DNA from: a virus
Virus record (IMG/VR): IMGVR_UViG_3300042344_000022
Coordinates: 1-64,000 of that record
Reading direction: 5' to 3' (one strand)
Length of the DNA stretch: 64,000 bases
This document shows, in pieces, positions 1 through 64,000 of this stretch (positions are counted from its first letter, which is position 1; every line of letters starts with the position of its first letter). The notes beneath the pieces were generated by a model, which worked only from the letters and a program-made list of their open reading frames with translations, had not been told where the DNA came from and did not search any database. The position numbers and the translations under genes are program-made.

Positions 1-2
1 CT

Positions 3-362
3 GGCTGGGAAAAGAGAGTTATGGACTGGTGTGACACCAATTCAAATATAGTAGCATGGTCATCAGAGGAGATTGTCATACCATATATCTCACCAGTAGA
101 TAACAGACCACACAGATACTTTGTAGACTTTTATGTTGAGGCTGTAGATGGTAAAGGTAAGAAGCAGACATATCTACTAGAGGTTAAACCTAAAGGACAG
201 ACTAAAGAGCCAACACCACAAAAGAGAAAGACTAAAAGATATATCACCGAAGTTGTCACATGGGGTGTTAATCAAGCAAAGTGGAAAGCGGCCGAGGAGT
301 TTTGTGCTGACCGTGGCTGGACTTTCAAACTAATAACAGAAGCGGATCTGTTCAAAAAGTGA
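3..362 (+). CDS. 4: Head completion protein gp4, 5' end outside the window
   Basis: Partial gene: the frame is open from base 3 and reads GWEKRVMDWCDTN before the first ATG at 21, so the true start lies upstream. T4 gp4 is about 150 residues and this part gives 119. Motifs fit the gp4 family: WEKRVMDWCD, SSEEIVIPYISPVDN, HRYFVDFYVE, LLEVKPKGQT and NQAKWKAAEEF. The family has a TnsA/restriction-endonuclease-like fold, in which the D of VDFY and the E and K of LLEVKPK would be the metal-binding residues. In T4 gp4 completes DNA-filled heads before tail joining. It lies upstream of gene 53 as in T4, with one extra gene between. The stop codon directly precedes a late-promoter motif. Confidence 0.85.
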   Translation, partial: GWEKRVMDWCDTNSNIVAWSSEEIVIPYISPVDNRPHRYFVDFYVEAVDGKGKKQTYLLEVKPKGQTKEPTPQKRKTKRYITEVVTWGVNQAKWKAAEEFCADRGWTFKLITEADLFKK

Positions 363-370
363 GATAAATA
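363..370 (+). promoter_or_regulatory. T4-type late promoter element GATAAATA
   Basis: GATAAATA begins directly after the gp4 stop codon. T4 late transcripts start about 6 bases after this element, which predicts +1 at about 376, one base before the ATG at 377. The first gene of the transcript would then be almost leaderless. Confidence 0.6.
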
Positions 371-376
371 CTAGTT

Positions 377-880
377 ATGGTAGACTACTCACAAAAAGAC
401 CTAACTGATTGGATTAATAATAAAGCCATGGACCTTACTAGTGGTGAGGTTCATAGAACTTTGTTAAATAGTGATAGAGGTGGTAAATCGATAGTAGGCA
501 ATCTATACTTCTTTAAGTATGATCCTAAGCACAAAGATACTCTAAACATATATGATCGTTACCCAATGGCGTTTCCGATCAAGTTATATAAAGACGGATT
601 CTTAGGTGTTAATATGCATTACTTACCTACAGGTGAGCGTCGATTGTTTGTTCGAACCGTTAATGAGTTTAAGCAAACACTGAGAGAGGGTGATAGGTTT
701 AAAAACAATGCAGAGTTTATCACTATGCTTGAACGAACTAAAAGAATATACAAGATTATGCCACAAGCCGTGCATCGTTACCTAAACGATCATACTAGAT
801 CAAAGTTTATTAGAATATTACCAGAAGAATATGATAAAGCAGTTCAACTAAAAATCGACGAATGGGTCATTAAGGGATAA
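377..880 (+). CDS. Conserved phage protein of unknown function between gp4 and gp53
   Basis: A 167-residue soluble protein with no signal peptide or membrane segment. Recognisable family features are NLYFFKYDPKHKDTL, YDRYPMAFPI and GFLGVNMHYLP in the first half, a sequence type I know from the same position in cyanophage-like T4 relatives but cannot link to a T4 gene product. The C-terminal half is basic and helical (ERTKRIYKIMPQAVHRYL). Its place between a head completion gene and a baseplate wedge gene suggests a virion structural or assembly role, which is inference. There is no clear Shine-Dalgarno sequence before the ATG, and the late promoter would start transcription one base upstream of it. 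Confidence 0.7.
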   Translation: MVDYSQKDLTDWINNKAMDLTSGEVHRTLLNSDRGGKSIVGNLYFFKYDPKHKDTLNIYDRYPMAFPIKLYKDGFLGVNMHYLPTGERRLFVRTVNEFKQTLREGDRFKNNAEFITMLERTKRIYKIMPQAVHRYLNDHTRSKFIRILPEEYDKAVQLKIDEWVIKG

Positions 881-883
881 CAA

Positions 884-1591
884 ATGGCAGTCAGCAGTTT
901 CTTTGATTCGTTTCCTAAAATCAAATACGATATCAACAACACATCCACCTTTCAGGCAGGCTCTCATGAGTTGGTTACTGATATCTTCTTTCGTCTAGGT
1001 GTTATTCAGAACGCATTGAATAACATTTCATCTTACTTTGTATATGATATTGAAGATGGTGACACACCAGAACTTCTTGCAGAAAGATTTTATAACGATC
1101 CTGGTGCAGCATGGATGATCCTGCTAGCCAATAATATTGTAGATGCACAACACGAATGGCCTCTAGATTATTCTTCATTTCAACAGTTTGTTACCGACAA
1201 ATACGGTTCAGTTGAACTATCCCAGACAACCGCACATCATTATGAAAAGGTCATTGAAAGACGCAATACCAGAACAGATGTGGTCAATGAAACTCGCTTT
1301 ATAATCAATGAAGATATTATAACCGATGATCCTCTTTCTGTACCATACGATTATTATCAGTCACTAGCTACTGGTGGTGCATATTATAGTTCCGACACAT
1401 ATGATATTGGTGATGACTCGATTGAGGTAACTGTTCGTGGTGAAGAAGTCTCATGCTATGATTATGAGAATAGAAAGAACGATGATCGTCGTTCAATCAA
1501 AGTCATCAAAGCAGAATACTATGTCCAGATTATGGACGAGTTTAGATATCTAACAGGACAGAAACCTGATTATATTAGGAAGTTGTTTTAA
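884..1591 (+). CDS. 53: Baseplate wedge subunit gp53
   Basis: A 235-residue protein, somewhat longer than T4 gp53 (about 196). The diagnostic block is ELVTDIFFRLGVIQNAL followed by YDIEDGDTPELLAERFYND and PGAAWMILLANN, the LysM-like segment of gp53, in residues about 30-90. The C-terminal RRSIKVIKAEYYVQIMDEF matches the RQIKIIAK...F end of the T4 protein. gp53 clamps neighbouring wedges together to close the hexagonal baseplate. AAGGG about 10 bases upstream supports the ATG. The stop overlaps the next start (TAATG), implying translational coupling to the hub gene. Confidence 0.88.
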   Translation: MAVSSFFDSFPKIKYDINNTSTFQAGSHELVTDIFFRLGVIQNALNNISSYFVYDIEDGDTPELLAERFYNDPGAAWMILLANNIVDAQHEWPLDYSSFQQFVTDKYGSVELSQTTAHHYEKVIERRNTRTDVVNETRFIINEDIITDDPLSVPYDYYQSLATGGAYYSSDTYDIGDDSIEVTVRGEEVSCYDYENRKNDDRRSIKVIKAEYYVQIMDEFRYLTGQKPDYIRKLF

Positions 1592-2862
1592 TGTCTGATA
1601 ATTATTTTGATCGTGGCTTAGTCCGACTAAACGGACAACTTGGTGGTGCTGATAGCTATACGCAGGTTACCTGTAAAGAGGTATCTTGTACCGAGAGTTT
1701 ATTGACACCAGGTCTGCAAACATCAGCGACATTTCAATCTCAAATCTACAAGAATGATGTATTCAAGAATTGGGATGCCATCAAGAATAAGCCCATGACG
1801 ATTACTATGGAAGATGGTTATGGTAATCAAATGTCATTGCAGCAAACAGTTTATAGAATGGATGGTAGAGAGTTTCATCCAGTCAATATTTCACAGGTTG
1901 AAGAATTTACTGTTCATGCATGTGATCAATCTCTATTAGACGATGCTAAGAAACTTGTAAGCAAATATTGGAAATGCACCACACCTTCTAAGATTGTAGA
2001 GGAGGTTCTTGGCACTTGTTTAAATATTCAGAACACATATATTCAAACTGCTGAACCCGCTCGTGATTATGCAGCGGAAATGATTCACCCATTTCAAGTA
2101 ATTGCACAGCAAGCCAATGTGGCACTAGATGGTGACGATCCATCTTTTGTGCATTATATGACATATTCTAATAGAGCCCAAGGTGCTAACTTTATGCAGG
2201 GCGGTTCTTATTGGCAGCCTACACATAACTTCCGTTCATTGACACATTTGGCCAGACAGGCACCAAGATATACATTCTTTCATTCTGAAACTGGCTTGGC
2301 TGGTGGTGCAGATTATAATAACGAGAAGTATAGAACACCCAACGCATTTAATCGTCCTGCTATTCAGTTTATGTTCCCATGTGACTTTGATTTACTATCT
2401 GACCTATTAAATGGTGTAGATGAACAAGGACAAAATATCAACGCAGGTTCGTTCATGAACGCTATGGATATGGCCGCTGGCTTTCTTACAGGTGGTGGCG
2501 GTGGTCGTATGCAAATGTGCGCCCCTAATGGTAACTTTAAACAGTCACTAACTAATAAAGGTTCAGCCGGTCAACAAAATGGTTGCCCATCAAATGTCGA
2601 GCAGCACCTATTAAAGCGTCAAGCTAGAATGGGTCTGTTAGAAAAAGATAAAGTTGCTCTTAGAATGATCGTAGCATGGAATCCATATATCAGCGTAGGT
2701 GATGTTATCTCTCTAACATGGAAAGATAAAGACAGAGGACAGAATTTATACGGGTCTGGTGATTATCTAGTTGCATCACTAACTCATAGAGTGCAGAAAG
2801 GTGGTTATGCTACGACTACACTCGATTGCGTATCAAATACAGTTGGACAGGGAATAGTATAA
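1591..2862 (+). CDS. 27: Baseplate central hub protein, gp27-like
   Basis: A 423-residue protein, close to T4 gp27 in length (391). It opens with a beta-rich domain (VTCKEVSCTESLLTPGLQT), has the MTITMEDGYGNQ tube-domain-like stretch near residue 75, and ends with GDYLVASLTHRVQKGGY, the ending typical of gp27/gpD-type hub proteins. In T4, gp27 forms the trimeric hub ring that carries the gp5 spike and contacts the tail tube. Unlike T4, the gene lies inside the 53-5-25 cluster, directly upstream of the spike genes, as in cyanophage-like relatives. It overlaps both neighbours by one base. Confidence 0.75.
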   Translation: MSDNYFDRGLVRLNGQLGGADSYTQVTCKEVSCTESLLTPGLQTSATFQSQIYKNDVFKNWDAIKNKPMTITMEDGYGNQMSLQQTVYRMDGREFHPVNISQVEEFTVHACDQSLLDDAKKLVSKYWKCTTPSKIVEEVLGTCLNIQNTYIQTAEPARDYAAEMIHPFQVIAQQANVALDGDDPSFVHYMTYSNRAQGANFMQGGSYWQPTHNFRSLTHLARQAPRYTFFHSETGLAGGADYNNEKYRTPNAFNRPAIQFMFPCDFDLLSDLLNGVDEQGQNINAGSFMNAMDMAAGFLTGGGGGRMQMCAPNGNFKQSLTNKGSAGQQNGCPSNVEQHLLKRQARMGLLEKDKVALRMIVAWNPYISVGDVISLTWKDKDRGQNLYGSGDYLVASLTHRVQKGGYATTTLDCVSNTVGQGIV

Positions 2863-4385
2863 TGGGAAACGCAAGCACACCTTCACATCCCCATGGTGAA
2901 ATAACACCAATGGTAATTGCTGGCGGTGATAAGACCGATCCAGCGCAGCGCCGTGATGGCTCAATGAAGCTATTTGATCCTAGTCGCTGGAGTCAGCAAG
3001 ATTATGATCTAAGCGATTTGTGGTTCAATGGCTTTCTACAGAACCCCACACAAATGGGACAGATGAGTACCGGCGGTGGTCTTGATCCTGGTACAATCGT
3101 ATATGTATTGAAGCAGGCGGGTGAGCCTGGTGGTGTTATTCTAGGTGCAGCAAGCGGCAACCGCAAAGGATCGTCTGGCGGTTCTATCGGTGGACAGAAC
3201 TTGATGGACGGCAGCATTATGCAAGAGTTGGCATCAAGAAAGATCGGTGTTAATGTTCCTCCACAGATTGAAGAAAAGACAGAACGTGGCGCCAAGATTA
3301 GAAAGATTAAAGAAAAGGGTGAGCAGCATTCATTAGATATGCTCGACGGCTTGCCTCTACACGGTGCATTGTTCCAGATGACTGGCTTTAGATTGCCAGA
3401 ATTAAAAAGCATTCCTACTGCCAAGCAGAAGAATGATAAGATGATGAATAACCAGATGATGCAACAGCTACAAGGACAGGTAATGTCCATGGCGCAGATG
3501 TTTCAAGGGTTGATGAATAATGGTCGTAGCGGTACATCGGCCGCCGGTGGTATTCCTGCTTCGTCAGGTATGATGAGTACCGTTTCTAATCCTAATACAG
3601 GAACAGAAACACAAGTCGATTTATCTAAGACAGGCGCTGGTCTAGGTCCTGACGGTGTATCGTATATGGATGAAGTTCTACAGACGCTAGAACCACACAT
3701 GCAGACTGCCGTTAAGTCACTTGCTAAACTAGTGCAAGGACTAGAAACAAATGACGGTGTAGAATTTCCTACAGGTGGTGCTGTTCATTATACTATCTTT
3801 ATGGAGAATGCTGCTGGTCTATTAGCGCAAGCAACTACTATTGACGACCTAATGATTGGTATGCAGAGACTACAATGGGACGAGAGTTTATTCGGTCAAG
3901 ATAAATTATCACCAGTTGTCTTTGAGGTAGACACCGCTCATGGTGCAGCATTTCAGTATATGTATTATGACGGACATATTGAGACTGTTTATACCAGCAA
4001 TACAATGAACAGCATGAACGCATGGGCTAATACTATTACAAGCCCAACCACATCACCTGCCGTAGGTTCATCAACACCTTCTAGCAGCACAGGAACAACA
4101 CCATCAAGCGGCTCTGGCTCTGGGCAGGGCCAACAAATGCAGTCAATGATGCAGCAAATGTTTGGTCAGTCTGCACAGATTATGCAAGAAATGTTCAAGC
4201 GTTTGGCACCACAGCAAGAAAAAGAAGCCAAGAAAATGCACGAGAAGCTAAATCAGTCTGCTGATGCCAAGAAGATACAATCAATCTCAAAAGATACGAT
4301 TGAAGGTGGCGAACCTTTAAGCAAGCAACATTATCAGGCTGATGCTGCTGGTACAGATCAGTTCAATTTACAATTTTTGGAGTAA
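2862..4385 (+). CDS. 5: Baseplate spike N-terminal part, gp5-like OB-fold protein
   Basis: Start chosen at the ATG overlapping the hub stop (TAATG), giving 507 residues; an in-frame ATG lies 36 bases upstream inside the hub gene. Residues about 1-100 contain SQQDYDLSDLWF, GGLDPGTIVYVLK and GGVILGAASGN, consistent with the gp5/VgrG OB fold. The middle is rich in Met and Gln and includes low-complexity Ser/Thr/Gly linkers. Residues about 320-390 (VEFPTGGAVHYTIFME, YYDGHIETVY) may form a second beta domain. I see no T4-lysozyme-like catalytic block. The next gene carries the beta-helical needle, so the T4 gp5 functions appear divided between two genes. Confidence 0.65.
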   Translation: MGNASTPSHPHGEITPMVIAGGDKTDPAQRRDGSMKLFDPSRWSQQDYDLSDLWFNGFLQNPTQMGQMSTGGGLDPGTIVYVLKQAGEPGGVILGAASGNRKGSSGGSIGGQNLMDGSIMQELASRKIGVNVPPQIEEKTERGAKIRKIKEKGEQHSLDMLDGLPLHGALFQMTGFRLPELKSIPTAKQKNDKMMNNQMMQQLQGQVMSMAQMFQGLMNNGRSGTSAAGGIPASSGMMSTVSNPNTGTETQVDLSKTGAGLGPDGVSYMDEVLQTLEPHMQTAVKSLAKLVQGLETNDGVEFPTGGAVHYTIFMENAAGLLAQATTIDDLMIGMQRLQWDESLFGQDKLSPVVFEVDTAHGAAFQYMYYDGHIETVYTSNTMNSMNAWANTITSPTTSPAVGSSTPSSSTGTTPSSGSGSGQGQQMQSMMQQMFGQSAQIMQEMFKRLAPQQEKEAKKMHEKLNQSADAKKIQSISKDTIEGGEPLSKQHYQADAAGTDQFNLQFLE

Positions 4386-4391
4386 TTAATA

Positions 4392-5606
4392 ATGGCAAGT
4401 GGCCCAGAGTCTAAAAATACAAACCCAGGTAAAGAAACACCAGATGAATTTAATGTCTTTGGTGATGCTCGTGGTCGTAAAGGTGCTGGTGAATATCCTA
4501 ATTACTGGAACTTTAAAGACCGTTCTGGTAACTCATTCGGTATGGACGCTTCTGAAGGTAATGAGTCAATTACAATTCAGCATAGAGGTGGTTCAGCGGT
4601 TCAGTTTCATCCAGATGGTTCTCTACACATTACAGCACACAACGGTAAATATGAAATAACATTCGGTGAAAATCGTATGACTATTTCTGGTGCTCAAGAT
4701 ATCACAGTCAAGGGTGATGCATCATTGAGAGTATATGGTGATTATAACGTCACCTGTCATAAGAACTACAATCTATCTGTTATGGGTGATATCAACATTA
4801 CTGGTAAAAATATGAATAGAGCCATTCGTGGCAATATGGACACACAAGCTAAGAACGTCAATAAGAAGATCGAAGGATCTATCAGTTATCAGGCGCAAGG
4901 TGGACAGGCATATGTTTCTAAAGGTGCCACTACGGTTGCTTCACAGGGTGATAAAACATTCTTGGCTGGTGCTTCTGGATTACATGCTGCCGTTACTAAC
5001 GAAGGTGATATGTCATTCTTAAACGAAAAGGGTGATATGTACCACGAAACAAAAGACGGTAAGGCAGATCAGAAGTATGCCAGCGGTGGTAAAGAAGTTA
5101 AGATTATGCACAAAGATGGTAAGACAGATCATACCGCCGACGAAGAAATCACCACAAAATCTACTAATAAAGGTATTACTACAACCGCCAAGCAAGACAT
5201 TACTACTAAGTCGGAGTCAGGTGGTATTCAAATGAAAGCCGATGCTGGTTCTATTTCGGCACAAGCACAACAGAATATTGAAGTTAAGTCACAACAAGAT
5301 ACCCACGTTATTGCACAGGGTCATGCTGCTATTGAAGGCTCAAGTGGCACTACAGTCGGTAATGCTACCGCTACCACTAACGTTGTAGGTGGTGCATCTG
5401 GTGTTAATATTGATCCACTTGGTGGTCTATTGAACCTAGCAGGCGGTGGCGGCCAGGCCTTCGGTGGTCTTGGGCAGCTATCATTTAACTTCCTAACAGG
5501 TGATCAGGCAACTGGTATTCAAGATAGACAAGCAACTAGAGCAAATCAGCCACAGGCAGAAGCCGACGCTTCCGCTTGGATCAATGCTCTTGATAGAACG
5601 GCATAA
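4392..5606 (+). CDS. Baseplate spike needle, gp5 C-terminal/VgrG-like beta-helix
   Basis: 404 residues. After an N-terminal region with RSGNSFGMDASEGNESITI and the GGSAVQFHPDGSLHITAHNG motif, the protein is a long series of short strands of the type VKGDASLRVYGDYNVT and LSVMGDINITGKN, typical of the intertwined triple-stranded beta-helix of gp5 and VgrG needles. The repeats run from about residue 80 to 340, then a Gly-rich tail follows. The protein probably trimerises at the tip of the tail tube and pierces the outer membrane. GGAG 10 bases upstream supports the start. The stop codon TAA is part of the late promoter for gene 25. Confidence 0.78.
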   Translation: MASGPESKNTNPGKETPDEFNVFGDARGRKGAGEYPNYWNFKDRSGNSFGMDASEGNESITIQHRGGSAVQFHPDGSLHITAHNGKYEITFGENRMTISGAQDITVKGDASLRVYGDYNVTCHKNYNLSVMGDINITGKNMNRAIRGNMDTQAKNVNKKIEGSISYQAQGGQAYVSKGATTVASQGDKTFLAGASGLHAAVTNEGDMSFLNEKGDMYHETKDGKADQKYASGGKEVKIMHKDGKTDHTADEEITTKSTNKGITTTAKQDITTKSESGGIQMKADAGSISAQAQQNIEVKSQQDTHVIAQGHAAIEGSSGTTVGNATATTNVVGGASGVNIDPLGGLLNLAGGGGQAFGGLGQLSFNFLTGDQATGIQDRQATRANQPQAEADASAWINALDRTA

Positions 5607-5609
5607 ATA
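5602..5609 (+). promoter_or_regulatory. Late promoter element CATAAATA before gene 25
   Basis: The motif contains the TAA stop (5604-5606) of the spike gene. Predicted +1 near 5615 gives a 15-base leader that includes the ribosome-binding site AGAGGA. It would drive genes 25, 6 and the gp7-like gene, which follow with almost no gaps. Confidence 0.7.
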
Positions 5610-5629
5610 TAATAAACTAGAGGACCTCT

Positions 5630-6034
5630 ATGTCAGTCAATCAGGTAAATAGACAGCCAGATTATTCAGACCTTGATTTGGATTTTTTCAGAAATCCATC
5701 AACTAATGACGTTACCCGCAAGGTGGGTGATGAGTCAATTAAACGTGCTGTTCGTAATCTAATATTGACTAACTATAATGAGCGCCCATTTCAGAGTTAT
5801 ATTGGTTCTGATGTTAGAAGATTACTATTTGAACCAATGACCTCTTTTACTGCTATTCAGTTACAGAAGGCCATTAAACTATGTATTGAGAACTTTGAGC
5901 CACGAGTTAAGTTACAGGCAGTTGATGTAACCGCTGATATTGATAATAACGGGTTCAATGTTCGCTTGCAGTATATTATTCTGAATAGAGACCTACCAGT
6001 AACAACAACAATATTCCTTGAAAGGATTCGTTAA
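5630..6034 (+). CDS. 25: Baseplate wedge subunit gp25
   Basis: A 134-residue protein matching the length of T4 gp25 (132) and the GPW/gp25 domain throughout. Visible features are DLDFFRNPSTNDVTRK, DESIKRAVRNLILTNYNERPFQ with the conserved NERPF, the G-x-D segment YIGSDVRRLLFEP, and the closing strand LQYIILN. gp25 initiates sheath polymerisation and, with gp6 and gp53, forms the core wedge bundle. It is the first gene of a late unit, with AGAGGA well spaced before the ATG. The following gene 6 begins 5 bases after its stop. Confidence 0.93.
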   Translation: MSVNQVNRQPDYSDLDLDFFRNPSTNDVTRKVGDESIKRAVRNLILTNYNERPFQSYIGSDVRRLLFEPMTSFTAIQLQKAIKLCIENFEPRVKLQAVDVTADIDNNGFNVRLQYIILNRDLPVTTTIFLERIR

Positions 6035-6039
6035 GAGCC

Positions 6040-8124
6040 ATGGCAAGTTCCAACAATATACTTAGAGTTGCGGATCTAGACTTCTTCTCTATTCGCAATA
6101 ATCTAAAAGAGTATCTCCGCAGTCAGAATACTTTTCAAGATTATGACTTTGAGGGTTCTGGTATGTCTGTAATGCTAGACATTCTGGCATACAATACCTA
6201 TTACAATTCATATTACTTGAATATGGCTGCTAACGAAGCCTTTCTTGATACGGCGCAGCTTAGAAAGAACATCGTATCACACGCCAAGGTGATCAACTAT
6301 GTGCCTATGTCTATGCGTGGTGCAGAGGCTATGGTAAATGTTGTTGTCACACCAGGTCCCGATGAAGATCAGATCATCAATTATATTACACTAGACAAAT
6401 GGACAACCTTTCTTGGTGCTGATAAGGAACAAGTTAATTACCCATTCGTTGCAATACATTCTAATACCGCATATAAGAGCAACGGTTCATTTGTGTTCAG
6501 CAATGTAGTTGTTAGACAGGGTGAGGCTGTTACAATGCAGTTCCCAGTGCTGGCTAATAACACATCAAGACGCTTTCAGATTCCATCTTCTAACGTCGAT
6601 ACATCAACTCTAACTATTTCAGTTCAGGAGTCCGCATCAAATACTACCACAACTGAATATGTATTAGCCGCTGACATTTCAGAAATTCAAGCTAACTCTA
6701 CGGTATATTTCATCGAAGAAGATCAGGACTCATATTACACAGTTTATTTTGGTGATAACTACATCGGTAAGAGACCTTCTAATGGCTCTATCGTTATTGC
6801 AACTTATCTTGATACTGTAGGTCCTAGAGGCAACAATATTTCAAGAATTGGTCTATCTGACGCTGACGGTATTGCAGGATTCAGTAGCAATGTTAGAGTT
6901 ACAGTAACAAGCGCCTCTGCTGGTGGTTCTGATAAAGAAACGGTAGAACAGGTTCGTTTCCGTTCTACTAACTATTACACCTCACAAAATCGTGCTGTTA
7001 CCTCTGGTGACTATGAAGCACTCGTTACTAAAGACTTCCCTAACATTGAAGCTGTTTCTGTTTGGGGTGGTGAAGATAATGATCCTATCGTATATGGTAA
7101 AGTGTTCATGTCTCTCAAGACCAAGGGTTATTATACACTAACCAATCTAGAAAAAGAAACAATTAAAAATAGCCTTGTTGAAAATCGCAACGTTCTAACT
7201 GTTAAGCCAGATATCGTCGATCCTGAATATGCATTCGTTCTTATTCGTGGTAAGGTTAGATATAATCCTAACTTGACAACTAGAACACAAGGGCAAATTC
7301 TAAATCTAATCAAAGAAGCTATCTACAATTACGCCACACAGGAACTATACACATTCAAATCAACTTTTAAGTTGTCTAAGATGCAGTATTATATTGAACA
7401 GTCAGAAGCATCTATTACATCTTCTGATATCGATATCTTCCTACAACGCCGTGTCAAGATGGAGATTGGCGGAACTAATACATATGTTATTAGCTTTAAC
7501 ACACCGCTTCGTAAGGGTGACTATGCGTTCAAGCTAAACACATATCCAACTCTTAAAGTAAAAGACTCCGCAGCTATTCAGCGTGACGTATTCATTGAAG
7601 AAACTCCAGAGTCCTATACTGGTATTGATTCGGTATCAATTCTAAATCCTGGTGTTAATTATACTAGCAAACCAACACTAACAATTACTGGTGACGGTTC
7701 TGGTGGTGAAGTTGAGCCAGTCATCGTCAATGGACGTTTTGTTTCTGTCCGAGTTATAAACCCTGGTATTAATTACACCAGAGCGTTCGTTGAGATTACC
7801 GACAGTCAGGGTTCTGGCGCAGTTCTAGCAGTTAACCTAAGATCAACAACAGGAACACTAAGAACATATTACTATAAGCCAAACGGTGAAAAGGTTATCG
7901 TTAATGCAGCAGCAGGCACTATTGATTATCTAACTGGTAAAATTATTCTAGATACATTGACACCTATTTCAATGCCAGCAAACGATTTCTATGATCAAGA
8001 CGTTCTTACAATTAACGTTGTTCCTGAACAGGGCGTTATTGTTCCTCTGAGAAATCGTATTCTCGCTATTGACACTAACAACATACAGGCAATTCAGCTA
8101 GACATGGTAGCCGAAACAGCATGA
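6040..8124 (+). CDS. 6: Baseplate wedge subunit gp6
   Basis: 694 residues, similar to T4 gp6 (660). The N-terminal part has LRVADLDFFSIRNNLKEYLRSQ and MLDILAYNTYYNSYYLNMAANEAFLDTA, hallmark gp6/gpJ sequences, and the middle has VRFRSTNYYTSQNRAVTSGDYEALV. Residues about 530-600 hold two copies of an NPGxNY repeat that also occurs in the two following wedge proteins. gp6 dimers form the continuous ring of the baseplate. The last four bases overlap the next ATG (ATGA). Confidence 0.92.
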   Translation: MASSNNILRVADLDFFSIRNNLKEYLRSQNTFQDYDFEGSGMSVMLDILAYNTYYNSYYLNMAANEAFLDTAQLRKNIVSHAKVINYVPMSMRGAEAMVNVVVTPGPDEDQIINYITLDKWTTFLGADKEQVNYPFVAIHSNTAYKSNGSFVFSNVVVRQGEAVTMQFPVLANNTSRRFQIPSSNVDTSTLTISVQESASNTTTTEYVLAADISEIQANSTVYFIEEDQDSYYTVYFGDNYIGKRPSNGSIVIATYLDTVGPRGNNISRIGLSDADGIAGFSSNVRVTVTSASAGGSDKETVEQVRFRSTNYYTSQNRAVTSGDYEALVTKDFPNIEAVSVWGGEDNDPIVYGKVFMSLKTKGYYTLTNLEKETIKNSLVENRNVLTVKPDIVDPEYAFVLIRGKVRYNPNLTTRTQGQILNLIKEAIYNYATQELYTFKSTFKLSKMQYYIEQSEASITSSDIDIFLQRRVKMEIGGTNTYVISFNTPLRKGDYAFKLNTYPTLKVKDSAAIQRDVFIEETPESYTGIDSVSILNPGVNYTSKPTLTITGDGSGGEVEPVIVNGRFVSVRVINPGINYTRAFVEITDSQGSGAVLAVNLRSTTGTLRTYYYKPNGEKVIVNAAAGTIDYLTGKIILDTLTPISMPANDFYDQDVLTINVVPEQGVIVPLRNRILAIDTNNIQAIQLDMVAETA

Positions 8125-11057
8125 CCGATAAAATCGATAACAAAACATCTATACTAGTTAAGTCACAGGTACCTGATTTCGTCAGAGCCGACCATGAGTT
8201 GTTTGTTCAATTCATGGAGCATTATTATAAGTTCTTAGAACAAGACGGACAGCTACAGTATGTCACTAAAAACTTTCCTCGCTTTCTTGATATTGATGAA
8301 ATCAAGATGGATATCGATCATGATATACAAGAAGGTGAAGAACATTATATTGAAGAAGAAAGTGACTATCATGCCTTCCTACAGAAGCTATACGATAATT
8401 ACACAGCACTAATTCCTGACAGTATTCTAGCTGATAAGGTCGTGTTGCTAAAACATGCCAAGGAGTTTTATCGTACCCGTGGTTCAGAGAAGTCAATTCG
8501 CTTTCTTATGCGAGCCCTGTATAACCAGGATATTGATTTCTATTATCCTAAAGATGATATTCTTCGTGCGTCAGATGGTAAATGGTTCGTAGAAAGATCA
8601 CTAAACGTTAAAGACTTTGCGGTCGATAATGTTGCCAACAGTTCTGCATATTCTCTGTTTATCGGTAGAACAATTCGTGGTGCTAATTCTAATTCTACTT
8701 GTACCGTTGAAACTGCCGATCAGTATTATGATAACGGTGTTCTAGTCACAGAACTTAAAGTTTCCGCAGTTGAACAGGACTTTGAAAACGGTGAAGAAAT
8801 CTTCACGTTCTATGATGACAACGGCCTAGTCAAGAGACTGTCTTGTAATCTATTCTCTGGTCAGATTTACACCGTTACAGTAACAAACCCTGGTTCAGGA
8901 TACGTTCAAGGTTCTGCTGTTCCTATTAGTAGTAATAGTGGTTCTGGTGGTCTTGTCGTTATCTCTAAAGTTATTAGAGCATATCTTGAAGGTAAGATTA
9001 GATCGGTTGAGGTTACTCTACCAGGTGCTGGCTTTAGAGCAAACGACGCATTGCTATTCACTGGCGGTGGTGGTCGTGACGCCGCTGCTAACATCTTCGT
9101 TGTTAATGAGGACGAGACATATCATCCTTCTAGCTATGATATTATCGGTACTAGAATTATCGATGTTGCTAATAATGTAATCGCAAACACTCTAAACGTT
9201 AATCAGAGTGAAGCCTATACCAATATGGCTAACATCTATGTCAATACATCAAATCTCATTATCTCGACAGGTATCGGTCCTGCAACAACTGTTAACCTAG
9301 ATTATTGGGCATCTAATTCAAATGTTTATTTTGAGACTGGTGACGTTATCATGGCTAACAATGAGTTTGTTACAATTACTAGTAGTAATACAAAATCAAA
9401 TATTATTACAGTATCACCAGCACTATCAGGAAATATTGGTGGTTACTCTTTCGATATCTATAAGAAGCCTAACGCCAATACAGTAGTAGCCAATTCTATG
9501 ATATATTGGCAGTATGCAAACTGCGGTCCTGTTCTTTCTGTTAAGATTACAAACCCAGGTCTAGGTTATTACGAACTACCATCAGTTGACGTTCTCTCTA
9601 ATACCTTTGTTCGTTCTATGGGTATTCTTGGTAGAATGGAAATTGCAAACGGTGGATTCGGCTATGTTGTCGGTGATATTCTAGAGTTCAATAACAGATA
9701 TGGATATTATGGTGAAGGTGCTAATGGTGTCGTTACAATCGTCGATTCCAATGGTTCAATCCAGCAAGTATCATTTACACCTCGCACAGGTTACACAATC
9801 GGCGGTTCAGGATATATACAGTCTGCACTACCTAACGTTTCTGTTATCTCACAAAACGTCAATGCATATGGTGCGAATGTTCAAGCGGTGGCAATTATCG
9901 GTGACGGTGAATTACTTGAAGCCACATCAAATATCATTGGTGGTATTGAGCAGTTGCGTGTTCTATCTCGTGGTGCTGGATATCAACCAAACACAACTCT
10001 AAATCTTTCTACACAGGGCGACGGTCTAGCACAGGCAGATATTACAGTTATCACTGGTATCTATACATACCCAGGCCGTTATGTCAATGATGATGGTCAT
10101 CTATCTGGCTATAACTTCCTACAGGATCGTGATTATTATCAGCCTTATTCATATGTCATTAAGTCTGACACATCGCTTGAGAAATACAGAAAGTCAATCA
10201 AAGAACTTTCACATCCTGCTGGTATGAAGCTATTCGGTCAGCATGTTTATAGAAGTGAAACCGAAAGATATGATATCAACGTGGCAGCCAATGTTGTTAA
10301 CACATATATCACAACAGACATTGCATATCAAAATCTAATTCTAAAATTTGCTACATCAAATGGCTCAAGTTATGTTCCTACAGGAAACTTTGCATATCTA
10401 ACATATGACACAAGAAGAGGAACAACAAACACCGCAGCCAATGTTGGCAACGTGATATATGATACTCAGAACATTTGGTACAATGCTGCTAATACTCAGC
10501 AATACGCCAATCTCAAAGCTAACACTTACTTTGCATCAGCTGGCTTGCGTGTAATGGGTATCTACAGTAATGGTGGTGCTATCATGTCACATGCCAATAC
10601 TATGAATGTTTCAAACGTCATTTCGGTTGCTGCATGGGTAAATCAGTCAAACGTTCTAGCATATAAGACAATTCTAACAAAGAGTGATAAGTCAACCTCA
10701 GGATATGAATTGTATATGAACGGCAGCAACCCAACGATTGATATCTATCCATCGTCTGCTGATAACTCACTAGTGATCACAACAGGTCTAGCAAATAATA
10801 GCTGGCAGTTTGTTGCATTTACATATGACGGTATTAATATCCGTGGTTACTCAAACGGCGCCTTTATGTCCATGTCGACAGGAACATCAACTGGTGTCAC
10901 TGACTCTACACAACAACTAATGGTTGGTCGTCGCAGCGGCACACCACCTCTACCGTTTGAAGGCAAGATTGCTTCTGTTGAGATATATAATAAAGTGCTT
11001 TCAAACAACGAAATTCAAACACTATTCAATAGAGACCGCCGTAGATACGGCTTATAA
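8121..11057 (+). CDS. 7: Baseplate wedge protein, gp7-like, with C-terminal LamG domain
   Basis: 978 residues, near T4 gp7 (1032), and in the gp7 position between gp6 and gp8. The N-terminus (VPDFVRADHELFVQFMEHYY, KEFYRTRGSEKSIRFLMRALY) is the type found in cyanophage-like gp7 positions; direct likeness to T4 gp7 is weak. The middle carries several NPGxGY-like repeats (TNPGSGY, TNPGLGYYELP, NGGFGY, SRGAGYQP). Residues about 825-965 form a LamG/concanavalin-like domain (ISVAAWVNQSN, NSWQFVAFTYDG, GKIASVEIYNKVLSNNEI). The LamG module suggests carbohydrate binding or packing. Its stop codon lies inside a perfect late promoter. Confidence 0.72.
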   Translation: MTDKIDNKTSILVKSQVPDFVRADHELFVQFMEHYYKFLEQDGQLQYVTKNFPRFLDIDEIKMDIDHDIQEGEEHYIEEESDYHAFLQKLYDNYTALIPDSILADKVVLLKHAKEFYRTRGSEKSIRFLMRALYNQDIDFYYPKDDILRASDGKWFVERSLNVKDFAVDNVANSSAYSLFIGRTIRGANSNSTCTVETADQYYDNGVLVTELKVSAVEQDFENGEEIFTFYDDNGLVKRLSCNLFSGQIYTVTVTNPGSGYVQGSAVPISSNSGSGGLVVISKVIRAYLEGKIRSVEVTLPGAGFRANDALLFTGGGGRDAAANIFVVNEDETYHPSSYDIIGTRIIDVANNVIANTLNVNQSEAYTNMANIYVNTSNLIISTGIGPATTVNLDYWASNSNVYFETGDVIMANNEFVTITSSNTKSNIITVSPALSGNIGGYSFDIYKKPNANTVVANSMIYWQYANCGPVLSVKITNPGLGYYELPSVDVLSNTFVRSMGILGRMEIANGGFGYVVGDILEFNNRYGYYGEGANGVVTIVDSNGSIQQVSFTPRTGYTIGGSGYIQSALPNVSVISQNVNAYGANVQAVAIIGDGELLEATSNIIGGIEQLRVLSRGAGYQPNTTLNLSTQGDGLAQADITVITGIYTYPGRYVNDDGHLSGYNFLQDRDYYQPYSYVIKSDTSLEKYRKSIKELSHPAGMKLFGQHVYRSETERYDINVAANVVNTYITTDIAYQNLILKFATSNGSSYVPTGNFAYLTYDTRRGTTNTAANVGNVIYDTQNIWYNAANTQQYANLKANTYFASAGLRVMGIYSNGGAIMSHANTMNVSNVISVAAWVNQSNVLAYKTILTKSDKSTSGYELYMNGSNPTIDIYPSSADNSLVITTGLANNSWQFVAFTYDGINIRGYSNGAFMSMSTGTSTGVTDSTQQLMVGRRSGTPPLPFEGKIASVEIYNKVLSNNEIQTLFNRDRRRYGL

Positions 11058-11060
11058 ATA
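11053..11060 (+). promoter_or_regulatory. Consensus late promoter TATAAATA before gene 8
   Basis: Exact T4 late consensus. The TAA at 11055-11057 is also the stop of the gp7-like gene. Predicted +1 near 11066 leaves a short purine-rich leader (AAAGAGAGAG) before the ATG at 11081. Confidence 0.82.
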
Positions 11061-11080
11061 TTATCTAAAGAGAGAGAATA

Positions 11081-12412
11081 ATGGCTTCAGTTCGTTCTAA
11101 AGATTTTGGCATTTATGTTGCTAAACAGTTTCGTGAATCGGTTTCAGAACCATCAGGCGCTAATCTATATCTGACATTTGGTAGAGTGCAGCCATGGACA
11201 AACGATATCAGCCCACCACAAGCTAATACTTCCGAAGCTAGTGTTTATGAAGTATGGGATAATATGGTTGGTGGAAAGAGACTAACATCAAACGACATGA
11301 GACATGTTGTTCCTAGATTTGATTGGTCGAACAATACCGTTTATGTTGCTTACGATCATCTTACGGATTCTAGATCATTAAAGAATCCAAACACAGCCTT
11401 CTATGTTCTCACTGATGATTTCAATGTTTATAAGTGCATTGCAAACAATTATGGTGCTGCTTCTACAGCTAAACCATCATCAACAAATCCAGCAGGTGTG
11501 TTCCAGACACCAGACAAGTATATCTGGAAGTATATGTATAGCTTGAGTGCAGAAGATCAGCAAAGATTTTTGACTAGTTCTTTCATGCCTATTAAAACTC
11601 TAGCTACTGACGATAACACTCTACAGTGGCAAGTTCAAGATGGTGCTGTTGATGGTGCTATTAATAGCATTATTCTCACCAACAGAGGTTCGGGATATAC
11701 TTCAAATCAGATTTCAGTAAATATTGCTGGTGATGGTTTGTTCGCCAATGCATTCGCTACACGCAATACAACCACTTCACAAATTGACTCTATTACCATT
11801 GACAATAAAGGTGCTAGATATACCTTAGCAAATGTAACTATTAGTTCATCTGTCGGATCCGGTGCTAATGCAAGAGTAATTATTAACCCACCAGGCGGCC
11901 ATGGATCAGATCCTCTATATGAACTAGGCGGATCATATCTAATGATTGATACTCTTATCAAAAACCAAGAAGGTGGTGTTCTATCTGTAGAAAATGATTA
12001 CAGACAGATTGCTATCATTGAAGATCCACGTAACTTCGATGAGACAAAAGTTATGTCTAATGCTGCCGTATCACAGTTGACAGTAATTACAATGGCCGAA
12101 TCAGCCGTTACTACAAACTACTATGAAGATGAATGGGTATATCAGGGTTCTAGCCTAGCCAATTCTACATTCAGAGGCATTGTGGCTGCTTGGGATTACT
12201 CTAACGTTACAATCAAACTTACTAATGTAAGAGGCGTTCCTACATCCGATTTGCTAATCGGTGCAACATCAACCACATCACGTTACGTTAACTCGGTTCT
12301 AAATCCTGAAATGCTACCATACTCAGGAAAACTATTATATATAGATAATATAGTACCAATCGAACGTTCAATTGACCAGAACGAAGAATACAAAATCCTA
12401 CTAAGTTTCTAA
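11081..12412 (+). CDS. 8: Baseplate wedge subunit gp8
   Basis: 443 residues versus 334 in T4. Family features: KDFGIYVAKQFRESV, LYLTFGRVQPW, YEVWDNMVGGKRL near residue 60, PNTAFYVLTDDFNVYKCI, and the typical TPDKYIWKYMYSL near residue 155. A beta-rich insertion at about residues 195-275 with NRGSGYTSN and DNKGARY accounts for most of the extra length and resembles repeats in gp6 and the gp7-like protein. gp8 dimers sit in the wedge arm. The gene has its own consensus late promoter. Confidence 0.9.
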   Translation: MASVRSKDFGIYVAKQFRESVSEPSGANLYLTFGRVQPWTNDISPPQANTSEASVYEVWDNMVGGKRLTSNDMRHVVPRFDWSNNTVYVAYDHLTDSRSLKNPNTAFYVLTDDFNVYKCIANNYGAASTAKPSSTNPAGVFQTPDKYIWKYMYSLSAEDQQRFLTSSFMPIKTLATDDNTLQWQVQDGAVDGAINSIILTNRGSGYTSNQISVNIAGDGLFANAFATRNTTTSQIDSITIDNKGARYTLANVTISSSVGSGANARVIINPPGGHGSDPLYELGGSYLMIDTLIKNQEGGVLSVENDYRQIAIIEDPRNFDETKVMSNAAVSQLTVITMAESAVTTNYYEDEWVYQGSSLANSTFRGIVAAWDYSNVTIKLTNVRGVPTSDLLIGATSTTSRYVNSVLNPEMLPYSGKLLYIDNIVPIERSIDQNEEYKILLSF

Positions 12413-12427
12413 GGGAAAGAATAGAAA

Positions 12428-15400
12428 ATGGCAAATACTGCTAACACAACTGCGCTAACCACAGACTTTAACGTTACACCTTATTATGACGATTATGATG
12501 CTAATAAGGGTTTCTATCGAATCCTATTCAAGCCAGGCTATGCAGTCCAGGCTAGAGAACTAACACAGATTCAGACTTCCCTACAGGAACAAATTCAGCG
12601 TTTTGGTCGCAATATCTTCAAAGATGGTACAATCGTTCTCCCTGGCGCATTCTACCTAGAAACTAACGATGGTCTAAATGCTGGTCGTGCTATTCGTTAC
12701 GTTAAGATCAATGATACGGATTCAACTGGTAACACTGTTAGTGTGTCAGAATGGAACACTCTAATTGAACAAGGCAAAGCAAATGGTAATACTCGCCTTG
12801 AGATTACTGGCGTTACATCGAACATTACAGCACAACTTATTCAGACACTAGACGGTGTTCAGTCATCCGCAAACTCTAAAACACTATACGTTGCTTATAC
12901 ATCAGCTTCACCAACTAATCCTACTCAAAAGGTATTCTTGCCAGGTGAAACACTAAGAGCAAACGTAAATGGTGCAACTTATAGTGTAGTTGTTAAGAGC
13001 ACCGACGCTGTTGCAAATACTGGCGTTGGTTCACGCTTTACTATTACATCAGGTGTTCTATTCGCTAAGAACCACTTTATTGCTTTCCCAGAACAGTCAA
13101 TTGTTATTGATCGTTACAACCCAAACCCAACCGCAAGAGTTGGCTTCTACATTTCAGAAGAAATTGTAACATCATCATCCGACGCATCACTACTAGATCC
13201 TGCACAGGAGGCATCAAACTTCTCTGCACCAGGTGCTGATCGTCTAAGACTAAATCCAGAACTACAGGTTGTCGGTATTGATGATACTGTAGATGTTCAG
13301 AACTTCGTAACTCTATTCACCATCGAAGCAGGACGTGTTAAGACATATCTAGCCAACACACAGTATTCATATATCAATGATGCTATGGCTAAGAGAACAT
13401 ACGACAACTCTGGTGACTATGTTGTTAATGGTCTTGATATCACTGTTAAAGAGCATGACAATACAGGATCTAACTATGGTCGTTACGACGATGGTAACAA
13501 TAGCCTACTTTATGTTGGCGTGTCACCTGGCTCTGGCTATTGTCAGGGTTATCAAGTCGGCGCCCTATCAACTTACGATCTATCAACTGACAAGGGTTTA
13601 ACTTTCTCTAACGTTAACGGCCAGTATGCCGCTGCTACAATGGGGCAGTATGTAACTGTCAATGAACTTGTAGGTGGTTGGGAACTAAACAAAGCCAAGA
13701 CAGTTGAACTATACAATACTGCACAGGATAGAATTAGCACCAAGAAGTGGTCAATCGCCACACAGACTGGTTCTAAGATTGGTTCTGCTACACTACTATC
13801 ATATGAATATGTAAGCGGAACACCAGGCTATGACGCAAGATATAATGTATATCTAGCCGATGTTAAGATGCTTGGCTCAAATACATTCTCAAGCGTAAGA
13901 AACATCTATGCTGCTGGCTCTGGTGTAAGTTCTCTAATGGGTGCTGATGTTATTCTTGATACATCAGGAAATGCAGTTCTTCAAAGAGTTCCAGATTCAA
14001 CTCTACTCTATAGAACTGGTTCTGACTTTACCAAGACAATTCGTAGCGTTGGTGATATATCACAGACAGATACATCATTCATCTTTAATCAGACCGATGG
14101 TGTAGCTTCTACGGTTCAGGCAGCCTCAAACGGTGTATTCACTCTATCACTACCTTCTGGTATTGAAAAGTTCCCATTCGGCTCAACTACACTATCTGCT
14201 AGTGCTGCACAGGGAATCTATCTAACATTCAACCAGACATCTGGCGGTGCTAACGTTGCTGCTATTACACAGACTGGTACCGCTGCATCTGGTGCTGGTA
14301 CTACACAGCTAGTTGGTCTAGGTACAAGATTCCAGAGACTAAACGTTGGTGATAAGATCCAGCTATCTGGTAATGGTAATTTCTATTACGTTACAGCAAT
14401 CGCCAACAATCTATATCTAACTGTTGATTCCGCTCTACCAGCCGTTGTTTCAACAAATACCATTTCTAAGATTTATAAGTCTGGTGACTTGATCACTCTA
14501 ACAGGTATTGGTTCTGATGCTGGCTCACAGCGCACAATTACCGCAACTGATACAACTCTAAGATTTGATCTTAAAGAAACATTCCCAAGCGTGTTCTATG
14601 TCACAGTATCTTACCCAATTGTAAGATCAGGCGCTCTTGAAATTGAAAAGAACCTAAACATTAGCCGTTATGTTAAGATCAATTGTGCTAACAACGTTGC
14701 TGGCATTGTAGGTCCTTATGATCTAGGCTTCTCTGATGTTTATCGTATCAGAAGCATTAGAGCCAGAACTGATGGTGTTTATCCAACATCAAACACAAAC
14801 GGTTCTAATGTTATGTCATCTTTCGTGTTCAGCAATGGTCAGAAAGATACGCATTATGATCACGCAACAATTACTCCTACAGTTACACTAGACACAAACA
14901 CAAGACTGCTAGTAGAGTTGGATTACTTCACACCTGATTTCACTAATCGTGGTGGTTACTTCTCTATTGACTCATACCCAATTGAAGATGATGACACTCT
15001 ATTTGATCCAACTACTGATATCAGAACAGAAAATGTTCCGATCTTTAAGTCACCAATCAATGGTGCATCATATGATCTAAGAAACTGCCTAGACTTTAGA
15101 CCAGTTAAGGCTGCGTCTGTAACTGGCTCCACAACTGTAGCTGGTGCTCCTGTCAACCCAGCAGTAACTACGACATTCAACTACCCTGCTACTGGTATGA
15201 AGTTCCCAGTGCCATCATCATTGATCACTTATGACTTCTATTACTATCTCGGTAGAACTGACTTGGTTGTAGTTGATAAAGACAGCAACTTCCAGATCAT
15301 TAAGGGTATCCCAAGCATCAATCCACAGATGCCACAGATTTATCCTGGCTCTATGGCTCTTGCTTCTATCAATATTCAACCATACCCATCACTGTCACCA

Positions 15401-18400
15401 CAGTATGCAGTATCTCTAGGACGTCCTGATCTAGCATGTTCAGCTAAGAGACTATCAAACCTACGCTTTACAATGCGTGATATTGGTGTATTGAAACAGC
15501 GTATCGTTAACCTAGAGTATTACACCTCACTATCTGTCCTCGAACGTTCTGCAACCAGCATGACAATCAAAGACGATGCTGGTAATGATCGCTTTAAGAA
15601 TGGTATCTTTACCGATACATTCAACGATAGTTCGCTATCAAACACTGATGATCCAGAACAGCGTGTAGCATTCGATGACGAAGAAAAGTCAATTCGTCCA
15701 TTGTATAAGATGGAAACAATCGCATACGACTATAAGACTGGACAGAATGTTCGTTATAGCAGCCCTGTTGTAACTCTACAATATACAGAAGTTGAATACT
15801 GGAAACAGCAAAGAGCAACCGTAGAAGTCAATGTTGAACGTCAGTCTTGGTTGTTCCTAGGCACAGTTAATCTATACCCAGATAATGATATCTGGATTGA
15901 TACTACACTAATGCCAGATGAGCAGCTATCTAACAAGTCTGTTTCAATCGTCACTTACGGATCACAGGCTTCAGGATATCTAAACAATGCCTATACCACA
16001 AACAAGTATGGCTATTCTGGTAACACAGTAACCAACTTTGGTACATTTACTGCAAATGCCACATCAGGTGTTGTCGATGTTCTCAACAGCACACAATGGG
16101 CATCATGGAACAAGTGGGTCACTGGCTATAAAGTTTATCGTGGCACTGGCTCAAGCAGATCATACGTTGGTACATATTCAACATACGATCAAGCTAGAAG
16201 CGTAGCTAACTCTAATAACCCAATCGGCGGTCCTGGTGTTACAGTTGAGACTGTATATAACAACAATCGTTCTGGTACACAGTATTGGGAAGCATCAGGT
16301 GCCGACGTTGTGCAGACAGACTATAAGGTAATCGACATTCAGTCTTACCCATATATTCGTCCGCAGATGATCACCGTTCGTTGTACCGGTATGAAGCCAT
16401 ACACTCGCATGTGGCCATACTTTGATAACGTATCAGTTGCTAACAATGCCCGTCCTCTAACAGCAAATCAGTTTGGCTGGATCATTCAGAACGGTCAGTT
16501 TGGTCTATCACCAAACACAGTTATCGATTTGACAAAGGGAACAACAAGCGCATCTAACACCACACTACCAGCACCATCTTCACTAACACCATGGTCATCA
16601 TTCGGTACTGACCTAGTTACTGACGCTAACGGTGCTCTAAACTTCCAGTTCCAAGTAACACAGGGTCAGTTCCGTGTTGGTGAGCGTAGCATGTTGGTTA
16701 TTGACAGCCGTTATCCAGTTGATCCAAACGTAGTAAAGACTAGATCAGATATCCCAGATGAAATCTCAACTGGTGGTGCTGCTACATTTACTGCATCTGG
16801 TACAGCCGTTAAGAAGCAGCGTTCAATTCTAACAACAAAGACTGTTTCTTACCATACTGAAAAAGTTGTTCAAGACTTCCCATCATCAGATTGGGAATCA
16901 ATTGCTGCTCCTCCACCACCAGCACCAGCTTCACATTCTTGTGCGGCTTATTCATTCTTGGCCAAAGCGCCTAATGGTGAAGAAGGTATTTTCATAACAA
17001 GTGTTGATATCTTCGTAGCAAGAATTGGTACAAAGGGCTTCTGGTGTGAAATTCGTGAAATGGATGCTGGTCAGCAGATCACTAGAAATACTGTTCCTTA
17101 TTCAGAAGTATTCTTCAATAATCCAGCAGCAGTTCCAATTTCAACAAACGGCAGTAGCAATCCTTGCCGTGTAACATTCCAGGCACCTGTGTTCTTGTAT
17201 AACGATACACAGTATGCGTTTATTATTCACCCAATTAACGCTAACCCTGATCTATATGTTTGGGTATCTAAACTTGGTCAGACAGATGTTAATGGTCTCG
17301 GTCAGGTTGTTGATCGTCGTGGTACTGGTACATTCTATCAGACAAACAACAACACCAACTGGGATATCATTCCAGACACCGATCTAACCTGCAAGTTCTA
17401 TCGTGCAGAGTTCGTTAAGAACACAGACGGCGTTGCATATCTAGCCAATAAGCCAATCGAAAAGCTATTCGTTAGAAACGAAACGATCACCTTCGATGGC
17501 AACTATGGCGAAACATTTATGTCTGGTGATAAGATAACCGTTTCTGGCTTGACTGGCGGATCGATTTCTATCGGTGACGTTATTCACGGTAACGTTTCAT
17601 TCCAGAACAGCACCGTTGTTAACGTATCAGGCGGACTAGTTCATTGTTCAAACACTGGTTACATCCAGGGTGAGAACTTCTATGTTCTAGATGGTACTAC
17701 ACTACTATCAAAAGCTATCTTCGGAACTGTATCCGATATCACCAATGCTCGTGGTAGCCTAAACTACTACATCAATGGTGATACATCAATGCTACATCTA
17801 AGTGGCTCTGGTGGTGGCTTCGTCAACGGCGATTACGTTATTGCTTCTACTGATTGGAGCAAGCGTGGTTTCATTGAGAAGATCGAAGGTATCTCTAACT
17901 TTAGATATTCGTCAATGACTTTTGAACCATCATTCTTGTCATTCAAGAATACTGATATCCAGTTCAAAGTCAAGACAACATCTATCGCTGGTGTTCCTGG
18001 TAACTTTATTGATGTTGATCCATCAGAAGTTCATTACTTCAAGACTGAGCAGGGCGTTCTTTCAAGAACAAACGAAAACGCTCTACTCTCCGGTGGTCAG
18101 TCAATGAACGTTCAAGTAACAATGCGTTCATCATCTAATGCCGTATCACCACTAGTTGATACAAACAGAACACATTCTATCATTCTTGACAATATCATCA
18201 ACAATGATTACCGTGGTGAAACTTATCCAACTCACGGTCTGCTACTTAACAAGTATATCTCAAAGACTGTTACACTAGCAGAAGGACAAGACGCAGAGGA
18301 TATTCAAGTTATCATTGCTGCATATCGTCCACCAGGAACAGATGTAAAGGTATGGCTCAAGGCACTAAATGCCGAAGATGACACAGCATTTGACAATAGA

Positions 18401-18895
18401 CCATGGGTAGAACTATATAAAGATGGTACAGGCGATGTTAAGTATTCATCACTAGATGATAGAAATGACTTTATCGAATACACATATCTCGTACCTACAT
18501 CAACTATTGATAGACTAACTGTGACAAATACACTTGGTACAACAATCAATGTTGGTGATACACTAACTGGACTATCTTCTGCTAACTCTGCACAGGTATC
18601 AGCCATCGAAGGCTCAATCTATGTAATGAGTGGCACAGGATTCTCTACTGGCGAAACAGCAAACGTTGTTAATTCAAGTGGCATCGTTACTGGTAACACT
18701 GTTGTTTCCACAATCGGTCGCCCAGTTGCACTAAATGGTGGCGTTGCTAATGTTCTAAGCTATACTACTGACGCTGGCGTTACTTATCAGTCATATAAGT
18801 ATTTCGCAGTTAAGATTGGTCTACTAAACGACGGCTTCAATTCTGCTATTGTTCCACGTGTCGGTGACCTAAGAGTTATTGCTCTACAAATGTAA
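12428..18895 (+). CDS. 10: Giant baseplate/structural protein, DUF4815 family (gp9/gp10 position)
   Basis: 2155 residues, the longest gene here. The N-terminus (TTDFNVTPYYDDYDANKGFY, ILFKPGYAVQARELTQIQTSLQEQI, FGRNIFKDGT) is the DUF4815 signature of cyanophage-type baseplate proteins. The rest is beta-rich, with a YTSLSVLERSA helix near residue 1035, a proline-rich linker (APPPPAPAS, about 1500) and Thr/Ser/Asn-rich segments towards the C-terminus. By position it replaces T4 gp9 and gp10, which connect baseplate and tail fibres. The symbol reflects position and my memory of the family, not a full-length match. AAGGGA precedes the ATG; no late motif is found in the 15-base gap, so it is probably cotranscribed with gene 8. 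Confidence 0.75.
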   Translation: MANTANTTALTTDFNVTPYYDDYDANKGFYRILFKPGYAVQARELTQIQTSLQEQIQRFGRNIFKDGTIVLPGAFYLETNDGLNAGRAIRYVKINDTDSTGNTVSVSEWNTLIEQGKANGNTRLEITGVTSNITAQLIQTLDGVQSSANSKTLYVAYTSASPTNPTQKVFLPGETLRANVNGATYSVVVKSTDAVANTGVGSRFTITSGVLFAKNHFIAFPEQSIVIDRYNPNPTARVGFYISEEIVTSSSDASLLDPAQEASNFSAPGADRLRLNPELQVVGIDDTVDVQNFVTLFTIEAGRVKTYLANTQYSYINDAMAKRTYDNSGDYVVNGLDITVKEHDNTGSNYGRYDDGNNSLLYVGVSPGSGYCQGYQVGALSTYDLSTDKGLTFSNVNGQYAAATMGQYVTVNELVGGWELNKAKTVELYNTAQDRISTKKWSIATQTGSKIGSATLLSYEYVSGTPGYDARYNVYLADVKMLGSNTFSSVRNIYAAGSGVSSLMGADVILDTSGNAVLQRVPDSTLLYRTGSDFTKTIRSVGDISQTDTSFIFNQTDGVASTVQAASNGVFTLSLPSGIEKFPFGSTTLSASAAQGIYLTFNQTSGGANVAAITQTGTAASGAGTTQLVGLGTRFQRLNVGDKIQLSGNGNFYYVTAIANNLYLTVDSALPAVVSTNTISKIYKSGDLITLTGIGSDAGSQRTITATDTTLRFDLKETFPSVFYVTVSYPIVRSGALEIEKNLNISRYVKINCANNVAGIVGPYDLGFSDVYRIRSIRARTDGVYPTSNTNGSNVMSSFVFSNGQKDTHYDHATITPTVTLDTNTRLLVELDYFTPDFTNRGGYFSIDSYPIEDDDTLFDPTTDIRTENVPIFKSPINGASYDLRNCLDFRPVKAASVTGSTTVAGAPVNPAVTTTFNYPATGMKFPVPSSLITYDFYYYLGRTDLVVVDKDSNFQIIKGIPSINPQMPQIYPGSMALASINIQPYPSLSPQYAVSLGRPDLACSAKRLSNLRFTMRDIGVLKQRIVNLEYYTSLSVLERSATSMTIKDDAGNDRFKNGIFTDTFNDSSLSNTDDPEQRVAFDDEEKSIRPLYKMETIAYDYKTGQNVRYSSPVVTLQYTEVEYWKQQRATVEVNVERQSWLFLGTVNLYPDNDIWIDTTLMPDEQLSNKSVSIVTYGSQASGYLNNAYTTNKYGYSGNTVTNFGTFTANATSGVVDVLNSTQWASWNKWVTGYKVYRGTGSSRSYVGTYSTYDQARSVANSNNPIGGPGVTVETVYNNNRSGTQYWEASGADVVQTDYKVIDIQSYPYIRPQMITVRCTGMKPYTRMWPYFDNVSVANNARPLTANQFGWIIQNGQFGLSPNTVIDLTKGTTSASNTTLPAPSSLTPWSSFGTDLVTDANGALNFQFQVTQGQFRVGERSMLVIDSRYPVDPNVVKTRSDIPDEISTGGAATFTASGTAVKKQRSILTTKTVSYHTEKVVQDFPSSDWESIAAPPPPAPASHSCAAYSFLAKAPNGEEGIFITSVDIFVARIGTKGFWCEIREMDAGQQITRNTVPYSEVFFNNPAAVPISTNGSSNPCRVTFQAPVFLYNDTQYAFIIHPINANPDLYVWVSKLGQTDVNGLGQVVDRRGTGTFYQTNNNTNWDIIPDTDLTCKFYRAEFVKNTDGVAYLANKPIEKLFVRNETITFDGNYGETFMSGDKITVSGLTGGSISIGDVIHGNVSFQNSTVVNVSGGLVHCSNTGYIQGENFYVLDGTTLLSKAIFGTVSDITNARGSLNYYINGDTSMLHLSGSGGGFVNGDYVIASTDWSKRGFIEKIEGISNFRYSSMTFEPSFLSFKNTDIQFKVKTTSIAGVPGNFIDVDPSEVHYFKTEQGVLSRTNENALLSGGQSMNVQVTMRSSSNAVSPLVDTNRTHSIILDNIINNDYRGETYPTHGLLLNKYISKTVTLAEGQDAEDIQVIIAAYRPPGTDVKVWLKALNAEDDTAFDNRPWVELYKDGTGDVKYSSLDDRNDFIEYTYLVPTSTIDRLTVTNTLGTTINVGDTLTGLSSANSAQVSAIEGSIYVMSGTGFSTGETANVVNSSGIVTGNTVVSTIGRPVALNGGVANVLSYTTDAGVTYQSYKYFAVKIGLLNDGFNSAIVPRVGDLRVIALQM

Positions 18896-18905
18896 TGGAG
18901 AACAA

Positions 18906-19676
18906 ATGGAAATTCGTTTTGATTCAAGTGATTTTGTTGAACAAGTAGATATAGACTTTCAAGATGGTGCGGGACCTGTTCCCGCCCATCAGCATATCAG
19001 AGGTGGTGGATGGGTTGCTGAAACTGCCAAGGTAGACGATAACTGTTATATCGGTCCATTTGCCATGGTATATGGTGAAGCAAGAGTATCAGAGAACGTT
19101 ATCATCAATGATTATGCTAGAGTATATGGCAACGCCAAGATATATGGTAGAGCAAAAGTATATGGTGACTGTCAGGTATATGAAGAAGCACAAGTTTATG
19201 GTGATGCAAGAGTAAGCGGACACTCTAAAGTATATGGTAAAGTCAAAGTAATGGATAATGCCATGGTCTATGATTACTCAGAGGTTTATGGTGATGCCAT
19301 CGTTCGTAACAATGCAGAGGTTCTAAACTACGCTAAAGTATATGGTGGTGCTGATATATACGATTCCTTGAAAGTATATGCTAACAGTGTAGTCACCAGA
19401 AAACCTAAGGCATGTTATGGGTTTGATTATAACGTAACGATTACAGATCATCATATCTGCCTAGGTTGTGTAGTTATACCACCAAAGTTTATTGATACTA
19501 CTGCTAAAAAGATTGTAAGAATGATGGGGTATCATCCCGATGAAGCAGTTAAATGGGTACAGGCTCTAAAGTATGTTGCCGAGTTTCATGGATGCACAGA
19601 TAGAGAAGAAGATATCGAAGCATATGACGAACGTAAAATTATAACCGATTTGCTAAATGCTAGAGTAGGATTATGA
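18906..19676 (+). CDS. Left-handed beta-helix (hexapeptide-repeat) protein
   Basis: Start chosen at the ATG with GGAG 7 bases upstream, giving 256 residues; an in-frame ATG at 18879 lies inside the previous gene. Residues about 35-175 are a run of hexapeptide turns of the type VYGDAR, IYGRAK, VYGDCQ and VYGKVK, diagnostic of a left-handed parallel beta-helix as in acyltransferases and bactofilin-like proteins. No acyltransferase catalytic His is obvious. The C-terminal about 75 residues are helical (KKIVRMMGYHPDEAVKW, YDERKIITDLL). Between the giant baseplate protein and the fibres, it may be a stiff trimeric connector or a sugar-modifying enzyme. The fold is clear, the function is not. Confidence 0.75.
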   Translation: MEIRFDSSDFVEQVDIDFQDGAGPVPAHQHIRGGGWVAETAKVDDNCYIGPFAMVYGEARVSENVIINDYARVYGNAKIYGRAKVYGDCQVYEEAQVYGDARVSGHSKVYGKVKVMDNAMVYDYSEVYGDAIVRNNAEVLNYAKVYGGADIYDSLKVYANSVVTRKPKACYGFDYNVTITDHHICLGCVVIPPKFIDTTAKKIVRMMGYHPDEAVKWVQALKYVAEFHGCTDREEDIEAYDERKIITDLLNARVGL

Positions 19677-19876
19677 GCAAAGAAGCTAAAACAGACATTC
19701 CAGGCATCTACAGAAGCCCCGAAGGATTTCTTATAAATAAAGATAATAAATCTCTTGCTGCATACAAGGCTAGAAAAACAAGAGACAGGGAACTAGACAC
19801 CGTAAAAGAAGAAGTATCCTCAATCAAGGAAGACTTACGAGAAATTAAAGAACTTCTAAAAGGACTGGTAAAGTAA
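19673..19876 (+). CDS. Small coiled-coil protein preceding the fibre gene
   Basis: 67 residues, beginning in an ATGA overlap with the beta-helix gene. The first half reads DIPGIYRSPEGFLINKDNKS; the second half is a charged helix with heptad-like spacing (LDTVKEEVSSIKEDLREIKELL), probably a short coiled coil. No homolog recognised. Tight coupling on both sides makes it a real gene. The codons for FLINK contain a perfect TATAAATA late-promoter motif for the downstream fibre. Confidence 0.7.
   Translation: MSKEAKTDIPGIYRSPEGFLINKDNKSLAAYKARKTRDRELDTVKEEVSSIKEDLREIKELLKGLVK
19732..19739 (+). promoter_or_regulatory. Perfect late promoter TATAAATA inside the 67-residue gene
   Basis: Exact consensus octamer within coding sequence, 138 bases upstream of the fibre gene start. 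Predicted +1 is near 19745. It could give the fibre genes a transcript separate from the baseplate unit. Confidence 0.5.
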
Positions 19877-19877
19877 C

Positions 19878-21803
19878 ATGGGATTAGCAAACGTAAACCT
19901 TACTGACACATTTGATCAGTGGAGAGTCAAAACAAACCAGATCATTCTATATGCTAATGAACAGCATGAGAAGATGAACTTGGTGTTTCAGACAACCAAT
20001 TCTGTTTATGTCCAATCAAACACCGACAATGTTAGACTATCCGCAGCATATGTAGTAACCAATGCAGCCTTTACACAGTCAAACACAGATAACGTTAGAC
20101 TTACACAGGCATACAACGTATTAAATGCAGCTTATACCTCAGCTAATGCCAACTATGTAGTCACTAATTCAGCATTCACCCAGTCAAATACAGATAACGT
20201 TCGACTATCAGCCGCATATGTTGTGCTAAACTCAGCATTCACCCAGTCAAATACCGACAATGTTAGACTAAGTGCGGCTTATGTTGTTCTTAATGCCGCC
20301 TTCACTCAGGCTAATACAGATAACGTCCGCCTGTCTGCGGCTTTTGTCTCTGGTAATGCCAACTATGTCGTATCGAATAGTGCATTCACTGTTGCCAATT
20401 CAGGCTTCGGTCGTGTCAATTCCGTATATACTTTTGCTAACGGCATCTATGACTTTGCAAACAACATTAACATTAACGTTGCATCAGCTTACACGGTAAC
20501 TAATTCATCATATGTTACTGCTAACGCAGGCTTTACAAAAGCAAATGACGCATACAGCCTAGCAATGACATTGGGATCAAATGCTGCTAATGCTTATGCC
20601 GATTATCAGAATAATTATAACCTAATTAACGCATCTTTCACTGTAGGTAACGCATCTTTCGGTAGAGCAAACAGCATCTACGGTGTTTTGAATACAGCTT
20701 TTGGTGTTACTAATTCAGTCTATACACAAGCCAACACCGATAACGTCCGCCTGTCGGCAGCCTTTGTGGTATTGAATGCTGCATACACCTCTGTAAATGC
20801 CAACTATGTAGTTACTAATGCAGCATATGGTACTGCTAATGCTGGCTTCACTGCCGCAAACCAAGCTGGTGTTGTAGCCAACGCAGTAAACACATTCTCA
20901 ATTGCAACGTATGTAAGAAAAGCTGGTGACACTGTTAGTGGTGATCTAGTAGTTACTGGTAACCTAACGATCTCTGGCGTCACAACTTATGCTAATACAC
21001 AGCAACTAAATGTTGGTGATAATATTATCACACTAAATGCTGATCTACCAATAGGTACGGCACCATCACAAGATGCTGGTATTGAAATCAATCGTGGTTC
21101 ATCAACTAACGTAGCACTACTATGGGATGAAGCAACTGACGTTTGGGAATTTACAAACGACGGAACTAACTATAGAAGAATTGCATCTAACTCTGATATT
21201 GAATCAGTAGTTCAAAATACAACCGCTGCATTTGCTAAAGCTAACGGTGTTTCTGCTGGTGCTAATGGATATACAGTTCAAGTTGGTGCTGCTGGTAATA
21301 CCTATGCTACTGCAATGGCAACTAGTGGAAATGCTTATGCACTATCTGTAGCCACATCTATCGGTGCATCTGGTAATGGATACGCACAGCAAGTAGGCGC
21401 ATCAGCAAATGCATTTGCCGCTGCCACTTATGCACCTCTATCATCACCATCAATTTCTAGCCCTACATTCACAGGTACGGTTACAGTTAATGCTAACATT
21501 AGAAATCAGACACTAACTGATGGTGCCACAATCAATTGGGACGTTTCAGTTGGACAGGTTGCATATGTTACACTTGGTGGTAATAGAACAATTGCAGCGC
21601 CAACTAACCTCAGAGTTGGTACATATATACTACATGTGATACAGGATGGTACTGGCAGCAGAACACTAACATGGAATGCTGTATTCAAATGGCCAGCTGG
21701 TGTCGCACCAATCCTGACAACGGCTGCAAATCGTCGTGACTTGTTCTCATTCGTATGTGATGGCACAAATCTATACGGTTCATTCCTACCAGACGTTAGA
21801 TAA
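19878..21803 (+). CDS. Repetitive tail-fibre-like structural protein
   Basis: 641 residues. The N-terminus NLTDTFDQWRVKTNQIILYANEQ looks like a virion-anchoring segment. Residues about 45-340 are short repeats alternating NAAF/NSAF/NAAY with TQSNTDNVRLSAAYV, probably a long trimeric coiled or helical shaft. After residue 350 a beta domain follows (GDLVVTGNLTISG, LNVGDNIITLNADLP, LLWDEATDVWEFTNDGTNYRRI). The end (WDVSVGQVAYVTLGGNRTIAAPTNLRVGTYILHVIQDGTGSRTL paraphrases a known fibre tip type) closes the protein. It resembles cyanophage fibre proteins. Function as a fibre or whisker is inferred from repeat type and context. Confidence 0.75.
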   Translation: MGLANVNLTDTFDQWRVKTNQIILYANEQHEKMNLVFQTTNSVYVQSNTDNVRLSAAYVVTNAAFTQSNTDNVRLTQAYNVLNAAYTSANANYVVTNSAFTQSNTDNVRLSAAYVVLNSAFTQSNTDNVRLSAAYVVLNAAFTQANTDNVRLSAAFVSGNANYVVSNSAFTVANSGFGRVNSVYTFANGIYDFANNININVASAYTVTNSSYVTANAGFTKANDAYSLAMTLGSNAANAYADYQNNYNLINASFTVGNASFGRANSIYGVLNTAFGVTNSVYTQANTDNVRLSAAFVVLNAAYTSVNANYVVTNAAYGTANAGFTAANQAGVVANAVNTFSIATYVRKAGDTVSGDLVVTGNLTISGVTTYANTQQLNVGDNIITLNADLPIGTAPSQDAGIEINRGSSTNVALLWDEATDVWEFTNDGTNYRRIASNSDIESVVQNTTAAFAKANGVSAGANGYTVQVGAAGNTYATAMATSGNAYALSVATSIGASGNGYAQQVGASANAFAAATYAPLSSPSISSPTFTGTVTVNANIRNQTLTDGATINWDVSVGQVAYVTLGGNRTIAAPTNLRVGTYILHVIQDGTGSRTLTWNAVFKWPAGVAPILTTAANRRDLFSFVCDGTNLYGSFLPDVR

Positions 21804-21816
21804 GCGAGTTGCTTGA

Positions 21817-22992
21817 ATGTTTGTATTTCCGATATTAAGACCAACTAAGATCATCAACATTAGTTCAGCAACGAACAATGTTGATCTATATACACAGGCG
21901 GGTAATCCAACCTATCCTCTTAATGTTTTCTGTTTCGTTAATGCTAATATCGGTTCGTCAAATCCTTCTACACCAGCATTCAAAACTAGTTCGTCATGGA
22001 CTGGTGGTTCATTGCTCTATATCGAAAACAATGCAACGATTACTGGCTCAACAGGAACAGCCGGCGCAACTGGTACAACAGGAACAACTGGTGACACAGG
22101 TACTACAGGCTCTACAGGTTCATCTGGTTCAGCAGGACATGGCGGCCATGGTGGCGGTGGTGCTCATGCTTCTGGTGCCTCGACATCTGGTGCAGGTCAT
22201 GGAGGCGGTGGTGGCGCTGGCGAAACAGGCGGAACTGGTGGTCCTGGAGGAACAGGCGGCACAGGCGGACCTGGTGGTACTGGAGGAACTGGTGGTACAG
22301 GCGGCATATCATTTCAAGCCGATGCTGCGACTGGAACAGCACTCATTCTAAACAACAATAACACAATTACTGGTGGTTCTGGCGGATCAGGAGGTCCTGG
22401 AGGTCCTGGTGGACTAGGAGGATCTGGAGGACCAGGCGGTTCAGGAGGACCTGGTGGTTCTGGTGGTGGTGGAGGCGGCGGAGGCGGCGGTGCTGCACAC
22501 GGCTACGGTAGTCATCACGTTTATGTTTATTACGCCGTAGGTCATCACGGTGGCCATATTACTGCCGGTGGTGGCGGTGGTGGCGGTGGTGCAGGTACAG
22601 GCGGCCATGGCGCAGGCGGCGGTGGCCCAGGCGGCGGCCATGGTGCAAGTAATAACGGTGCTGGTGGTGGCGGTGGTCACGCCGATTACGGTGGAAACAA
22701 CAACCACAGTCATGTTAGAGGTGGTACAGGTGGTCACGGCGGTGGCTTTGGCGCCGGCGGAGGACACGGACATGCAGGACATGGTGGCGGTTCTCACAGC
22801 GGTCATGCTGGTGCAGCCGGAGGTGGTGCAGGTGCTACAGGACCTACAGGTTCTACAGGTCCAACAGGACCAGGCGGCGCACAAGGATCCACGGGTTCAG
22901 CAGGTGCATCTGGCTCACAAGGCAATGCTATCACAGGCAATACAAACATCAGATATATCAATCAAGGCACAAGAAACGGGCCAGTATCTTAA
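21817..22992 (+). CDS. Gly/His-rich collagen-like adhesin candidate
   Basis: 391 residues. Residues about 1-75 form an ordinary globular domain (IINISSATNNVDLYTQAG, GGSLLYIENNATITG). From there, most of the chain is Gly-X-X repeat: first TGSTGTAGATGTTG, then GGTGGPGG blocks interrupted by a short non-repeat strand (FQADAATGTALILNNNNTITG), then Gly-rich runs with about 21 His (GHGGHGGG, GHGHAGHGGG), closing with collagen-like GPTGSTGPTGPGG. Such stretches can form polyglycine-II helices, as in the gp38 adhesin of phage S16. The ATG has only a weak ribosome-binding site and follows the fibre stop by 13 bases. A role as fibre-tip receptor binder is inference. Confidence 0.65.
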   Translation: MFVFPILRPTKIINISSATNNVDLYTQAGNPTYPLNVFCFVNANIGSSNPSTPAFKTSSSWTGGSLLYIENNATITGSTGTAGATGTTGTTGDTGTTGSTGSSGSAGHGGHGGGGAHASGASTSGAGHGGGGGAGETGGTGGPGGTGGTGGPGGTGGTGGTGGISFQADAATGTALILNNNNTITGGSGGSGGPGGPGGLGGSGGPGGSGGPGGSGGGGGGGGGGAAHGYGSHHVYVYYAVGHHGGHITAGGGGGGGGAGTGGHGAGGGGPGGGHGASNNGAGGGGGHADYGGNNNHSHVRGGTGGHGGGFGAGGGHGHAGHGGGSHSGHAGAAGGGAGATGPTGSTGPTGPGGAQGSTGSAGASGSQGNAITGNTNIRYINQGTRNGPVS

Positions 22993-23007
22993 AGGGAACA
23001 ATAAGAA

Positions 23008-23526
23008 ATGAATCTAGGATACAGAATAGTTAAAGCGGACTCATCAGAGCATGGCATTCTTGTTCGCTATTGGACAGACAAAGTAACAGAAATGGATTTG
23101 GCCACATCCTTCAATGAAGATGGTACTGTAAAAGTAAACGCTGATGGTTATCCACTATCAACCAGAACAGATGTGTTCATGAGCATTTACGAAACACCAG
23201 CACCATCATATGAACAGATTGTAAAAGACATCATTCTAAGAGCACCTATCGATTGGCTCAAATTGCAAGAGAGTATTGTTGATGTTAATGTTGATACTAA
23301 ACTTGCAGAACTAAAAGAACATGTTGGTGACACAGGAACATTTACACTAGAAGATGTAGAAGCCTTGCGTCTGGAATCAAGTCAACAGGCAGTAGCAAAT
23401 GTTAATGCTGATATAACCGAAACTGTTCGCATCTTTGATTACGCTAACAGTGATCCTAAGATTTCGTCAGCTTTTGCCAATCTAGTTATTCATGCAATTC
23501 ATACAGGAACAACTATTCCTCTTTAA
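23008..23526 (+). CDS. Fibre-island protein of unknown function (possible assembly factor)
   Basis: 172 residues, soluble. The N-terminal half is a small beta domain (LGYRIVKADSSEHGILVRYW, GYPLSTRTDVFMSIYETPAPS); the second half is helical (IVKDIILRAPIDWLKLQES, LEDVEALRLESSQ). The layout resembles the protein at 33923-34417, which also lies after an adhesin/oxygenase group, and small fibre-associated proteins of other T4 relatives. AAGGGA is placed about 11 bases before the ATG. I do not recognise a named family. A chaperone or fibre-assembly role is only suggested by the neighbours. Confidence 0.6.
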   Translation: MNLGYRIVKADSSEHGILVRYWTDKVTEMDLATSFNEDGTVKVNADGYPLSTRTDVFMSIYETPAPSYEQIVKDIILRAPIDWLKLQESIVDVNVDTKLAELKEHVGDTGTFTLEDVEALRLESSQQAVANVNADITETVRIFDYANSDPKISSAFANLVIHAIHTGTTIPL

Positions 23527-23537
23527 GGATTATAACA

Positions 23538-24155
23538 ATGCGTTATGGTGAAGTGTCAAATGATTTGTTTATGAGAAGAAGGATGACACCTTCTAACTTT
23601 TGGATTGATGGTGTGTTTGATGATTCGGAGATAGGTAATATAGCAAACTATTGTGAAACTCTAGAATTGAATGATGCCAAGATTGTTACCGATGAGTATG
23701 TCAATCAGGTTAGAATTTCTAAAGTGGCATTTATCGGTAAAGATGATACCACAGAATGGTTTTACAATAAGTTTAACCATGTGATCAATAGAGTTAATAA
23801 CAACTATTATGGGTTCGATCTACATGGCTATGAGTCGATACAATACACGACATATGATAAAGACGGAAAGTTTGAGTGGCACACTGACTTATTGTATGAT
23901 GAAAATCTTGGTAATACTAAGAACAGTGACACACGAAAGTTAAGTTTAGTTATGTTGCTGAATACACCTGGCGAAGATTTTACTGGTGGTGAGTTTTTGA
24001 TCAATACTGGTAAAGAAGAAGATGCTATTACGATTGCCATGAAACGAGGAACCATTGTATCATTTCCTTCTTTCATTCCTCATAAGGTAGCACCTGTCAC
24101 ATCTGGAGTCAGAAAGTCTTTGGTTATCTGGGTAGAGGGACCCAAGTTTAGATAA
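23538..24155 (+). CDS. 2-oxoglutarate/Fe(II) dioxygenase, prolyl-4-hydroxylase type
   Basis: 205 residues with a complete double-stranded beta-helix oxygenase signature: iron ligands H115 and D117 (FEWHTDLLY) and H182 (FIPHKVAP), and R192 (GVRKSLVIW) for 2-oxoglutarate. LNTPGEDFTGGEFLI is the typical strand between them. Such enzymes hydroxylate prolyl or other side chains using O2 and 2-oxoglutarate. It lies one gene after the Gly/His-rich collagen-like protein, which contains GPGG and GPTG triplets and is a plausible substrate (inference). AAGGAT before the ATG supports the start. Its stop is part of a late promoter. Confidence 0.85.
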   Translation: MRYGEVSNDLFMRRRMTPSNFWIDGVFDDSEIGNIANYCETLELNDAKIVTDEYVNQVRISKVAFIGKDDTTEWFYNKFNHVINRVNNNYYGFDLHGYESIQYTTYDKDGKFEWHTDLLYDENLGNTKNSDTRKLSLVMLLNTPGEDFTGGEFLINTGKEEDAITIAMKRGTIVSFPSFIPHKVAPVTSGVRKSLVIWVEGPKFR

Positions 24156-24158
24156 ATA
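24151..24158 (+). promoter_or_regulatory. Late promoter element GATAAATA
   Basis: Contains the TAA stop (24153-24155) of the oxygenase gene; predicted +1 near 24164. A second late motif follows 28 bases later. The pair would drive the fibre genes from 24210 onward. Confidence 0.6.
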
Positions 24159-24185
24159 CTAAAGGAATTGCTTATTATGAGAAGG

Positions 24186-24193
24186 TCTAAATA
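24186..24193 (+). promoter_or_regulatory. Second late promoter element TCTAAATA in a small inverted repeat
   Basis: Lies 17 bases before the ATG at 24210; predicted +1 near 24199. GCTTATT at 24170-24176 and AATAAGC at 24190-24196 form an inverted repeat that overlaps the motif, so an RNA from the upstream promoter could fold here. Confidence 0.5.
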
Positions 24194-24209
24194 AGCAAAA
24201 GGGAAACAA

Positions 24210-24554
24210 ATGTCCGAGTATGTAGAACTATACATAGACAAAGGCGCAGACTTCTATACTACCATCGATATCACCGATGATGACACAAACTTGCCCCAAG
24301 ATTTGAACGGTTATACTATTAGAGGAAGCCTCAAGAGGTCTCTAGTATCTCCTAATGCATCTGCATCATTTGTATGCACCACTGATACAGCAAATAGCAA
24401 CGGTACGATTTTCATTTCAATGTCAGCAGCTAATACAGCCAACCTAAAGGTCGGAACGTATTTCTTTGACATTTTGACTATTGTTAATGTAGGTAATACT
24501 CGTTCAAGATTGATTGAAGGCGTTGTCCATGTAACACCATCCATCACAGGATAA
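24210..24554 (+). CDS. Small beta-rich structural protein of the fibre island
   Basis: 114 residues predicted as a beta sandwich: ELYIDKGADFYTTIDITDDD, GYTIRGSLKRSL, NGTIFISMSAANTANLKVGTYFFDI and LIEGVVHVTPSITG. This pattern, with K-x-G-T-Y near the end, resembles small Ig-like or BppU-like phage baseplate/fibre accessory proteins. GGGAAAC precedes the ATG. It is the first gene after two late promoters and is followed closely by another small structural gene and a fibre gene. Role as an attachment or accessory fibre protein is inferred. Confidence 0.65.
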   Translation: MSEYVELYIDKGADFYTTIDITDDDTNLPQDLNGYTIRGSLKRSLVSPNASASFVCTTDTANSNGTIFISMSAANTANLKVGTYFFDILTIVNVGNTRSRLIEGVVHVTPSITG

Positions 24555-24559
24555 GTTAT

Positions 24560-24799
24560 ATGTCAATCAAGATTACACCTAAGCAAACTAAGGTTAACGT
24601 CACTACGACACCTAAGAATAGGATCACCATAAATACTGGTGGTGGTGGTAGTGCATTACCCTCAAATATTGATACACTTGTAGAACTAAAAGATGTTAAT
24701 GCAACAAATATAGCTAACACCAATACAGTTGTTTACGACCAGGCAACAGGAAAGTTTGTTATTAGAGAACTGCCTATTGTAAACGGAGGAGATTTTTAA
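24560..24799 (+). CDS. Small structural protein before a fibre gene
   Basis: 79 residues. The N-terminus (IKITPKQTKVNVTTTPKN) is basic and strand-forming, followed by a Gly linker and a segment VELKDVNATNIANTNTVVYDQATGKFVIREL, which resembles a repeat seen inside longer phage fibres. It ends GGDF, like the GGGF end of the next protein. AGGAT precedes the ATG, and it sits 5 bases after the upstream stop. Probably a short adaptor or spike component; no named family. Confidence 0.6.
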   Translation: MSIKITPKQTKVNVTTTPKNRITINTGGGGSALPSNIDTLVELKDVNATNIANTNTVVYDQATGKFVIRELPIVNGGDF

Positions 24800-24802
24800 G
24801 GC

Positions 24803-26239
24803 ATGTCAAATACCATCATTCAAATCAAGCGTTCTAGTACCACCGGAACGCCACCTGGCGGTTCGCTCCAGCAAGCGGAATTAGCCTATTCATATCAGTC
24901 TGGCAAACTTTTCATTGGTTCTGCTAATGGTCTGGACGTTATCACGATTGGTGGTAAGTATTTCCTAGATCAGTCTAATGCAGCCTTTGATGTAATCAAC
25001 TCTGCTTATGGTGTAGTCAATGCTGCCTACACTATGGCAAACATGAATTACACCACAACTAATGCGGCATATGCAGTTCTTAACGCTGCTTATACAAGTT
25101 CTAATGCCAACTATGTTGTTTCTAACGCTTCGTTCGATAAGTTAAACTCTGCATTTACAGTTCTCAATGCAGCCTATACTTCCGCAAATGCTAACTACGT
25201 TGTAACTAACGCCGCATACACCTCCTCTAATGCTGGCTATACGGTTGCTAACGCTGCATTTGATCTAGCTAATACCAAGTTCGCATCTGCTGGTGGTACA
25301 ATCACTGGTAATGTTAATATCGTCGGCGACCTTACACTTTCTGGCAACACTTTCGTAGTAGATGCAGAAGTTCTAAGAGTTTCTGATTCGATGATCTACT
25401 TGGCAGGTAACAACTATACGACCGATATTGTTGATATTGGTTTTGTTGCCAACTATAATAACGGTTCAGCCAATCTACATACCGGTCTTTATCGTGAGCA
25501 TTCTACTAAAGAATACTATCTATTCCAAGGCTATAACCAAGAACCTGATAACAATCATATCGATCCTACGGCCAACGGCTTCCAGCTAGCCGTTCTTAAT
25601 GCCGATATCATCACTGGCAATCTAAGACTTAACGGCGCTAACGCATACGTTTGGATCAAGACAAACTTCGATACCACAAACGCTGCCTATACAATGGCAA
25701 ACATGAACTATACGGTAACTAATGCCGCATATGTAATGGCCAATCAGAACTATCTTACAACTAATGCCGCATATGATGTAGTTAATGCTGCCTATACAAT
25801 GGCAAATATGAACTACACAGTTACAAATGCTGCATATACATCATCAAACGCTGCATACGTTGTCGTTAATGCAGCTTATACATCAATCAATGCTGGTTAC
25901 ACTGTAGCCAACGCAGCATTCAATACAGCTAACGTTGCTGATCAACATGCTGCTAACGCTTCTTACATGAACACTGGTACTGTTCCAGAGGCTCTAGTTG
26001 TTGGTAACTACCGCAATATCACTGGTCTAGGTAACGTAACAATCGGCACATGGACTGCTAATACAATCGGCGTGCCATGGGGTGGTACTGGTAACACAAC
26101 CTTCACGACCAATGGTGTCCTATTCGGTAATGCAACTGGTCCTCTACAGGTTACTGGTGCTGGTACAGAAGGACAAGTGCTACAAGCCAGCGCATCAGGC
26201 GTACCATTCTTTGGTATCCTAGACGGAGGCGGTTTCTAA
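24803..26239 (+). CDS. Fibre-like protein with NAAY repeats, anchor type A
   Basis: 478 residues. The N-terminus (IIQIKRSSTTGTPPGGSL, QAELAYSYQSGKLFIG) is the common phage-fibre head module shared with the protein at 26894. Two blocks of NAAYT/NYTTTNAAY repeats flank a 90-residue domain (SDSMIYLAGNNY, DIVDIGFVANY, TGLYREHSTKEYYLF, NADIITGNLRLNGA) that recurs in the fibres at 27845 and 38844. The C-terminus has the VPWGGTGNTTFTTNGVLFGN motif known from many phage fibres and ends GGGF. It probably forms a trimeric side fibre. Confidence 0.75.
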   Translation: MSNTIIQIKRSSTTGTPPGGSLQQAELAYSYQSGKLFIGSANGLDVITIGGKYFLDQSNAAFDVINSAYGVVNAAYTMANMNYTTTNAAYAVLNAAYTSSNANYVVSNASFDKLNSAFTVLNAAYTSANANYVVTNAAYTSSNAGYTVANAAFDLANTKFASAGGTITGNVNIVGDLTLSGNTFVVDAEVLRVSDSMIYLAGNNYTTDIVDIGFVANYNNGSANLHTGLYREHSTKEYYLFQGYNQEPDNNHIDPTANGFQLAVLNADIITGNLRLNGANAYVWIKTNFDTTNAAYTMANMNYTVTNAAYVMANQNYLTTNAAYDVVNAAYTMANMNYTVTNAAYTSSNAAYVVVNAAYTSINAGYTVANAAFNTANVADQHAANASYMNTGTVPEALVVGNYRNITGLGNVTIGTWTANTIGVPWGGTGNTTFTTNGVLFGNATGPLQVTGAGTEGQVLQASASGVPFFGILDGGGF

Positions 26240-26264
26240 TTCTCATATAAGTGGAGTCTAAACT

Positions 26265-26894
26265 ATGAGTGATCCAAACAAGTATATAAATTATTACGTT
26301 GAAAATTCCATGACTATGGTGCATGAATACATCAACACTTTGCTACAAACAAAGACACAGTTGAGAGTATTGGAAGATCAAGTAAAGGAGAAGGATACCG
26401 CTATTGCTTCGTTACAGAATGAACTAAACACACACTTGAGCAATAAGCAAGAAGTTGACCGTGCGATGGCTAATGCCACAAACTGGGAAAACTCTTTCAA
26501 TGATATGAAGAACAAGGTATCTCATATGGATACTTTGAATCATCAAATCGGTGAAGCCAAGAAGATGTTAGTTGAGAAGAATGCCGAACTTACTAAAGCA
26601 CTAGGCATTATTGATGATCTAAAGAAGCAGGCAGCCGAAAAGGATGGTCAGATCAAAGAACTAAAGAAGCTGGTACCATCTGTTCCTTCACCTAAAAAAG
26701 CTGTAATAAATAAGAAGAAATCTACAACTGTAGGTGAGGAAGCGGTTAAAGAAATAAAGACTCCTGTTGCGCCATATGTGACAGGTGTTGTAGGAACTAA
26801 AGTTCCATATGAGCCTCCTAAGAAGGCTAATAATGAGGTCGCTTTAAAAGTTGTTAATGTAGTAGAGCCGGAAAACGAGACTGACGACTTTTAA
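26265..26894 (+). CDS. Coiled-coil protein in the fibre island
   Basis: 209 residues. Residues about 25-145 are a continuous charged helix with heptad spacing (LRVLEDQVKEKDTAIASLQNEL, IDDLKKQAAEKDGQIKELKK), strongly predicted as coiled coil. The last third is Lys/Pro/Val-rich and probably extended, ending in an acidic tail ETDDF. No homolog recognised. GGAG about 9 bases upstream supports the ATG. It sits between two fibre genes and overlaps the next by TAATG, so a fibritin-like or assembly role is possible but unproven. Confidence 0.6.
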   Translation: MSDPNKYINYYVENSMTMVHEYINTLLQTKTQLRVLEDQVKEKDTAIASLQNELNTHLSNKQEVDRAMANATNWENSFNDMKNKVSHMDTLNHQIGEAKKMLVEKNAELTKALGIIDDLKKQAAEKDGQIKELKKLVPSVPSPKKAVINKKKSTTVGEEAVKEIKTPVAPYVTGVVGTKVPYEPPKKANNEVALKVVNVVEPENETDDF

Positions 26895-27817
26895 TGGCCA
26901 ACACAACTATTAGACTAAAGAAATCTTCGGTATCTGCACATCTTCCTACTGCAACCCAGTTGGAACATGGTGAAATTGCGCTTAACTATGCCGATGGTAA
27001 AATCTTCTATAAAGATCCATCTAATAACATTCAGCAGATTTCTGGTAGTGCTAATACATTCTATACCGTTAATGCCAACGGCACTCTCTTAGTATCAACA
27101 TCACCAACTGATATTCTTACCATCAATCCTGGTAACAATATTGAGATCACTGGTAACTTCCTTACTGATACTCTAACGATTGGCGCAAACCTAAAGTTTG
27201 TATATGATGTAGCCAATGCTGCATTTGATTCAGCCAATAACGTAGCACCTCAGGTAGCACCAAGTTATAATACTGCCAATGCTGCCTTTACGGTAGCTAA
27301 TGCGGCATTTGATAAGGCAAATCTAGCAGCATCCGCAGCAACTATCAATGTTGGTCCTACTCCTCCAGTCGGTTCAGCCGGCGCTCTTTGGTGGGACACA
27401 GTTGGTGGCCGTCTATACATCTACTATACTGACGCTGATTCAAGTCAGTGGGTTGAAACATCACCATCAGGTGGTACAGTTGATTATGTCGCTCTTGCTG
27501 ATGTTCTAACAGGCAATGCTAACACTGGTACTGCCACAGTTTCATATGTCATAGATAGCTTCTCTGCTAATACATATAGAACAGCAAAGTATATCATTCA
27601 AGGTGTAAGTTCCTCAAACGTTCATTCTACAGAAGTTCTACTTACACATAACGGAGCAAATGTTTTCTTAACCGAATACGGAACGATCTTTACAGGCAAT
27701 TCCGAACTATATACTGTTAGTGCCAATCTTTATTCATCCAACGTGAACTTGATTATTAACTCAGCCAATGCTAACACTGTAGTGGACTTCTATAGGTTTA
27801 AATTAGCGGCTAGATAA
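26894..27817 (+). CDS. Short fibre-like protein, anchor type A
   Basis: 307 residues. The N-terminal module (TIRLKKSSVSAHLPTATQLE, GEIALNYADGKIFYKD) matches the anchor of the 24803 protein. A short NAAF/VAPSYNTANAAF repeat follows, then PPVGSAGALWWDTVGG and DADSSQWVETSPSG, a module also present in the 34576 protein. The C-terminal about 110 residues form a distinct beta domain (NTYRTAKYIIQGVS, STEVLLTHNGANVFLTEYGTIF), a recognised fibre-end type in cyanophage-like phages. TAATG coupling to the coiled-coil gene. Confidence 0.7.
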   Translation: MANTTIRLKKSSVSAHLPTATQLEHGEIALNYADGKIFYKDPSNNIQQISGSANTFYTVNANGTLLVSTSPTDILTINPGNNIEITGNFLTDTLTIGANLKFVYDVANAAFDSANNVAPQVAPSYNTANAAFTVANAAFDKANLAASAATINVGPTPPVGSAGALWWDTVGGRLYIYYTDADSSQWVETSPSGGTVDYVALADVLTGNANTGTATVSYVIDSFSANTYRTAKYIIQGVSSSNVHSTEVLLTHNGANVFLTEYGTIFTGNSELYTVSANLYSSNVNLIINSANANTVVDFYRFKLAAR

Positions 27818-27844
27818 CATCATCCTAAGGGAAAGGGAACTTGG

Positions 27845-30800
27845 GTGTCAGACAATAAAGAATTTAGAGTCCGTCATGGACTCGTTGTTGGTAACAATGT
27901 GTTGGTCGCTAATGTTACCTCTAATACAGCCTATGTCAATGATCTAGTAGCCGCTGCTAACGTCAGTGCCACTTACTTTGTAGGTAATGGTGCGGCTCTT
28001 ACTGGCATCGTCACTGACTTTTCTCCCGCTTTCAATAAGGCAAATGCTGCCTATACAAACTCAAACGGCGCATTTGGTGTAGCCAATTCGGCTCATGATA
28101 CGGCTAACAATGTTGTATTTGCTTTTAATACGGCCAACGCAGCGTATGTGATAGGTAACTCTGCCTACAACTTTGCCAACAGCGTCAATACATTTGTTTA
28201 TGGTGTGGCAGACAATGCAGCGGCGGCCTTTGCTGCCGCCAATAACGTAGCACCTCAGGTAACTCCTGCTTTCAATACTGCTAATACGGCATATACAACC
28301 GCTAATGCCGGTTATAGTCTTACCAACACCACTTATACTGCGGTCAATAGTGCATTTGGTGTTATTAATTCATCCTTTAGTTTATCAAATACTACTGCTA
28401 ATAACCTTGCTAATACTGCTGTTGCTGCTAACAATTACTCTGGTGCAATGGCTAACTCTGTCAATTCCTATGCAGAGTCAGTTGGTGTAAATGCTAATAC
28501 ATATGCATCTTCCGTGGCAATTTCTGCAAATGCATATTCTGATACTCTATTAGTAACTGCTAGAGCATATACCAATACCTCCACTACAGCAGCCAATAAC
28601 TATGCTGGTGTTATGGCTAACTCTGCCAATACATATGCTGATGGTACATATATCAAACTAACCGCAGCGTCACAAACAATCACTGGCAATCTTTCAATCA
28701 CCGGTAATCTAACTTTACTTGGTGGTTCTACAATTATTTCATCAAACAACCTGTCAGTTGGTGATTCCCTAATCTATCTTGCTGCTAACAACTATTCTGG
28801 CACAGACTTTTTAGATATTGGTTTCATTGCTAACTACGGCAATACCACTGGTGCTAATGTTCATACTGGTCTTGTTCGTGATGCTACCGATAAGCAATAC
28901 TATCTATTCAATGGTTATGATCAAGAACCAGCCAACAATACATTTGTTCCTGGTGGTAACAATATGGTCAATGCCGTATTGGTTGCAGATATCAATACTA
29001 GTAACTTGACACTAGGTGGTGCTAATGCTATTGTATGGATCAAGTCATCTTATGACAATTCTAATGGTGCTTTTGATAAGGTAAATTCTGTAGCAACATC
29101 GGCCAACAATTATGCTGGTGCTATGGCTAACTCCGGTAATGCCTGGACACAGACCATTGTAGATGCCAACTTGGTAACGGCAAGAGCATATACCAATACC
29201 TCCACTACAGCCGCAAATAATTATGCTGGTGCTATGGCTAATAGTGCAAATGCCTATGCCGCAGCGACTTACTCGACCATCACACAATTAGGTCAGAACT
29301 GGGTTGTTACTAACGCAGCATTTACCAGAGGCAACACATCTGCACAGTTGGCATTCTTTAGAGTTGCTGCTGGTGGTACAAATTTGGATGCAGTATCAAA
29401 CGCTGATACATTAACAATTTCATCATCAAACAACATTGTATTGATTCCTAATGCAACAAACGATTCGATACAAATCACACAATCACCATCTGGTGTTACA
29501 GCAACCACATATGGTGGTGCTTCTGCAATACCTGTCATTACAATTGATGCCTTTGGTCGTGTTACTGCCGCAGCAAACCAAGCGGTTACAAGCGGCGGCG
29601 TTACATCCGTTGCTACAGGTGTCGGTCTTACAGGTGGTACTATTACCACAACCGGTACAGTTTCTCTTGCTACATATTCAACTGCTACTAACGTTGCTGT
29701 ATCGGGTGGTATATCTTCTATTACAGTTGATGAATATGGTCGTGTTCGTGCTGTTTCAGGTTCAGCAGGTTATGGTACAGGAACAGTCACGGGCGTTTCT
29801 GGTACAACTGGCCGTATTACAAGTTCTGGTGGTACTGCTCCAACAATTGACTTGGCAACCGCTGGTGCTGGTGCAGCAACTTATTCAACCGGCATTTCTG
29901 CTATTACTGTAGATGCCTATGGTCGTGTAACGTCTGTTACTGGCTCTGCTGGTTATGTTACTTCATCTGGTGTAACCTCAGTTTCAGGAACAGGTACAGT
30001 ATCTGGACTAACATTATCCGGAACTGTCACATCAACAGGTAGCTTGACATTAGGTGGCACTTTAAGTGCTTCTATTATTGATAATATGACAGACGAACAT
30101 CGTCTATTCAATAACATGGGCGACATTCATTCTACAAGAACCTCATTTGATGCTACAAATCCTTCTTATAACTTTGGATGGAGATTTATTCAAGGATCAG
30201 GTAATGGTCCTGGTGTTAATAGTGCCTCTCAATATTATTCTGAATATATCGGATTAGGCAATGATTATGTTGCAACAGGTGCTGGTTCATATGGTATGCA
30301 AATAGCATATCCAAGAAACGTTACTACACCATACATTGCTATTAGATATAATGAAAATAATACTCTCGGCGCTTGGCAAAAAATTTCTGCTGGTTTTGCT
30401 GATACCGTAGGTTCTATTACCTCAGGACAAGTAACAACGGCGCTTGGTTATACACCATATAACTCTACCAATCCTAGTGGTTATATCACATCTTCCGGTT
30501 CAATTTCTGGCTCTGCCGCAACATTCACTAGCACGACACAAAATTCACGATTTAATTCAATTGGTGTTAATACTGTTGCGTCAGGTACTGCTGGCGAAAT
30601 TAGAGCAACAAACGAAATCACCGCCTACTTCTCTGATAAACGTCTAAAGACCGTTATTTCACCAATTGAATCACCACTAGAAAAATTGATGCAATTATCT
30701 GGTGTTATATATAAAAATAACGACCTTGCAAAAAGTTTTGGATATGATGACGACAAAGAACATGTTGGTGTTCTTGCACAAGATGTTGAGGAAGTTCTTC

Positions 30801-30991
30801 CACAAATTGTCAAAAGAGCACCATTTGATACTGGGTATGTAGATGGTAAAGAAGTATCTAAGTCTGGTGAAGATTATAAGACCGTTCAATATGACAAACT
30901 AGTACCGCTTCTAATAGAAGCAATCAAAGAACAACAAAAACAGATCGAATTTTTATCTGATAAGGTAAATAGTCTAGAAGGGAAACAATAA
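27845..30991 (+). CDS. Long tail fibre with C-terminal self-cleaving S74 chaperone domain
   Basis: 1048 residues from a GTG start with GGGAAAGGGAAC upstream. NAAY/NSAF repeats (about 60-260), the 90-residue SLIYLAANNY/YYLF domain (about 300-395), more repeats, then Gly/Ser/Thr-rich beta repeats with DAYGRVTSVTGSAGY (about 550-720). The C-terminus is a Peptidase_S74 intramolecular chaperone: SDKRLK with the expected catalytic Ser930 and Lys935, and VGVLAQDVEEVLPQIV. In this family the domain folds the fibre trimer and then cleaves itself off before the Ser, leaving about 119 residues as released chaperone. Probably a main receptor-binding fibre. Confidence 0.85.
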   Translation: MSDNKEFRVRHGLVVGNNVLVANVTSNTAYVNDLVAAANVSATYFVGNGAALTGIVTDFSPAFNKANAAYTNSNGAFGVANSAHDTANNVVFAFNTANAAYVIGNSAYNFANSVNTFVYGVADNAAAAFAAANNVAPQVTPAFNTANTAYTTANAGYSLTNTTYTAVNSAFGVINSSFSLSNTTANNLANTAVAANNYSGAMANSVNSYAESVGVNANTYASSVAISANAYSDTLLVTARAYTNTSTTAANNYAGVMANSANTYADGTYIKLTAASQTITGNLSITGNLTLLGGSTIISSNNLSVGDSLIYLAANNYSGTDFLDIGFIANYGNTTGANVHTGLVRDATDKQYYLFNGYDQEPANNTFVPGGNNMVNAVLVADINTSNLTLGGANAIVWIKSSYDNSNGAFDKVNSVATSANNYAGAMANSGNAWTQTIVDANLVTARAYTNTSTTAANNYAGAMANSANAYAAATYSTITQLGQNWVVTNAAFTRGNTSAQLAFFRVAAGGTNLDAVSNADTLTISSSNNIVLIPNATNDSIQITQSPSGVTATTYGGASAIPVITIDAFGRVTAAANQAVTSGGVTSVATGVGLTGGTITTTGTVSLATYSTATNVAVSGGISSITVDEYGRVRAVSGSAGYGTGTVTGVSGTTGRITSSGGTAPTIDLATAGAGAATYSTGISAITVDAYGRVTSVTGSAGYVTSSGVTSVSGTGTVSGLTLSGTVTSTGSLTLGGTLSASIIDNMTDEHRLFNNMGDIHSTRTSFDATNPSYNFGWRFIQGSGNGPGVNSASQYYSEYIGLGNDYVATGAGSYGMQIAYPRNVTTPYIAIRYNENNTLGAWQKISAGFADTVGSITSGQVTTALGYTPYNSTNPSGYITSSGSISGSAATFTSTTQNSRFNSIGVNTVASGTAGEIRATNEITAYFSDKRLKTVISPIESPLEKLMQLSGVIYKNNDLAKSFGYDDDKEHVGVLAQDVEEVLPQIVKRAPFDTGYVDGKEVSKSGEDYKTVQYDKLVPLLIEAIKEQQKQIEFLSDKVNSLEGKQ
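28562..28589 (+). repeat. 28-bp direct repeat, copy 1, within the S74 fibre gene
   Basis: Identical to 29183-29210 over 28 bases and encodes the same residues, AYTNTSTTA. It marks an internal duplication or gene-conversion patch in the shaft region. Confidence 0.8.
29183..29210 (+). repeat. 28-bp direct repeat, copy 2
   Basis: Second copy of the repeat at 28562-28589. Flanking sequence is also similar but diverged at third codon positions. Confidence 0.8.
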
Positions 30992-32058
30992 TGCCTCTTC
31001 CAAGTAGCGGAGCAATCAATTTTGCTGCGATTAACACCGAATTAGGGGCAGCAACTAATACAACAAGAGCATTAGGTTCTGCCGCAGTAAGAGGTTTGTA
31101 TGGGGTTGCTTCTGGTGCTATTCGACTAGCAGCCGATGGTTATGGTAAATCAAATTTTTGGAAAGGTTCTTTAACTAAAGGATTCACCATGGGCGGCCGA
31201 GTGTCTCCGCCGTCGGTGTCCAACTCATCTACAGCCGAAAAATATACATACTCTACTCAAACCGGAGCGGTTACGCCTGCTGCTTCTCTTAGCGTCGCAA
31301 TAGGACTGTCCAGTGGAATGGGAAATACAGAAAAAGGATTTACTGGTGGCGGGGAAGTACCCGGCACTCCTGTTGTAGCCACATCACATAAGACAACATT
31401 TTCATCCGAAACCACGGCTGCTGCTCCCGGTTTAAACGTAAGCCCTGCTAGAAGAGGTATTCTGTCCGCCGGAAACAGCACTAAAGGATTTTTTACTGGT
31501 GGCGGCACGACACCTGCGACTCCCGTTAGTGAAAGAGTAACTTACTCTACAGAAACAAAGGCTGCCGTTCCTACTGCAAATATGATATTTGCACGATATG
31601 AAGGCGTTGGTGTAGGAAACGATACTAAAGGATTTTATACTGGTGGAAGAAACCCAGGTACTGTTTCGACTGCTGCTACGGAGAGAAACACTTTTGCTAC
31701 AGAAACAAATGCTTCTGTTCCTGGCGCAAATTTATCTGTGGCTAGATTAGGTCTTGCGGGCTTTGGTAACCCTGCTTCAGCATACTTCGCCGCTGGGCTC
31801 ACTGCTCCCGCAACATATCGCTCTACAGTAGACAAAACAAGTTTTTCAACCGAAACAACCGCTGCGACGCCACTATCTGTTACCGCTAAACTACATGTTA
31901 GTTATTTAGGAGATGGCACTAGAGGTTTCGTTTTAAAAGGAACCACTCCAGGTCCAACTTTTACCACTTCCGTGCAAAATATTTTATATTCTAATGATAC
32001 TGTATCATCTTCGCCTGCGGCCGCAGGACCTGGTAGAGACCGTGCATATTCTTTTTAA
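30991..32058 (+). CDS. Predicted six-bladed beta-propeller adhesin
   Basis: 355 residues, TAATG-coupled to the S74 fibre. Residues 1-60 (LPSSGAINFAAINTELG, AAVRGLYGVASGAIRLAADGYGKSNF) are a widespread phage tail-protein N-terminal module. The rest consists of six tandem units of about 48 residues with the pattern TKGF-tGG, STET-AA-P, and ARLGLAGFGN, resembling kelch-like blades. Six units would close a six-bladed propeller. Such folds commonly bind glycans or proteins, so a receptor-binding or fibre-tip role is likely (inference). The codon choice for Leu and Arg looks less biased than in neighbouring baseplate genes. Confidence 0.65.
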   Translation: MPLPSSGAINFAAINTELGAATNTTRALGSAAVRGLYGVASGAIRLAADGYGKSNFWKGSLTKGFTMGGRVSPPSVSNSSTAEKYTYSTQTGAVTPAASLSVAIGLSSGMGNTEKGFTGGGEVPGTPVVATSHKTTFSSETTAAAPGLNVSPARRGILSAGNSTKGFFTGGGTTPATPVSERVTYSTETKAAVPTANMIFARYEGVGVGNDTKGFYTGGRNPGTVSTAATERNTFATETNASVPGANLSVARLGLAGFGNPASAYFAAGLTAPATYRSTVDKTSFSTETTAATPLSVTAKLHVSYLGDGTRGFVLKGTTPGPTFTTSVQNILYSNDTVSSSPAAAGPGRDRAYSF

Positions 32059-32075
32059 CCAATGAGAGACACATA

Positions 32076-32708
32076 ATGAAAAATCAAAATTTATCCAAGT
32101 TGAGTCAAGATATCAGCGACATTACAAGCAAACAGAACAAACTTAAAGAATCATTTGCTGAAATTTTCAATGGTAGATCATACTATCAATTAGAAAAGTT
32201 TGTTGTTGACCAACATGTATCTATTGAAAGGCAATTTGATCAGTGTGTGACCGAACTTCAAGTTAAATACTATTCGATCAAGAGAATGGATATAAGTCGT
32301 AGAAAAGTTATGTCAGAATTGAATACTGTTACCGATGAGTTTATGAAGGAAGAAAAAAATCTAGACTTAGAAGAAATCGAATTTGCAATGATTGGTGCCA
32401 TAAGAGAGTTCAACTGTCTATATAAGATATATGAGAGTCTACCTAAATTCACAAATGATCAGTTACAAAATTCCGAAGCCGAATATTGGCTTAAACGTCT
32501 TTCAATACAGGCACAGATGGACATTGATTCAACTGGTGTGATTTCAGTTGGAAACTATGAAGCCTTACGCCAAATCAATCTAATAGATGATCATCTTGAA
32601 AGATTCAAGCATTGTATTCAGGCACATCCAGCCATATCAAATGATGTTAAAGAAAACAATGAAGTGAAAAAAGTTGAAAGACTAACTAATAGAGGATTCA
32701 TGAATTGA
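32076..32708 (+). CDS. Helical protein of unknown function beside the oxygenase pair
   Basis: 210 residues, mostly helical and charged, with coiled-coil potential at residues about 5-30 and 85-115 (ISRRKVMSELNTVTDEFMKEEKNLDLEEIE). No membrane segment or enzyme motif is visible and no family is recognised. It overlaps the next gene by four bases and lies with the two oxygenase genes in a block that looks more A+T rich than its surroundings, suggesting a jointly acquired cassette. It might be a substrate, partner or scaffold of those enzymes; this is speculation. Confidence 0.55.
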   Translation: MKNQNLSKLSQDISDITSKQNKLKESFAEIFNGRSYYQLEKFVVDQHVSIERQFDQCVTELQVKYYSIKRMDISRRKVMSELNTVTDEFMKEEKNLDLEEIEFAMIGAIREFNCLYKIYESLPKFTNDQLQNSEAEYWLKRLSIQAQMDIDSTGVISVGNYEALRQINLIDDHLERFKHCIQAHPAISNDVKENNEVKKVERLTNRGFMN

Positions 32709-33289
32709 CAAAACTTTTGACCATGCAAAAACATTTACCTTACTATGTAAAAATATATAGTAATGTCCTAGATAATTCTGTTTGTGATCAAACTTTAGCC
32801 GAACTCAAACAGGTCAAATGGATTCAACACCAATATTCTTCACCCGATGATTATACGGTATCGGCACTCAACGCCAATAAAGAATTATCGGTGACTCGTG
32901 ATATCATATCAACGACGAATAATATTGAGGATAAAGTGTGGCACTGTCTTAAAGATTATGTCACAACCTTAGACTTTCCATGGTTACGTGGTTGGAGAAA
33001 CTTTTCAAATATAAGGTTCAATAAATATGAAGTTGGACAGTTGATGAATATACACTGCGATCATATTAACACTCTATTCGATGGAGAAGAAAAAGGCGTT
33101 CCTATTCTCACTGTTCTTGGTATGCTGAATGATGATTATGAAGGTGGAGAGCTTGTCATGTTTGACGATAGTTTCATTAAAATGGATAAAGGGGACATTG
33201 TAGTCTTTCCATCAAACTTTTTGTTTCCTCACAGAGTGCTTCCTGTAACATTTGGAACAAGACACTCATTTGTCAGTTGGGCGTGGTGA
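32705..33289 (+). CDS. 2-oxoglutarate/Fe(II) oxygenase, second copy
   Basis: 194 residues from a TTG start; AGAGGA at 32691-32696 is correctly spaced for the TTG, while the in-frame ATG at 32723 has none. Iron ligands are H117 and D119 (MNIHCDH) and H176 (FPHRVLP), with R186 (GTRHSFVSWAW) as the 2-oxoglutarate residue. LNDDYEGGELVMFDD and GDIVVFPSNFLFP are standard for the prolyl-4-hydroxylase-like family. The protein is clearly diverged from the oxygenase at 23538. It overlaps the next oxygenase gene by TGATG, so the two are probably made together. Confidence 0.82.
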   Translation: MTKLLTMQKHLPYYVKIYSNVLDNSVCDQTLAELKQVKWIQHQYSSPDDYTVSALNANKELSVTRDIISTTNNIEDKVWHCLKDYVTTLDFPWLRGWRNFSNIRFNKYEVGQLMNIHCDHINTLFDGEEKGVPILTVLGMLNDDYEGGELVMFDDSFIKMDKGDIVVFPSNFLFPHRVLPVTFGTRHSFVSWAW

Positions 33290-33909
33290 TGGATATACAT
33301 TCTCTGTTTCCTATACCTGTTGGAATAACAGATGTATCTAATGTGTTGAACGATGAACACATTAGATATGCCCACGAATGTAGCAAGTTTTACACAGTCA
33401 ATGATGGTAACACTACTAGTGTAAACAGTTATGTCCTGGACAGTCCTAATATGTATGATCTTAAACAAGCATTATTACAGTCGGCGAATGATTATATCTC
33501 AAAGGTGATTCAACCATTAAGAGATGGGTGTATTGATTGTTACATAACTCAGTCTTGGTTCAATTACACGAATACAGGACAGTATCATCATTCACACTTA
33601 CATCCGAACAGTTTTGTATCTGGCGTATTATATCTAAATGCAGATATGGAAAAGGATACAATCACTTTCCAAAATAAATATAATAATTATGATTTTTGTT
33701 TTCAAATCGATGGGTATCCGAACGAATTTAACAGCAGAGAAGTATTTTTTAGTAACAAGGTGGGTACGGTATTTATATTTCCATCTTCTCTACATCACTC
33801 GGTTAACCATACAACTTCTGAACAAACTAGAATTAGTTTAGCATTTAATACTTTTCTGAGGGGTTATATTGGTGATGATAGAAAACTAACCGGACTACAT
33901 CTAAAATAG
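33289..33909 (+). CDS. Putative 2OG-Fe(II) oxygenase, TIGR02466-like
   Basis: 206 residues, start chosen at the ATG overlapping the upstream stop (TGATG); an in-frame ATG lies 12 bases upstream. The core QSWFNYTNTGQYHHSHLHPNS and SGVLYLNAD is typical of the TIGR02466/PF13759 group, followed by GTVFIFPSSLHHSVNHTT and RISLAFN. Likely metal ligands are H103 and/or H105 with H169 or H170, and R181 would bind 2-oxoglutarate; no classic HxD pair is seen, as is common in this group. Third oxygenase of the island, and the substrate is unknown. Confidence 0.75.
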   Translation: MDIHSLFPIPVGITDVSNVLNDEHIRYAHECSKFYTVNDGNTTSVNSYVLDSPNMYDLKQALLQSANDYISKVIQPLRDGCIDCYITQSWFNYTNTGQYHHSHLHPNSFVSGVLYLNADMEKDTITFQNKYNNYDFCFQIDGYPNEFNSREVFFSNKVGTVFIFPSSLHHSVNHTTSEQTRISLAFNTFLRGYIGDDRKLTGLHLK

Positions 33910-33922
33910 GACACGATAAGAA

Positions 33923-34417
33923 ATGAAATATTTTACATACAACTTAGTCTTTTCTGAAGAAGCAAATGGATGGATTTCACCATATGCCCTTTTACCTCAG
34001 GATAGTGTATTAGGTGTTTCAGATGGCGAGAAATACTATGCCGCCGCTAATATCGATAACTTTGATGCTATCAGTGACTATAATCCTGTAGAGGTCAGCA
34101 AAGAACTATTCGATAGGTATGCCAATCCTGCACCAGACATCACAACCAGACAGTTTTATATGCAGGCTATGAAAGAAGGTCTTTTGATACAACAGGATGT
34201 TGAAAACGCTATCAAGAATAGAATCATACCAGTATCTATTCAGTCTGTTCTAGATGCTGCTATCACAGACCATGCACAGAAGTTCAATGCTGAAATGTCT
34301 ATTATCAGCGCCATCTACTTTGAGAGAAGTAATTCCTTGGTTGAACTAATCGGCACAAGTTTTGGTAAGACAACCTACGAAATTGATCAGTTTTTTAGAA
34401 ATGCGTCAAAACTATGA
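33923..34417 (+). CDS. Fibre-island protein of unknown function
   Basis: 164 residues. The N-terminus MKYFTYNLVFSEEANGWISPYALLP and SDGEKYYAAANIDN is a small beta domain; the C-terminal half is helical (YMQAMKEGLLIQQDVENAIKN, IISAIYFERSNSLVELIG). It resembles the 23008 protein in layout and may be a fibre-assembly or accessory protein. The TGA stop is followed in the same frame by 45 further sense codons ending at TAA 34555, the last of which match the end of the gene at 41387; see the remnant annotated there. Confidence 0.6.
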   Translation: MKYFTYNLVFSEEANGWISPYALLPQDSVLGVSDGEKYYAAANIDNFDAISDYNPVEVSKELFDRYANPAPDITTRQFYMQAMKEGLLIQQDVENAIKNRIIPVSIQSVLDAAITDHAQKFNAEMSIISAIYFERSNSLVELIGTSFGKTTYEIDQFFRNASKL

Positions 34418-34461
34418 TTTCAGGTTTTGTCTTTCAGTTCGAACATTAACCAACTGAGTTT

Positions 34462-34469
34462 GCTAAATA
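34462..34469 (+). promoter_or_regulatory. Possible late promoter element GCTAAATA
   Basis: Lies in the non-coding remnant, 107 bases upstream of the fibre ATG. Same octamer as before the scaffold gene (56027) and the tail-tube-like gene (58954). Predicted +1 near 34475. Confidence 0.4.
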
Positions 34470-34531
34470 GTGTTGTGAACAAAGGATGCTATTATATACA
34501 AGCCTATATTGATGCATGTTTAGCCGTGAAA

Positions 34532-34539
34532 GATAAATA
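34532..34539 (+). promoter_or_regulatory. Late promoter element GATAAATA within the remnant KDKYPKP codons
   Basis: Predicted +1 near 34545 and a leader of about 31 bases with AAAGGAT before the ATG at 34576. The same DNA, codons and spacing class recur before the gene at 41699. Confidence 0.55.
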
Positions 34540-34575
34540 CCCAAAACCACAATAATCCACCGCTAAAGGATAGAT

Positions 34576-35460
34576 ATGGCCTTACAGTTCCCAGCATCAC
34601 CAGTCGACGGTCAAATCTACTTTGACACCGCTTCTGGTAACCGATATGTTTATGATGCTGCGACCACCAAGTGGAGTTATACAGCTAACAATACTCCCAC
34701 TGGTTCAGTATATCTATCTGCTAGTGCTCCTCCTGGTGCGGTAGCTGGTGATCTATGGTGGCACCAAGACCTTGGTACCATGTTTATCTTTTACAACGAT
34801 GGTGATTCCACACAGTGGGTAGAAACATCACCATCTGGTGGCTTCTCTGACGTTGCTGCATCCTTTCAGACAATCAATGCTGCTTTCGGTGTTGCTAATG
34901 CTGCTTTTGATTCCGCCAACAATGTCGCTCCTCAGGTAGCACCAAGTTATAATACCGCTAATGCCGCATACACACAGGCTAATGCTGCCTATAGTTTTGC
35001 AAATGGTGTTGCTACCAATGCTGCTGCCGCTTTTGCTGCGGCTAATGCCGAATATACATTCTCTAACACTGTCTATGCTGCGGTTAACTCTGCCTTTGCG
35101 GTAATCAATGCAGCCTATACATCCTCTAATGCCGACTATGTTGTTACCAATGCTGCCTTTGCTGTGGCTAATGCTGCTTATGGTACCGCTAATCTAGCAT
35201 ACACTGTATCCAATTCAGCCTTTGGTATCGCCAACATTGCTTTCACTTATGCTAATAATAAGGGATACTATGCTGGTAACAACGGCGATAAGGGTAATTC
35301 TACAAGTCTTGGCGATATCTTCCGAGTCCATTCTAATACCCTTACACAAAATGTTACTATATACTCAGGAAACAATGCCCTTTGTGCTGGTCCTATTACT
35401 GTAACTGGTTCTAGCACTACACTTACTATTCAACCTGGCGCAAGATTGGCTATCGTATAA
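34576..35460 (+). CDS. Fibre-like protein, anchor type B
   Basis: 294 residues. N-terminal module LQFPASPVDGQIYFDTASGNRY is shared with the 38844 fibre. It is followed by PPGAVAGDLWWHQDLGT and GDSTQWVETSPSG (shared with 26894) and a shaft of NAAF/NAAY repeats to about residue 235. The C-terminus GDIFRVHSNTLTQNVTI and GPITVTGSSTTLTIQPGA is a recognised fibre end in cyanophage-like phages. A TAATG overlap couples it to the next fibre gene. Probably a short side fibre or the proximal part of a multi-protein fibre. Confidence 0.72.
   Translation: MALQFPASPVDGQIYFDTASGNRYVYDAATTKWSYTANNTPTGSVYLSASAPPGAVAGDLWWHQDLGTMFIFYNDGDSTQWVETSPSGGFSDVAASFQTINAAFGVANAAFDSANNVAPQVAPSYNTANAAYTQANAAYSFANGVATNAAAAFAAANAEYTFSNTVYAAVNSAFAVINAAYTSSNADYVVTNAAFAVANAAYGTANLAYTVSNSAFGIANIAFTYANNKGYYAGNNGDKGNSTSLGDIFRVHSNTLTQNVTIYSGNNALCAGPITVTGSSTTLTIQPGARLAIV
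35074..35120 (+). repeat. 47-bp fibre-gene repeat, copy in the 34576 gene
   Basis: Matches 39342-39388 with only two mismatches and encodes the same shaft segment AAVNSAFAVINAAYT. The conservation exceeds that needed for protein similarity, pointing to recent recombination between fibre genes. Confidence 0.75.
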
Positions 35461-36911
35461 TGTCCACATTACAAGTAACAACTATCACAACTGTCAATAA
35501 TACAACACCTCTGATCCTACAGACTGGTAATACTGGTGGTGGTCAGATTGTATTGAATAGTGCTAATTCAGATGTCCAGTTTGTTGGTAATGTTAGAGTT
35601 GCTTCTGGTTTTACTGGTGATGGTTCTGGGCTGACTTTGCCAACTGCTAATGTGGCAAATGCTGCTTTCGGCAAGGCTAATAGTGCGCTACAGAATACAA
35701 CTGGCACATTCAATGGTAGTTTATATTTTCCTACCGGTAATGTTTTTATCGGCACAAATTCTTCTGGTGTTGATGGTTCCGACTTTCAAGTTCAAACAGC
35801 AAACGCAACTGTCTTTGCTCATTATGTAGGAAATGCTAGAGGTGGATTGCAAGCCTTCTCTAGTCAGAGATTAGGACTTGTAACTACCACATCTGGTGAT
35901 AACCTTGTGTTTGGTTATACATCTGGTGTTAAAGGTACTCTAACCGAATATATGAGAATCAAAAACTCTAATGGATATGTCGGAATCGGTAATAATAATC
36001 CTGCTTCCGCACTAACTGTATCAGGATCAGGTTTCTTTTCCGGCATAACACTAAACAATAGAGCCGGTGTAGATATAGGATTCAACACAAATTATGCCTT
36101 CTTAACATCCGGTGATCGTGGCGCTTCAACACTCAATAGACTAGACTTTGAAGGATCATCTTTTAGATGGTTATTTGGGTTTGGTACTAGCCAACAAATG
36201 GAACTAAATTCATCGGGTCTTGGTATAGGTATTACACCAACATCACCACTTCAAGTATATGCTCCTGTTGCTGACAGTCTTCCTATTTTGAGATTGAGTG
36301 CCAGTTCAAATACTTCATCCCCATTCCAATGGATTAGCACCTCTTTGGCTCCTAATATTGGAGCAGGACAGAACCTAATTCATCTTATTGGTAAAGCACA
36401 AAGCACACCAAATTCGGGTTATATCGGATATAAACACGCTGGCGATGGATCATATAATAATTCTATGACTATCGGTATGTATGGTGCCGACAATCTATTG
36501 AACATAAATGCTTCTGGTCGTGTTACCAAACCATATCAACCAGCCTTTTCTGGATACAGAAACGCCGGACTTGTTACCAACGCAACAGCTATTCATAATA
36601 TAGTTAATCTGAATGTTGGTAGCCACTACAATTCATCTACAGGTTTGTTTACATGTCCAATAGCAGGTTACTACCTAGTATCTTGTGCCGGTCATGCTGA
36701 AAATTTTGATGTTACTCGTATTCAAATAAGAGTTAATAACTCAAATGTTAGATATACTTATAACAGAACCGGTGGTGCTAACTATGTTCACCAGTGTATA
36801 TCTTCTGTTGTTTACTGTAATGCCAACGACACAATTAGCATGTATGTAGAAGGTACAATGTGGGGTGGTGATCTTTCCGGTGTTATGATGGATATATATC
36901 TATTAGGATAA
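35460..36911 (+). CDS. Fibre protein with C1q-like C-terminal domain, anchor type C
   Basis: 483 residues. The N-terminus (TLQVTTITTVNNTTPLIL) is an anchor shared in part with the next gene. A short NAAF repeat, then beta repeats containing YMRIKNSNGYVGIGNNNP (a common fibre element), lead to a C-terminal C1q/TNF-like domain from about residue 358: QPAFSGYRNAG, NVGSHYNSSTGLFTCPIAGYYLVS and CNANDTISMYVEG. C1q domains trimerise and bind ligands, so this is a likely receptor-binding tip. It is paralogous to the 36922 protein. Confidence 0.75.
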   Translation: MSTLQVTTITTVNNTTPLILQTGNTGGGQIVLNSANSDVQFVGNVRVASGFTGDGSGLTLPTANVANAAFGKANSALQNTTGTFNGSLYFPTGNVFIGTNSSGVDGSDFQVQTANATVFAHYVGNARGGLQAFSSQRLGLVTTTSGDNLVFGYTSGVKGTLTEYMRIKNSNGYVGIGNNNPASALTVSGSGFFSGITLNNRAGVDIGFNTNYAFLTSGDRGASTLNRLDFEGSSFRWLFGFGTSQQMELNSSGLGIGITPTSPLQVYAPVADSLPILRLSASSNTSSPFQWISTSLAPNIGAGQNLIHLIGKAQSTPNSGYIGYKHAGDGSYNNSMTIGMYGADNLLNINASGRVTKPYQPAFSGYRNAGLVTNATAIHNIVNLNVGSHYNSSTGLFTCPIAGYYLVSCAGHAENFDVTRIQIRVNNSNVRYTYNRTGGANYVHQCISSVVYCNANDTISMYVEGTMWGGDLSGVMMDIYLLG

Positions 36912-36921
36912 AAGGAAACTA

Positions 36922-38526
36922 ATGTCAACTCTACAAGTAGCTAACGTTCAATTTGAATCAACCGGTGCCAACCGTATAGAATACACAGGTAACAATGTTA
37001 TCCGTGTCAAAGGTAGCGGTTTGCAGTTACCAACAGTCACCAATGCTACCAAGCCATCACCTGAACCAGGTATGATGCTTTATAACTCTGACACTGGCAA
37101 CATGGAGATGATGGGTGCTGGTGGTGCTGGGTTGTCTTTTGCTAGTAATTCATCTGTGGGTGCTGTCTTTGCGGTTGCTAATGCTGCTTTCGGTAAGGCT
37201 AATACGGCTTTGCAGAATGCCACAGGAACTCTAGTAGGGACGTTATATACCACTACAGGATTAGGAGTAGGAAGCACTACTAGTCTAGTCGGTGGTTCAT
37301 TATTGACTGTAACAGGTAATACTTCCGGTGCTTGGATTTCAAGTTGTGCTAAGTCACTTTCATCCAATACTGCTAAGTTAGGTGTTTATATTGATCATAA
37401 CAGTAACGATGGATCAATCTATAATGGTATAGGCTTTAGAGGTCAGTCATCATACGATATGTATTTTGGTAGGCCTGCTGGCTCAGCCGATGACCTAATC
37501 ATTTCACGATCAAACTATGATACAACGGAATTGTTTAGATTTACTGCCGGTGGTAAACTAGGTATTGGTACATCTTCTCCAGGAGGCAAACTAACAACAT
37601 ATACATCTTCTGGTGGTGTTTATACAGAAGTAACCTCAGGTGGTACTAGCGGTACATCTACAGACTATGCTTATAACATGGCCGCTGTAATGGGAACTTA
37701 TGCCGGCGGCGTCTATAATATTATATATGGATCAGGTATAGGTTATACATATTATTCTGCTAATAATGGACAGTATTGGGTAGGTACATCACAAAATTCA
37801 CCATTAGTTTTTTATACTAATAACGGCGAAAAAATGAGAATTACCGCCGGCGGTTCTATTGGTATTGGTAGTTCAAATCCAAATTCACCTCTATCTCTTA
37901 TGTCAAGCGGCACGGGAGTATCGATCAATTTCAACGCTAATGGTTTGACAAATGCTTCTAACAGAGGTGGCCTTATCAACTATTGGTATGATGGTAGTTC
38001 AACATATTATAAAGATTTTTGGAATTGGGAATCAAATGGTGTGGTTCGTATAGGTACAGCCGGTGCAGAACGTTTCAAGATCGATAGTTCTGGTCGTATT
38101 ACTAGACCATATCAACCAGTGTTTCTTGGTGTTGGTAGATCGGGAGGTACCCCACTAAACACGGGTAGCGAATCAACTTATACTATCTGGAATCCTAATA
38201 GCGTTCAATTAAACAGAGGTAGTCACTTCAACACATCAACAGGCAGATACACATGTCCTGTTGCTGGTGTATATCAGGTTTCTATCTTTTTGCTCTGTCG
38301 TTACAGTTCATCCGGCGGCGCACATAATATCCAAATCTTCAAAAATGGTTCTGGAACATCTATTCTTGGTAGAGATATTGTTTATGGTAGTAACGAGTTG
38401 AACACAGGTCTACTAGGTTATGTTGATTGTGCCGCAAACGATATTCTTGATGTTAGAGTGTCTAACAGTTCTGGTTGTGATTTCTATCCAGATTTCAACT
38501 CTTATGCAATTTCACTATTTGGTTAA
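36922..38526 (+). CDS. Fibre protein with C1q-like C-terminal domain, second copy
   Basis: 534 residues. N-terminus STLQVANVQFESTGANRIEY, then PSPEPGMMLYNSDTGNMEMM, an NAAFGKANTALQN motif shared with the preceding protein, and fibre repeats (LGIGTSSPGGKL, MRITAGGSIGIGSSNPNSPL). From about residue 395 it has a C1q-like domain: YQPVFLGVGRSG, NRGSHFNTSTGRYTCPVAGVYQVS and DCAANDILDVRV. The two C1q domains align in topology but differ in their variable loops, which suggests different receptors. AAAGGAAAC precedes the ATG. Confidence 0.75.
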   Translation: MSTLQVANVQFESTGANRIEYTGNNVIRVKGSGLQLPTVTNATKPSPEPGMMLYNSDTGNMEMMGAGGAGLSFASNSSVGAVFAVANAAFGKANTALQNATGTLVGTLYTTTGLGVGSTTSLVGGSLLTVTGNTSGAWISSCAKSLSSNTAKLGVYIDHNSNDGSIYNGIGFRGQSSYDMYFGRPAGSADDLIISRSNYDTTELFRFTAGGKLGIGTSSPGGKLTTYTSSGGVYTEVTSGGTSGTSTDYAYNMAAVMGTYAGGVYNIIYGSGIGYTYYSANNGQYWVGTSQNSPLVFYTNNGEKMRITAGGSIGIGSSNPNSPLSLMSSGTGVSINFNANGLTNASNRGGLINYWYDGSSTYYKDFWNWESNGVVRIGTAGAERFKIDSSGRITRPYQPVFLGVGRSGGTPLNTGSESTYTIWNPNSVQLNRGSHFNTSTGRYTCPVAGVYQVSIFLLCRYSSSGGAHNIQIFKNGSGTSILGRDIVYGSNELNTGLLGYVDCAANDILDVRVSNSSGCDFYPDFNSYAISLFG

Positions 38527-38540
38527 ACAAGGAGAAAACA

Positions 38541-38819
38541 ATGACAACTTATACAGTAGAATACACAGAAACCGAAAACAAGGCTATGGCTTACGCAGCA
38601 GCCGATGTCAATGAATGGATTCAGAACGCCGCTCATGAAAGAGCCCGTATCGCCATTGATGAAATCGTTGCTCTGGCCGTTCAGAAGTTCCTTGAGAATG
38701 GTCAGTCCATTCCTGGTTCTAAAGATGAAATCGTAGCCGCTGCTTTCACCAATGGTTGGGTCAAGACTGCCGCTGATCGTAACGCAGAAGCCCTAGCAGC
38801 CACACCAACGGAAGCATAA
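38541..38819 (+). CDS. Small fibre-associated protein
   Basis: 92 residues: a strand-forming start (TYTVEYTETENKAMAYAAAD) then helices (VNEWIQNAAHERARIAIDEIVALAVQKFLENG). This small-protein type occurs next to fibre genes in many T4-superfamily phages and is usually annotated hypothetical. AAGGAG precedes the ATG at good spacing. Its TAA stop is embedded in the late promoter of the next fibre gene. A fibre assembly role is possible but not shown. Confidence 0.65.
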   Translation: MTTYTVEYTETENKAMAYAAADVNEWIQNAAHERARIAIDEIVALAVQKFLENGQSIPGSKDEIVAAAFTNGWVKTAADRNAEALAATPTEA

Positions 38820-38822
38820 ATA
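38815..38822 (+). promoter_or_regulatory. Late promoter element CATAAATA before a fibre gene
   Basis: Includes the stop codon TAA (38817-38819) of the upstream gene. Predicted +1 near 38828 leaves a 16-base leader with AAGGG before the ATG at 38844. Confidence 0.68.
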
Positions 38823-38843
38823 CCTAAAAACCAAGGGTAACGA

Positions 38844-41390
38844 ATGTCACTTAACTTTCCAGCATCACCATCTAATAATCAGATATACTTCGATGCCACT
38901 TCAGGTAATCGATATAAGTATAATGCGGTCAACAATGTTTGGTTCTATACTGCCAACAATGATATTCAAGGTTCCGCAACGGACACACAGATTGTATTTG
39001 ATGATGCTGGATCGGCTAATGGTAGCCCAGGTCTAGTATTCAATAAGAGCGCCAACACCCTCACAGCGAATACCATCAATGCGTATTCTATGAGGGTTAC
39101 TGGCAACCTCTATATTGGTTCTAATACGGTAGTTATCTCTAATAACTCCATTATAGCACAAACCATCTTTGTTGGTGGTTCATCTATTCCTACAGGGCAG
39201 CAGGCTAACGCAGTATATGACCTGGTCAATGCCGCTTTTACTGTAGCCAACTCTGCCTATGCATTGCAGAACAATGACTATACAATGTCTAATGCCGCCT
39301 ATACGGTGGCTAATGCTGCATTTGGTCTGACTAATACGACCTATGCTGCGGTTAACTCAGCCTTTGCAGTAATCAATGCAGCCTATACAAGTTCTAATGC
39401 TGATTATGTAGTTACTAATGCGGTCTTTACTCAATCTAATACAGACAACGTTAGATTGTCGGCTGCCTACGTTTCTCTAAATGCTGGTTATACCGTAGCT
39501 AATGCAGCTTTTGGAACGGCTAATGGCAAGGTTTCTAAGTCTGGTGATACTATCACAGGTACACTAAGCATTGTTGGTGATCTAGTTGTTTCTGGTAATA
39601 CTTATCAGTTGAACGCCAATACCATGTCGATCTCAGATCCATTGATCTATTTGGCTGCTAATAACTATTCTAGTGATATTGTGGACATTGGCTTTATAGC
39701 CAACTATGTCAATACTGCTGGTGCTAACGTCCATACAGGTCTCTATAGAGAACACACAGATAAAGAGTATTACCTATTCCAAGGTTATGACAGAGAGCCT
39801 ATAAACAACCATATTGGTGCAATGAGCAACAATATGACTCTATCGGTTCTCAATGCGGACATTAGAACCAGTAACTTGAACCTTGGTGGGGCTAATGCTA
39901 TCACATGGATTAGTTCTGGTTATGGTGTTGCTAATGCTGCATTTGCAGCCGGTAATGCCGAATTTACCTTTTCTAATACAATCTATGCTGCGGTCAATTC
40001 TGCATTTGGTGTTATCAATGCAGCCTACACCAGTTCTAATGCTGATTATGTATTAACTAATGCAGCGTTTACCGCTGCTAATGCAAAAGTTGCCACCGTA
40101 TCTGGTACATCTGGTCGTATCACAAGTTCCGGTTCGACTGGTATTACTCTTGACCTGGCAACTGCCGGTGCTGGTGCGGCATCATATTCATCCGGTATTT
40201 CGGCACTCACAGTTGATGCTTATGGTCGTGTTACATCTGTTACTGGTTCGGCTGGATATGCAACTACGACTCAATTAGGAAATTACTTACCACTTGCTGG
40301 TGGTACGATGACTGGACAATTGAACGTGATTGGTCTAACCGTAGGACAGGGTCAGTCATCATCAACTATTACAATGTTTGACAGTGATAATGGAAGCAGA
40401 TATATTCATGCCAATTCTGACAGATTAGGATTCTTGAACCTAAATGCAACTGGATGGTGGGCGTGGAATGATAATGCTGGTAACTGGTTTGCAGCATCAT
40501 CTAGTAGAGCGCCAATCTTCTACGATTCAGATAACACTAGCTATTATGTAGATCCTACTAATGGTGGTTTTAGTCTTATTGGTGGAACGTCTAACCGTGT
40601 AAGTTTCTATACTGGCGATTCTGGTTATTTTGTCGGAAATCCTGAAGGTAACGGTGCCACATTGAGAATAGGCTCAGCTTGGGGTTACACCGGTTTATAC
40701 ACCGCTGGCACTTTAAGTTTGATGGCCGATAGTTCAAATAATATTGAGTTTAGAATTGCCAATGCTCAAAAAGGTTATATGGACAGTAGTTCTAATCTTT
40801 TTGCATTTGGTTCTATGCGTTCGCCTATTTTCTACGATTCTAACAATACTGGTTACTATGCTGATCCGGCATCGACCTCTGTATTCAATGACCTTAGAGC
40901 ACCAGGACATATTCTCCAAGTAGTGCAAACTGTGAAAACATCAACCACATCTATTGCCGTTTCTGCAAACACATATAACGAGTTTGATTCGGGATTCCGT
41001 GTAACCATCACACCCAAATCAACAGCCAGTAGAATTGTTCTTTCTGCTTATATTACTGGTGCACAAAATACAGGTACTGTTAGATATAAGTTCCAGTTTA
41101 GTACCAATGGCGGTTCATCTTGGTCGGATGTTCCTGGTATCGGCGATGCTGTAGGTTCACGCAGTCAGGGACACTTTGGTTATGCAGTCAATGGTGATAC
41201 CAATCAGTTTAATACTTGTGCTATGGAGTTGGTTCATAGTCCATCAACTACAAGTGCTATAATCTATCGTGTTTTGTTTGGTCAGGACGTTTCTACCACA
41301 TATCATTTTAATAGATCAATTGGTTATCCAAACAACTTCTTGGGTGGAACATTGTCATCAACCCTAATTGCAAAGGAAATTGGCGGATGA
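38844..41390 (+). CDS. Long tail fibre with C-terminal receptor-type beta domain, anchor type B
   Basis: 848 residues. N-terminal LNFPASPSNNQIYFDATSGNRY as in 34576; NAAF/NAAY shaft repeats; the 90-residue SDPLIYLAANNY/YYLFQGYDREP domain; and DLATAGAGAASYSSGISALTVDAYGRV (shared with 27845, shown here in part). Two PIFYDSxNTxYYxDP motifs follow, and the last about 190 residues begin HILQVVQTVKTSTTS and include SASRIVLSAYI-like strands, a fibre-tip domain known from many marine phages. It overlaps the next gene by ATGA. Probable receptor-binding fibre. Confidence 0.78.
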   Translation: MSLNFPASPSNNQIYFDATSGNRYKYNAVNNVWFYTANNDIQGSATDTQIVFDDAGSANGSPGLVFNKSANTLTANTINAYSMRVTGNLYIGSNTVVISNNSIIAQTIFVGGSSIPTGQQANAVYDLVNAAFTVANSAYALQNNDYTMSNAAYTVANAAFGLTNTTYAAVNSAFAVINAAYTSSNADYVVTNAVFTQSNTDNVRLSAAYVSLNAGYTVANAAFGTANGKVSKSGDTITGTLSIVGDLVVSGNTYQLNANTMSISDPLIYLAANNYSSDIVDIGFIANYVNTAGANVHTGLYREHTDKEYYLFQGYDREPINNHIGAMSNNMTLSVLNADIRTSNLNLGGANAITWISSGYGVANAAFAAGNAEFTFSNTIYAAVNSAFGVINAAYTSSNADYVLTNAAFTAANAKVATVSGTSGRITSSGSTGITLDLATAGAGAASYSSGISALTVDAYGRVTSVTGSAGYATTTQLGNYLPLAGGTMTGQLNVIGLTVGQGQSSSTITMFDSDNGSRYIHANSDRLGFLNLNATGWWAWNDNAGNWFAASSSRAPIFYDSDNTSYYVDPTNGGFSLIGGTSNRVSFYTGDSGYFVGNPEGNGATLRIGSAWGYTGLYTAGTLSLMADSSNNIEFRIANAQKGYMDSSSNLFAFGSMRSPIFYDSNNTGYYADPASTSVFNDLRAPGHILQVVQTVKTSTTSIAVSANTYNEFDSGFRVTITPKSTASRIVLSAYITGAQNTGTVRYKFQFSTNGGSSWSDVPGIGDAVGSRSQGHFGYAVNGDTNQFNTCAMELVHSPSTTSAIIYRVLFGQDVSTTYHFNRSIGYPNNFLGGTLSSTLIAKEIGG
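39342..39388 (+). repeat. 47-bp fibre-gene repeat, copy in the 38844 gene
   Basis: Partner of 35074-35120, with two mismatches. Confidence 0.75.
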
Positions 41391-41689
41391 TTTATGATAT
41401 TACACATGCTATCACTAGTCTTAGACCTGGTGCTACTTGGATTATACATAGTGAAGATTATAATACGTTAGAGTGGTTTGAAGAAAATACTACTTCTAAG
41501 CCAACTCTGGAAGAGATTGAACAAGAGATTGTAAGACTACAGGCAGAATATGATGGTAAAGAATATCAGCGTTTAAGATCCGCAGAGTATCCATCTTTCG
41601 CCGACCAGTTCGACTTACTATACCACGGCGGTTATGATGCATGGAAGGCTCAGATACAGGCCGTAAAAGATAAATACCCAAAACCATAA
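41387..41689 (+). CDS. Small tail/fibre-associated protein, XkdW-like
   Basis: 100 residues: IYDITHAITSLRPGATWII, YNTLEWFEENTTSKPTLEEI, RSAEYPSFADQFDLLYH and the end AVKDKYPKP. This is the sequence type of small XkdW-like proteins found after fibre genes in many myoviruses and prophages; the function is unknown, with fibre assembly suspected. ATGA overlap with the fibre gene indicates coupled translation. The codons for KDKYP contain a late-promoter motif for the following gene, and a remnant of the same 3' end lies at 34418-34555. Confidence 0.72.
   Translation: MIYDITHAITSLRPGATWIIHSEDYNTLEWFEENTTSKPTLEEIEQEIVRLQAEYDGKEYQRLRSAEYPSFADQFDLLYHGGYDAWKAQIQAVKDKYPKP
41669..41676 (+). promoter_or_regulatory. 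Late promoter element GATAAATA inside the KDKYPKP codons
   Basis: Predicted +1 near 41682, with an AGAGGAAACC leader before the ATG at 41699. Same arrangement as at 34532. Confidence 0.55.
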
Positions 41690-41698
41690 GAGGAAACC

Positions 41699-42046
41699 AT
41701 GGCAGTAACATACACCTGGGAAGTGACAGGTCTAAAAACTACTACACTAAATAATACACCAAACGTAGTCGTTCAGACATACTGGAAGAAGATTGGTACA
41801 GACGGTGAGCATACCGGAACATTCTCAGGTGCTACACCATTCTCTGCCGACACAATGCCAGCAGGAACAACATTTGTTCCATTTGAACAGCTAACCGAGG
41901 AAACAGTCCTATCCTGGATTCAAGCCGTTGTCGTAGGTGACTATGAACGCCACGTTAATGACAAGATCCAAGAACAGATTGACGCTTCACTAAATCCAGT
42001 AGTTGAAGCAACCCTACCATGGGCGCCAGCAGCTAATACACCATAA
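41699..42046 (+). CDS. Conserved small phage protein, DUF7936-like
   Basis: 115 residues: TYTWEVTGLKTTTLNNTPNVVVQTYWKKIGTD (read in two parts) is the typical start of a small protein widespread in T4-superfamily phages; LTEETVLSWIQAVV near residue 75 and the TLPWAPAANTP end complete the match. Usually annotated hypothetical; expression with structural genes suggests a virion or assembly role. AGAGGA lies directly upstream of the ATG. Confidence 0.72.
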   Translation: MAVTYTWEVTGLKTTTLNNTPNVVVQTYWKKIGTDGEHTGTFSGATPFSADTMPAGTTFVPFEQLTEETVLSWIQAVVVGDYERHVNDKIQEQIDASLNPVVEATLPWAPAANTP

Positions 42047-42060
42047 GGAGTGAAAACATC

Positions 42061-42237
42061 ATGAATAAAGTAACACTTGAATTGAACATTGATCAGCTAA
42101 ACATTGTTCTAGCAGGTTTAGCAAAATTACCACTAGAGCAATCAATCGATACCTTCACCGTGGTTCGCCAGCAGGCTAACGCACAGTTGCAGCCACCAGC
42201 ACCAGAGGGACCTCTATCGGATAAAGTGGTAAACTAA
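42061..42237 (+). CDS. 58-residue conserved small phage protein
   Basis: ATG at 42061 with AAGGAG 9 bases upstream; 58 residues ending at TAA 42235-42237. It reads MNKVTLELNIDQLNIVL, LPLEQSIDTFTVVRQQ and a Pro-rich end. I recognise this as a small protein conserved near the neck or fibre genes of cyanophage-like T4 relatives, of unknown function. The codon pattern and ribosome site match the neighbours. The stop is part of the late promoter of gene 13. Confidence 0.75.
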   Translation: MNKVTLELNIDQLNIVLAGLAKLPLEQSIDTFTVVRQQANAQLQPPAPEGPLSDKVVN

Positions 42238-42240
42238 ATA
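42233..42240 (+). promoter_or_regulatory. Late promoter element ACTAAATA before gene 13
   Basis: Overlaps the TAA stop (42235-42237) of the 58-residue gene. Predicted +1 near 42246; ATG at 42269 with AAGGG in the leader. It would drive 13-14-15. Confidence 0.62.
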
Positions 42241-42268
42241 CTACAAATATCTAACAAGGGTAACCTAA

Positions 42269-43018
42269 ATGTCTATTACTAAACCGGCAAATAAAGAAGA
42301 ACTAAAAGACTTCTGTTTAAGACAGTTGGGTTACCCTGTTATTCAAATCAATGTTGATGATGAACAGGTCAATGATGCCGTTGAACTTGCCTTTGAATAC
42401 TGGAACGAGTTTCACTTTGACGGCACAGAACGCACCTATGTTAAGCATCAAATCTCATCCCAAGATAAATCTAACGGTTACATTCAACTATCAGATCAGA
42501 TTATTGGTGCCGTTCGTATCTTCCCTGTAGGTGGAACTAATGCCTCTATGGGTATGTTCGATCTAAGATATCAGTTGCGTCTAAACGATCTATGGGATTT
42601 GTCATCAACATCATATGTCAATTACTCATTGACTATGCAGCATCTAGCCACACTTGATCTTATCTTCACAGGTCAAACTCCAGTTCGTTTCAACAAAGTC
42701 AATAACCGTCTATACATCGATATGGACTGGATGAATGACGTTGATACTGGTGAGTTTGTTATTGTAGAAGGAATGATCATTACCGATCCAGTTCAATTTA
42801 CTGCGGTATGGAATAACCGTATGCTCAAGAAATTAGCCACTGCCTATGTTAAGCGCCAGTGGGGACAGAACATGTCAAAGTTTGATAAGATGCAGCTACC
42901 AGGTGGCGTAACAATGCGTGGTGCTGATATCTATGCAGAGGCTATGAATGAAATCACAGCAGCCGAGCGAGAGATTAGAGAAACATACGAGGCCCCTCCT
43001 GGCTTCTTGGTAGGTTAA
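42269..43018 (+). CDS. 13: Neck protein gp13
   Basis: 249 residues (T4 gp13: 309). Family features: LKDFCLRQLGYPVIQINVDDEQVNDAVELAFEYW (given here as two adjoining motifs ending in EYW), GYIQLSDQIIGAVRIFPV near residue 70, and VWNNRMLKKLATAYVKRQWGQNMSKF around 175-200. gp13 forms the dodecameric ring joined to the portal after packaging. First gene of the 13-14-15 late unit; gene 14 starts 1 base after its stop. Confidence 0.92.
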   Translation: MSITKPANKEELKDFCLRQLGYPVIQINVDDEQVNDAVELAFEYWNEFHFDGTERTYVKHQISSQDKSNGYIQLSDQIIGAVRIFPVGGTNASMGMFDLRYQLRLNDLWDLSSTSYVNYSLTMQHLATLDLIFTGQTPVRFNKVNNRLYIDMDWMNDVDTGEFVIVEGMIITDPVQFTAVWNNRMLKKLATAYVKRQWGQNMSKFDKMQLPGGVTMRGADIYAEAMNEITAAEREIRETYEAPPGFLVG

Positions 43019-43019
43019 G

Positions 43020-43922
43020 ATGGCCGTATCAGGGTATTTCAACAACTCCCCATCACAAGATAGAATGAGCAATGAACATCACCTTATGGAGGATGTTATT
43101 GTTGAGTCTATTCAGATCATGGGCCAGAACGTCTATTATATTCCTAGAGAATCCTTTGACGCTGGTGATATGATCTTTGGTGAGTATAGCAAATCAAAGT
43201 TTGACAAAGCATACCTAATTGAAGCCTACATGACTAACTTTGAAGGTTTCGAAGGTGACAATGACTTCTTCTCTAAGTTCGGTCTAGAGATTAGAGAAAC
43301 ATCTAATTTTATAATTTCACTAAAGGCTTTCAAAAGACTCATACCAACAACCCTTCGTCAGCGCCCGCAAGAAGGTGACTTACTTTATATTCCTGTCATC
43401 AAGAGTTTAGTTGAAATCAAGTTCGTTGAACAGGAACTAATGTTTCACTCTCTAGGTAAGAGACTGCCATTCGTTTATGAAATGCGTTGCGAACTGTTCC
43501 GTTACAGCGAAGAAGAAATCAATACAGGCATCGAAGATATCGATGAAGTGGCAGCCGAAGTGCAATATACAACCAGACTTATGATCTCTAATGCAGTAAC
43601 TTATAATCCTGCGGCATCAAGTTATCATGACGGTGAGATTGTATATCAATCAACCGATGGTACCTGGGCTAATAACTTTGCCTCTGCTACAATCACAGAG
43701 TTCTACAAAGCCAACGGCGCTCTATTCCTACATAACATTGAAGGACAGTTTAGAGCAAATGCCAACGTATATGGCAATGTATCACGAGCAATCTTCCGCT
43801 CAATCTCTTATGATGACAGAACAGACTTCAATCCATATGATGACTATGACAACGAAGAATTTAGAACAGAAACTAATATCATTCTAGATTTGAGCGAAAC
43901 TAATCCGTTTGGAACACCATAA
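43020..43922 (+). CDS. 14: Neck protein gp14
   Basis: 300 residues (T4 gp14: 256). Conserved parts: MEDVIVESIQIMGQNVYYIPRE, FDKAYLIEAYMTNFEGFEGDNDFFSKFG (two adjoining motifs), LIPTTLRQRPQEGDLLYIP and LPFVYEMRCELFRYSEEEI. gp14 forms the hexameric ring below gp13 that gates DNA and receives the tail. The N-terminus carries a short YFNNSPSQDR segment. The stop overlaps the gene 15 start (TAATG). Confidence 0.92.
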   Translation: MAVSGYFNNSPSQDRMSNEHHLMEDVIVESIQIMGQNVYYIPRESFDAGDMIFGEYSKSKFDKAYLIEAYMTNFEGFEGDNDFFSKFGLEIRETSNFIISLKAFKRLIPTTLRQRPQEGDLLYIPVIKSLVEIKFVEQELMFHSLGKRLPFVYEMRCELFRYSEEEINTGIEDIDEVAAEVQYTTRLMISNAVTYNPAASSYHDGEIVYQSTDGTWANNFASATITEFYKANGALFLHNIEGQFRANANVYGNVSRAIFRSISYDDRTDFNPYDDYDNEEFRTETNIILDLSETNPFGTP

Positions 43923-44929
43923 TGTTAGGTAATTCACATTTCTACCATCAGCTAACAAGAAAGGCCGTTATTCTATTCGGTCGCTTGTTTGATGATATCA
44001 CTATCATTAGAAAGAATGATCAGACTGGTAAAGAAACCAGCCGCTTTCTTGTACCTATCATCTATGCTCCTAAGGAGAAGATGGTTACTCGTATTCTATC
44101 CGACCCTGACCTACTAAGATCAGTTGGCGTTATTCTGCCACGTATGTCATTCGAGATTACAGGTATCACATATGATGCCACGAGAAAACAAAACTCTCTG
44201 CTAAAGGCAGCTAAGACTAATTCAGCAACTAACGTATCTGCAAGTTATATGGGTGTGCCATATGACATTACATTTGCATTGAACATCTATGCTCGTAACA
44301 TTGATGACGGTACTCATATTGTAGAACAGATTATGCCGTTTTTCAATCCTGACTTTACAGTTACAACTAATATGATTCCTGATCTAGGTGCCTTGAAAGA
44401 TATCCCTATCATTCTCAATTCTGTGGCAAATGATATTGCATATGAAGGCAATTACGATTCCGTTAGATATGTTAATTGGACACTAACCTTCACAATGAAG
44501 ATGCATTACTATGGTGCTATATCTTCACCTAAGATTATCAAATCAGTTTATGCCAACATATATGATGACAACTCACTAAAGTCTGGCTACATTACTCGTT
44601 TGAATGTTATCAATGCTAATGGTACATTCAAAGCAGACGACTATGTGTTCCAGGGTAACTCTTACAATACGGCATCAGCATACGGTATTGTTATGAACTA
44701 TAGTGCTAACACAGGCAAACTTGTTTTGGGTGCTACTCAAGGACAGTTTAGAGTTAATAACACAATTCACGCCGTATCAACAAACGGTGTGTGTCAGATT
44801 GATTCGTTTGTGGTCGACCCGATTAAGTTAGCAGAGATCAAGATAGAGCCCGATCCTCTTACAGCGCAGGCTGGTGACGATTATGGTTATGATGTTACTA
44901 TCACAGAGTGGCCAGACACAGAAGTATAA
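43922..44929 (+). CDS. 15: Tail sheath terminator / completion protein gp15
   Basis: 335 residues (T4 gp15: 272). The start HFYHQLTRKAVILFGRLFDDITIIRK is the usual gp15 signature; PIIYAPKEKMVTRILSDPDL and LPRMSFEITGITYDATRKQN follow. gp15 caps the tail and joins it to the neck. The C-terminal 90 residues (TRLNVINANGTFKADDYVFQG and later) are an extra beta domain compared with T4. The TAA stop is inside a perfect late promoter for genes 16 and 17. Confidence 0.92.
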   Translation: MLGNSHFYHQLTRKAVILFGRLFDDITIIRKNDQTGKETSRFLVPIIYAPKEKMVTRILSDPDLLRSVGVILPRMSFEITGITYDATRKQNSLLKAAKTNSATNVSASYMGVPYDITFALNIYARNIDDGTHIVEQIMPFFNPDFTVTTNMIPDLGALKDIPIILNSVANDIAYEGNYDSVRYVNWTLTFTMKMHYYGAISSPKIIKSVYANIYDDNSLKSGYITRLNVINANGTFKADDYVFQGNSYNTASAYGIVMNYSANTGKLVLGATQGQFRVNNTIHAVSTNGVCQIDSFVVDPIKLAEIKIEPDPLTAQAGDDYGYDVTITEWPDTEV

Positions 44930-44932
44930 ATA
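44925..44932 (+). promoter_or_regulatory. Consensus late promoter TATAAATA before gene 16
   Basis: Exact consensus, embedding the gene 15 stop (44927-44929). Predicted +1 near 44938 with AGGAT in the leader before the ATG at 44958. Confidence 0.8.
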
Positions 44933-44957
44933 TCAAAAATGTTTAGGATAAGTTATT

Positions 44958-45413
44958 ATGGGTGTTGAAAAGAATTTATCGGATGCTTTAGGTATTCCTC
45001 ATGAACCTGTTGAAGAAAAGAAGCAGGAGGTCATTCCTTATGAAGCACCTCCTTCTGATTTGACCGATGAAGATGAAGATTATATTCTTGTAAGAAAGAC
45101 CCTTCGCAACCTAATAGTAAAGGGAAACGATGCAATCGAAGAAATCGCCACCATCGCCAGACAAAACGAAAGTGCAAGGGGTTTTGAGGTTGTTTCTAAC
45201 CTCATCAAAACTGTTGGCGAAACTTCCAAAGACCTCTACGCACTACAAAAAACGAAAAAAGACCTAAGGGAACCTAATCCAGAATCTGATCCTCGTAAGA
45301 AGAATCCAGAGGGTCACATCAACGTGGAACAGGCAGTCTTTGTAGGCTCTACAGCCGAACTATTGTCCGCCATCAAGACTAAGAGAGAGCAAGATGGCAA
45401 GGACGCCGTTTAG
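44958..45413 (+). CDS. 16: Small terminase subunit gp16
   Basis: 151 residues (T4: 164). Central helices DDYILVRKTLRNLIVKGNDA-like and SARGFEVVSNLIKTVGETSKDLYALQK match the coiled-coil oligomerisation core of gp16. The C-terminal EQAVFVGSTAELL is also typical. gp16 forms rings that regulate the gp17 motor during packaging initiation. The gene overlaps gene 17 by 20 bases, as often seen in this pair. Confidence 0.88.
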   Translation: MGVEKNLSDALGIPHEPVEEKKQEVIPYEAPPSDLTDEDEDYILVRKTLRNLIVKGNDAIEEIATIARQNESARGFEVVSNLIKTVGETSKDLYALQKTKKDLREPNPESDPRKKNPEGHINVEQAVFVGSTAELLSAIKTKREQDGKDAV

Positions 45414-47070
45414 TTATCAGAATAACCCCAACCTGCCTAATGAGCAGTATCGTCATGCATTTACACAAGCAGAACTAGATGAATATATCAAGTGTGCTGA
45501 CGACCCCGTTTATTTTGCCAAGAAGTATATCAAGATCATCAACGTTGATCGTGGTTTGATCCCATTTGAAATGTGGGACTTTCAGGAGCGTATGCTTCAA
45601 TCATTCCACGACAATCGTTTTTCTATCTGCAAACTACCACGACAGGTTGGCAAATCCACAACTAGTGTGGCATACATTCTGCATCAGGTTCTATTCAATG
45701 AGAACTATGTGGTTGCTATTCTAGCTAACCGTGCTCCTACCGCTCGTGAATTGCTACAGAAACTAAAACTGGCGTTTGAGTATTTGCCTATGTTTCTCAA
45801 GCAAGGCATCAAAGAGTGGAACAAAGGTTCTATCTATCTTGCTAATGGTTCAAGAGTTCTAGCCGACTCCACCTCAGGTTCATCTGTCCGTGGTTTCTCG
45901 TTCAACCTAATCTTTCTGGACGAGTTCGCATTCGTACCTAACAACATTGCCGAGGAGTTCTTTAACTCTACATATCCTACCATTTCATCTGGTCAAAGTT
46001 CAAAGGTCGTTATCGTTTCTACCCCTAACGGTATGAACCTATTCTATAAGATGTGGACAAAAGCAGTTGAAAAGACTAGCACATATATCCCTATTGAGAT
46101 CCACTGGTCGATGGTACCTGGCAGAGATGCCAAGTGGGCAGAAGAAACTATCAGAAACACTAGTCAAAGACAGTTCGACCAAGAGTTTGGTTGTGAGTTC
46201 TTAGGTTCATCTAACACACTAATCAATGGTGCTAAACTAGCATCGCTGCACTGGAAAGAGCCAATCTATAGAAACGAATGTATGGATGTATTCGAGGATC
46301 CTATTCCTAAGCATACCTATGTGTTATGTGCTGATGTTGCTGAAGGACAGGGTCTTGACTACTCTACATTTTCTATCTTTGACGTTACAGAAATACCTTA
46401 TAGGCAGGTCGCTAAATATAGAAACAACGAGATTAGCCCTATGCTACTACCAGCGGTAATCTATTCTGCCGCTACTAAGTATAACGAGGCTTTCGTTCTT
46501 ATAGAAATCAATTCTATCGGTCTACAGGTAGCAGATATCTTACACTTTGAGTTGAACTATGAGAACTTACTAAAGTTTCAGATCAAGGGTAAACAAGGTA
46601 TGCAAGCCTCTGGTGGCTTTGCTGCTGGTAAGAACAAACTAGCATTTGGTCTAAAGATTACCGCACAGTCTAAGATGATTGGTTGTGCTAACCTCAAGAC
46701 ACTAGTTGAGAGCGATAAACTCATTCTTAACGACGAAGATACGATTACAGAACTATTCTCTTTCTCTGCTAACAAGAAATCATTCATGGCAGAAGAAGGA
46801 TCAAACGACGACCTTGCAATGACCTGTGTTCATTTTGGGTGGTTGACTGCACAAAAGCTATTCAAAGAAACAGTTTCAAATGATATCAGATATGTTCTAC
46901 AGAAAGAACTAGGTTACCTACAGGATGTTGAGAACGTACCTTTTGGTTTCATTGATAACGGTTTAGATGATTACGTGGAACAAGATGCTAATGGTGACTT
47001 ATGGCGAAGTGATAGAGAAGCTATGTATCCTTTCGATAATCTCAATTACGATTGGAACAGTAAGTTATAA
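45394..47070 (+). CDS. 17: Large terminase subunit gp17 (ATPase and nuclease)
   Basis: 558 residues (T4: 610). Walker A RQVGKST at 83-89, with the preceding adenine-binding Q in WDFQERML near 64; Walker B LIFLDE at 172-177; coupling motif VSTPNG near 209-213. The nuclease domain begins near 305, with CADVAEG (D314) and D322 and the later LIEINSIG and SNDDLAMT acidic residues. It packages DNA into proheads and cuts the concatemer. The start overlaps gene 16; upstream AAGAGAGAGCAAG can serve as ribosome site. Very secure call. Confidence 0.96.
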   Translation: MARTPFSYQNNPNLPNEQYRHAFTQAELDEYIKCADDPVYFAKKYIKIINVDRGLIPFEMWDFQERMLQSFHDNRFSICKLPRQVGKSTTSVAYILHQVLFNENYVVAILANRAPTARELLQKLKLAFEYLPMFLKQGIKEWNKGSIYLANGSRVLADSTSGSSVRGFSFNLIFLDEFAFVPNNIAEEFFNSTYPTISSGQSSKVVIVSTPNGMNLFYKMWTKAVEKTSTYIPIEIHWSMVPGRDAKWAEETIRNTSQRQFDQEFGCEFLGSSNTLINGAKLASLHWKEPIYRNECMDVFEDPIPKHTYVLCADVAEGQGLDYSTFSIFDVTEIPYRQVAKYRNNEISPMLLPAVIYSAATKYNEAFVLIEINSIGLQVADILHFELNYENLLKFQIKGKQGMQASGGFAAGKNKLAFGLKITAQSKMIGCANLKTLVESDKLILNDEDTITELFSFSANKKSFMAEEGSNDDLAMTCVHFGWLTAQKLFKETVSNDIRYVLQKELGYLQDVENVPFGFIDNGLDDYVEQDANGDLWRSDREAMYPFDNLNYDWNSKL

Positions 47071-47089
47071 TCCTGAAAACATCAAAAAC

Positions 47090-47097
47090 GATAAATA
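47090..47097 (+). promoter_or_regulatory. Late promoter element GATAAATA before gene 18
   Basis: In the 75-base gap between 17 and 18. Predicted +1 near 47103, giving a leader of about 43 bases that ends with the strong ribosome site AAAAGGAG, consistent with high sheath expression. Confidence 0.68.
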
Positions 47098-47145
47098 AGG
47101 TGAAGATGGAATAAACACCATTCTAACCTATAAAAGGAGTAAAAG

Positions 47146-48903
47146 ATGGCATATTCACTTTCCCCAGGCGTGACTTGGTCAGAAGTTGATCTTACGACCA
47201 TTGTTCCTGCCGCATCTACTACAGAAGGGGCGTTTGCCGGAAACTTTGATTGGGGTCCAGTTGACCATATTGTCACCATTAGTAATGAACTTGATCTTGT
47301 TCGTTGGTTTGGTAAGCCAAGCCAGAACTCATATACAGCATTCTTTACCGCTGCAAACTTCCTATCATATGGCAATAACCTAAAGGTTGTTCGTTCTGCT
47401 AATACTATTGTTGATGGTGCGGTTAACGCAACCACTGGTGCATATGGCTTGACCATTAAGAACGAAGATGATTACGAAAACAACTACGCTCTAATCGGTT
47501 CAGCAAATACAGTTCCAAACACACACGGTATGTTTGCTGCTAAGTATCCAGGTGAACTTGGTAACTCACTAAAAGTTTCACTATGGTGCGGACAAGATTC
47601 AGCAACATTCGATTCTTGGGAGTATTCATCACAGTTTGAAGGTGTTACAGGAACATCTTCTTATGTATCATCTAAGGGTGGTGCTAACGACGAAATGCAC
47701 CTTATTGTTGTTGACCGTCTTGGCAAGTTCTCTAATGGTGAAGCAAATACTGTTCTAGAACGCTTCTCTTATGTCTCAAAGGCATCAGATGCAGTCAACG
47801 ATGATGGTTCATCTAATTTCTGGGTCAATGTCGTTAATGACAAGTCACAGTATCTATGGGCAATCAATCATGCACTAGATGAAGTAACTGGTGTTTCTGA
47901 AACCTCATCATGGGGTCGTCCATCATCTACACAGAATAACACAGGTCATCTAGTTGCAACTGCATATGGTCAGTCAAATGCATCATATACAATGGGACTA
48001 TTCGGTGGTAAGGTTGCTGCACCAACTAATGCACAGCTAAACTCTGCATATGATCTATTCTTGAGCGCAGAAGAAGTTGATGTTTCACTAATCATGACTG
48101 GTGACGCACCACAGGTTGTTTCAGAACACGTTCTAGATAACATTGTAGGTATTCGTAAGGACTGTGTTGCATTCGTTTCACCTGATATGGCAGACGTTGT
48201 TGATAACGCTGGTAGCGAAGTCTCTGATATTGTTTCTAAGATTGACCTATACAACTCTACTTCATTCGGTATCTTCGATGGTAACTGGAAGAAGCAGTTC
48301 GACAAGTATAATAACGTATATCGTTGGGTACCGCTAAACGGCGATATCGCTGGTCTATGTGCCCGCACCGACTTTGATCGTGACCCATGGTTCTCACCAG
48401 CTGGTTTCAATCGTGGTCAGATTAAGAACGTTGTTAAACTTGCTTGGAATCCAACCAAGGCACAGAGAGACGATCTATACAAGAACAACATTAACCCTGT
48501 TGTCACCTTCAAGGGTGAGGGAACTGTTCTATATGGTGATAAGACCATGCAGCGCAAGCCTTCAGCATTTGATCGTATCAACGTTCGCCGCCTATTCATT
48601 GTCCTTGAAAAGACAATCACAAAGGCTGCTAAGTATTCTCTATTCGAGTTCAACGATGAGTTCACCAGAGCCCAGTTCGTTGCTCTAGTAGAGCCATTCC
48701 TAAGGGATGTTAAGGGTCGTCGTGGCATCTACGATTTCAAAGTAGTCTGCGATACCACCAACAACACCCCTGAGATTATTGATCGTAATGAGTTTAGAGG
48801 AGATATCTATATCAAGCCTGCTCGTAGCATCAATTTCATTCAACTTAATTTCGTGGCTGTCCGCACTGGCGTTGCCTTCTCCGAAATTGTTGGCAAGTTC
48901 TAA
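47146..48903 (+). CDS. 18: Tail sheath protein gp18
   Basis: 585 residues (T4: 659). Features: SLSPGVTWSEVDLTTIVPA at the start, EGAFAGNFDWGPVDHIVTISN, LVRWFGKPSQNSYTAFFTAANFL, and the C-terminal sheath domain with DRINVRRLFIVLEKTITKAA near 485 and IYIKPARSINFIQLNFVAVRTGV at the end. It forms the contractile sheath. Strong AAGGAG 9 bases upstream. Gene 19 follows after a short leader with its own late promoter. Confidence 0.95.
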   Translation: MAYSLSPGVTWSEVDLTTIVPAASTTEGAFAGNFDWGPVDHIVTISNELDLVRWFGKPSQNSYTAFFTAANFLSYGNNLKVVRSANTIVDGAVNATTGAYGLTIKNEDDYENNYALIGSANTVPNTHGMFAAKYPGELGNSLKVSLWCGQDSATFDSWEYSSQFEGVTGTSSYVSSKGGANDEMHLIVVDRLGKFSNGEANTVLERFSYVSKASDAVNDDGSSNFWVNVVNDKSQYLWAINHALDEVTGVSETSSWGRPSSTQNNTGHLVATAYGQSNASYTMGLFGGKVAAPTNAQLNSAYDLFLSAEEVDVSLIMTGDAPQVVSEHVLDNIVGIRKDCVAFVSPDMADVVDNAGSEVSDIVSKIDLYNSTSFGIFDGNWKKQFDKYNNVYRWVPLNGDIAGLCARTDFDRDPWFSPAGFNRGQIKNVVKLAWNPTKAQRDDLYKNNINPVVTFKGEGTVLYGDKTMQRKPSAFDRINVRRLFIVLEKTITKAAKYSLFEFNDEFTRAQFVALVEPFLRDVKGRRGIYDFKVVCDTTNNTPEIIDRNEFRGDIYIKPARSINFIQLNFVAVRTGVAFSEIVGKF

Positions 48904-48909
48904 TAAATA
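48902..48909 (+). promoter_or_regulatory. Late promoter element AATAAATA before gene 19
   Basis: Overlaps the last two bases of the gene 18 stop. Predicted +1 near 48915; the leader carries AAGGAG before the ATG at 48931. Confidence 0.62.
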
Positions 48910-48930
48910 AAGGAAAAGGAGAAATAACAA

Positions 48931-49488
48931 ATGCCATTCAACGTAAATGATTTTAGAGCAAGTCTAGTTGATGATGGTGCACGTGCCAGTCTCTTTGAAG
49001 TAATGATGACGCTGCCCCCTGTATTAGGGTCAGCACCTCTAAGCCCTGATATCATTTTCAAGGCTAGAGCAACATCACTTCCAGGCGATGCCATGTCATC
49101 TATTGAGATCCCATACTTTGGGCGCACAATCAAGGTTGCTGGAACAAGATCATTCCCAGATTGGTCTTTCCAGGTTATCAATGATGAAAACTTCACCATT
49201 CGTAACAACCTTGAAATCTGGATGAACCAGCTAAATTCACATGTTGGTAACCTTCGTAATCCTGCTGCAAGAAGCGGTGTTCAGTATCAGGCACAAGCAT
49301 ACGTTACACAGTATGCTAAGACTGGTGAGATCATCAAGCAGTATATGATTTTCGGAGCCTTCCCAGTTGATGTCGCTGCAATCGACCTAGATTGGGCATC
49401 TGGTGACCAGATCGAAGAATATGGTGTTACATTTGCTTATCAGTGGTGGGAATCCGTATTCCCAATCCCAACCACCGACTTCGTATAA
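48931..49488 (+). CDS. 19: Tail tube protein gp19
   Basis: 185 residues (T4: 163). Features: FRASLVDDGARASLFEVMMTLP, FKARATSLPGDAMSSIEIPYFGRTIKVAG in two adjoining motifs, FPDWSFQVINDENFTIRNNLEIWMNQ, and the end GDQIEEYGVTFAYQWW. It stacks as hexamers to form the inner tube. Followed by a late promoter and a hairpin before the portal gene. Confidence 0.94.
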   Translation: MPFNVNDFRASLVDDGARASLFEVMMTLPPVLGSAPLSPDIIFKARATSLPGDAMSSIEIPYFGRTIKVAGTRSFPDWSFQVINDENFTIRNNLEIWMNQLNSHVGNLRNPAARSGVQYQAQAYVTQYAKTGEIIKQYMIFGAFPVDVAAIDLDWASGDQIEEYGVTFAYQWWESVFPIPTTDFV

Positions 49489-49493
49489 TCAGC

Positions 49494-49501
49494 ACTAAAT
49501 A
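49494..49501 (+). promoter_or_regulatory. Late promoter element ACTAAATA before gene 20
   Basis: Predicted +1 near 49507, only two bases before the 10-bp hairpin at 49509-49536. An RNA from this promoter would therefore begin with the hairpin. Confidence 0.55.
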
Positions 49502-49508
49502 TAACTAT

Positions 49509-49539
49509 ATCCTACGGGGGTTATCTCCCGTAGGATTTT
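49509..49539 (+). terminator. 10-bp hairpin with short T-run between genes 19 and 20
   Basis: ATCCTACGGG (49509-49518) pairs with CCCGTAGGAT (49527-49536) around an 8-base loop, followed by TTT. It may terminate sheath/tube transcripts. Because a late promoter lies just upstream, it would also form the 5' end of the portal mRNA. Confidence 0.65.
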
Positions 49540-49556
49540 AGAAGAAGGATATTATT

Positions 49557-51428
49557 GTGAAATTATTTGGTTTCCAAATAGGTGCTGACAAGGTCGATCC
49601 ACGCTTTGAAGATCAGCAAAGACAGAAAACATTTACCTTACCAGAGAACAACGATGGTGCGGTAACTGTTGCTGGTGCTGGTTATTATGGCACATACGTT
49701 GATCTTGATGGTACATTCCGTAATGAGACACAACTAATCACAAAGTATAGAGAACTATCTATACAACCAGAAGTAGAAACTGCCGTCGATGAAATTGTCA
49801 ATGAGGCAATCGTAGTAGAAGATTCTGGTACCTCAGTAGAAATCAATCTAGACGAAGTTAAACTTACCCCACAACTAAAGAAGCGTATCGAGGATGAGTT
49901 CAACTATATCCTAAAGTTGCTTAACTTTGGTAATATGGGTCACGAGATTTTCCGCCGCTGGTATATCGATGGTAGATTGTTCTATCATGTCGTTATTGAC
50001 GAAGGTATGCCTAATGCTGGTATCCAAGAGGTCAAGTATATTGACCCACGCCGTATTCGTAAGATTAGAGAGATTCAAAAGACTCGTGATCCTAATACTG
50101 GTGTAGAACTAATTAAAAGACAAATTGAGTATTACCTTTATAACGAAAAGGGAATGATTGGCGCAGGCACCAATCTAGGTGCAAAGATCGCCGTTGATTC
50201 TGTCGTTAATATCAATTCAGGTATCATGGATCCAAAGCAGACCATGGTGCTTTCATATCTACACAAAGCAATCAAGCCATTCAACAATCTAAGAATGGTT
50301 GAAGATGCTACAGTTATCTATCGTCTATCTCGTGCACCAGAGCGCCGTGTATTCTATATCGACGTTGGTAACATGCCTACAGTTAAAGCGGAACAGTATG
50401 TCCGTGATATCATGGTCAAGTATCGTAACAAGCTAGTATATGATTCCAATACTGGTGAAATTAAAGACGACCGCAAACACCTATCAATGCTTGAGGACTT
50501 CTGGCTACCACGCCGTGAAGGTTCTAAAGGCACAGAAATCTCTACACTAGAAGGTGCTCGTAACCTTGGTGAACTAGAGGACGTTAAGTATTTCCAAACC
50601 AAGCTATACAAGTCACTTGGTATTCCAATCTCAAGACTAGAACAGAACCAAGGCTTCTCACTAGGTCGCACAACCGAGATTACTCGTGACGAACTAAAGT
50701 TTAACAAGTTCGTTACTAGACTCCGTAATAAGTTCTCTACACTATTTGATGATCTTCTAAGAGTTCAACTTGTTCTAAAGAAGGTTTGTACCGAAGAAGA
50801 ATGGAATGAAATCAAAGAAGATATCTGGTATGACTATAAGAAAGATAATAACTTTGATGAACTAAAAGAGGCGGAACTACTTAATACCCGTCTTGATACA
50901 CTAATCAAAGTTGATCCTTTCATTGGTCGTTACTATTCTATCTTGTGGGTCCGTAAGAACATTCTCCAGCAGACAGACGAGGACATTGAGGAAATCAATG
51001 CTCAGATGGAACAAGAGAATGCCATACTAGCACAGCAACAACAAATGCAGATGCAAGCCGATGCCGAGGCACAAGCAATGCAGCAGCAACAGGATATGCA
51101 GAATCAGATCCAGTTTAATGCACAGCAGCAGATTGCCCAGGCTCATGTCCAGAAGGAAGTTGATAGTATCAATCCTGAGGCTGCCAATAAAGAAATGGTA
51201 AACAAAGGACATGAAGCAACTATGATGGATAAAAAGATTGAACTTGAACGTATCAAGTCATCTAAGAAGCCAGCCGCAACCGCTAAGAAGCCTGCACCTA
51301 AAAAGAAATCTGTAGTTAAAGAAGCCAAAGAACTAGGCTTAATCTATGTTGGTTCTAATCGTTACGCCAATACAGAGGGTGATGTTACTCACCTGAATGA
51401 AGATGGTGTTTTGGTTCCTATTAACTAA
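49557..51428 (+). CDS. 20: Portal vertex protein gp20
   Basis: 623 residues from a GTG start with AGAAGGA upstream; T4 gp20 has 524. Core features: FGFQIGADK, LITKYRELSIQPEVETAVDEIVNEAIV (two adjoining motifs), GRLFYHVVIDEG, VKYIDPRRIRKIREI, and the DNA-channel part near 360-400 (LGIPISRLEQNQGFSLGRTTEITRDE, in part). The C-terminal 130 residues are unusual: a Gln/Met/Ala-rich helix (about 480-540) and a Lys/Ala/Pro tail before a small closing motif ending HLNEDGVLVPIN. The portal nucleates prohead assembly and is the packaging channel. Confidence 0.94.
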   Translation: MKLFGFQIGADKVDPRFEDQQRQKTFTLPENNDGAVTVAGAGYYGTYVDLDGTFRNETQLITKYRELSIQPEVETAVDEIVNEAIVVEDSGTSVEINLDEVKLTPQLKKRIEDEFNYILKLLNFGNMGHEIFRRWYIDGRLFYHVVIDEGMPNAGIQEVKYIDPRRIRKIREIQKTRDPNTGVELIKRQIEYYLYNEKGMIGAGTNLGAKIAVDSVVNINSGIMDPKQTMVLSYLHKAIKPFNNLRMVEDATVIYRLSRAPERRVFYIDVGNMPTVKAEQYVRDIMVKYRNKLVYDSNTGEIKDDRKHLSMLEDFWLPRREGSKGTEISTLEGARNLGELEDVKYFQTKLYKSLGIPISRLEQNQGFSLGRTTEITRDELKFNKFVTRLRNKFSTLFDDLLRVQLVLKKVCTEEEWNEIKEDIWYDYKKDNNFDELKEAELLNTRLDTLIKVDPFIGRYYSILWVRKNILQQTDEDIEEINAQMEQENAILAQQQQMQMQADAEAQAMQQQQDMQNQIQFNAQQQIAQAHVQKEVDSINPEAANKEMVNKGHEATMMDKKIELERIKSSKKPAATAKKPAPKKKSVVKEAKELGLIYVGSNRYANTEGDVTHLNEDGVLVPIN

Positions 51429-51431
51429 ATA
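51424..51431 (+). promoter_or_regulatory. Late promoter element ACTAAATA before the core genes
   Basis: Includes the portal stop TAA (51426-51428). Predicted +1 near 51437 gives a 12-base leader to the TTG at 51449, beginning at or in AAGGG. Confidence 0.58.
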
Positions 51432-51448
51432 ATACAAGGGTATTTGAA

Positions 51449-52771
51449 TTGTCACTCAAAAGTGTTAAAACATTAACAGCGGCACAGATTGCTAAGAAGT
51501 GGAATCTATCACTTGATACGGTTAAACAACTTATCGATGCAGGTGCTAAGGTTGAGAAAGAACACACAGGTAGTTTAAAAGACGCCAAAGAAATTGCAAG
51601 AGATCATCTATCTGAAAGACCAGATTACTATAAGAAACTGTCTAAGGTAGAGAAGTCTAAGATATCAGAAAGTATCAGCACATCTGGTGTTAGAGGTTTA
51701 GGTAACGTTAGCGGTGATCCTGCTGTCATCAATTATGTGCAGCAATATATCAATAACAACTCTATGTCATACCAAGATGAAAACGGTAACAAGTTAAAGT
51801 GGATGAAGAAGCATCATAAAGGCCACGAGCATAACAAAGTTGGCTTTGATGAGTTTAATCCTACAAAACTAAAAGAAGGTATCTCTGCTGGTCCTGAAAG
51901 AGAAGCAGACTACAGTATTGGTGATTCAACTGGTAATACTAGAAGATTGCCTAAGATAGACGAAGGTGAAAGACTAAAGAAAGCTAAGCGAGTAGCTATG
52001 GCGGGTATGACTGCTGCTAACATATATACCATGGGTGATGTTATGAGCAAAGCATCTTCTGGTCATGGCTCACCCAAAGGAGATGTTGTTAGAATGGCAA
52101 CTACACTACCAGGTGCCGCAGGTTGGGGTGCTACAGGTGTTCATTATGCCAAGAAAGCATACGACTTTGTTAAAGGAAAAAAGATGAACGAAGAAAAGAA
52201 CGACCTTAAAGACGCCTGCTGGAAAGGTTATACTGCCAAAGGTCTAAAGAAAAAAGGCGGTAAGATGGTTCCTAACTGTGTTCCTGTTGAGGAAGGTTGG
52301 GCATCAATCGGTCATCCATATGATCGCTTTGGTGATGTTAGTCGTAGAGCAAAGTTCTATGGTAAGAAGCCTAAGCCAACTACCACAAAGAACGATGACA
52401 AAGATGATACCTATAAGGATTCAAAGCAGGGTGGTGCTAACGTAAATAAGGTTAAACCTGTTAAGAGTGAGGCTTGGATGCCTTACTTCACACCACATCA
52501 TAAGCATTCTGCTCGTTTGAATAAAGAAAAGTCAAACAAGCCAGATATCATTGTCGATCCCGGTGGTAAAAAGGGACAAACGGTTTATGAAAACCTAAAA
52601 AAGGAAACTAAAATGGATACCAAAGAACACATTAATGAGGCTCTTGACAATATCCTTGAGAACAATCTTTCAGAAATGAAAGAGCATCTTCTTGCCGCTC
52701 TCCAAGAAAAGGCTATGGAAAAACTTGAGGAGAAGAAGAAGGATATTGCTGCTAACTACTTTGCACAGTAA
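51449..52771 (+). CDS. Prohead core / internal head protein with DUF5661-like N-terminus
   Basis: 440 residues from a TTG start with AAGGG 8 bases upstream. Residues about 10-65 (AAQIAKKWNLSLDTVKQL, KEHTGSLKDAKEIARDHL, PDYYKKL) resemble DUF5661. A Gly/Ala-rich helical part follows (180-245). A CWKGYTAKGLKKKGGK-VPNCVPVEE motif lies at 257-282, a motif I know from T4-like marine phages. The C-terminal acidic/basic helix (MDTKEHINEALDNILENNLSEM) resembles gp67-type core proteins. Position between genes 20 and 21 matches T4 genes 67/68, so a scaffold or packaged protein is likely. Confidence 0.65.
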   Translation: MSLKSVKTLTAAQIAKKWNLSLDTVKQLIDAGAKVEKEHTGSLKDAKEIARDHLSERPDYYKKLSKVEKSKISESISTSGVRGLGNVSGDPAVINYVQQYINNNSMSYQDENGNKLKWMKKHHKGHEHNKVGFDEFNPTKLKEGISAGPEREADYSIGDSTGNTRRLPKIDEGERLKKAKRVAMAGMTAANIYTMGDVMSKASSGHGSPKGDVVRMATTLPGAAGWGATGVHYAKKAYDFVKGKKMNEEKNDLKDACWKGYTAKGLKKKGGKMVPNCVPVEEGWASIGHPYDRFGDVSRRAKFYGKKPKPTTTKNDDKDDTYKDSKQGGANVNKVKPVKSEAWMPYFTPHHKHSARLNKEKSNKPDIIVDPGGKKGQTVYENLKKETKMDTKEHINEALDNILENNLSEMKEHLLAALQEKAMEKLEEKKKDIAANYFAQ

Positions 52772-52781
52772 GGATTAGATC

Positions 52782-54293
52782 ATGAAAACACTCAAGCAAC
52801 TAAGAGAAGAATATGATATTGCTTTACCTCAGGCATCTCCTGAGGATTTAGTGCTTGAGGATGTTTCTAAACCTAAGAGTGAGATTAAGTCACTATCAGA
52901 TGTACCTTCACAGACAGCAATGCCTAATCTGCTAATGTTTAGACGCATTACTTATAGAAGATATCCTGGTAATCAGACTGTCGCTCTATACTATTCTAAG
53001 ACAGTTGATAAGTATCTTTCTGTGCCATTTGGTCCTAAGGGTAATATAAACCTAAATGAAGCCTCTGTATATGATTCTATGGAAGAACTAGATTTGTATG
53101 AAGGTGCAAAGTGGGAAGCTGTTAAGGGTGGTCTAAAAGGTGCTGCACATGGAGCACTAAGAGGTGCTGCTAAAGGCAATGCTATTGCAGCCGAGCCTGG
53201 TATGGCTATCGGTGCAGTCGTTGGTGCAGCCCACGGTGCTTATAAGGGTGCCAAGACAGCATATAATAAAGCACAAGATATGGAAGAAGATTGGCAGGAT
53301 GTCAATCGTAAAGATAAAACAGACGGTCTATCACAGAAGGCAGTCAATGTCTATCGTCGTGAGAACCCAGGTTCGAAACTAAAGACTGCTGTTACAGAAA
53401 AGAATCCTACAGGTAAGAGAGCATCACGCCGTAAGTCATTCTGCTCACGCATGGGTGGAATGAAAAAGCGTTTGACCTCTGCTAAGAATGCAAGAGATCC
53501 TGATTCACCAATCAATAAGGCACTACGCCGCTGGAACTGCGAGGAAGACTTTAAGTTGAAACTTGCAGAGAAGCGTATGGAAGAAGGTGTTATCGGTGAT
53601 ACCATTGAAAAGGGTAGAAAGTGGGCTCAAGATAAAGTAAAAGATTCCGCTACATTCAAAGCAGCACAAGAACTAGGACATAATCTACCTGGTTATGGTA
53701 ATGTTAAAGCCGCCAAAGAGAAGTGGTCCAAGGGTGATACTTGGGGTGCTGCTAAAGAAGCTGGTAAGAGTGTAGCTAAAGCTGCTGCTACAGGTGCTGC
53801 CGTTGCAGGCGTTGGTGGTGTAGCAAGAGCCGCACTAAGTGGTGCCGCTAGATTAGTTGCTGGAGCCGCTGCTGCTAAAGCCGCTACGGGTGGAGATAAC
53901 AAACCATCAAGTCAAGATACAGGCACAAGAATTTCTACCGATAACATTCAAAAGAGACACATCACAACCAAGTCACCAACATTTGATAGAGGTGATTCTG
54001 CTATTGACAAATCAAGACAGAAAACTCTACTAAGAAAAGATGCAGAGGCTTCAAGCAAAAAGCAAGTCTCAGAGAACAAGATATCCGACCTTCGTCAGAT
54101 GGTAAATGAAGGTTCTCACCGTCTTGATATGAAAATCAACGGAAGACCAGTTCATATAAATACCAGTATGGCTAAAAGAATCCTTGAAGTTTATGATTCG
54201 GTCAATACTAAGAACAAGAAGATTGTTGAAAGTATGCTAAACGAGGACCTTGAATCCTTCAAGAAACTACTAAACTTTTCAATAAAGGCATAA
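52782..54293 (+). CDS. Internal head/core protein with DUF6321 domain and glycine-zipper stretches
   Basis: 503 residues. Residues about 181-253 match DUF6321: DGLSQKAVNVYRRENPGSKL, NPTGKRASRRKSFCSRMGG and ALRRWNC. On both sides lie Gly/Ala-rich stretches with GxxxG spacing (112-160, GLKGAAHGALRGAAKG; 320-370, GKSVAKAAATGAAVAGVGG) that could insert in membranes or pack as amphipathic helices. The C-terminal helices (GSHRLDMKINGRPVHINTS, KKIVESMLNEDLESFKKLL) look like core proteins. LNE and similar tripeptides could be prohead-protease sites. It may be a scaffold component or a protein ejected with DNA; function not established. Confidence 0.65.
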   Translation: MKTLKQLREEYDIALPQASPEDLVLEDVSKPKSEIKSLSDVPSQTAMPNLLMFRRITYRRYPGNQTVALYYSKTVDKYLSVPFGPKGNINLNEASVYDSMEELDLYEGAKWEAVKGGLKGAAHGALRGAAKGNAIAAEPGMAIGAVVGAAHGAYKGAKTAYNKAQDMEEDWQDVNRKDKTDGLSQKAVNVYRRENPGSKLKTAVTEKNPTGKRASRRKSFCSRMGGMKKRLTSAKNARDPDSPINKALRRWNCEEDFKLKLAEKRMEEGVIGDTIEKGRKWAQDKVKDSATFKAAQELGHNLPGYGNVKAAKEKWSKGDTWGAAKEAGKSVAKAAATGAAVAGVGGVARAALSGAARLVAGAAAAKAATGGDNKPSSQDTGTRISTDNIQKRHITTKSPTFDRGDSAIDKSRQKTLLRKDAEASSKKQVSENKISDLRQMVNEGSHRLDMKINGRPVHINTSMAKRILEVYDSVNTKNKKIVESMLNEDLESFKKLLNFSIKA

Positions 54294-54296
54294 TAG

Positions 54297-54794
54297 ATGG
54301 CAAACGGCATTAACGAACACAAACTGATTGATAACAATCGTAGAGCATTAGTCAAGTATGTTGCAACTGTAGATTCTGCGGCTGCTAACGTTGTTCTACT
54401 AGATGTATCGTCATTGGCATATTCTTTGAATACCAATGGTAAGATCATGTCATCTAATACTGATATCAAATCTCTTTACAGAACACAGATCAAAAGAATT
54501 TGGGGACATGGTCACTATAAATCTGGTGGCTATACTTCACTTAGATGGGGTGGTACAAATACTGAAATCTGTCATGTAGGGACAGGTCAATTCGATTTTA
54601 ACTTTGATGCCGAAGGTATGACTGGTGCCATTCCTGCTAACACCGCCGGTACTGGTGATATTGTTTACTCAACAACTGGTGTTGCTGCTGGTGATGTATT
54701 CACACTATTCATTGAACTAAAGAAAGACGGTCGTGATTATGATCAGGGCCAAACAGCCGACTCCGCAGCCTTCAACCCAAAGAGACTAGCATAA
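54297..54794 (+). CDS. Head structural protein of unknown function in the core cluster
   Basis: 165 residues, beta-rich, unlike its helical neighbours: ALVKYVATVDSAAANVVLLDVSSLAYSL in two motifs, SLYRTQIKRIWGHGHYKSGGYTSLRWGG, and VFTLFIELKKDGRDYDQGQT. I recognise this as a protein conserved in the capsid cluster of cyanophage-like T4 relatives, but not its role. A capsid decoration or head accessory protein is a reasonable inference. AAAGG precedes the ATG; TAATG overlap with the next gene. Confidence 0.65.
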   Translation: MANGINEHKLIDNNRRALVKYVATVDSAAANVVLLDVSSLAYSLNTNGKIMSSNTDIKSLYRTQIKRIWGHGHYKSGGYTSLRWGGTNTEICHVGTGQFDFNFDAEGMTGAIPANTAGTGDIVYSTTGVAAGDVFTLFIELKKDGRDYDQGQTADSAAFNPKRLA

Positions 54795-55345
54795 TGTCAC
54801 ATCTTATCGAAAGCATCCTAGACAAAAACTACGTTGTAGCTGAAAGTCATCTTAACGAAAAACTAAACTCTATTATGGAAAAGAAGCTATACGAAAAGAA
54901 GCGTATGGTTGCTGCCCAAATGGATGAAGTGATGGGTGGAAAAGATCCTGCTACTCTTAGATCCCAAGGTTATCGTAGAGCCATTGATGTTCTTGGTTTA
55001 AGTCCTTATGATAAAGCAAAGGAAGCTGCTAAGAAAAGAGCCGAAGCAAGATCAAAAAAATCAAATCAACCAAAACAGACCGAAACTAAACCTAAGGCAG
55101 CAGAAACAAGTGCCGCTCCAGAGGTTAAAATTGAACCAGATGAAGTGAAAAAGAAAGAAACACCAAAAAAGCCTGAGTATAAAAGACCAGGCATGTTGAG
55201 AAGAAACATCAACACATTACAAGGTCGTGAACCAGGTTATGTAGCACCAAAAGATGAAAAAGATATGCAGAGAGGTGGTAAAGTAGGTAAAGCTGCTCGT
55301 GCCGTTCTAACAGGGTTAAGTGGCTACGGCTCTATGGCCGAATAG
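54794..55345 (+). CDS. Prohead core protein, gp67/gp68-like
   Basis: 183 residues. N-terminal helix SHLIESILDKNYVVAESHLNEKLNSIMEKKLYEKKRM (two adjoining segments) is typical of small core proteins; it also resembles the C-terminal helix of the 51449 protein. The middle is a Lys/Glu/Pro/Ala-rich, probably disordered part (residues 75-140), and the basic C-terminus ends KAARAVLTGLSGYGSMAE. Low-complexity charged composition and position before gene 21 fit a scaffold component that the protease degrades. Assignment to a particular T4 gene is uncertain. Confidence 0.62.
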   Translation: MSHLIESILDKNYVVAESHLNEKLNSIMEKKLYEKKRMVAAQMDEVMGGKDPATLRSQGYRRAIDVLGLSPYDKAKEAAKKRAEARSKKSNQPKQTETKPKAAETSAAPEVKIEPDEVKKKETPKKPEYKRPGMLRRNINTLQGREPGYVAPKDEKDMQRGGKVGKAARAVLTGLSGYGSMAE

Positions 55346-55361
55346 TCAAGGAATTAAAAAG

Positions 55362-55369
55362 GATAAATA
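55362..55369 (+). promoter_or_regulatory. Late promoter element GATAAATA before gene 21
   Basis: Ends 5 bases before the gene 21 ATG, so the predicted +1 (about 55375) coincides with the A of the ATG. Transcripts would be leaderless. AAGGA overlaps the motif and would serve only readthrough transcripts. Confidence 0.55.
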
Positions 55370-55374
55370 AGTCT

Positions 55375-56022
55375 ATGAAACTTATTAGAGAAGATATACA
55401 AGACATTCATTACCTCGTAGAGGATAACGGTAAGGGTGGTAAGAACCACTTCATTACTGGTATCTTCATGCAGGCAGAAAAGCAGAACCGTAACGGTCGT
55501 GTTTATCCTATGTCAGTTCTTTCTAAAGAGGCTGACAGATATAACCGTGAATACGTTTCAAAAGGCAGAGCGTTTGGTGAACTAGGTCATCCTGAGAACC
55601 CTCAAATCAACCTAGATCGTGTATCCCACATGATTACATCATTACATCCTGACGGGACAAATTTTATTGGTAAAGCAAAGATTTTAGATACTCCTAACGG
55701 AAAGATAGTTAAGAGTCTACTAGATGGCGGTGCAAGTCTTGGTGTGTCAACAAGAGGCGTAGGGTCTCTCCGTTCGCACAATGGTTATCAGCAAGTCCAA
55801 GACGACTATAAGTTAGCTACAGCGGCAGACATTGTAGCAGACCCTAGCGCACCTGACGCATTTGTGCAAGGCATCATGGAAGGTAAAGAGTGGATTTTTG
55901 AGAATGGTAAGTGGAAAGAGCAAGAGTATTATCGTGCTAAGAAACTTATAAGTGAAGCATCACGTAATGATATTGAAGAAGTTGCCTTGAAGATTTTTGA
56001 AAACTATATTTCAAAACTTTGA
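55375..56022 (+). CDS. 21: Prohead protease gp21
   Basis: 215 residues (T4: 212). Herpesvirus-protease-like serine peptidase with visible catalytic residues: H72 in FGELGHPENP and S125 in GASLGVSTRG. NRNGRVYPMSVL near residue 40 and VSHMITSLHPDG are conserved. It cleaves scaffold, core and capsid proteins after L/I-x-E motifs during head maturation and then digests itself. It lies between the core cluster and the scaffold gene 22, as in T4. Confidence 0.95.
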   Translation: MKLIREDIQDIHYLVEDNGKGGKNHFITGIFMQAEKQNRNGRVYPMSVLSKEADRYNREYVSKGRAFGELGHPENPQINLDRVSHMITSLHPDGTNFIGKAKILDTPNGKIVKSLLDGGASLGVSTRGVGSLRSHNGYQQVQDDYKLATAADIVADPSAPDAFVQGIMEGKEWIFENGKWKEQEYYRAKKLISEASRNDIEEVALKIFENYISKL

Positions 56023-56026
56023 AATT

Positions 56027-56034
56027 GCTAAATA
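56027..56034 (+). promoter_or_regulatory. Late promoter element GCTAAATA before gene 22
   Basis: Five bases after the gene 21 stop. Predicted +1 near 56040; the leader includes AAAGGAG before the ATG at 56056. No late motif occurs between genes 22 and 23, so this is probably also the nearest capsid-protein promoter. Confidence 0.65.
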
Positions 56035-56055
56035 AGGAAAAGGAGTATCCATAAC

Positions 56056-57474
56056 ATGGCATCACTAACAGAAACAGCAAAGGCTGTTTTGCAGGGAAAG
56101 GTTTTGGAAGAGGGTGCTTATCCTGAGGTTTCCCCAGGTAAGATTTCTAACCCTAATCCAGTTGACCCATCTACTGCATCAACAGGCAATGCTAAGACAC
56201 TAAAGCCAAGTTCTAAGTCTGTCGAAGGCAGACATACGAACCCAGGCGCTGCCGATCCTAAGTCACTCGGTAAAGAGGAAGACCTAGGCGGCCAGACCCC
56301 AACATCACTTCCAACTGAAAATCTAGGTGCTAAGGCTTCTGGTTCAAAGGACACATCAAAGTCTGCAAAGGCTTCTGTTGCTGCCGAACCAACTAAGAAA
56401 CTAGCTGCCGAAGAAATGGAACAGGACGGTGAAGTATTCTCAGAAGAGGAAAAGGTTTCTCTTGCAGAACGTCTAAAGGCTCTTAAAGAAGCCCGTAAGT
56501 CCAAGGAAGACGATAAGTCTGAAAAGGAAGACGAGAAGGACGAAGATGAGAAGCACGAAGGCAAGTCCGAAAAGTGCGATGAGGAAGTTGCTATTTCAGA
56601 AGAACTAGAAGATTTCATTGCAGAAGCAATTGAAGCTGGTCTTTCAGAAGAAGAAATCCTTGCTGCTATCGACGAGAACTTTGAGTTCGTAACCGAAGAA
56701 GCAGAAGAAGAAACTGTAGCAGAAGCCCTAGAGACTTATGAAGTCGATATGGCAGAGCATGTTGATGCCCTCCTAGCAGGTGAAAACCTATCAGAGGAGT
56801 TTCATGCTAAGGCTACCACAATCTTTGAAGCCGCTGTAAAAGCAAAGCTAGAAGAAGAAGTCGCTCTACTAGAACAGGCTTATGCCGAAACTCTAGAGGA
56901 GAGAGTCAACGAGATCATGGAAGAACTTGCTTCCAACGTTGATGACTATCTAAACTATGTTGTTGAACAGTGGATTGAAGAAAATGAAGTTGCTGTTGAG
57001 TCTGCACTCCGTTCAGAACTAACAGAAGATTTCATTGGTGGTCTACGTGCCCTATTCGCAGAACATTATATCGATGTTCCAGAAGATTCAGTCAATGTAG
57101 TTGAGGAACTATCTTCAACAGTTGAGGAACTAGAAACAAAACTTAATGAAGAAATTCAGCGTAACGTTGAACTTACCGGTGTTATTGCAGAAGCCCGCAA
57201 GGCAGAACTAATCGGTACAGTTTGCGAAGGTCTAACTGGCGTTCAGGCAGAGAAGCTATCTTCTCTACTAGAAAACGTTGCTTATACCAGCGATGAAGAA
57301 TTTATCGATAAAATCGAAACTCTTAGAGAGAACTATTTCCCAGTAGCAGTTAAGAACGATTCAGTTCTTGACAAGGTAGAAGTTTCAGCAGACCCACAGG
57401 CCCTAACTGAAGGTAACCTAAACGGTCCAATGGCAAACTACGTTAAAGCTATTGGCAAGAGCCTCCCAAGATAA
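56056..57474 (+). CDS. 22: Major prohead scaffold protein gp22
   Basis: 472 residues, much longer than T4 gp22 (269). Almost entirely acidic helix: residues 130-175 are a Lys/Asp/Glu run (KSEKEDEKDEDEKHEGK), followed by long coiled-coil segments such as EELEDFIAEAIEAGLSEEEI and VEELSSTVEELETKLNEEIQ. The C-terminal third (ARKAELIGTVCEGLTGVQAEKL, FIDKIETLRENYF) is the conserved gp22 part. The first 110 residues are Pro/Ser/Lys-rich and extra. It builds the inner core and is cleaved to small peptides by gp21. AAGGAG lies before the ATG. Confidence 0.9.
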   Translation: MASLTETAKAVLQGKVLEEGAYPEVSPGKISNPNPVDPSTASTGNAKTLKPSSKSVEGRHTNPGAADPKSLGKEEDLGGQTPTSLPTENLGAKASGSKDTSKSAKASVAAEPTKKLAAEEMEQDGEVFSEEEKVSLAERLKALKEARKSKEDDKSEKEDEKDEDEKHEGKSEKCDEEVAISEELEDFIAEAIEAGLSEEEILAAIDENFEFVTEEAEEETVAEALETYEVDMAEHVDALLAGENLSEEFHAKATTIFEAAVKAKLEEEVALLEQAYAETLEERVNEIMEELASNVDDYLNYVVEQWIEENEVAVESALRSELTEDFIGGLRALFAEHYIDVPEDSVNVVEELSSTVEELETKLNEEIQRNVELTGVIAEARKAELIGTVCEGLTGVQAEKLSSLLENVAYTSDEEFIDKIETLRENYFPVAVKNDSVLDKVEVSADPQALTEGNLNGPMANYVKAIGKSLPR

Positions 57475-57475
57475 T

Positions 57476-57489
57476 TTAACTTTAGTTAA
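57476..57489. other. Short palindrome in the leader of gene 23
   Basis: TTAACT-TT-AGTTAA, a perfect 6-bp inverted repeat directly after the gene 22 stop and 17 bases before the gene 23 ATG. It could be an operator-like or RNA-processing site; the stem is A/T-rich and weak as RNA. Confidence 0.3.
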
Positions 57490-57506
57490 GAAAGAAGGAA
57501 ACTAAA

Positions 57507-58892
57507 ATGTATCTTACAGAAAACCTAGAGTCAAAGTGGTCCCCAGTTCTGGACCATGATGGTCTCAATCCAATTAAGGACTCTTATCGTCGTGCTGTTA
57601 CAGCCGTCGTTCTAGAGAACCAAGAAAAGGCAATGGCTGAGGAGTCACGCACTCTTAACGAAGCTGCCCCAACTAACGCTGGTGGTGGTCTCGGTGCTGG
57701 TACAGCAATTGGTTCATACGACCCAATTCTTATCTCACTAGTTCGCCGTGCGCTTCCAAACCTAATCGCATACGATGTCTGCGGCGTTCAGCCAATGACA
57801 GGTCCAACCGGCCTAATCTTCGCTATGCGCTCACGTTATAAGGCACAGCAGGCACAGGGTGCAGGTACAACCGACGAAGCACTATTCTTCGAAGCAAATA
57901 CCGCATTCTCATCAAAGAACGCTGCTGGTAACACCGGTGGTGCTGCTGGTACAGAATGGGCAAACACCTCATTCGGTGATTCAGCTAACACCAACCCAGT
58001 TGCCGATCTAAACGGCGACGGTACTGCATTCGGCGTTGGTCGTGGTATGACCACTTCACAGGCAGAAGCACTAGGTGATTCCGGTGCAAATGCTTTCGCT
58101 GAAATGGCATTCAACATCGACAAGGTAACTGTTACTGCTCGTAGCCGTGCGCTAAAGGCAGAATACACCACTGAACTTGCACAGGACCTAAAGGCAATCC
58201 ACGGTCTTGACGCAGAGACAGAACTTGCCAACATCCTTTCAACTGAAATTCTAGCTGAAATCAACCGTGAAGTTATCCGCACCATCTATCGCTCTGCTAC
58301 TGTAGGCGCACAGTATGGTGTTACAACTGCCGGTACTTTCGATCTAGACACCGACTCAAACGGTCGTTGGTCAGTTGAAAAGTTCAAGGGCCTAATCTTC
58401 CACATCGAAAGAGAAGCTAACGCTATCGCCAAGGCAACTCGTCGTGGTAAGGGTAACGTCCTTATCGTTTCTTCAGACGTTGCTTCAGCTATGGCAATGG
58501 CCGGTGTTCTTTCATACACCCCAGCCCTTTCTGCTGATCTAACTGTTGACGATACTGGCAACACCTTCGTTGGTATGCTACACGGCCGCATTAAGGTTTA
58601 TATCGATCCTTACTTCGGTGGTTCAGCAAACGGCGACGAACTAGTTACCGTTGGTTATCGTGGTACTTCACCATTCGATGCTGGTCTATTCTACTGCCCA
58701 TACGTTCCACTACAGATGGTTCGTGCAATCGGTCAGGATACCTTCCAGCCAAAGATTGGCTTCAAGACCCGCTACGGCATGGTTGCAAATCCATTTGCTA
58801 CCGCTTCTGGCGACGGTGTTGTTGCTGGTCGTGAAGTTGCTGGCAAGGCCAACATCTACTACCGCATCTTCCGTGTTCGCAATCTAACCTAA
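57507..58892 (+). CDS. 23: Major capsid protein gp23
   Basis: 461 residues (T4: 521), HK97-type fold. Conserved: WSPVLDHDGLNPIKDSYRRAVTAVVLENQE (given as adjoining motifs), SYDPILISLVRRALPNLIAYDVCGVQPMTGPTGLIFAMR (read in parts from about 70), SRALKAEYTTELAQDLKAIHGLD, and GVLSYTPAL. A prohead-protease site LNE (50-52) before AAPTNAGG fits removal of the first 52 residues, parallel to cleavage after residue 65 in T4. Strong GAAGGAAAC leader. Followed by a strong terminator; no gene 24 (vertex protein) is adjacent. Confidence 0.96.
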   Translation: MYLTENLESKWSPVLDHDGLNPIKDSYRRAVTAVVLENQEKAMAEESRTLNEAAPTNAGGGLGAGTAIGSYDPILISLVRRALPNLIAYDVCGVQPMTGPTGLIFAMRSRYKAQQAQGAGTTDEALFFEANTAFSSKNAAGNTGGAAGTEWANTSFGDSANTNPVADLNGDGTAFGVGRGMTTSQAEALGDSGANAFAEMAFNIDKVTVTARSRALKAEYTTELAQDLKAIHGLDAETELANILSTEILAEINREVIRTIYRSATVGAQYGVTTAGTFDLDTDSNGRWSVEKFKGLIFHIEREANAIAKATRRGKGNVLIVSSDVASAMAMAGVLSYTPALSADLTVDDTGNTFVGMLHGRIKVYIDPYFGGSANGDELVTVGYRGTSPFDAGLFYCPYVPLQMVRAIGQDTFQPKIGFKTRYGMVANPFATASGDGVVAGREVAGKANIYYRIFRVRNLT

Positions 58893-58921
58893 TAGAAGTT
58901 AGATACGATCTAAGAACTGAG

Positions 58922-58949
58922 AGAGAGGCCTTCGGGCCTCTCTTTTTTT
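58922..58949 (+). terminator. Strong rho-independent terminator with UUCG loop after gene 23
   Basis: AGAGAGGCC (58922-58930), loop TTCG, GGCCTCTCT (58935-58943) and a run of seven T (58943-58949). A 9-bp G/C-rich stem with an extra-stable tetraloop, ending the head-gene transcripts. Confidence 0.95.
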
Positions 58950-58953
58950 GTCT

Positions 58954-58961
58954 GCTAAATA
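58954..58961 (+). promoter_or_regulatory. Late promoter element GCTAAATA after the gene 23 terminator
   Basis: Four bases after the T-run. Predicted +1 near 58967, with the leader AGCGGAGGA before the ATG at 58978. It restarts late transcription for the tail-tube-like gene. Confidence 0.68.
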
Positions 58962-58977
58962 GTTAGCGGAGGATAGC

Positions 58978-59496
58978 ATGGCATACGAAGAATTTACTAA
59001 AAACACACCAGAGAACACATCGCTCCTACAGGCGACAAAATATACGTTCATCATTCCTGATATGCCATTCTTGAAATACTTTTGTCAGACTGTAGCACTA
59101 CCTACAGTATCTACATCAGAGGTTGCCATACCCACACCCTTCTCTACCACCTATAGACATGGTGATAAGCTGGTCTATGAGGGGTTAACCCTTACTGCTT
59201 TGGTTGACGAAGATTTGCGTATTTGGGAGGAGTCATATAAGTGGCTTCGTGGATTGACTCGTCCTGCCGAATATGCACAGTATATCAAAGCAAAAGATCC
59301 TAAAGCACCTCTATACTTTGACGGTTACCTAACTATCAATACAAACTCTAATAATCCTAACATGCGTATTAAGTTTCATAACTGCCATCCTACCTCACTA
59401 AGTGGTATTAACTTTGATACTAAGGTTGATGCCGATACTATTCCTACCTGTGATATTACTTTCCGATACGATCTATTTGAGATAGAAAGACTTTGA
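58978..59496 (+). CDS. Tail-tube-like protein (gp19 family; possibly tube cap or initiator)
   Basis: 172 residues. FIIPDMPFLKYFCQTVALPTVSTSEVAIPTPF (in adjoining motifs), HGDKLVYEGLTLTALVDEDLRIWEESYKWLRGL and the end CDITFRYDLFEIERL follow the strand order of gp19: loop-facing N-terminal strands, the DEDLRIWE helix (compare DENFTIRNNLEIW) and the closing FRYDLFE strand. T4 has two gp19 paralogs, gp48 and gp54, at the base of the tube, and gp3 at the top; this protein could fill one of these roles. AGGAGGAT-like ribosome site upstream. Confidence 0.7.
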   Translation: MAYEEFTKNTPENTSLLQATKYTFIIPDMPFLKYFCQTVALPTVSTSEVAIPTPFSTTYRHGDKLVYEGLTLTALVDEDLRIWEESYKWLRGLTRPAEYAQYIKAKDPKAPLYFDGYLTINTNSNNPNMRIKFHNCHPTSLSGINFDTKVDADTIPTCDITFRYDLFEIERL

Positions 59497-59521
59497 CGTT
59501 TCCTTTATAGTATGATATAAT
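59493..59521 (+). promoter_or_regulatory. Sigma70 promoter for uvsY (TTGACG-17-TATAAT)
   Basis: TTGACG at 59493-59498 and a perfect TATAAT at 59516-59521 separated by exactly 17 bases. The -35 box overlaps the stop of the upstream gene. +1 is expected near 59528, 20 bases before the uvsY ATG. It would allow early or middle expression of uvsY and uvsW by unmodified host polymerase. Confidence 0.85.
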
Positions 59522-59547
59522 AGTTGTTTCTACGGAATGGAGTTATT

Positions 59548-59997
59548 ATGTTGAAACCACCAGTGAATATTGACGACTTGATGAAGGAATGGTCACAAGA
59601 TGGTTCTATTGATTCCACATCAATGGAAAAAGAACTATTGAAGATATCTCACCTTCACGGTAAATACCTAAACATCATGTCCTTTCATAGACACCTACTC
59701 CGCAAGATGGAGACTGATTATAAAATCATGAAGGGTCTAAGAGAGGATTACTATCAGGGTCATCTTACACAGGAAGAACTAGTAGAACGTGGTTGGGAAC
59801 CTATGCAGCATGTTCTATCTAACCCACAGATTGCTAGAAAACTCGACACAGACCAAGAACTAAATAAACTGTTACTGAAACGAGTTGCCCATGAGGAGAT
59901 TGTATCTTATTGTGAGAATGTCCTCAAGTCTCTAAACAATAGAACCTGGGACCTAGGCAACTATGTAAAGTATTTGCAGATGACAAACGGTAGATAA
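59548..59997 (+). CDS. uvsY: Recombination mediator UvsY
   Basis: Start chosen at the ATG with TGGAG 5 bases upstream, giving 149 residues (T4: 137); an in-frame ATG at 59524 lies before the ribosome site and at the expected transcript start. Helical protein with DLMKEWSQDGSIDSTSMEKELLKISHLHGKYL (in two adjoining motifs), YKIMKGLREDYYQGHL near residue 70, and ARKLDTDQELNKLLLKRVAHEEIVSYCENVLKSL near the end, all as in UvsY. It loads the UvsX recombinase onto gp32-coated ssDNA. It overlaps uvsW by one base. Confidence 0.9.
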   Translation: MLKPPVNIDDLMKEWSQDGSIDSTSMEKELLKISHLHGKYLNIMSFHRHLLRKMETDYKIMKGLREDYYQGHLTQEELVERGWEPMQHVLSNPQIARKLDTDQELNKLLLKRVAHEEIVSYCENVLKSLNNRTWDLGNYVKYLQMTNGR

Positions 59998-61469
59998 TGA
60001 CACACTTGATTATAACAAATGCGGATGAATCCTATATTAAAGTTCATTGTGACGAAAGCGTTGCATGGGAACTTAGGGATGCATTCTCATTCCGTCCTCC
60101 AGGGTTTCAGTTTGTGCCTTCTTACAGACAGAAACTTTGGGACGGCTATCTAAGACTATTCAATCCTCTCAATAGACAAATCTATCGTGGTCTTGCCCCA
60201 CAGGTAATAAAGTGGGCAACCGATAGAGGATATACCTATGAGTATGCGGACGAAGATTATGACACATCCTTTTCAGTGGAAGAAGCAAATGAGTATATTG
60301 AAAAACTCAATCCCAAACATATGCCTAGAGATTATCAGGTTAACTCTTTCGTCCATGCAATACGTTCTAAGCGTCGTATTGTGTTGTCTCCTACTGGTTC
60401 AGGCAAGTCTTTGCTTCTTTACATGGTCTCTATGTATCTGCTTACCAAAGGGAAGAGAGGTCTTATCATCGTTCCTAGGTCGGCCCTTGTAGAACAGTTG
60501 TATTCAGACTTTGAGGACTATTCTGTAAAGAATGGTAAAGACATGTCTAAGTATTGTCACCGTGTCTATTCTGGTAAAGATAAGGTAACAGATAAGCCTG
60601 TTTGTATCTCTACTTGGCAGTCATTATATAAGATGCCTAAAGAATACTTTCAGCAGTTTGACTATGTTATCTGTGACGAGGTACATCAGGCACAAGCAAA
60701 GTCTCTTACCGACATTGTAGGTAAATGCACCAAGGCAGAATATCGTTTAGGTGTTACTGGTACTCTTACCGGTGCTAAGGCTCATGAATGGCAACTTGTA
60801 GGATTGTTTGGTCAAATCTATAAGGCTACTACATCAAAAGAACTTATGGACAATAAGCAATTAGCAGCCTTGACTATTAAGTGCCTTGTTCTAAAGTACC
60901 CTGATGAAGAATGTCATTATATGAAATCTGCGGACTATAAGACCGAGATTGATTACATTGTGTCACACAAGGAACGTAACAAGTTCATTGTGAACCTTGC
61001 ATTGTCTCTAGAAGGTAATACACTTGTGTTTTTCAACTTTGTTGAGAAGCATGGACAGGTGCTATACGACATGCTAAATAAGAAAGCAAAAGATCGTAAA
61101 GTATTTTTTATTCATGGAGGAACAGACGTAGATGACCGAGAACAAATACGAAGGATCGTCGAGACGGAACGTAATGCTATTATTGTTGGGTCCGTTGGCG
61201 TTCTCAGCACTGGTACTAACATCGTGGCCCTCAATAATGTCATATTTGCATCCCCTTCCAAGTCCAAGGTTAGAAACCTTCAGTCCATCGGGCGTGGTCT
61301 CCGTGTCAACAGCACTAAGGAATCCGCCACGCTCTTTGACATTGCCGACGACTTTAAGTGGAAAGCCCATGATAACTATACTCTTAAACACTTCTTCGAA
61401 CGCCTCAAAACCTACGGTGAAGAAAAGTTCCATTTCAAAATCTACAAAATTAAGGTCAAAGAAACGTAG
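59997..61469 (+). CDS. uvsW: Recombination and repair helicase UvsW
   Basis: 490 residues, SF2 helicase. Q-motif-like MPRDYQVNSFVHAI near 109; Walker A SPTGSGKS at 131-138; DEVH box at 227-230; motif III GVTGTL at 252-257; and motif VI SIGRGLR near 440. The N-terminal domain (YRQKLWDGYLRLFN) is the UvsW-specific DNA-binding module. It unwinds D-loops, R-loops and branched DNA, switching origin-dependent to recombination-dependent replication. TAATG coupled to uvsY and driven by the same sigma70 promoter. Confidence 0.95.
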   Translation: MTHLIITNADESYIKVHCDESVAWELRDAFSFRPPGFQFVPSYRQKLWDGYLRLFNPLNRQIYRGLAPQVIKWATDRGYTYEYADEDYDTSFSVEEANEYIEKLNPKHMPRDYQVNSFVHAIRSKRRIVLSPTGSGKSLLLYMVSMYLLTKGKRGLIIVPRSALVEQLYSDFEDYSVKNGKDMSKYCHRVYSGKDKVTDKPVCISTWQSLYKMPKEYFQQFDYVICDEVHQAQAKSLTDIVGKCTKAEYRLGVTGTLTGAKAHEWQLVGLFGQIYKATTSKELMDNKQLAALTIKCLVLKYPDEECHYMKSADYKTEIDYIVSHKERNKFIVNLALSLEGNTLVFFNFVEKHGQVLYDMLNKKAKDRKVFFIHGGTDVDDREQIRRIVETERNAIIVGSVGVLSTGTNIVALNNVIFASPSKSKVRNLQSIGRGLRVNSTKESATLFDIADDFKWKAHDNYTLKHFFERLKTYGEEKFHFKIYKIKVKET

Positions 61470-61476
61470 GTGATCT

Positions 61477-61881
61477 ATGAATGATGTCAGTGATAACCCT
61501 GTAGCAAAGTTCCTTAGACTACAGAATGGTGATGATATTGTAGCTGAAACGGTAGAGTATGAAGATGAAAATGGTATAATGTATATGGTAATGAATCCTA
61601 TGAATGTGGTCTATTCACACACTCACGAAGGATATCTTTCTGTATCGTTTATGCCATGGGTGTTCCCAAAGATGGTAGATCATCAAGAGTTCATGCTACA
61701 TGCCGAAGATGTTCTACTCATTTCAGATGTCACCGAGAAGATGAATATATACTATTGGGACAATGTGCAATCTCTATGCTCACCACAAGAGACTAGACCT
61801 CCTGTAGAACAACCTCAGGAAGAAGAAAGTAATATCTTAGATGTGCTTAGAGAAATGGCAAACAAAAGGACATATCACTAA
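61477..61881 (+). CDS. Conserved small protein after uvsW, possible Sm-like fold
   Basis: 134 residues. AKFLRLQNGDDIVAETVEYED, YMVMNPMNVVYSHTHEGYLSVSFMPW and ADVLLISD-like strands form a small beta barrel reminiscent of Sm/Hfq-type sequences (note the spaced L-x-NG-DDI-AE and the NP-x-x-VV motifs). The last third is Pro/Glu-rich and ends with a helix LDVLREMANKRTYH. Proteins of this type follow uvsW in other T4-like marine phages. RNA binding is only a structural guess. TAATG overlap with the next gene. Confidence 0.65.
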   Translation: MNDVSDNPVAKFLRLQNGDDIVAETVEYEDENGIMYMVMNPMNVVYSHTHEGYLSVSFMPWVFPKMVDHQEFMLHAEDVLLISDVTEKMNIYYWDNVQSLCSPQETRPPVEQPQEEESNILDVLREMANKRTYH

Positions 61882-62174
61882 TGGCTACTGAAAGTAATCC
61901 GTATCTGTCATTCGACGACAAAGAACTAACAGACGACTTTGGGTTTTCTTTTAGCAACGAAGATGATATTGTAGCCGAGGCGGTAGCACCAGCGTCGGAT
62001 GAGATTACAGACCTTAAAAAGAGGCTAGAGGCCATTCGTAAGATATACCTACCCCTATTACAGAACCTCGCTAAAAACTCCGATCAGCCCATTATCAAAT
62101 GGCCGGATCGTGGTCCTGTGCTTAAAAAGCAGATTGATAAACTCACGATGCTAACGGAACCAGGATTCAAGTAG
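61881..62174 (+). CDS. Small conserved protein of unknown function
   Basis: 97 residues: an acidic N-terminus (SFDDKELTDDFGFSFSNEDD) and a helical C-terminus (EITDLKKRLEAIRKIYLPLLQNLAKN, DQPIIKWPDRGPVLKKQIDKL). The latter is a motif I know from small proteins between uvsW and gene 55 in cyanophage-like T4 relatives; no function is known. Its end would be covered by any leftward RNA from the minus-strand promoter at 62264-62292. Confidence 0.65.
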   Translation: MATESNPYLSFDDKELTDDFGFSFSNEDDIVAEAVAPASDEITDLKKRLEAIRKIYLPLLQNLAKNSDQPIIKWPDRGPVLKKQIDKLTMLTEPGFK

Positions 62175-62257
62175 GCAGCTAACTAGATTTGCTTCGCAAA
62201 TCATTCGCTTCGCTCATGGCTGCCTCTTGGCAGGAGGTTATTGGTTGGTTGGCTGCG
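62175..62257 (-). ncRNA. Candidate leftward small RNA, structured 82-base region
   Basis: This 143-base gap has no gene. Read leftward from the minus-strand promoter, RNA would start about 62257 and fold at once: an outer 9-bp stem (62248-62256 with 62175-62183, one G-U), hairpin CUGCC/GGCAG with a 4-base loop (62220-62233), and hairpin GAUUUGC/GCAAAUC with a 3-base loop (62186-62202). The 5' single strand contains AACCUCCU, similar to the anti-Shine-Dalgarno end of 16S rRNA. No T-run follows, so the 3' end is unknown. The same stems would also form in rightward readthrough RNA. Confidence 0.5.
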
Positions 62258-62263
62258 AAGCAC

Positions 62264-62292
62264 ATTATAACCCAGTTCTAAAAATGTGTCAA
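62264..62292 (-). promoter_or_regulatory. Perfect sigma70 promoter on the minus strand (TTGACA-17-TATAAT)
   Basis: On the + strand, ATTATA (62264-62269), 17 bases, then TGTCAA (62287-62292); reverse complement gives TTGACA-17-TATAAT, both hexamers and spacing ideal. It is the only convincing minus-strand promoter I found and faces no minus-strand gene, only the structured region and the 3' end of the upstream genes. Confidence 0.85.
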
Positions 62293-62317
62293 GCCCTAAT
62301 TTGAGGTTTTCTATAAA

Positions 62318-63082
62318 ATGTTTCACTTTTTTCACCGCACACCAGAGATTGTTCTAGATTGCTATACAAGCGATCAGAGTTTCTATGCCAACACCCCTAT
62401 CATCAAATCAGGTAAAGCAATTCCAGAATGGTGGAGAGAACTAGAGCCTTATAAAGCAAAGTTCTATCAAGAAGGTGAAAATCCTTATCATCTAAACTCA
62501 AATGAGTTGACAGCACGGGATTGTTATGCTATTATAGAATTATATAAAGTTGGTGCTATACTAGAAAACTGGTGTGATATCTCTTTTAGAACAGCGAACG
62601 GTGAATACAACTATTGGTATTCATCAGGACCTAAACCTGAAACGCATGATAGGAAACAGTTGGGTAACTCATTCCCAGGCTATCATCATATCAAGTTGGT
62701 TAGTCCTTGGGTTATGAGAGAAAGAACTGGAGTCAAATTTATGTGGTTAGGCGCAGAGTGGTCGTTACATAACTATGATATTAAGGTCTTGCCAGGAATA
62801 CTTAGTTTTGATATAGTAACAGCAATGAATGTGAATATCATGTTCCCTATGCATGATGATGAGTTTGTTCTTCCTGTCGGATTGCCTTTAGGGCAACTTG
62901 TTCCTTTGTCTGATAAGAGATTGAAGATCAACAATCATCTAGTCACGGAGCAAGAGTATAACAAACATAGAATGAACTCATTTGGTGTTTCCTTTTACGG
63001 ATGGCGAAGGGCATTGCAATTGAGAGAAAGAAACAAAGAGAGGGGAACATGCCCCTTTCATTCTGGAGATACAGATGGCTAA
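62318..63082 (+). CDS. Conserved phage protein of unknown function upstream of gene 55
   Basis: 254 residues. IVLDCYTSDQSFYANTPIIKSGKAIPEWWREL, CYAIIELYKVGAILENWCDISF, HIKLVSPWVMRERTGVKFMWLGAEW (each in part) and an end CPFHSG with a Cys and a His. The IPEWWREL and IKLVSPW blocks belong to a protein family I know from many marine T4-like phages, with no assigned function. GAGG lies about 10 bases before the ATG. It overlaps gene 55 by 8 bases. Late or middle regulation is unclear; the -10-like TATAAC at 62266 could be shared with the divergent promoter. Confidence 0.68.
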   Translation: MFHFFHRTPEIVLDCYTSDQSFYANTPIIKSGKAIPEWWRELEPYKAKFYQEGENPYHLNSNELTARDCYAIIELYKVGAILENWCDISFRTANGEYNYWYSSGPKPETHDRKQLGNSFPGYHHIKLVSPWVMRERTGVKFMWLGAEWSLHNYDIKVLPGILSFDIVTAMNVNIMFPMHDDEFVLPVGLPLGQLVPLSDKRLKINNHLVTEQEYNKHRMNSFGVSFYGWRRALQLRERNKERGTCPFHSGDTDG

Positions 63083-63647
63083 GAAGAAGAAACACTATGT
63101 AGATAATGAAAAGTTTCTGCAAGAGATTAAAGAATACAAGAAACAATGTAAGATTGCAGAAGCCGAGGGTAAAGAAAAGCCTCGGCTTTCAGAGTATATT
63201 GGTCAGTGTATCTATCTTATCGCAGAGAACTTTGCACATAAGCCTCGTTTTATGAACTATTCGTTCATCGATGAAATGAAGTCAGATGCTATTGAGAACT
63301 GCCTAATGTATTTTGACAACTTTGATTCCGACAAGTATAGCAATCCATTCGCATACTTCACACAGATCATTTACTATGCTTTTCATCGCCGTATTAACAA
63401 AGAAGAAAAGAACCGCTATATAATGTATAAGAAGTTCCAAGAGAGTTTCATTCAGACAGGTAGTGTCGATCAGCTATTAGATGGTGATGGCAATAACGTT
63501 ATCACCCCTATGATGTATGATAACCTAAACCAGTTTATAGGAAATTTTGAAGCAAGAGAAGCAGAAAAGAAGAAGAAGCGCAAACTAGCTAAAGAGGGAC
63601 TTGAAAAGTTTGTAGGAGAGGATGATGAAGGAAGAGAATCAGTTTGA
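63075..63647 (+). CDS. 55: Late-transcription sigma factor gp55
   Basis: 190 residues (T4 gp55: 185). Sigma70 region-2-like block: YIGQCIYLIAENFAHKPRFMNYSF, IDEMKSDAIENCLMYFDNFD, NPFAYFTQIIYYAFHRRINKEEKNRY (each in part), the recognisable gp55 core. The basic N-terminus KKKKHYVD and Lys-rich C-terminus are normal. gp55 directs host RNA polymerase to the TATAAATA-type promoters annotated across this window, with the clamp and gp33 in T4. Start fixed by GGAG upstream and overlap with the preceding gene. Confidence 0.93.
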   Translation: MAKKKKHYVDNEKFLQEIKEYKKQCKIAEAEGKEKPRLSEYIGQCIYLIAENFAHKPRFMNYSFIDEMKSDAIENCLMYFDNFDSDKYSNPFAYFTQIIYYAFHRRINKEEKNRYIMYKKFQESFIQTGSVDQLLDGDGNNVITPMMYDNLNQFIGNFEAREAEKKKKRKLAKEGLEKFVGEDDEGRESV

Positions 63648-63831
63648 GGTACCTTTTCAGGTGCAGACATTGATCACCACACTCAAAGATAAGAATGAAC
63701 GTGTCCACGTTCGTGGTAACTATCGTCAGCGTTTAGACGCTATTCGACGTTCTATTGATAAGGCGATCTTTGACTATGATACCGAAATGGGCACCGTTCA
63801 GCCTCTACGATTTAAGAAGGGGCAGAGATAA
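63622..63831 (+). CDS. Small unknown protein overlapping the end of gene 55
   Basis: 69 residues, start at 63622 (or the adjacent ATG at 63625) with AGGAGAGG directly upstream. ENQFEVPFQVQTLITTLKDKNERVHVRGNYRQRLDAI (in part) and a basic C-terminus FKKGQR. The helix RQRLDAIRRSIDKAIFDYDTEM suggests a small helical protein. No family recognised. Overlaps gene 55 by 26 bases and the next gene by one base. Confidence 0.62.
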   Translation: MMKEENQFEVPFQVQTLITTLKDKNERVHVRGNYRQRLDAIRRSIDKAIFDYDTEMGTVQPLRFKKGQR

Positions 63832-64000
63832 TGGATATGGATGATTTTGTCAAAGAGGTTGATCAGAATATAGAATGGTTCTGTAATCGGATTGTTGAAC
63901 CTGTTCCCATCGATAAGCAGAGCAAAGAAAAGATCATGCGTCGGATGATCAATCTCGGATGGCTTCGGGAGTCAGAGTTTGAAACCTATCAAGAGATTAC
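63831..64000 (+). CDS. Partial gene running off the right edge
   Basis: ATG overlaps the upstream stop (TAATG). The 56 visible residues (MDMDDFVKEVDQNIEWFCNR, IVEPVPIDKQSKEKIMRRMINLGWLRESEF in two parts) are helical and charged. No family recognised; in related phages genes 46/47 or small unknowns follow gene 55. The 3' end is outside the window. Confidence 0.6.
   Translation, partial: MDMDDFVKEVDQNIEWFCNRIVEPVPIDKQSKEKIMRRMINLGWLRESEFETYQEI

Follow-up and report, generated by a model that had tools for sequence, protein, structure and literature searches.

Antisense control of late regulators is known from phage lambda, where the aQ RNA is activated by CII and opposes Q itself. In the T4-like cyanophage S-PM2, an antisense RNA of about 225 nt, CfrI, has been described and its transcription shown (Millard et al., 2010; PMC2984593), and antisense transcription has also been noted in cyanophages and linked to the protection of phage mRNA (PMC10976474). 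The putRNA of phage HK022, about 70 nt in length, contains two stem-loops, and putL comes shortly after an early promoter (PMC9378689). Expression of T4 uvsW is driven by a late promoter, and UvsW removes the R-loops which are needed early by the origins (PMC3016281). Cyanomyoviruses lack motA and asi and seemingly use an unmodified sigma70 polymerase in the early phase, and the timing of the middle and late programmes in cyanophages lacking MotA and AsiA, and in related T4-type phages, has been called unsettled (PMC2984593). Here we describe a leftward sigma70 promoter and a predicted structured element located before gp55, the late sigma factor gene, which are very strongly conserved among many T4-like phages of water, a large group. 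The open-licence literature contains CfrI and the Rfam RNAs in cyanophages, and no account of a leftward promoter or of an RNA in front of gp55 was found in it. The element is apparently undescribed, with an earlier mention being possible outside that literature.

Gene neighbourhood of the element

The window, i.e. the whole stretch of DNA that was analysed, comprises 64,000 nt of the virus record IMGVR_UViG_3300042344_000022, the full length of which is 68,968 bases. The neighbouring genes were named according to their Pfam and PHROG matches, and their order on the plus strand is gp23, a tail tube gene (gp19-type), uvsY, uvsW, an Sm-like gene, ORF97, the element, ORF254 and gp55 (Table 1). 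The best matches of gp23 are Pelagibacter phage Mosig with 65%, and Stenotrophomonas phage DLP_6 and Methylophilales phage Melnitz with 62-63%; the source phage is of the T4 type. The match of the Sm-like gene to PF16243 (E 1e-4) remains under the curated cutoff of this Pfam entry. An assignment of ORF97 as gp33 was dropped, as its nearest isolate match is Mosig_00152, while the late accessory protein annotated in Mosig is another gene. Only some members of the family have ORF254 between the element and gp55, and gp55 directly adjoins the element in many relatives. Just 3' of gp23, the window also contains a strong intrinsic terminator with a UUCG loop and a T run (58919-58946).

Table 1. Features of the element and its neighbouring genes, in positions of the window.
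Feature	Position	Strand	Description
uvsW helicase	59997..61469	+	PF21241 UvsW_N, phrog_16
Sm-like gene	61477..61881	+	T4-GC 139; "methylamine utilization" in cyanophages; PF16243, phrog_471, synteny
ORF97	61881..62174	+	Left neighbour of the element; no Pfam or PHROG match
H2	62186..62202	-	GATTTGC-GAA-GCAAATC; end about 12 nt from the ORF97 stop codon
H1	62202..62218	-	CATGAGC-GAA-GCGAATG; tandem G.A/A.G mismatches, GNA triloop
Leader	62219..62257	-	5' part of the predicted RNA; C/A-rich, G-poor
H0	62253..62263		Short inverted repeat TGC-TTC-GCA; spans the predicted start, -6 to +5
Predicted +1	~62257	-	Start site of the leftward promoter
-10 hexamer	62264..62269	-	TATAAT, 17-nt spacer; 12/12 promoter match, 12/12 in 41/41 relatives
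-35 hexamer	62287..62292	-	TTGACA; 12/12 promoter match, 12/12 in 41/41 relatives
ORF254	62318..63082	+	phrog_7084; between the element and gp55; function not assigned
gp55	63075..63647	+	Late sigma factor; phrog_234, E 2e-53

Conservation of the leftward promoter

The exact TTGACA-17-TATAAT reported on the minus strand in a preliminary description of the window is indeed present, and it is the sole 12/12 site when both strands of the 64 kb are scanned. The stretch had also been described as gene-free, which holds for conserved genes, all minus-strand ORFs across the element being short. A search of IMG/VR with ORF97 yielded 80 loci, with 304 relatives overall. At nearly all of these loci, the stop codon of ORF97 is followed on its 3' side by two hairpins with a GCTTCGC core (plus strand) and, beyond a spacer, by the minus-strand promoter; the element is absent at the most distant loci (L073-L080). 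Every locus used for the alignment had the leftward promoter, and none was excluded for its absence. The hexamers are intact (12/12) in all 41 distinct relatives whose alignment row is complete, and only one other minus-strand 12/12 site was found across 316 kb of the relatives' sequence, which excludes a chance match.

The left side of the element is constant among the 41 aligned relatives, whereas the right side is occupied by either gp55 or ORF254, so that the element adjoins the 3' end of the uvsW-Sm-like(-ORF97) operon regardless of its right-hand neighbour. A rightward site of at least 10/12 precedes gp55 in 18 of the 41 relatives and is not found where ORF254 follows, as it does in the window; the rightward promoter is absent from the window and from 23/41 relatives. 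With a constant gene on the left and a variable right side, consisting of gp55 with a promoter or ORF254 without one, the leftward promoter is not a by-product of the promoter of gp55. In relatives free of ORF254, a sigma70 promoter directed rightward is often found before gp55.

A mobile repeat was rejected as an explanation, since 14 of the 15 related records with the full element carry it only once. Only G002, a relative of 165 kb, has a second copy, at a distance of about 105 kb (L118 5401-5501, corresponding to G002:C1:14007-14107, minus strand); there the -35 hexamer is weakened to TTGCCA, the start site has a repeat of its own (TGGTT/AACCA), and the copy lies between two unrelated plus-strand genes. 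Another relative, of 169 kb, has three minus-strand promoters of 11-12/12 within a region coding on the plus strand only (G003:C1, ~42,900-46,500). In a different group of environmental phage contigs (L197, L201, L202, L206, L210, L211, L215, L221 and L222, together with the near-identical L203 and L216), a leftward promoter lies beside a stem GGGTCTT...AAGACCC enclosing TCGCTTCGCTC, which may be an unrelated analogue.

Two covarying hairpins

Two hairpins, H1 and H2, are located between the leader and the stop codon of ORF97. H1 is strongly conserved and had been overlooked in the preliminary description. Its pattern on the minus strand is CGAGC-GNA-GCGAG, with two inner pairs, invariant tandem G.A/A.G mismatches and covarying outer pairs. 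H2 corresponds to a hairpin that had already been proposed at this position and is confirmed here; it consists of a variable stem surrounding GC-GAA-GC and ends near the stop codon of the left gene in most relatives. The loops vary from GAA to GUA, GUUA or GUAA, the G...A always being kept; in H2, some relatives have GUUA or GUAA in place of GAA.

Covariation was counted on 28 distinct rows. Double changes were observed in four of the five counted pairs of H1 (97.9% of cells paired) and in four of the six counted pairs of H2 (97.5%), i.e. in 8/11 pairs with 97.6% of cells paired for both hairpins combined. The joint covariation score of 0.538 compares with 0.155 for shuffled and at most 0.076 for slid controls, so that the helices covary, as expected of a structured RNA family, beyond both controls. 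RNAalifold recovered H1 and H2 unaided, and a tree built from the coding DNA left of the element requires a minimum of 5 to 15 changes of pair type for each pair. A small protein-coding ORF was rejected, since the H1-H2 spacing changes by lengths not divisible by three and there is no conservation of start codons. A functional fold of the plus strand is unlikely, given that the invariant mismatches of H1, which are G.A when read on the minus strand, become T.C on the plus strand, and that a U.G occurs at the outer pair of H1 on the minus strand; the fold energies of the two strands, however, differ little.

The other structural claims fared less well. The outer stem, described as having 9 bp, has eight pairs and one C.A mismatch on the minus strand and folds as 5+3 pairs, and just 4 of 47 relatives have 5 bp or more joining the 5' end to the tail. 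A hairpin at 62220-62233 is present only in the source phage and its near-twin. Folding of the 83-nt RNA of the window, which had been suggested as a check, gave a result modestly better than shuffles (z = -2.65, with 1/200 shuffles as good). The convincing support for a predicted structure is the conservation and covariation in relatives, where the promoter is invariant and both hairpins covary, and not the single-sequence fold of the window RNA.

The only wobble pair is the U.G at the outermost pair of H1, internal pairs being without wobble, which makes the structure compatible with a role as RNA or as single-stranded DNA. Near-identical phages (L064/L069; L012/L017/L019) have differing H1/H2 stems with intact pairing and without internal G-U intermediates, which suggests that whole hairpins may have been exchanged or rewritten by template switch. 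The GCGAAGC-type hairpin is unusually stable in DNA, and internal pairs without G-U intermediates suit DNA no less than RNA. Both points favour a replication origin of the T4 R-loop type, in which the leftward transcript would prime DNA synthesis and the displaced strand would fold into H1 and H2. In T4, oriF and oriG require a promoter and an unwinding element, and oriE apparently uses an early promoter (PMC3016281). However, the region downstream of the promoter is C/A-rich with 56% A+T, unlike an A+T-rich unwinding element, and the GC skew of a 169-kb relative has no inflection at the element, bearing in mind that T4-type phages have several origins. We consider an origin very improbable.

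The start site and the leader

Directly 3' of the -10 hexamer, the predicted start site is spanned by the short inverted repeat H0. Across 45 distinct relatives, its 4-nt arms, separated by a 3-nt loop, are 71% complementary at the exact offset, as opposed to at most 45% at the other offsets tried. Inverted repeats at this position also occur in cyanophages, DLP_6 and phiM7, with sequences that differ between clades. A complementarity of 71-75% and clade-specific sequences at the same fixed position would suit a DNA regulatory site, in which H0, as an operator or extruded hairpin, would regulate the promoters in front of gp55, with the RNA arising as a by-product. Such a site would leave the covariation of H1 and H2 further downstream unexplained, and the window, like the 23 relatives mentioned above, has no rightward promoter to be controlled; this explanation therefore appears improbable.

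The leader has a mean composition of 37% A, 31% C, 19% T and 12% G in 47 relatives, and its length ranges from 26 to 56 nt with no long invariant seed. The preliminary description had noted a motif resembling the anti-Shine-Dalgarno sequence in this part, AACCUCCU, which is not conserved; CCUCC is found in 2/47 leaders. As the motif is private to the source phage in this sense, an action on translation via anti-Shine-Dalgarno pairing was rejected. What stands of the structured RNA proposed there, with strong support, is the conserved leftward sigma70 unit with covarying hairpins and no kept reading frame, while the outer stem, the first hairpin and the anti-Shine-Dalgarno motif do not.

Occurrence beyond the family

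In 14 of 17 other T4-type records, the gap before gp55 contains a leftward sigma70 promoter of 10-12/12, mostly followed by an inverted repeat centred on the start site, such as AACC-ATGTAAG-GGTT, AACTCT-GTC-AGAGTT, TCAGG-TGTCG-CCTGA and CAGGA-ATG-TCCTG. No good leftward promoter was found in the remaining three of these records (Melnitz-3, P-TIM40 and ME01). In cyanophages, DLP_6 and locus L109, the gap is situated between the Sm-like gene and gp55 without ORF97. The left neighbour in phiM7 is a different gene encoded on the minus strand, and the promoter there may thus drive an mRNA.

A covariance model of the element detected the full element in L109 (38.5 bits); it did not detect the full element in isolates, nor H1/H2 outside the family. 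Matches to the hairpin pattern reached at most 32.4 bits in bacterial genomes and 35.2 bits in unrelated contigs, compared with 67-106 bits in the family, and look unrelated. The Rfam covariance models gave no match to the element at gathering or relaxed thresholds, the only hit being a chance-level match of GcvB elsewhere. Since the promoter is kept outside the family without H1/H2, the most widely kept feature is leftward transcription and not one RNA sequence. Judged by its distribution, the element has an old layer, consisting of the leftward promoter and its start-site repeat, and a second one, a putatively structured RNA body specific to the clade. It seems doubtful to us that T4-type phages infecting non-enteric hosts widely employ such a promoter, situated between the uvsW operon and the late sigma gene, as a self-limiting early antisense device with a repeat at its start site.

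Extent and possible role of the predicted transcript

The element very probably gives rise to a real leftward noncoding transcript. With regard to its 3' end, there is no U tract after H2, and no intrinsic terminator was found downstream of H2 in 39/43 rows. The T content 3' of H2 does not exceed 6 T per 8-nt window, with 3-5 being typical, and terminator-like matches in 50.6 kb of antisense sequence numbered six, overlapping at four distinct sites. The GC-rich hairpin with a U tract that marks the 3' end of an intrinsically terminated small RNA is thus missing, which weakens the case for a discrete small RNA that acts in trans and has its 3' end at H2, at a length of ~65-100 nt. Such an RNA would pair through its G-poor CCACCACC...AACCAAAUGC leader, with H1 and H2 protecting a 3' end formed by trimming or Rho. 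The leader composition, the invariant promoter and covarying hairpins that end near the stop codon of the left gene argue for it, as does the tight retention of leader, H1 and H2 within the clade. Nevertheless, a leader of variable length lacking a long invariant seed, and the promoter being kept outside the clade where H1/H2 are not shared, speak against it, and we regard a discrete small RNA as somewhat unlikely.

Since H2 is not followed by an intrinsic terminator in nearly all members, transcription should continue into ORF97, the Sm-like gene and uvsW, provided that neither Rho nor trimming intervenes. The position of the element and the missing terminator fit a cis-antisense RNA, the overlap being predicted from the sequence, and in this respect an antisense action on the genes to the left, also raised in the preliminary description, is supported. 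Because of this position, we infer that the uvsW operon may be subject to an early antisense brake; this is the mechanism we favour, put forward tentatively as a serious possibility short of an even chance. Host sigma70 polymerase would initiate at the predicted +1 and produce a noncoding RNA consisting of the C/A-rich unstructured leader, H1 and H2, the hairpins possibly serving in the protection or processing of the RNA. The transcript would read on as antisense into ORF97, the Sm-like gene and uvsW, where Rho or trimming could halt it, and the left-hand operon would be held low via antisense pairing or colliding polymerases as long as the sigma70 polymerase dominates. Once gp55 and its partners redirect the polymerase, the antisense RNA would cease, making the element an early-to-late timing device. 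A reason for delaying uvsW is offered by T4, where UvsW is late and removes the R-loops of the origins. If the widespread device considered above, which we hold doubtful, is real, the swap from sigma70 to gp55 would silence the antisense RNA and free UvsW and its neighbours, and the device would time the change from origin-driven to recombination-driven replication.

Early timing of the leftward unit would fit its host-sigma70 promoter and the right-hand region of one relative, which contains many 12/12 rightward promoters. The window contains 5 copies of TATAAATA where 5.6 are expected; given this lack of enrichment, the left genes are not demonstrable as late there. By analogy with the cyanophages, protection of mRNA would be an alternative outcome of the same predicted antisense RNA. 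In another reading, H1 and H2 would serve as a put-like cis antiterminator that binds RNA polymerase while still in the nascent RNA and protects the untranslated antisense transcript from Rho and terminators. The layout of two stem-loops close to an early promoter resembles HK022 putRNA, a likeness of described layout only; H1 and H2 are small simple hairpins without the bulges of the put stems, and this function has a slim prospect.

Comparison with known systems

Like CfrI, the predicted RNA of the element would be a noncoding antisense RNA in a T4-like phage. They differ in that CfrI is antisense to psbA and a homing endonuclease gene, while the element is situated before gp55 and faces uvsW. 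With HK022 putL, the element shares two stem-loops within ~70 nt close to an early sigma70 promoter. However, the long, bulged stems of put make contact with the beta' zinc-binding domain (PMC9378689), whereas H1 and H2 are short GNA-loop hairpins. The T4 origins oriF, oriG and oriE are likewise promoter-dependent elements in a T4-type phage, with oriF near uvsY (PMC3016281); the element differs from them in having no A+T-rich unwinding element, and none of the described T4 origins is situated upstream of gene 55. The antisense promoter of lambda aQ is positioned to delay the next phage stage, as the promoter described here is proposed to be; the latter requires only sigma70 and is directed into the upstream operon, with gp55 behind it. 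Being retained next to the late sigma gene across much of this group, the leftward sigma70 promoter provides a precise site for testing antisense control of the timing of the middle and late programmes. The manA, wcaG and PhotoRC-II RNAs of cyanophages are, like the predicted RNA of the element, structured RNAs of T4-like phages of water bacteria (PMC2864571; PMC9602691). In contrast to these, the element matches no Rfam family, and it adds a covarying noncoding element outside Rfam that is present in dozens of environmental phage contigs.
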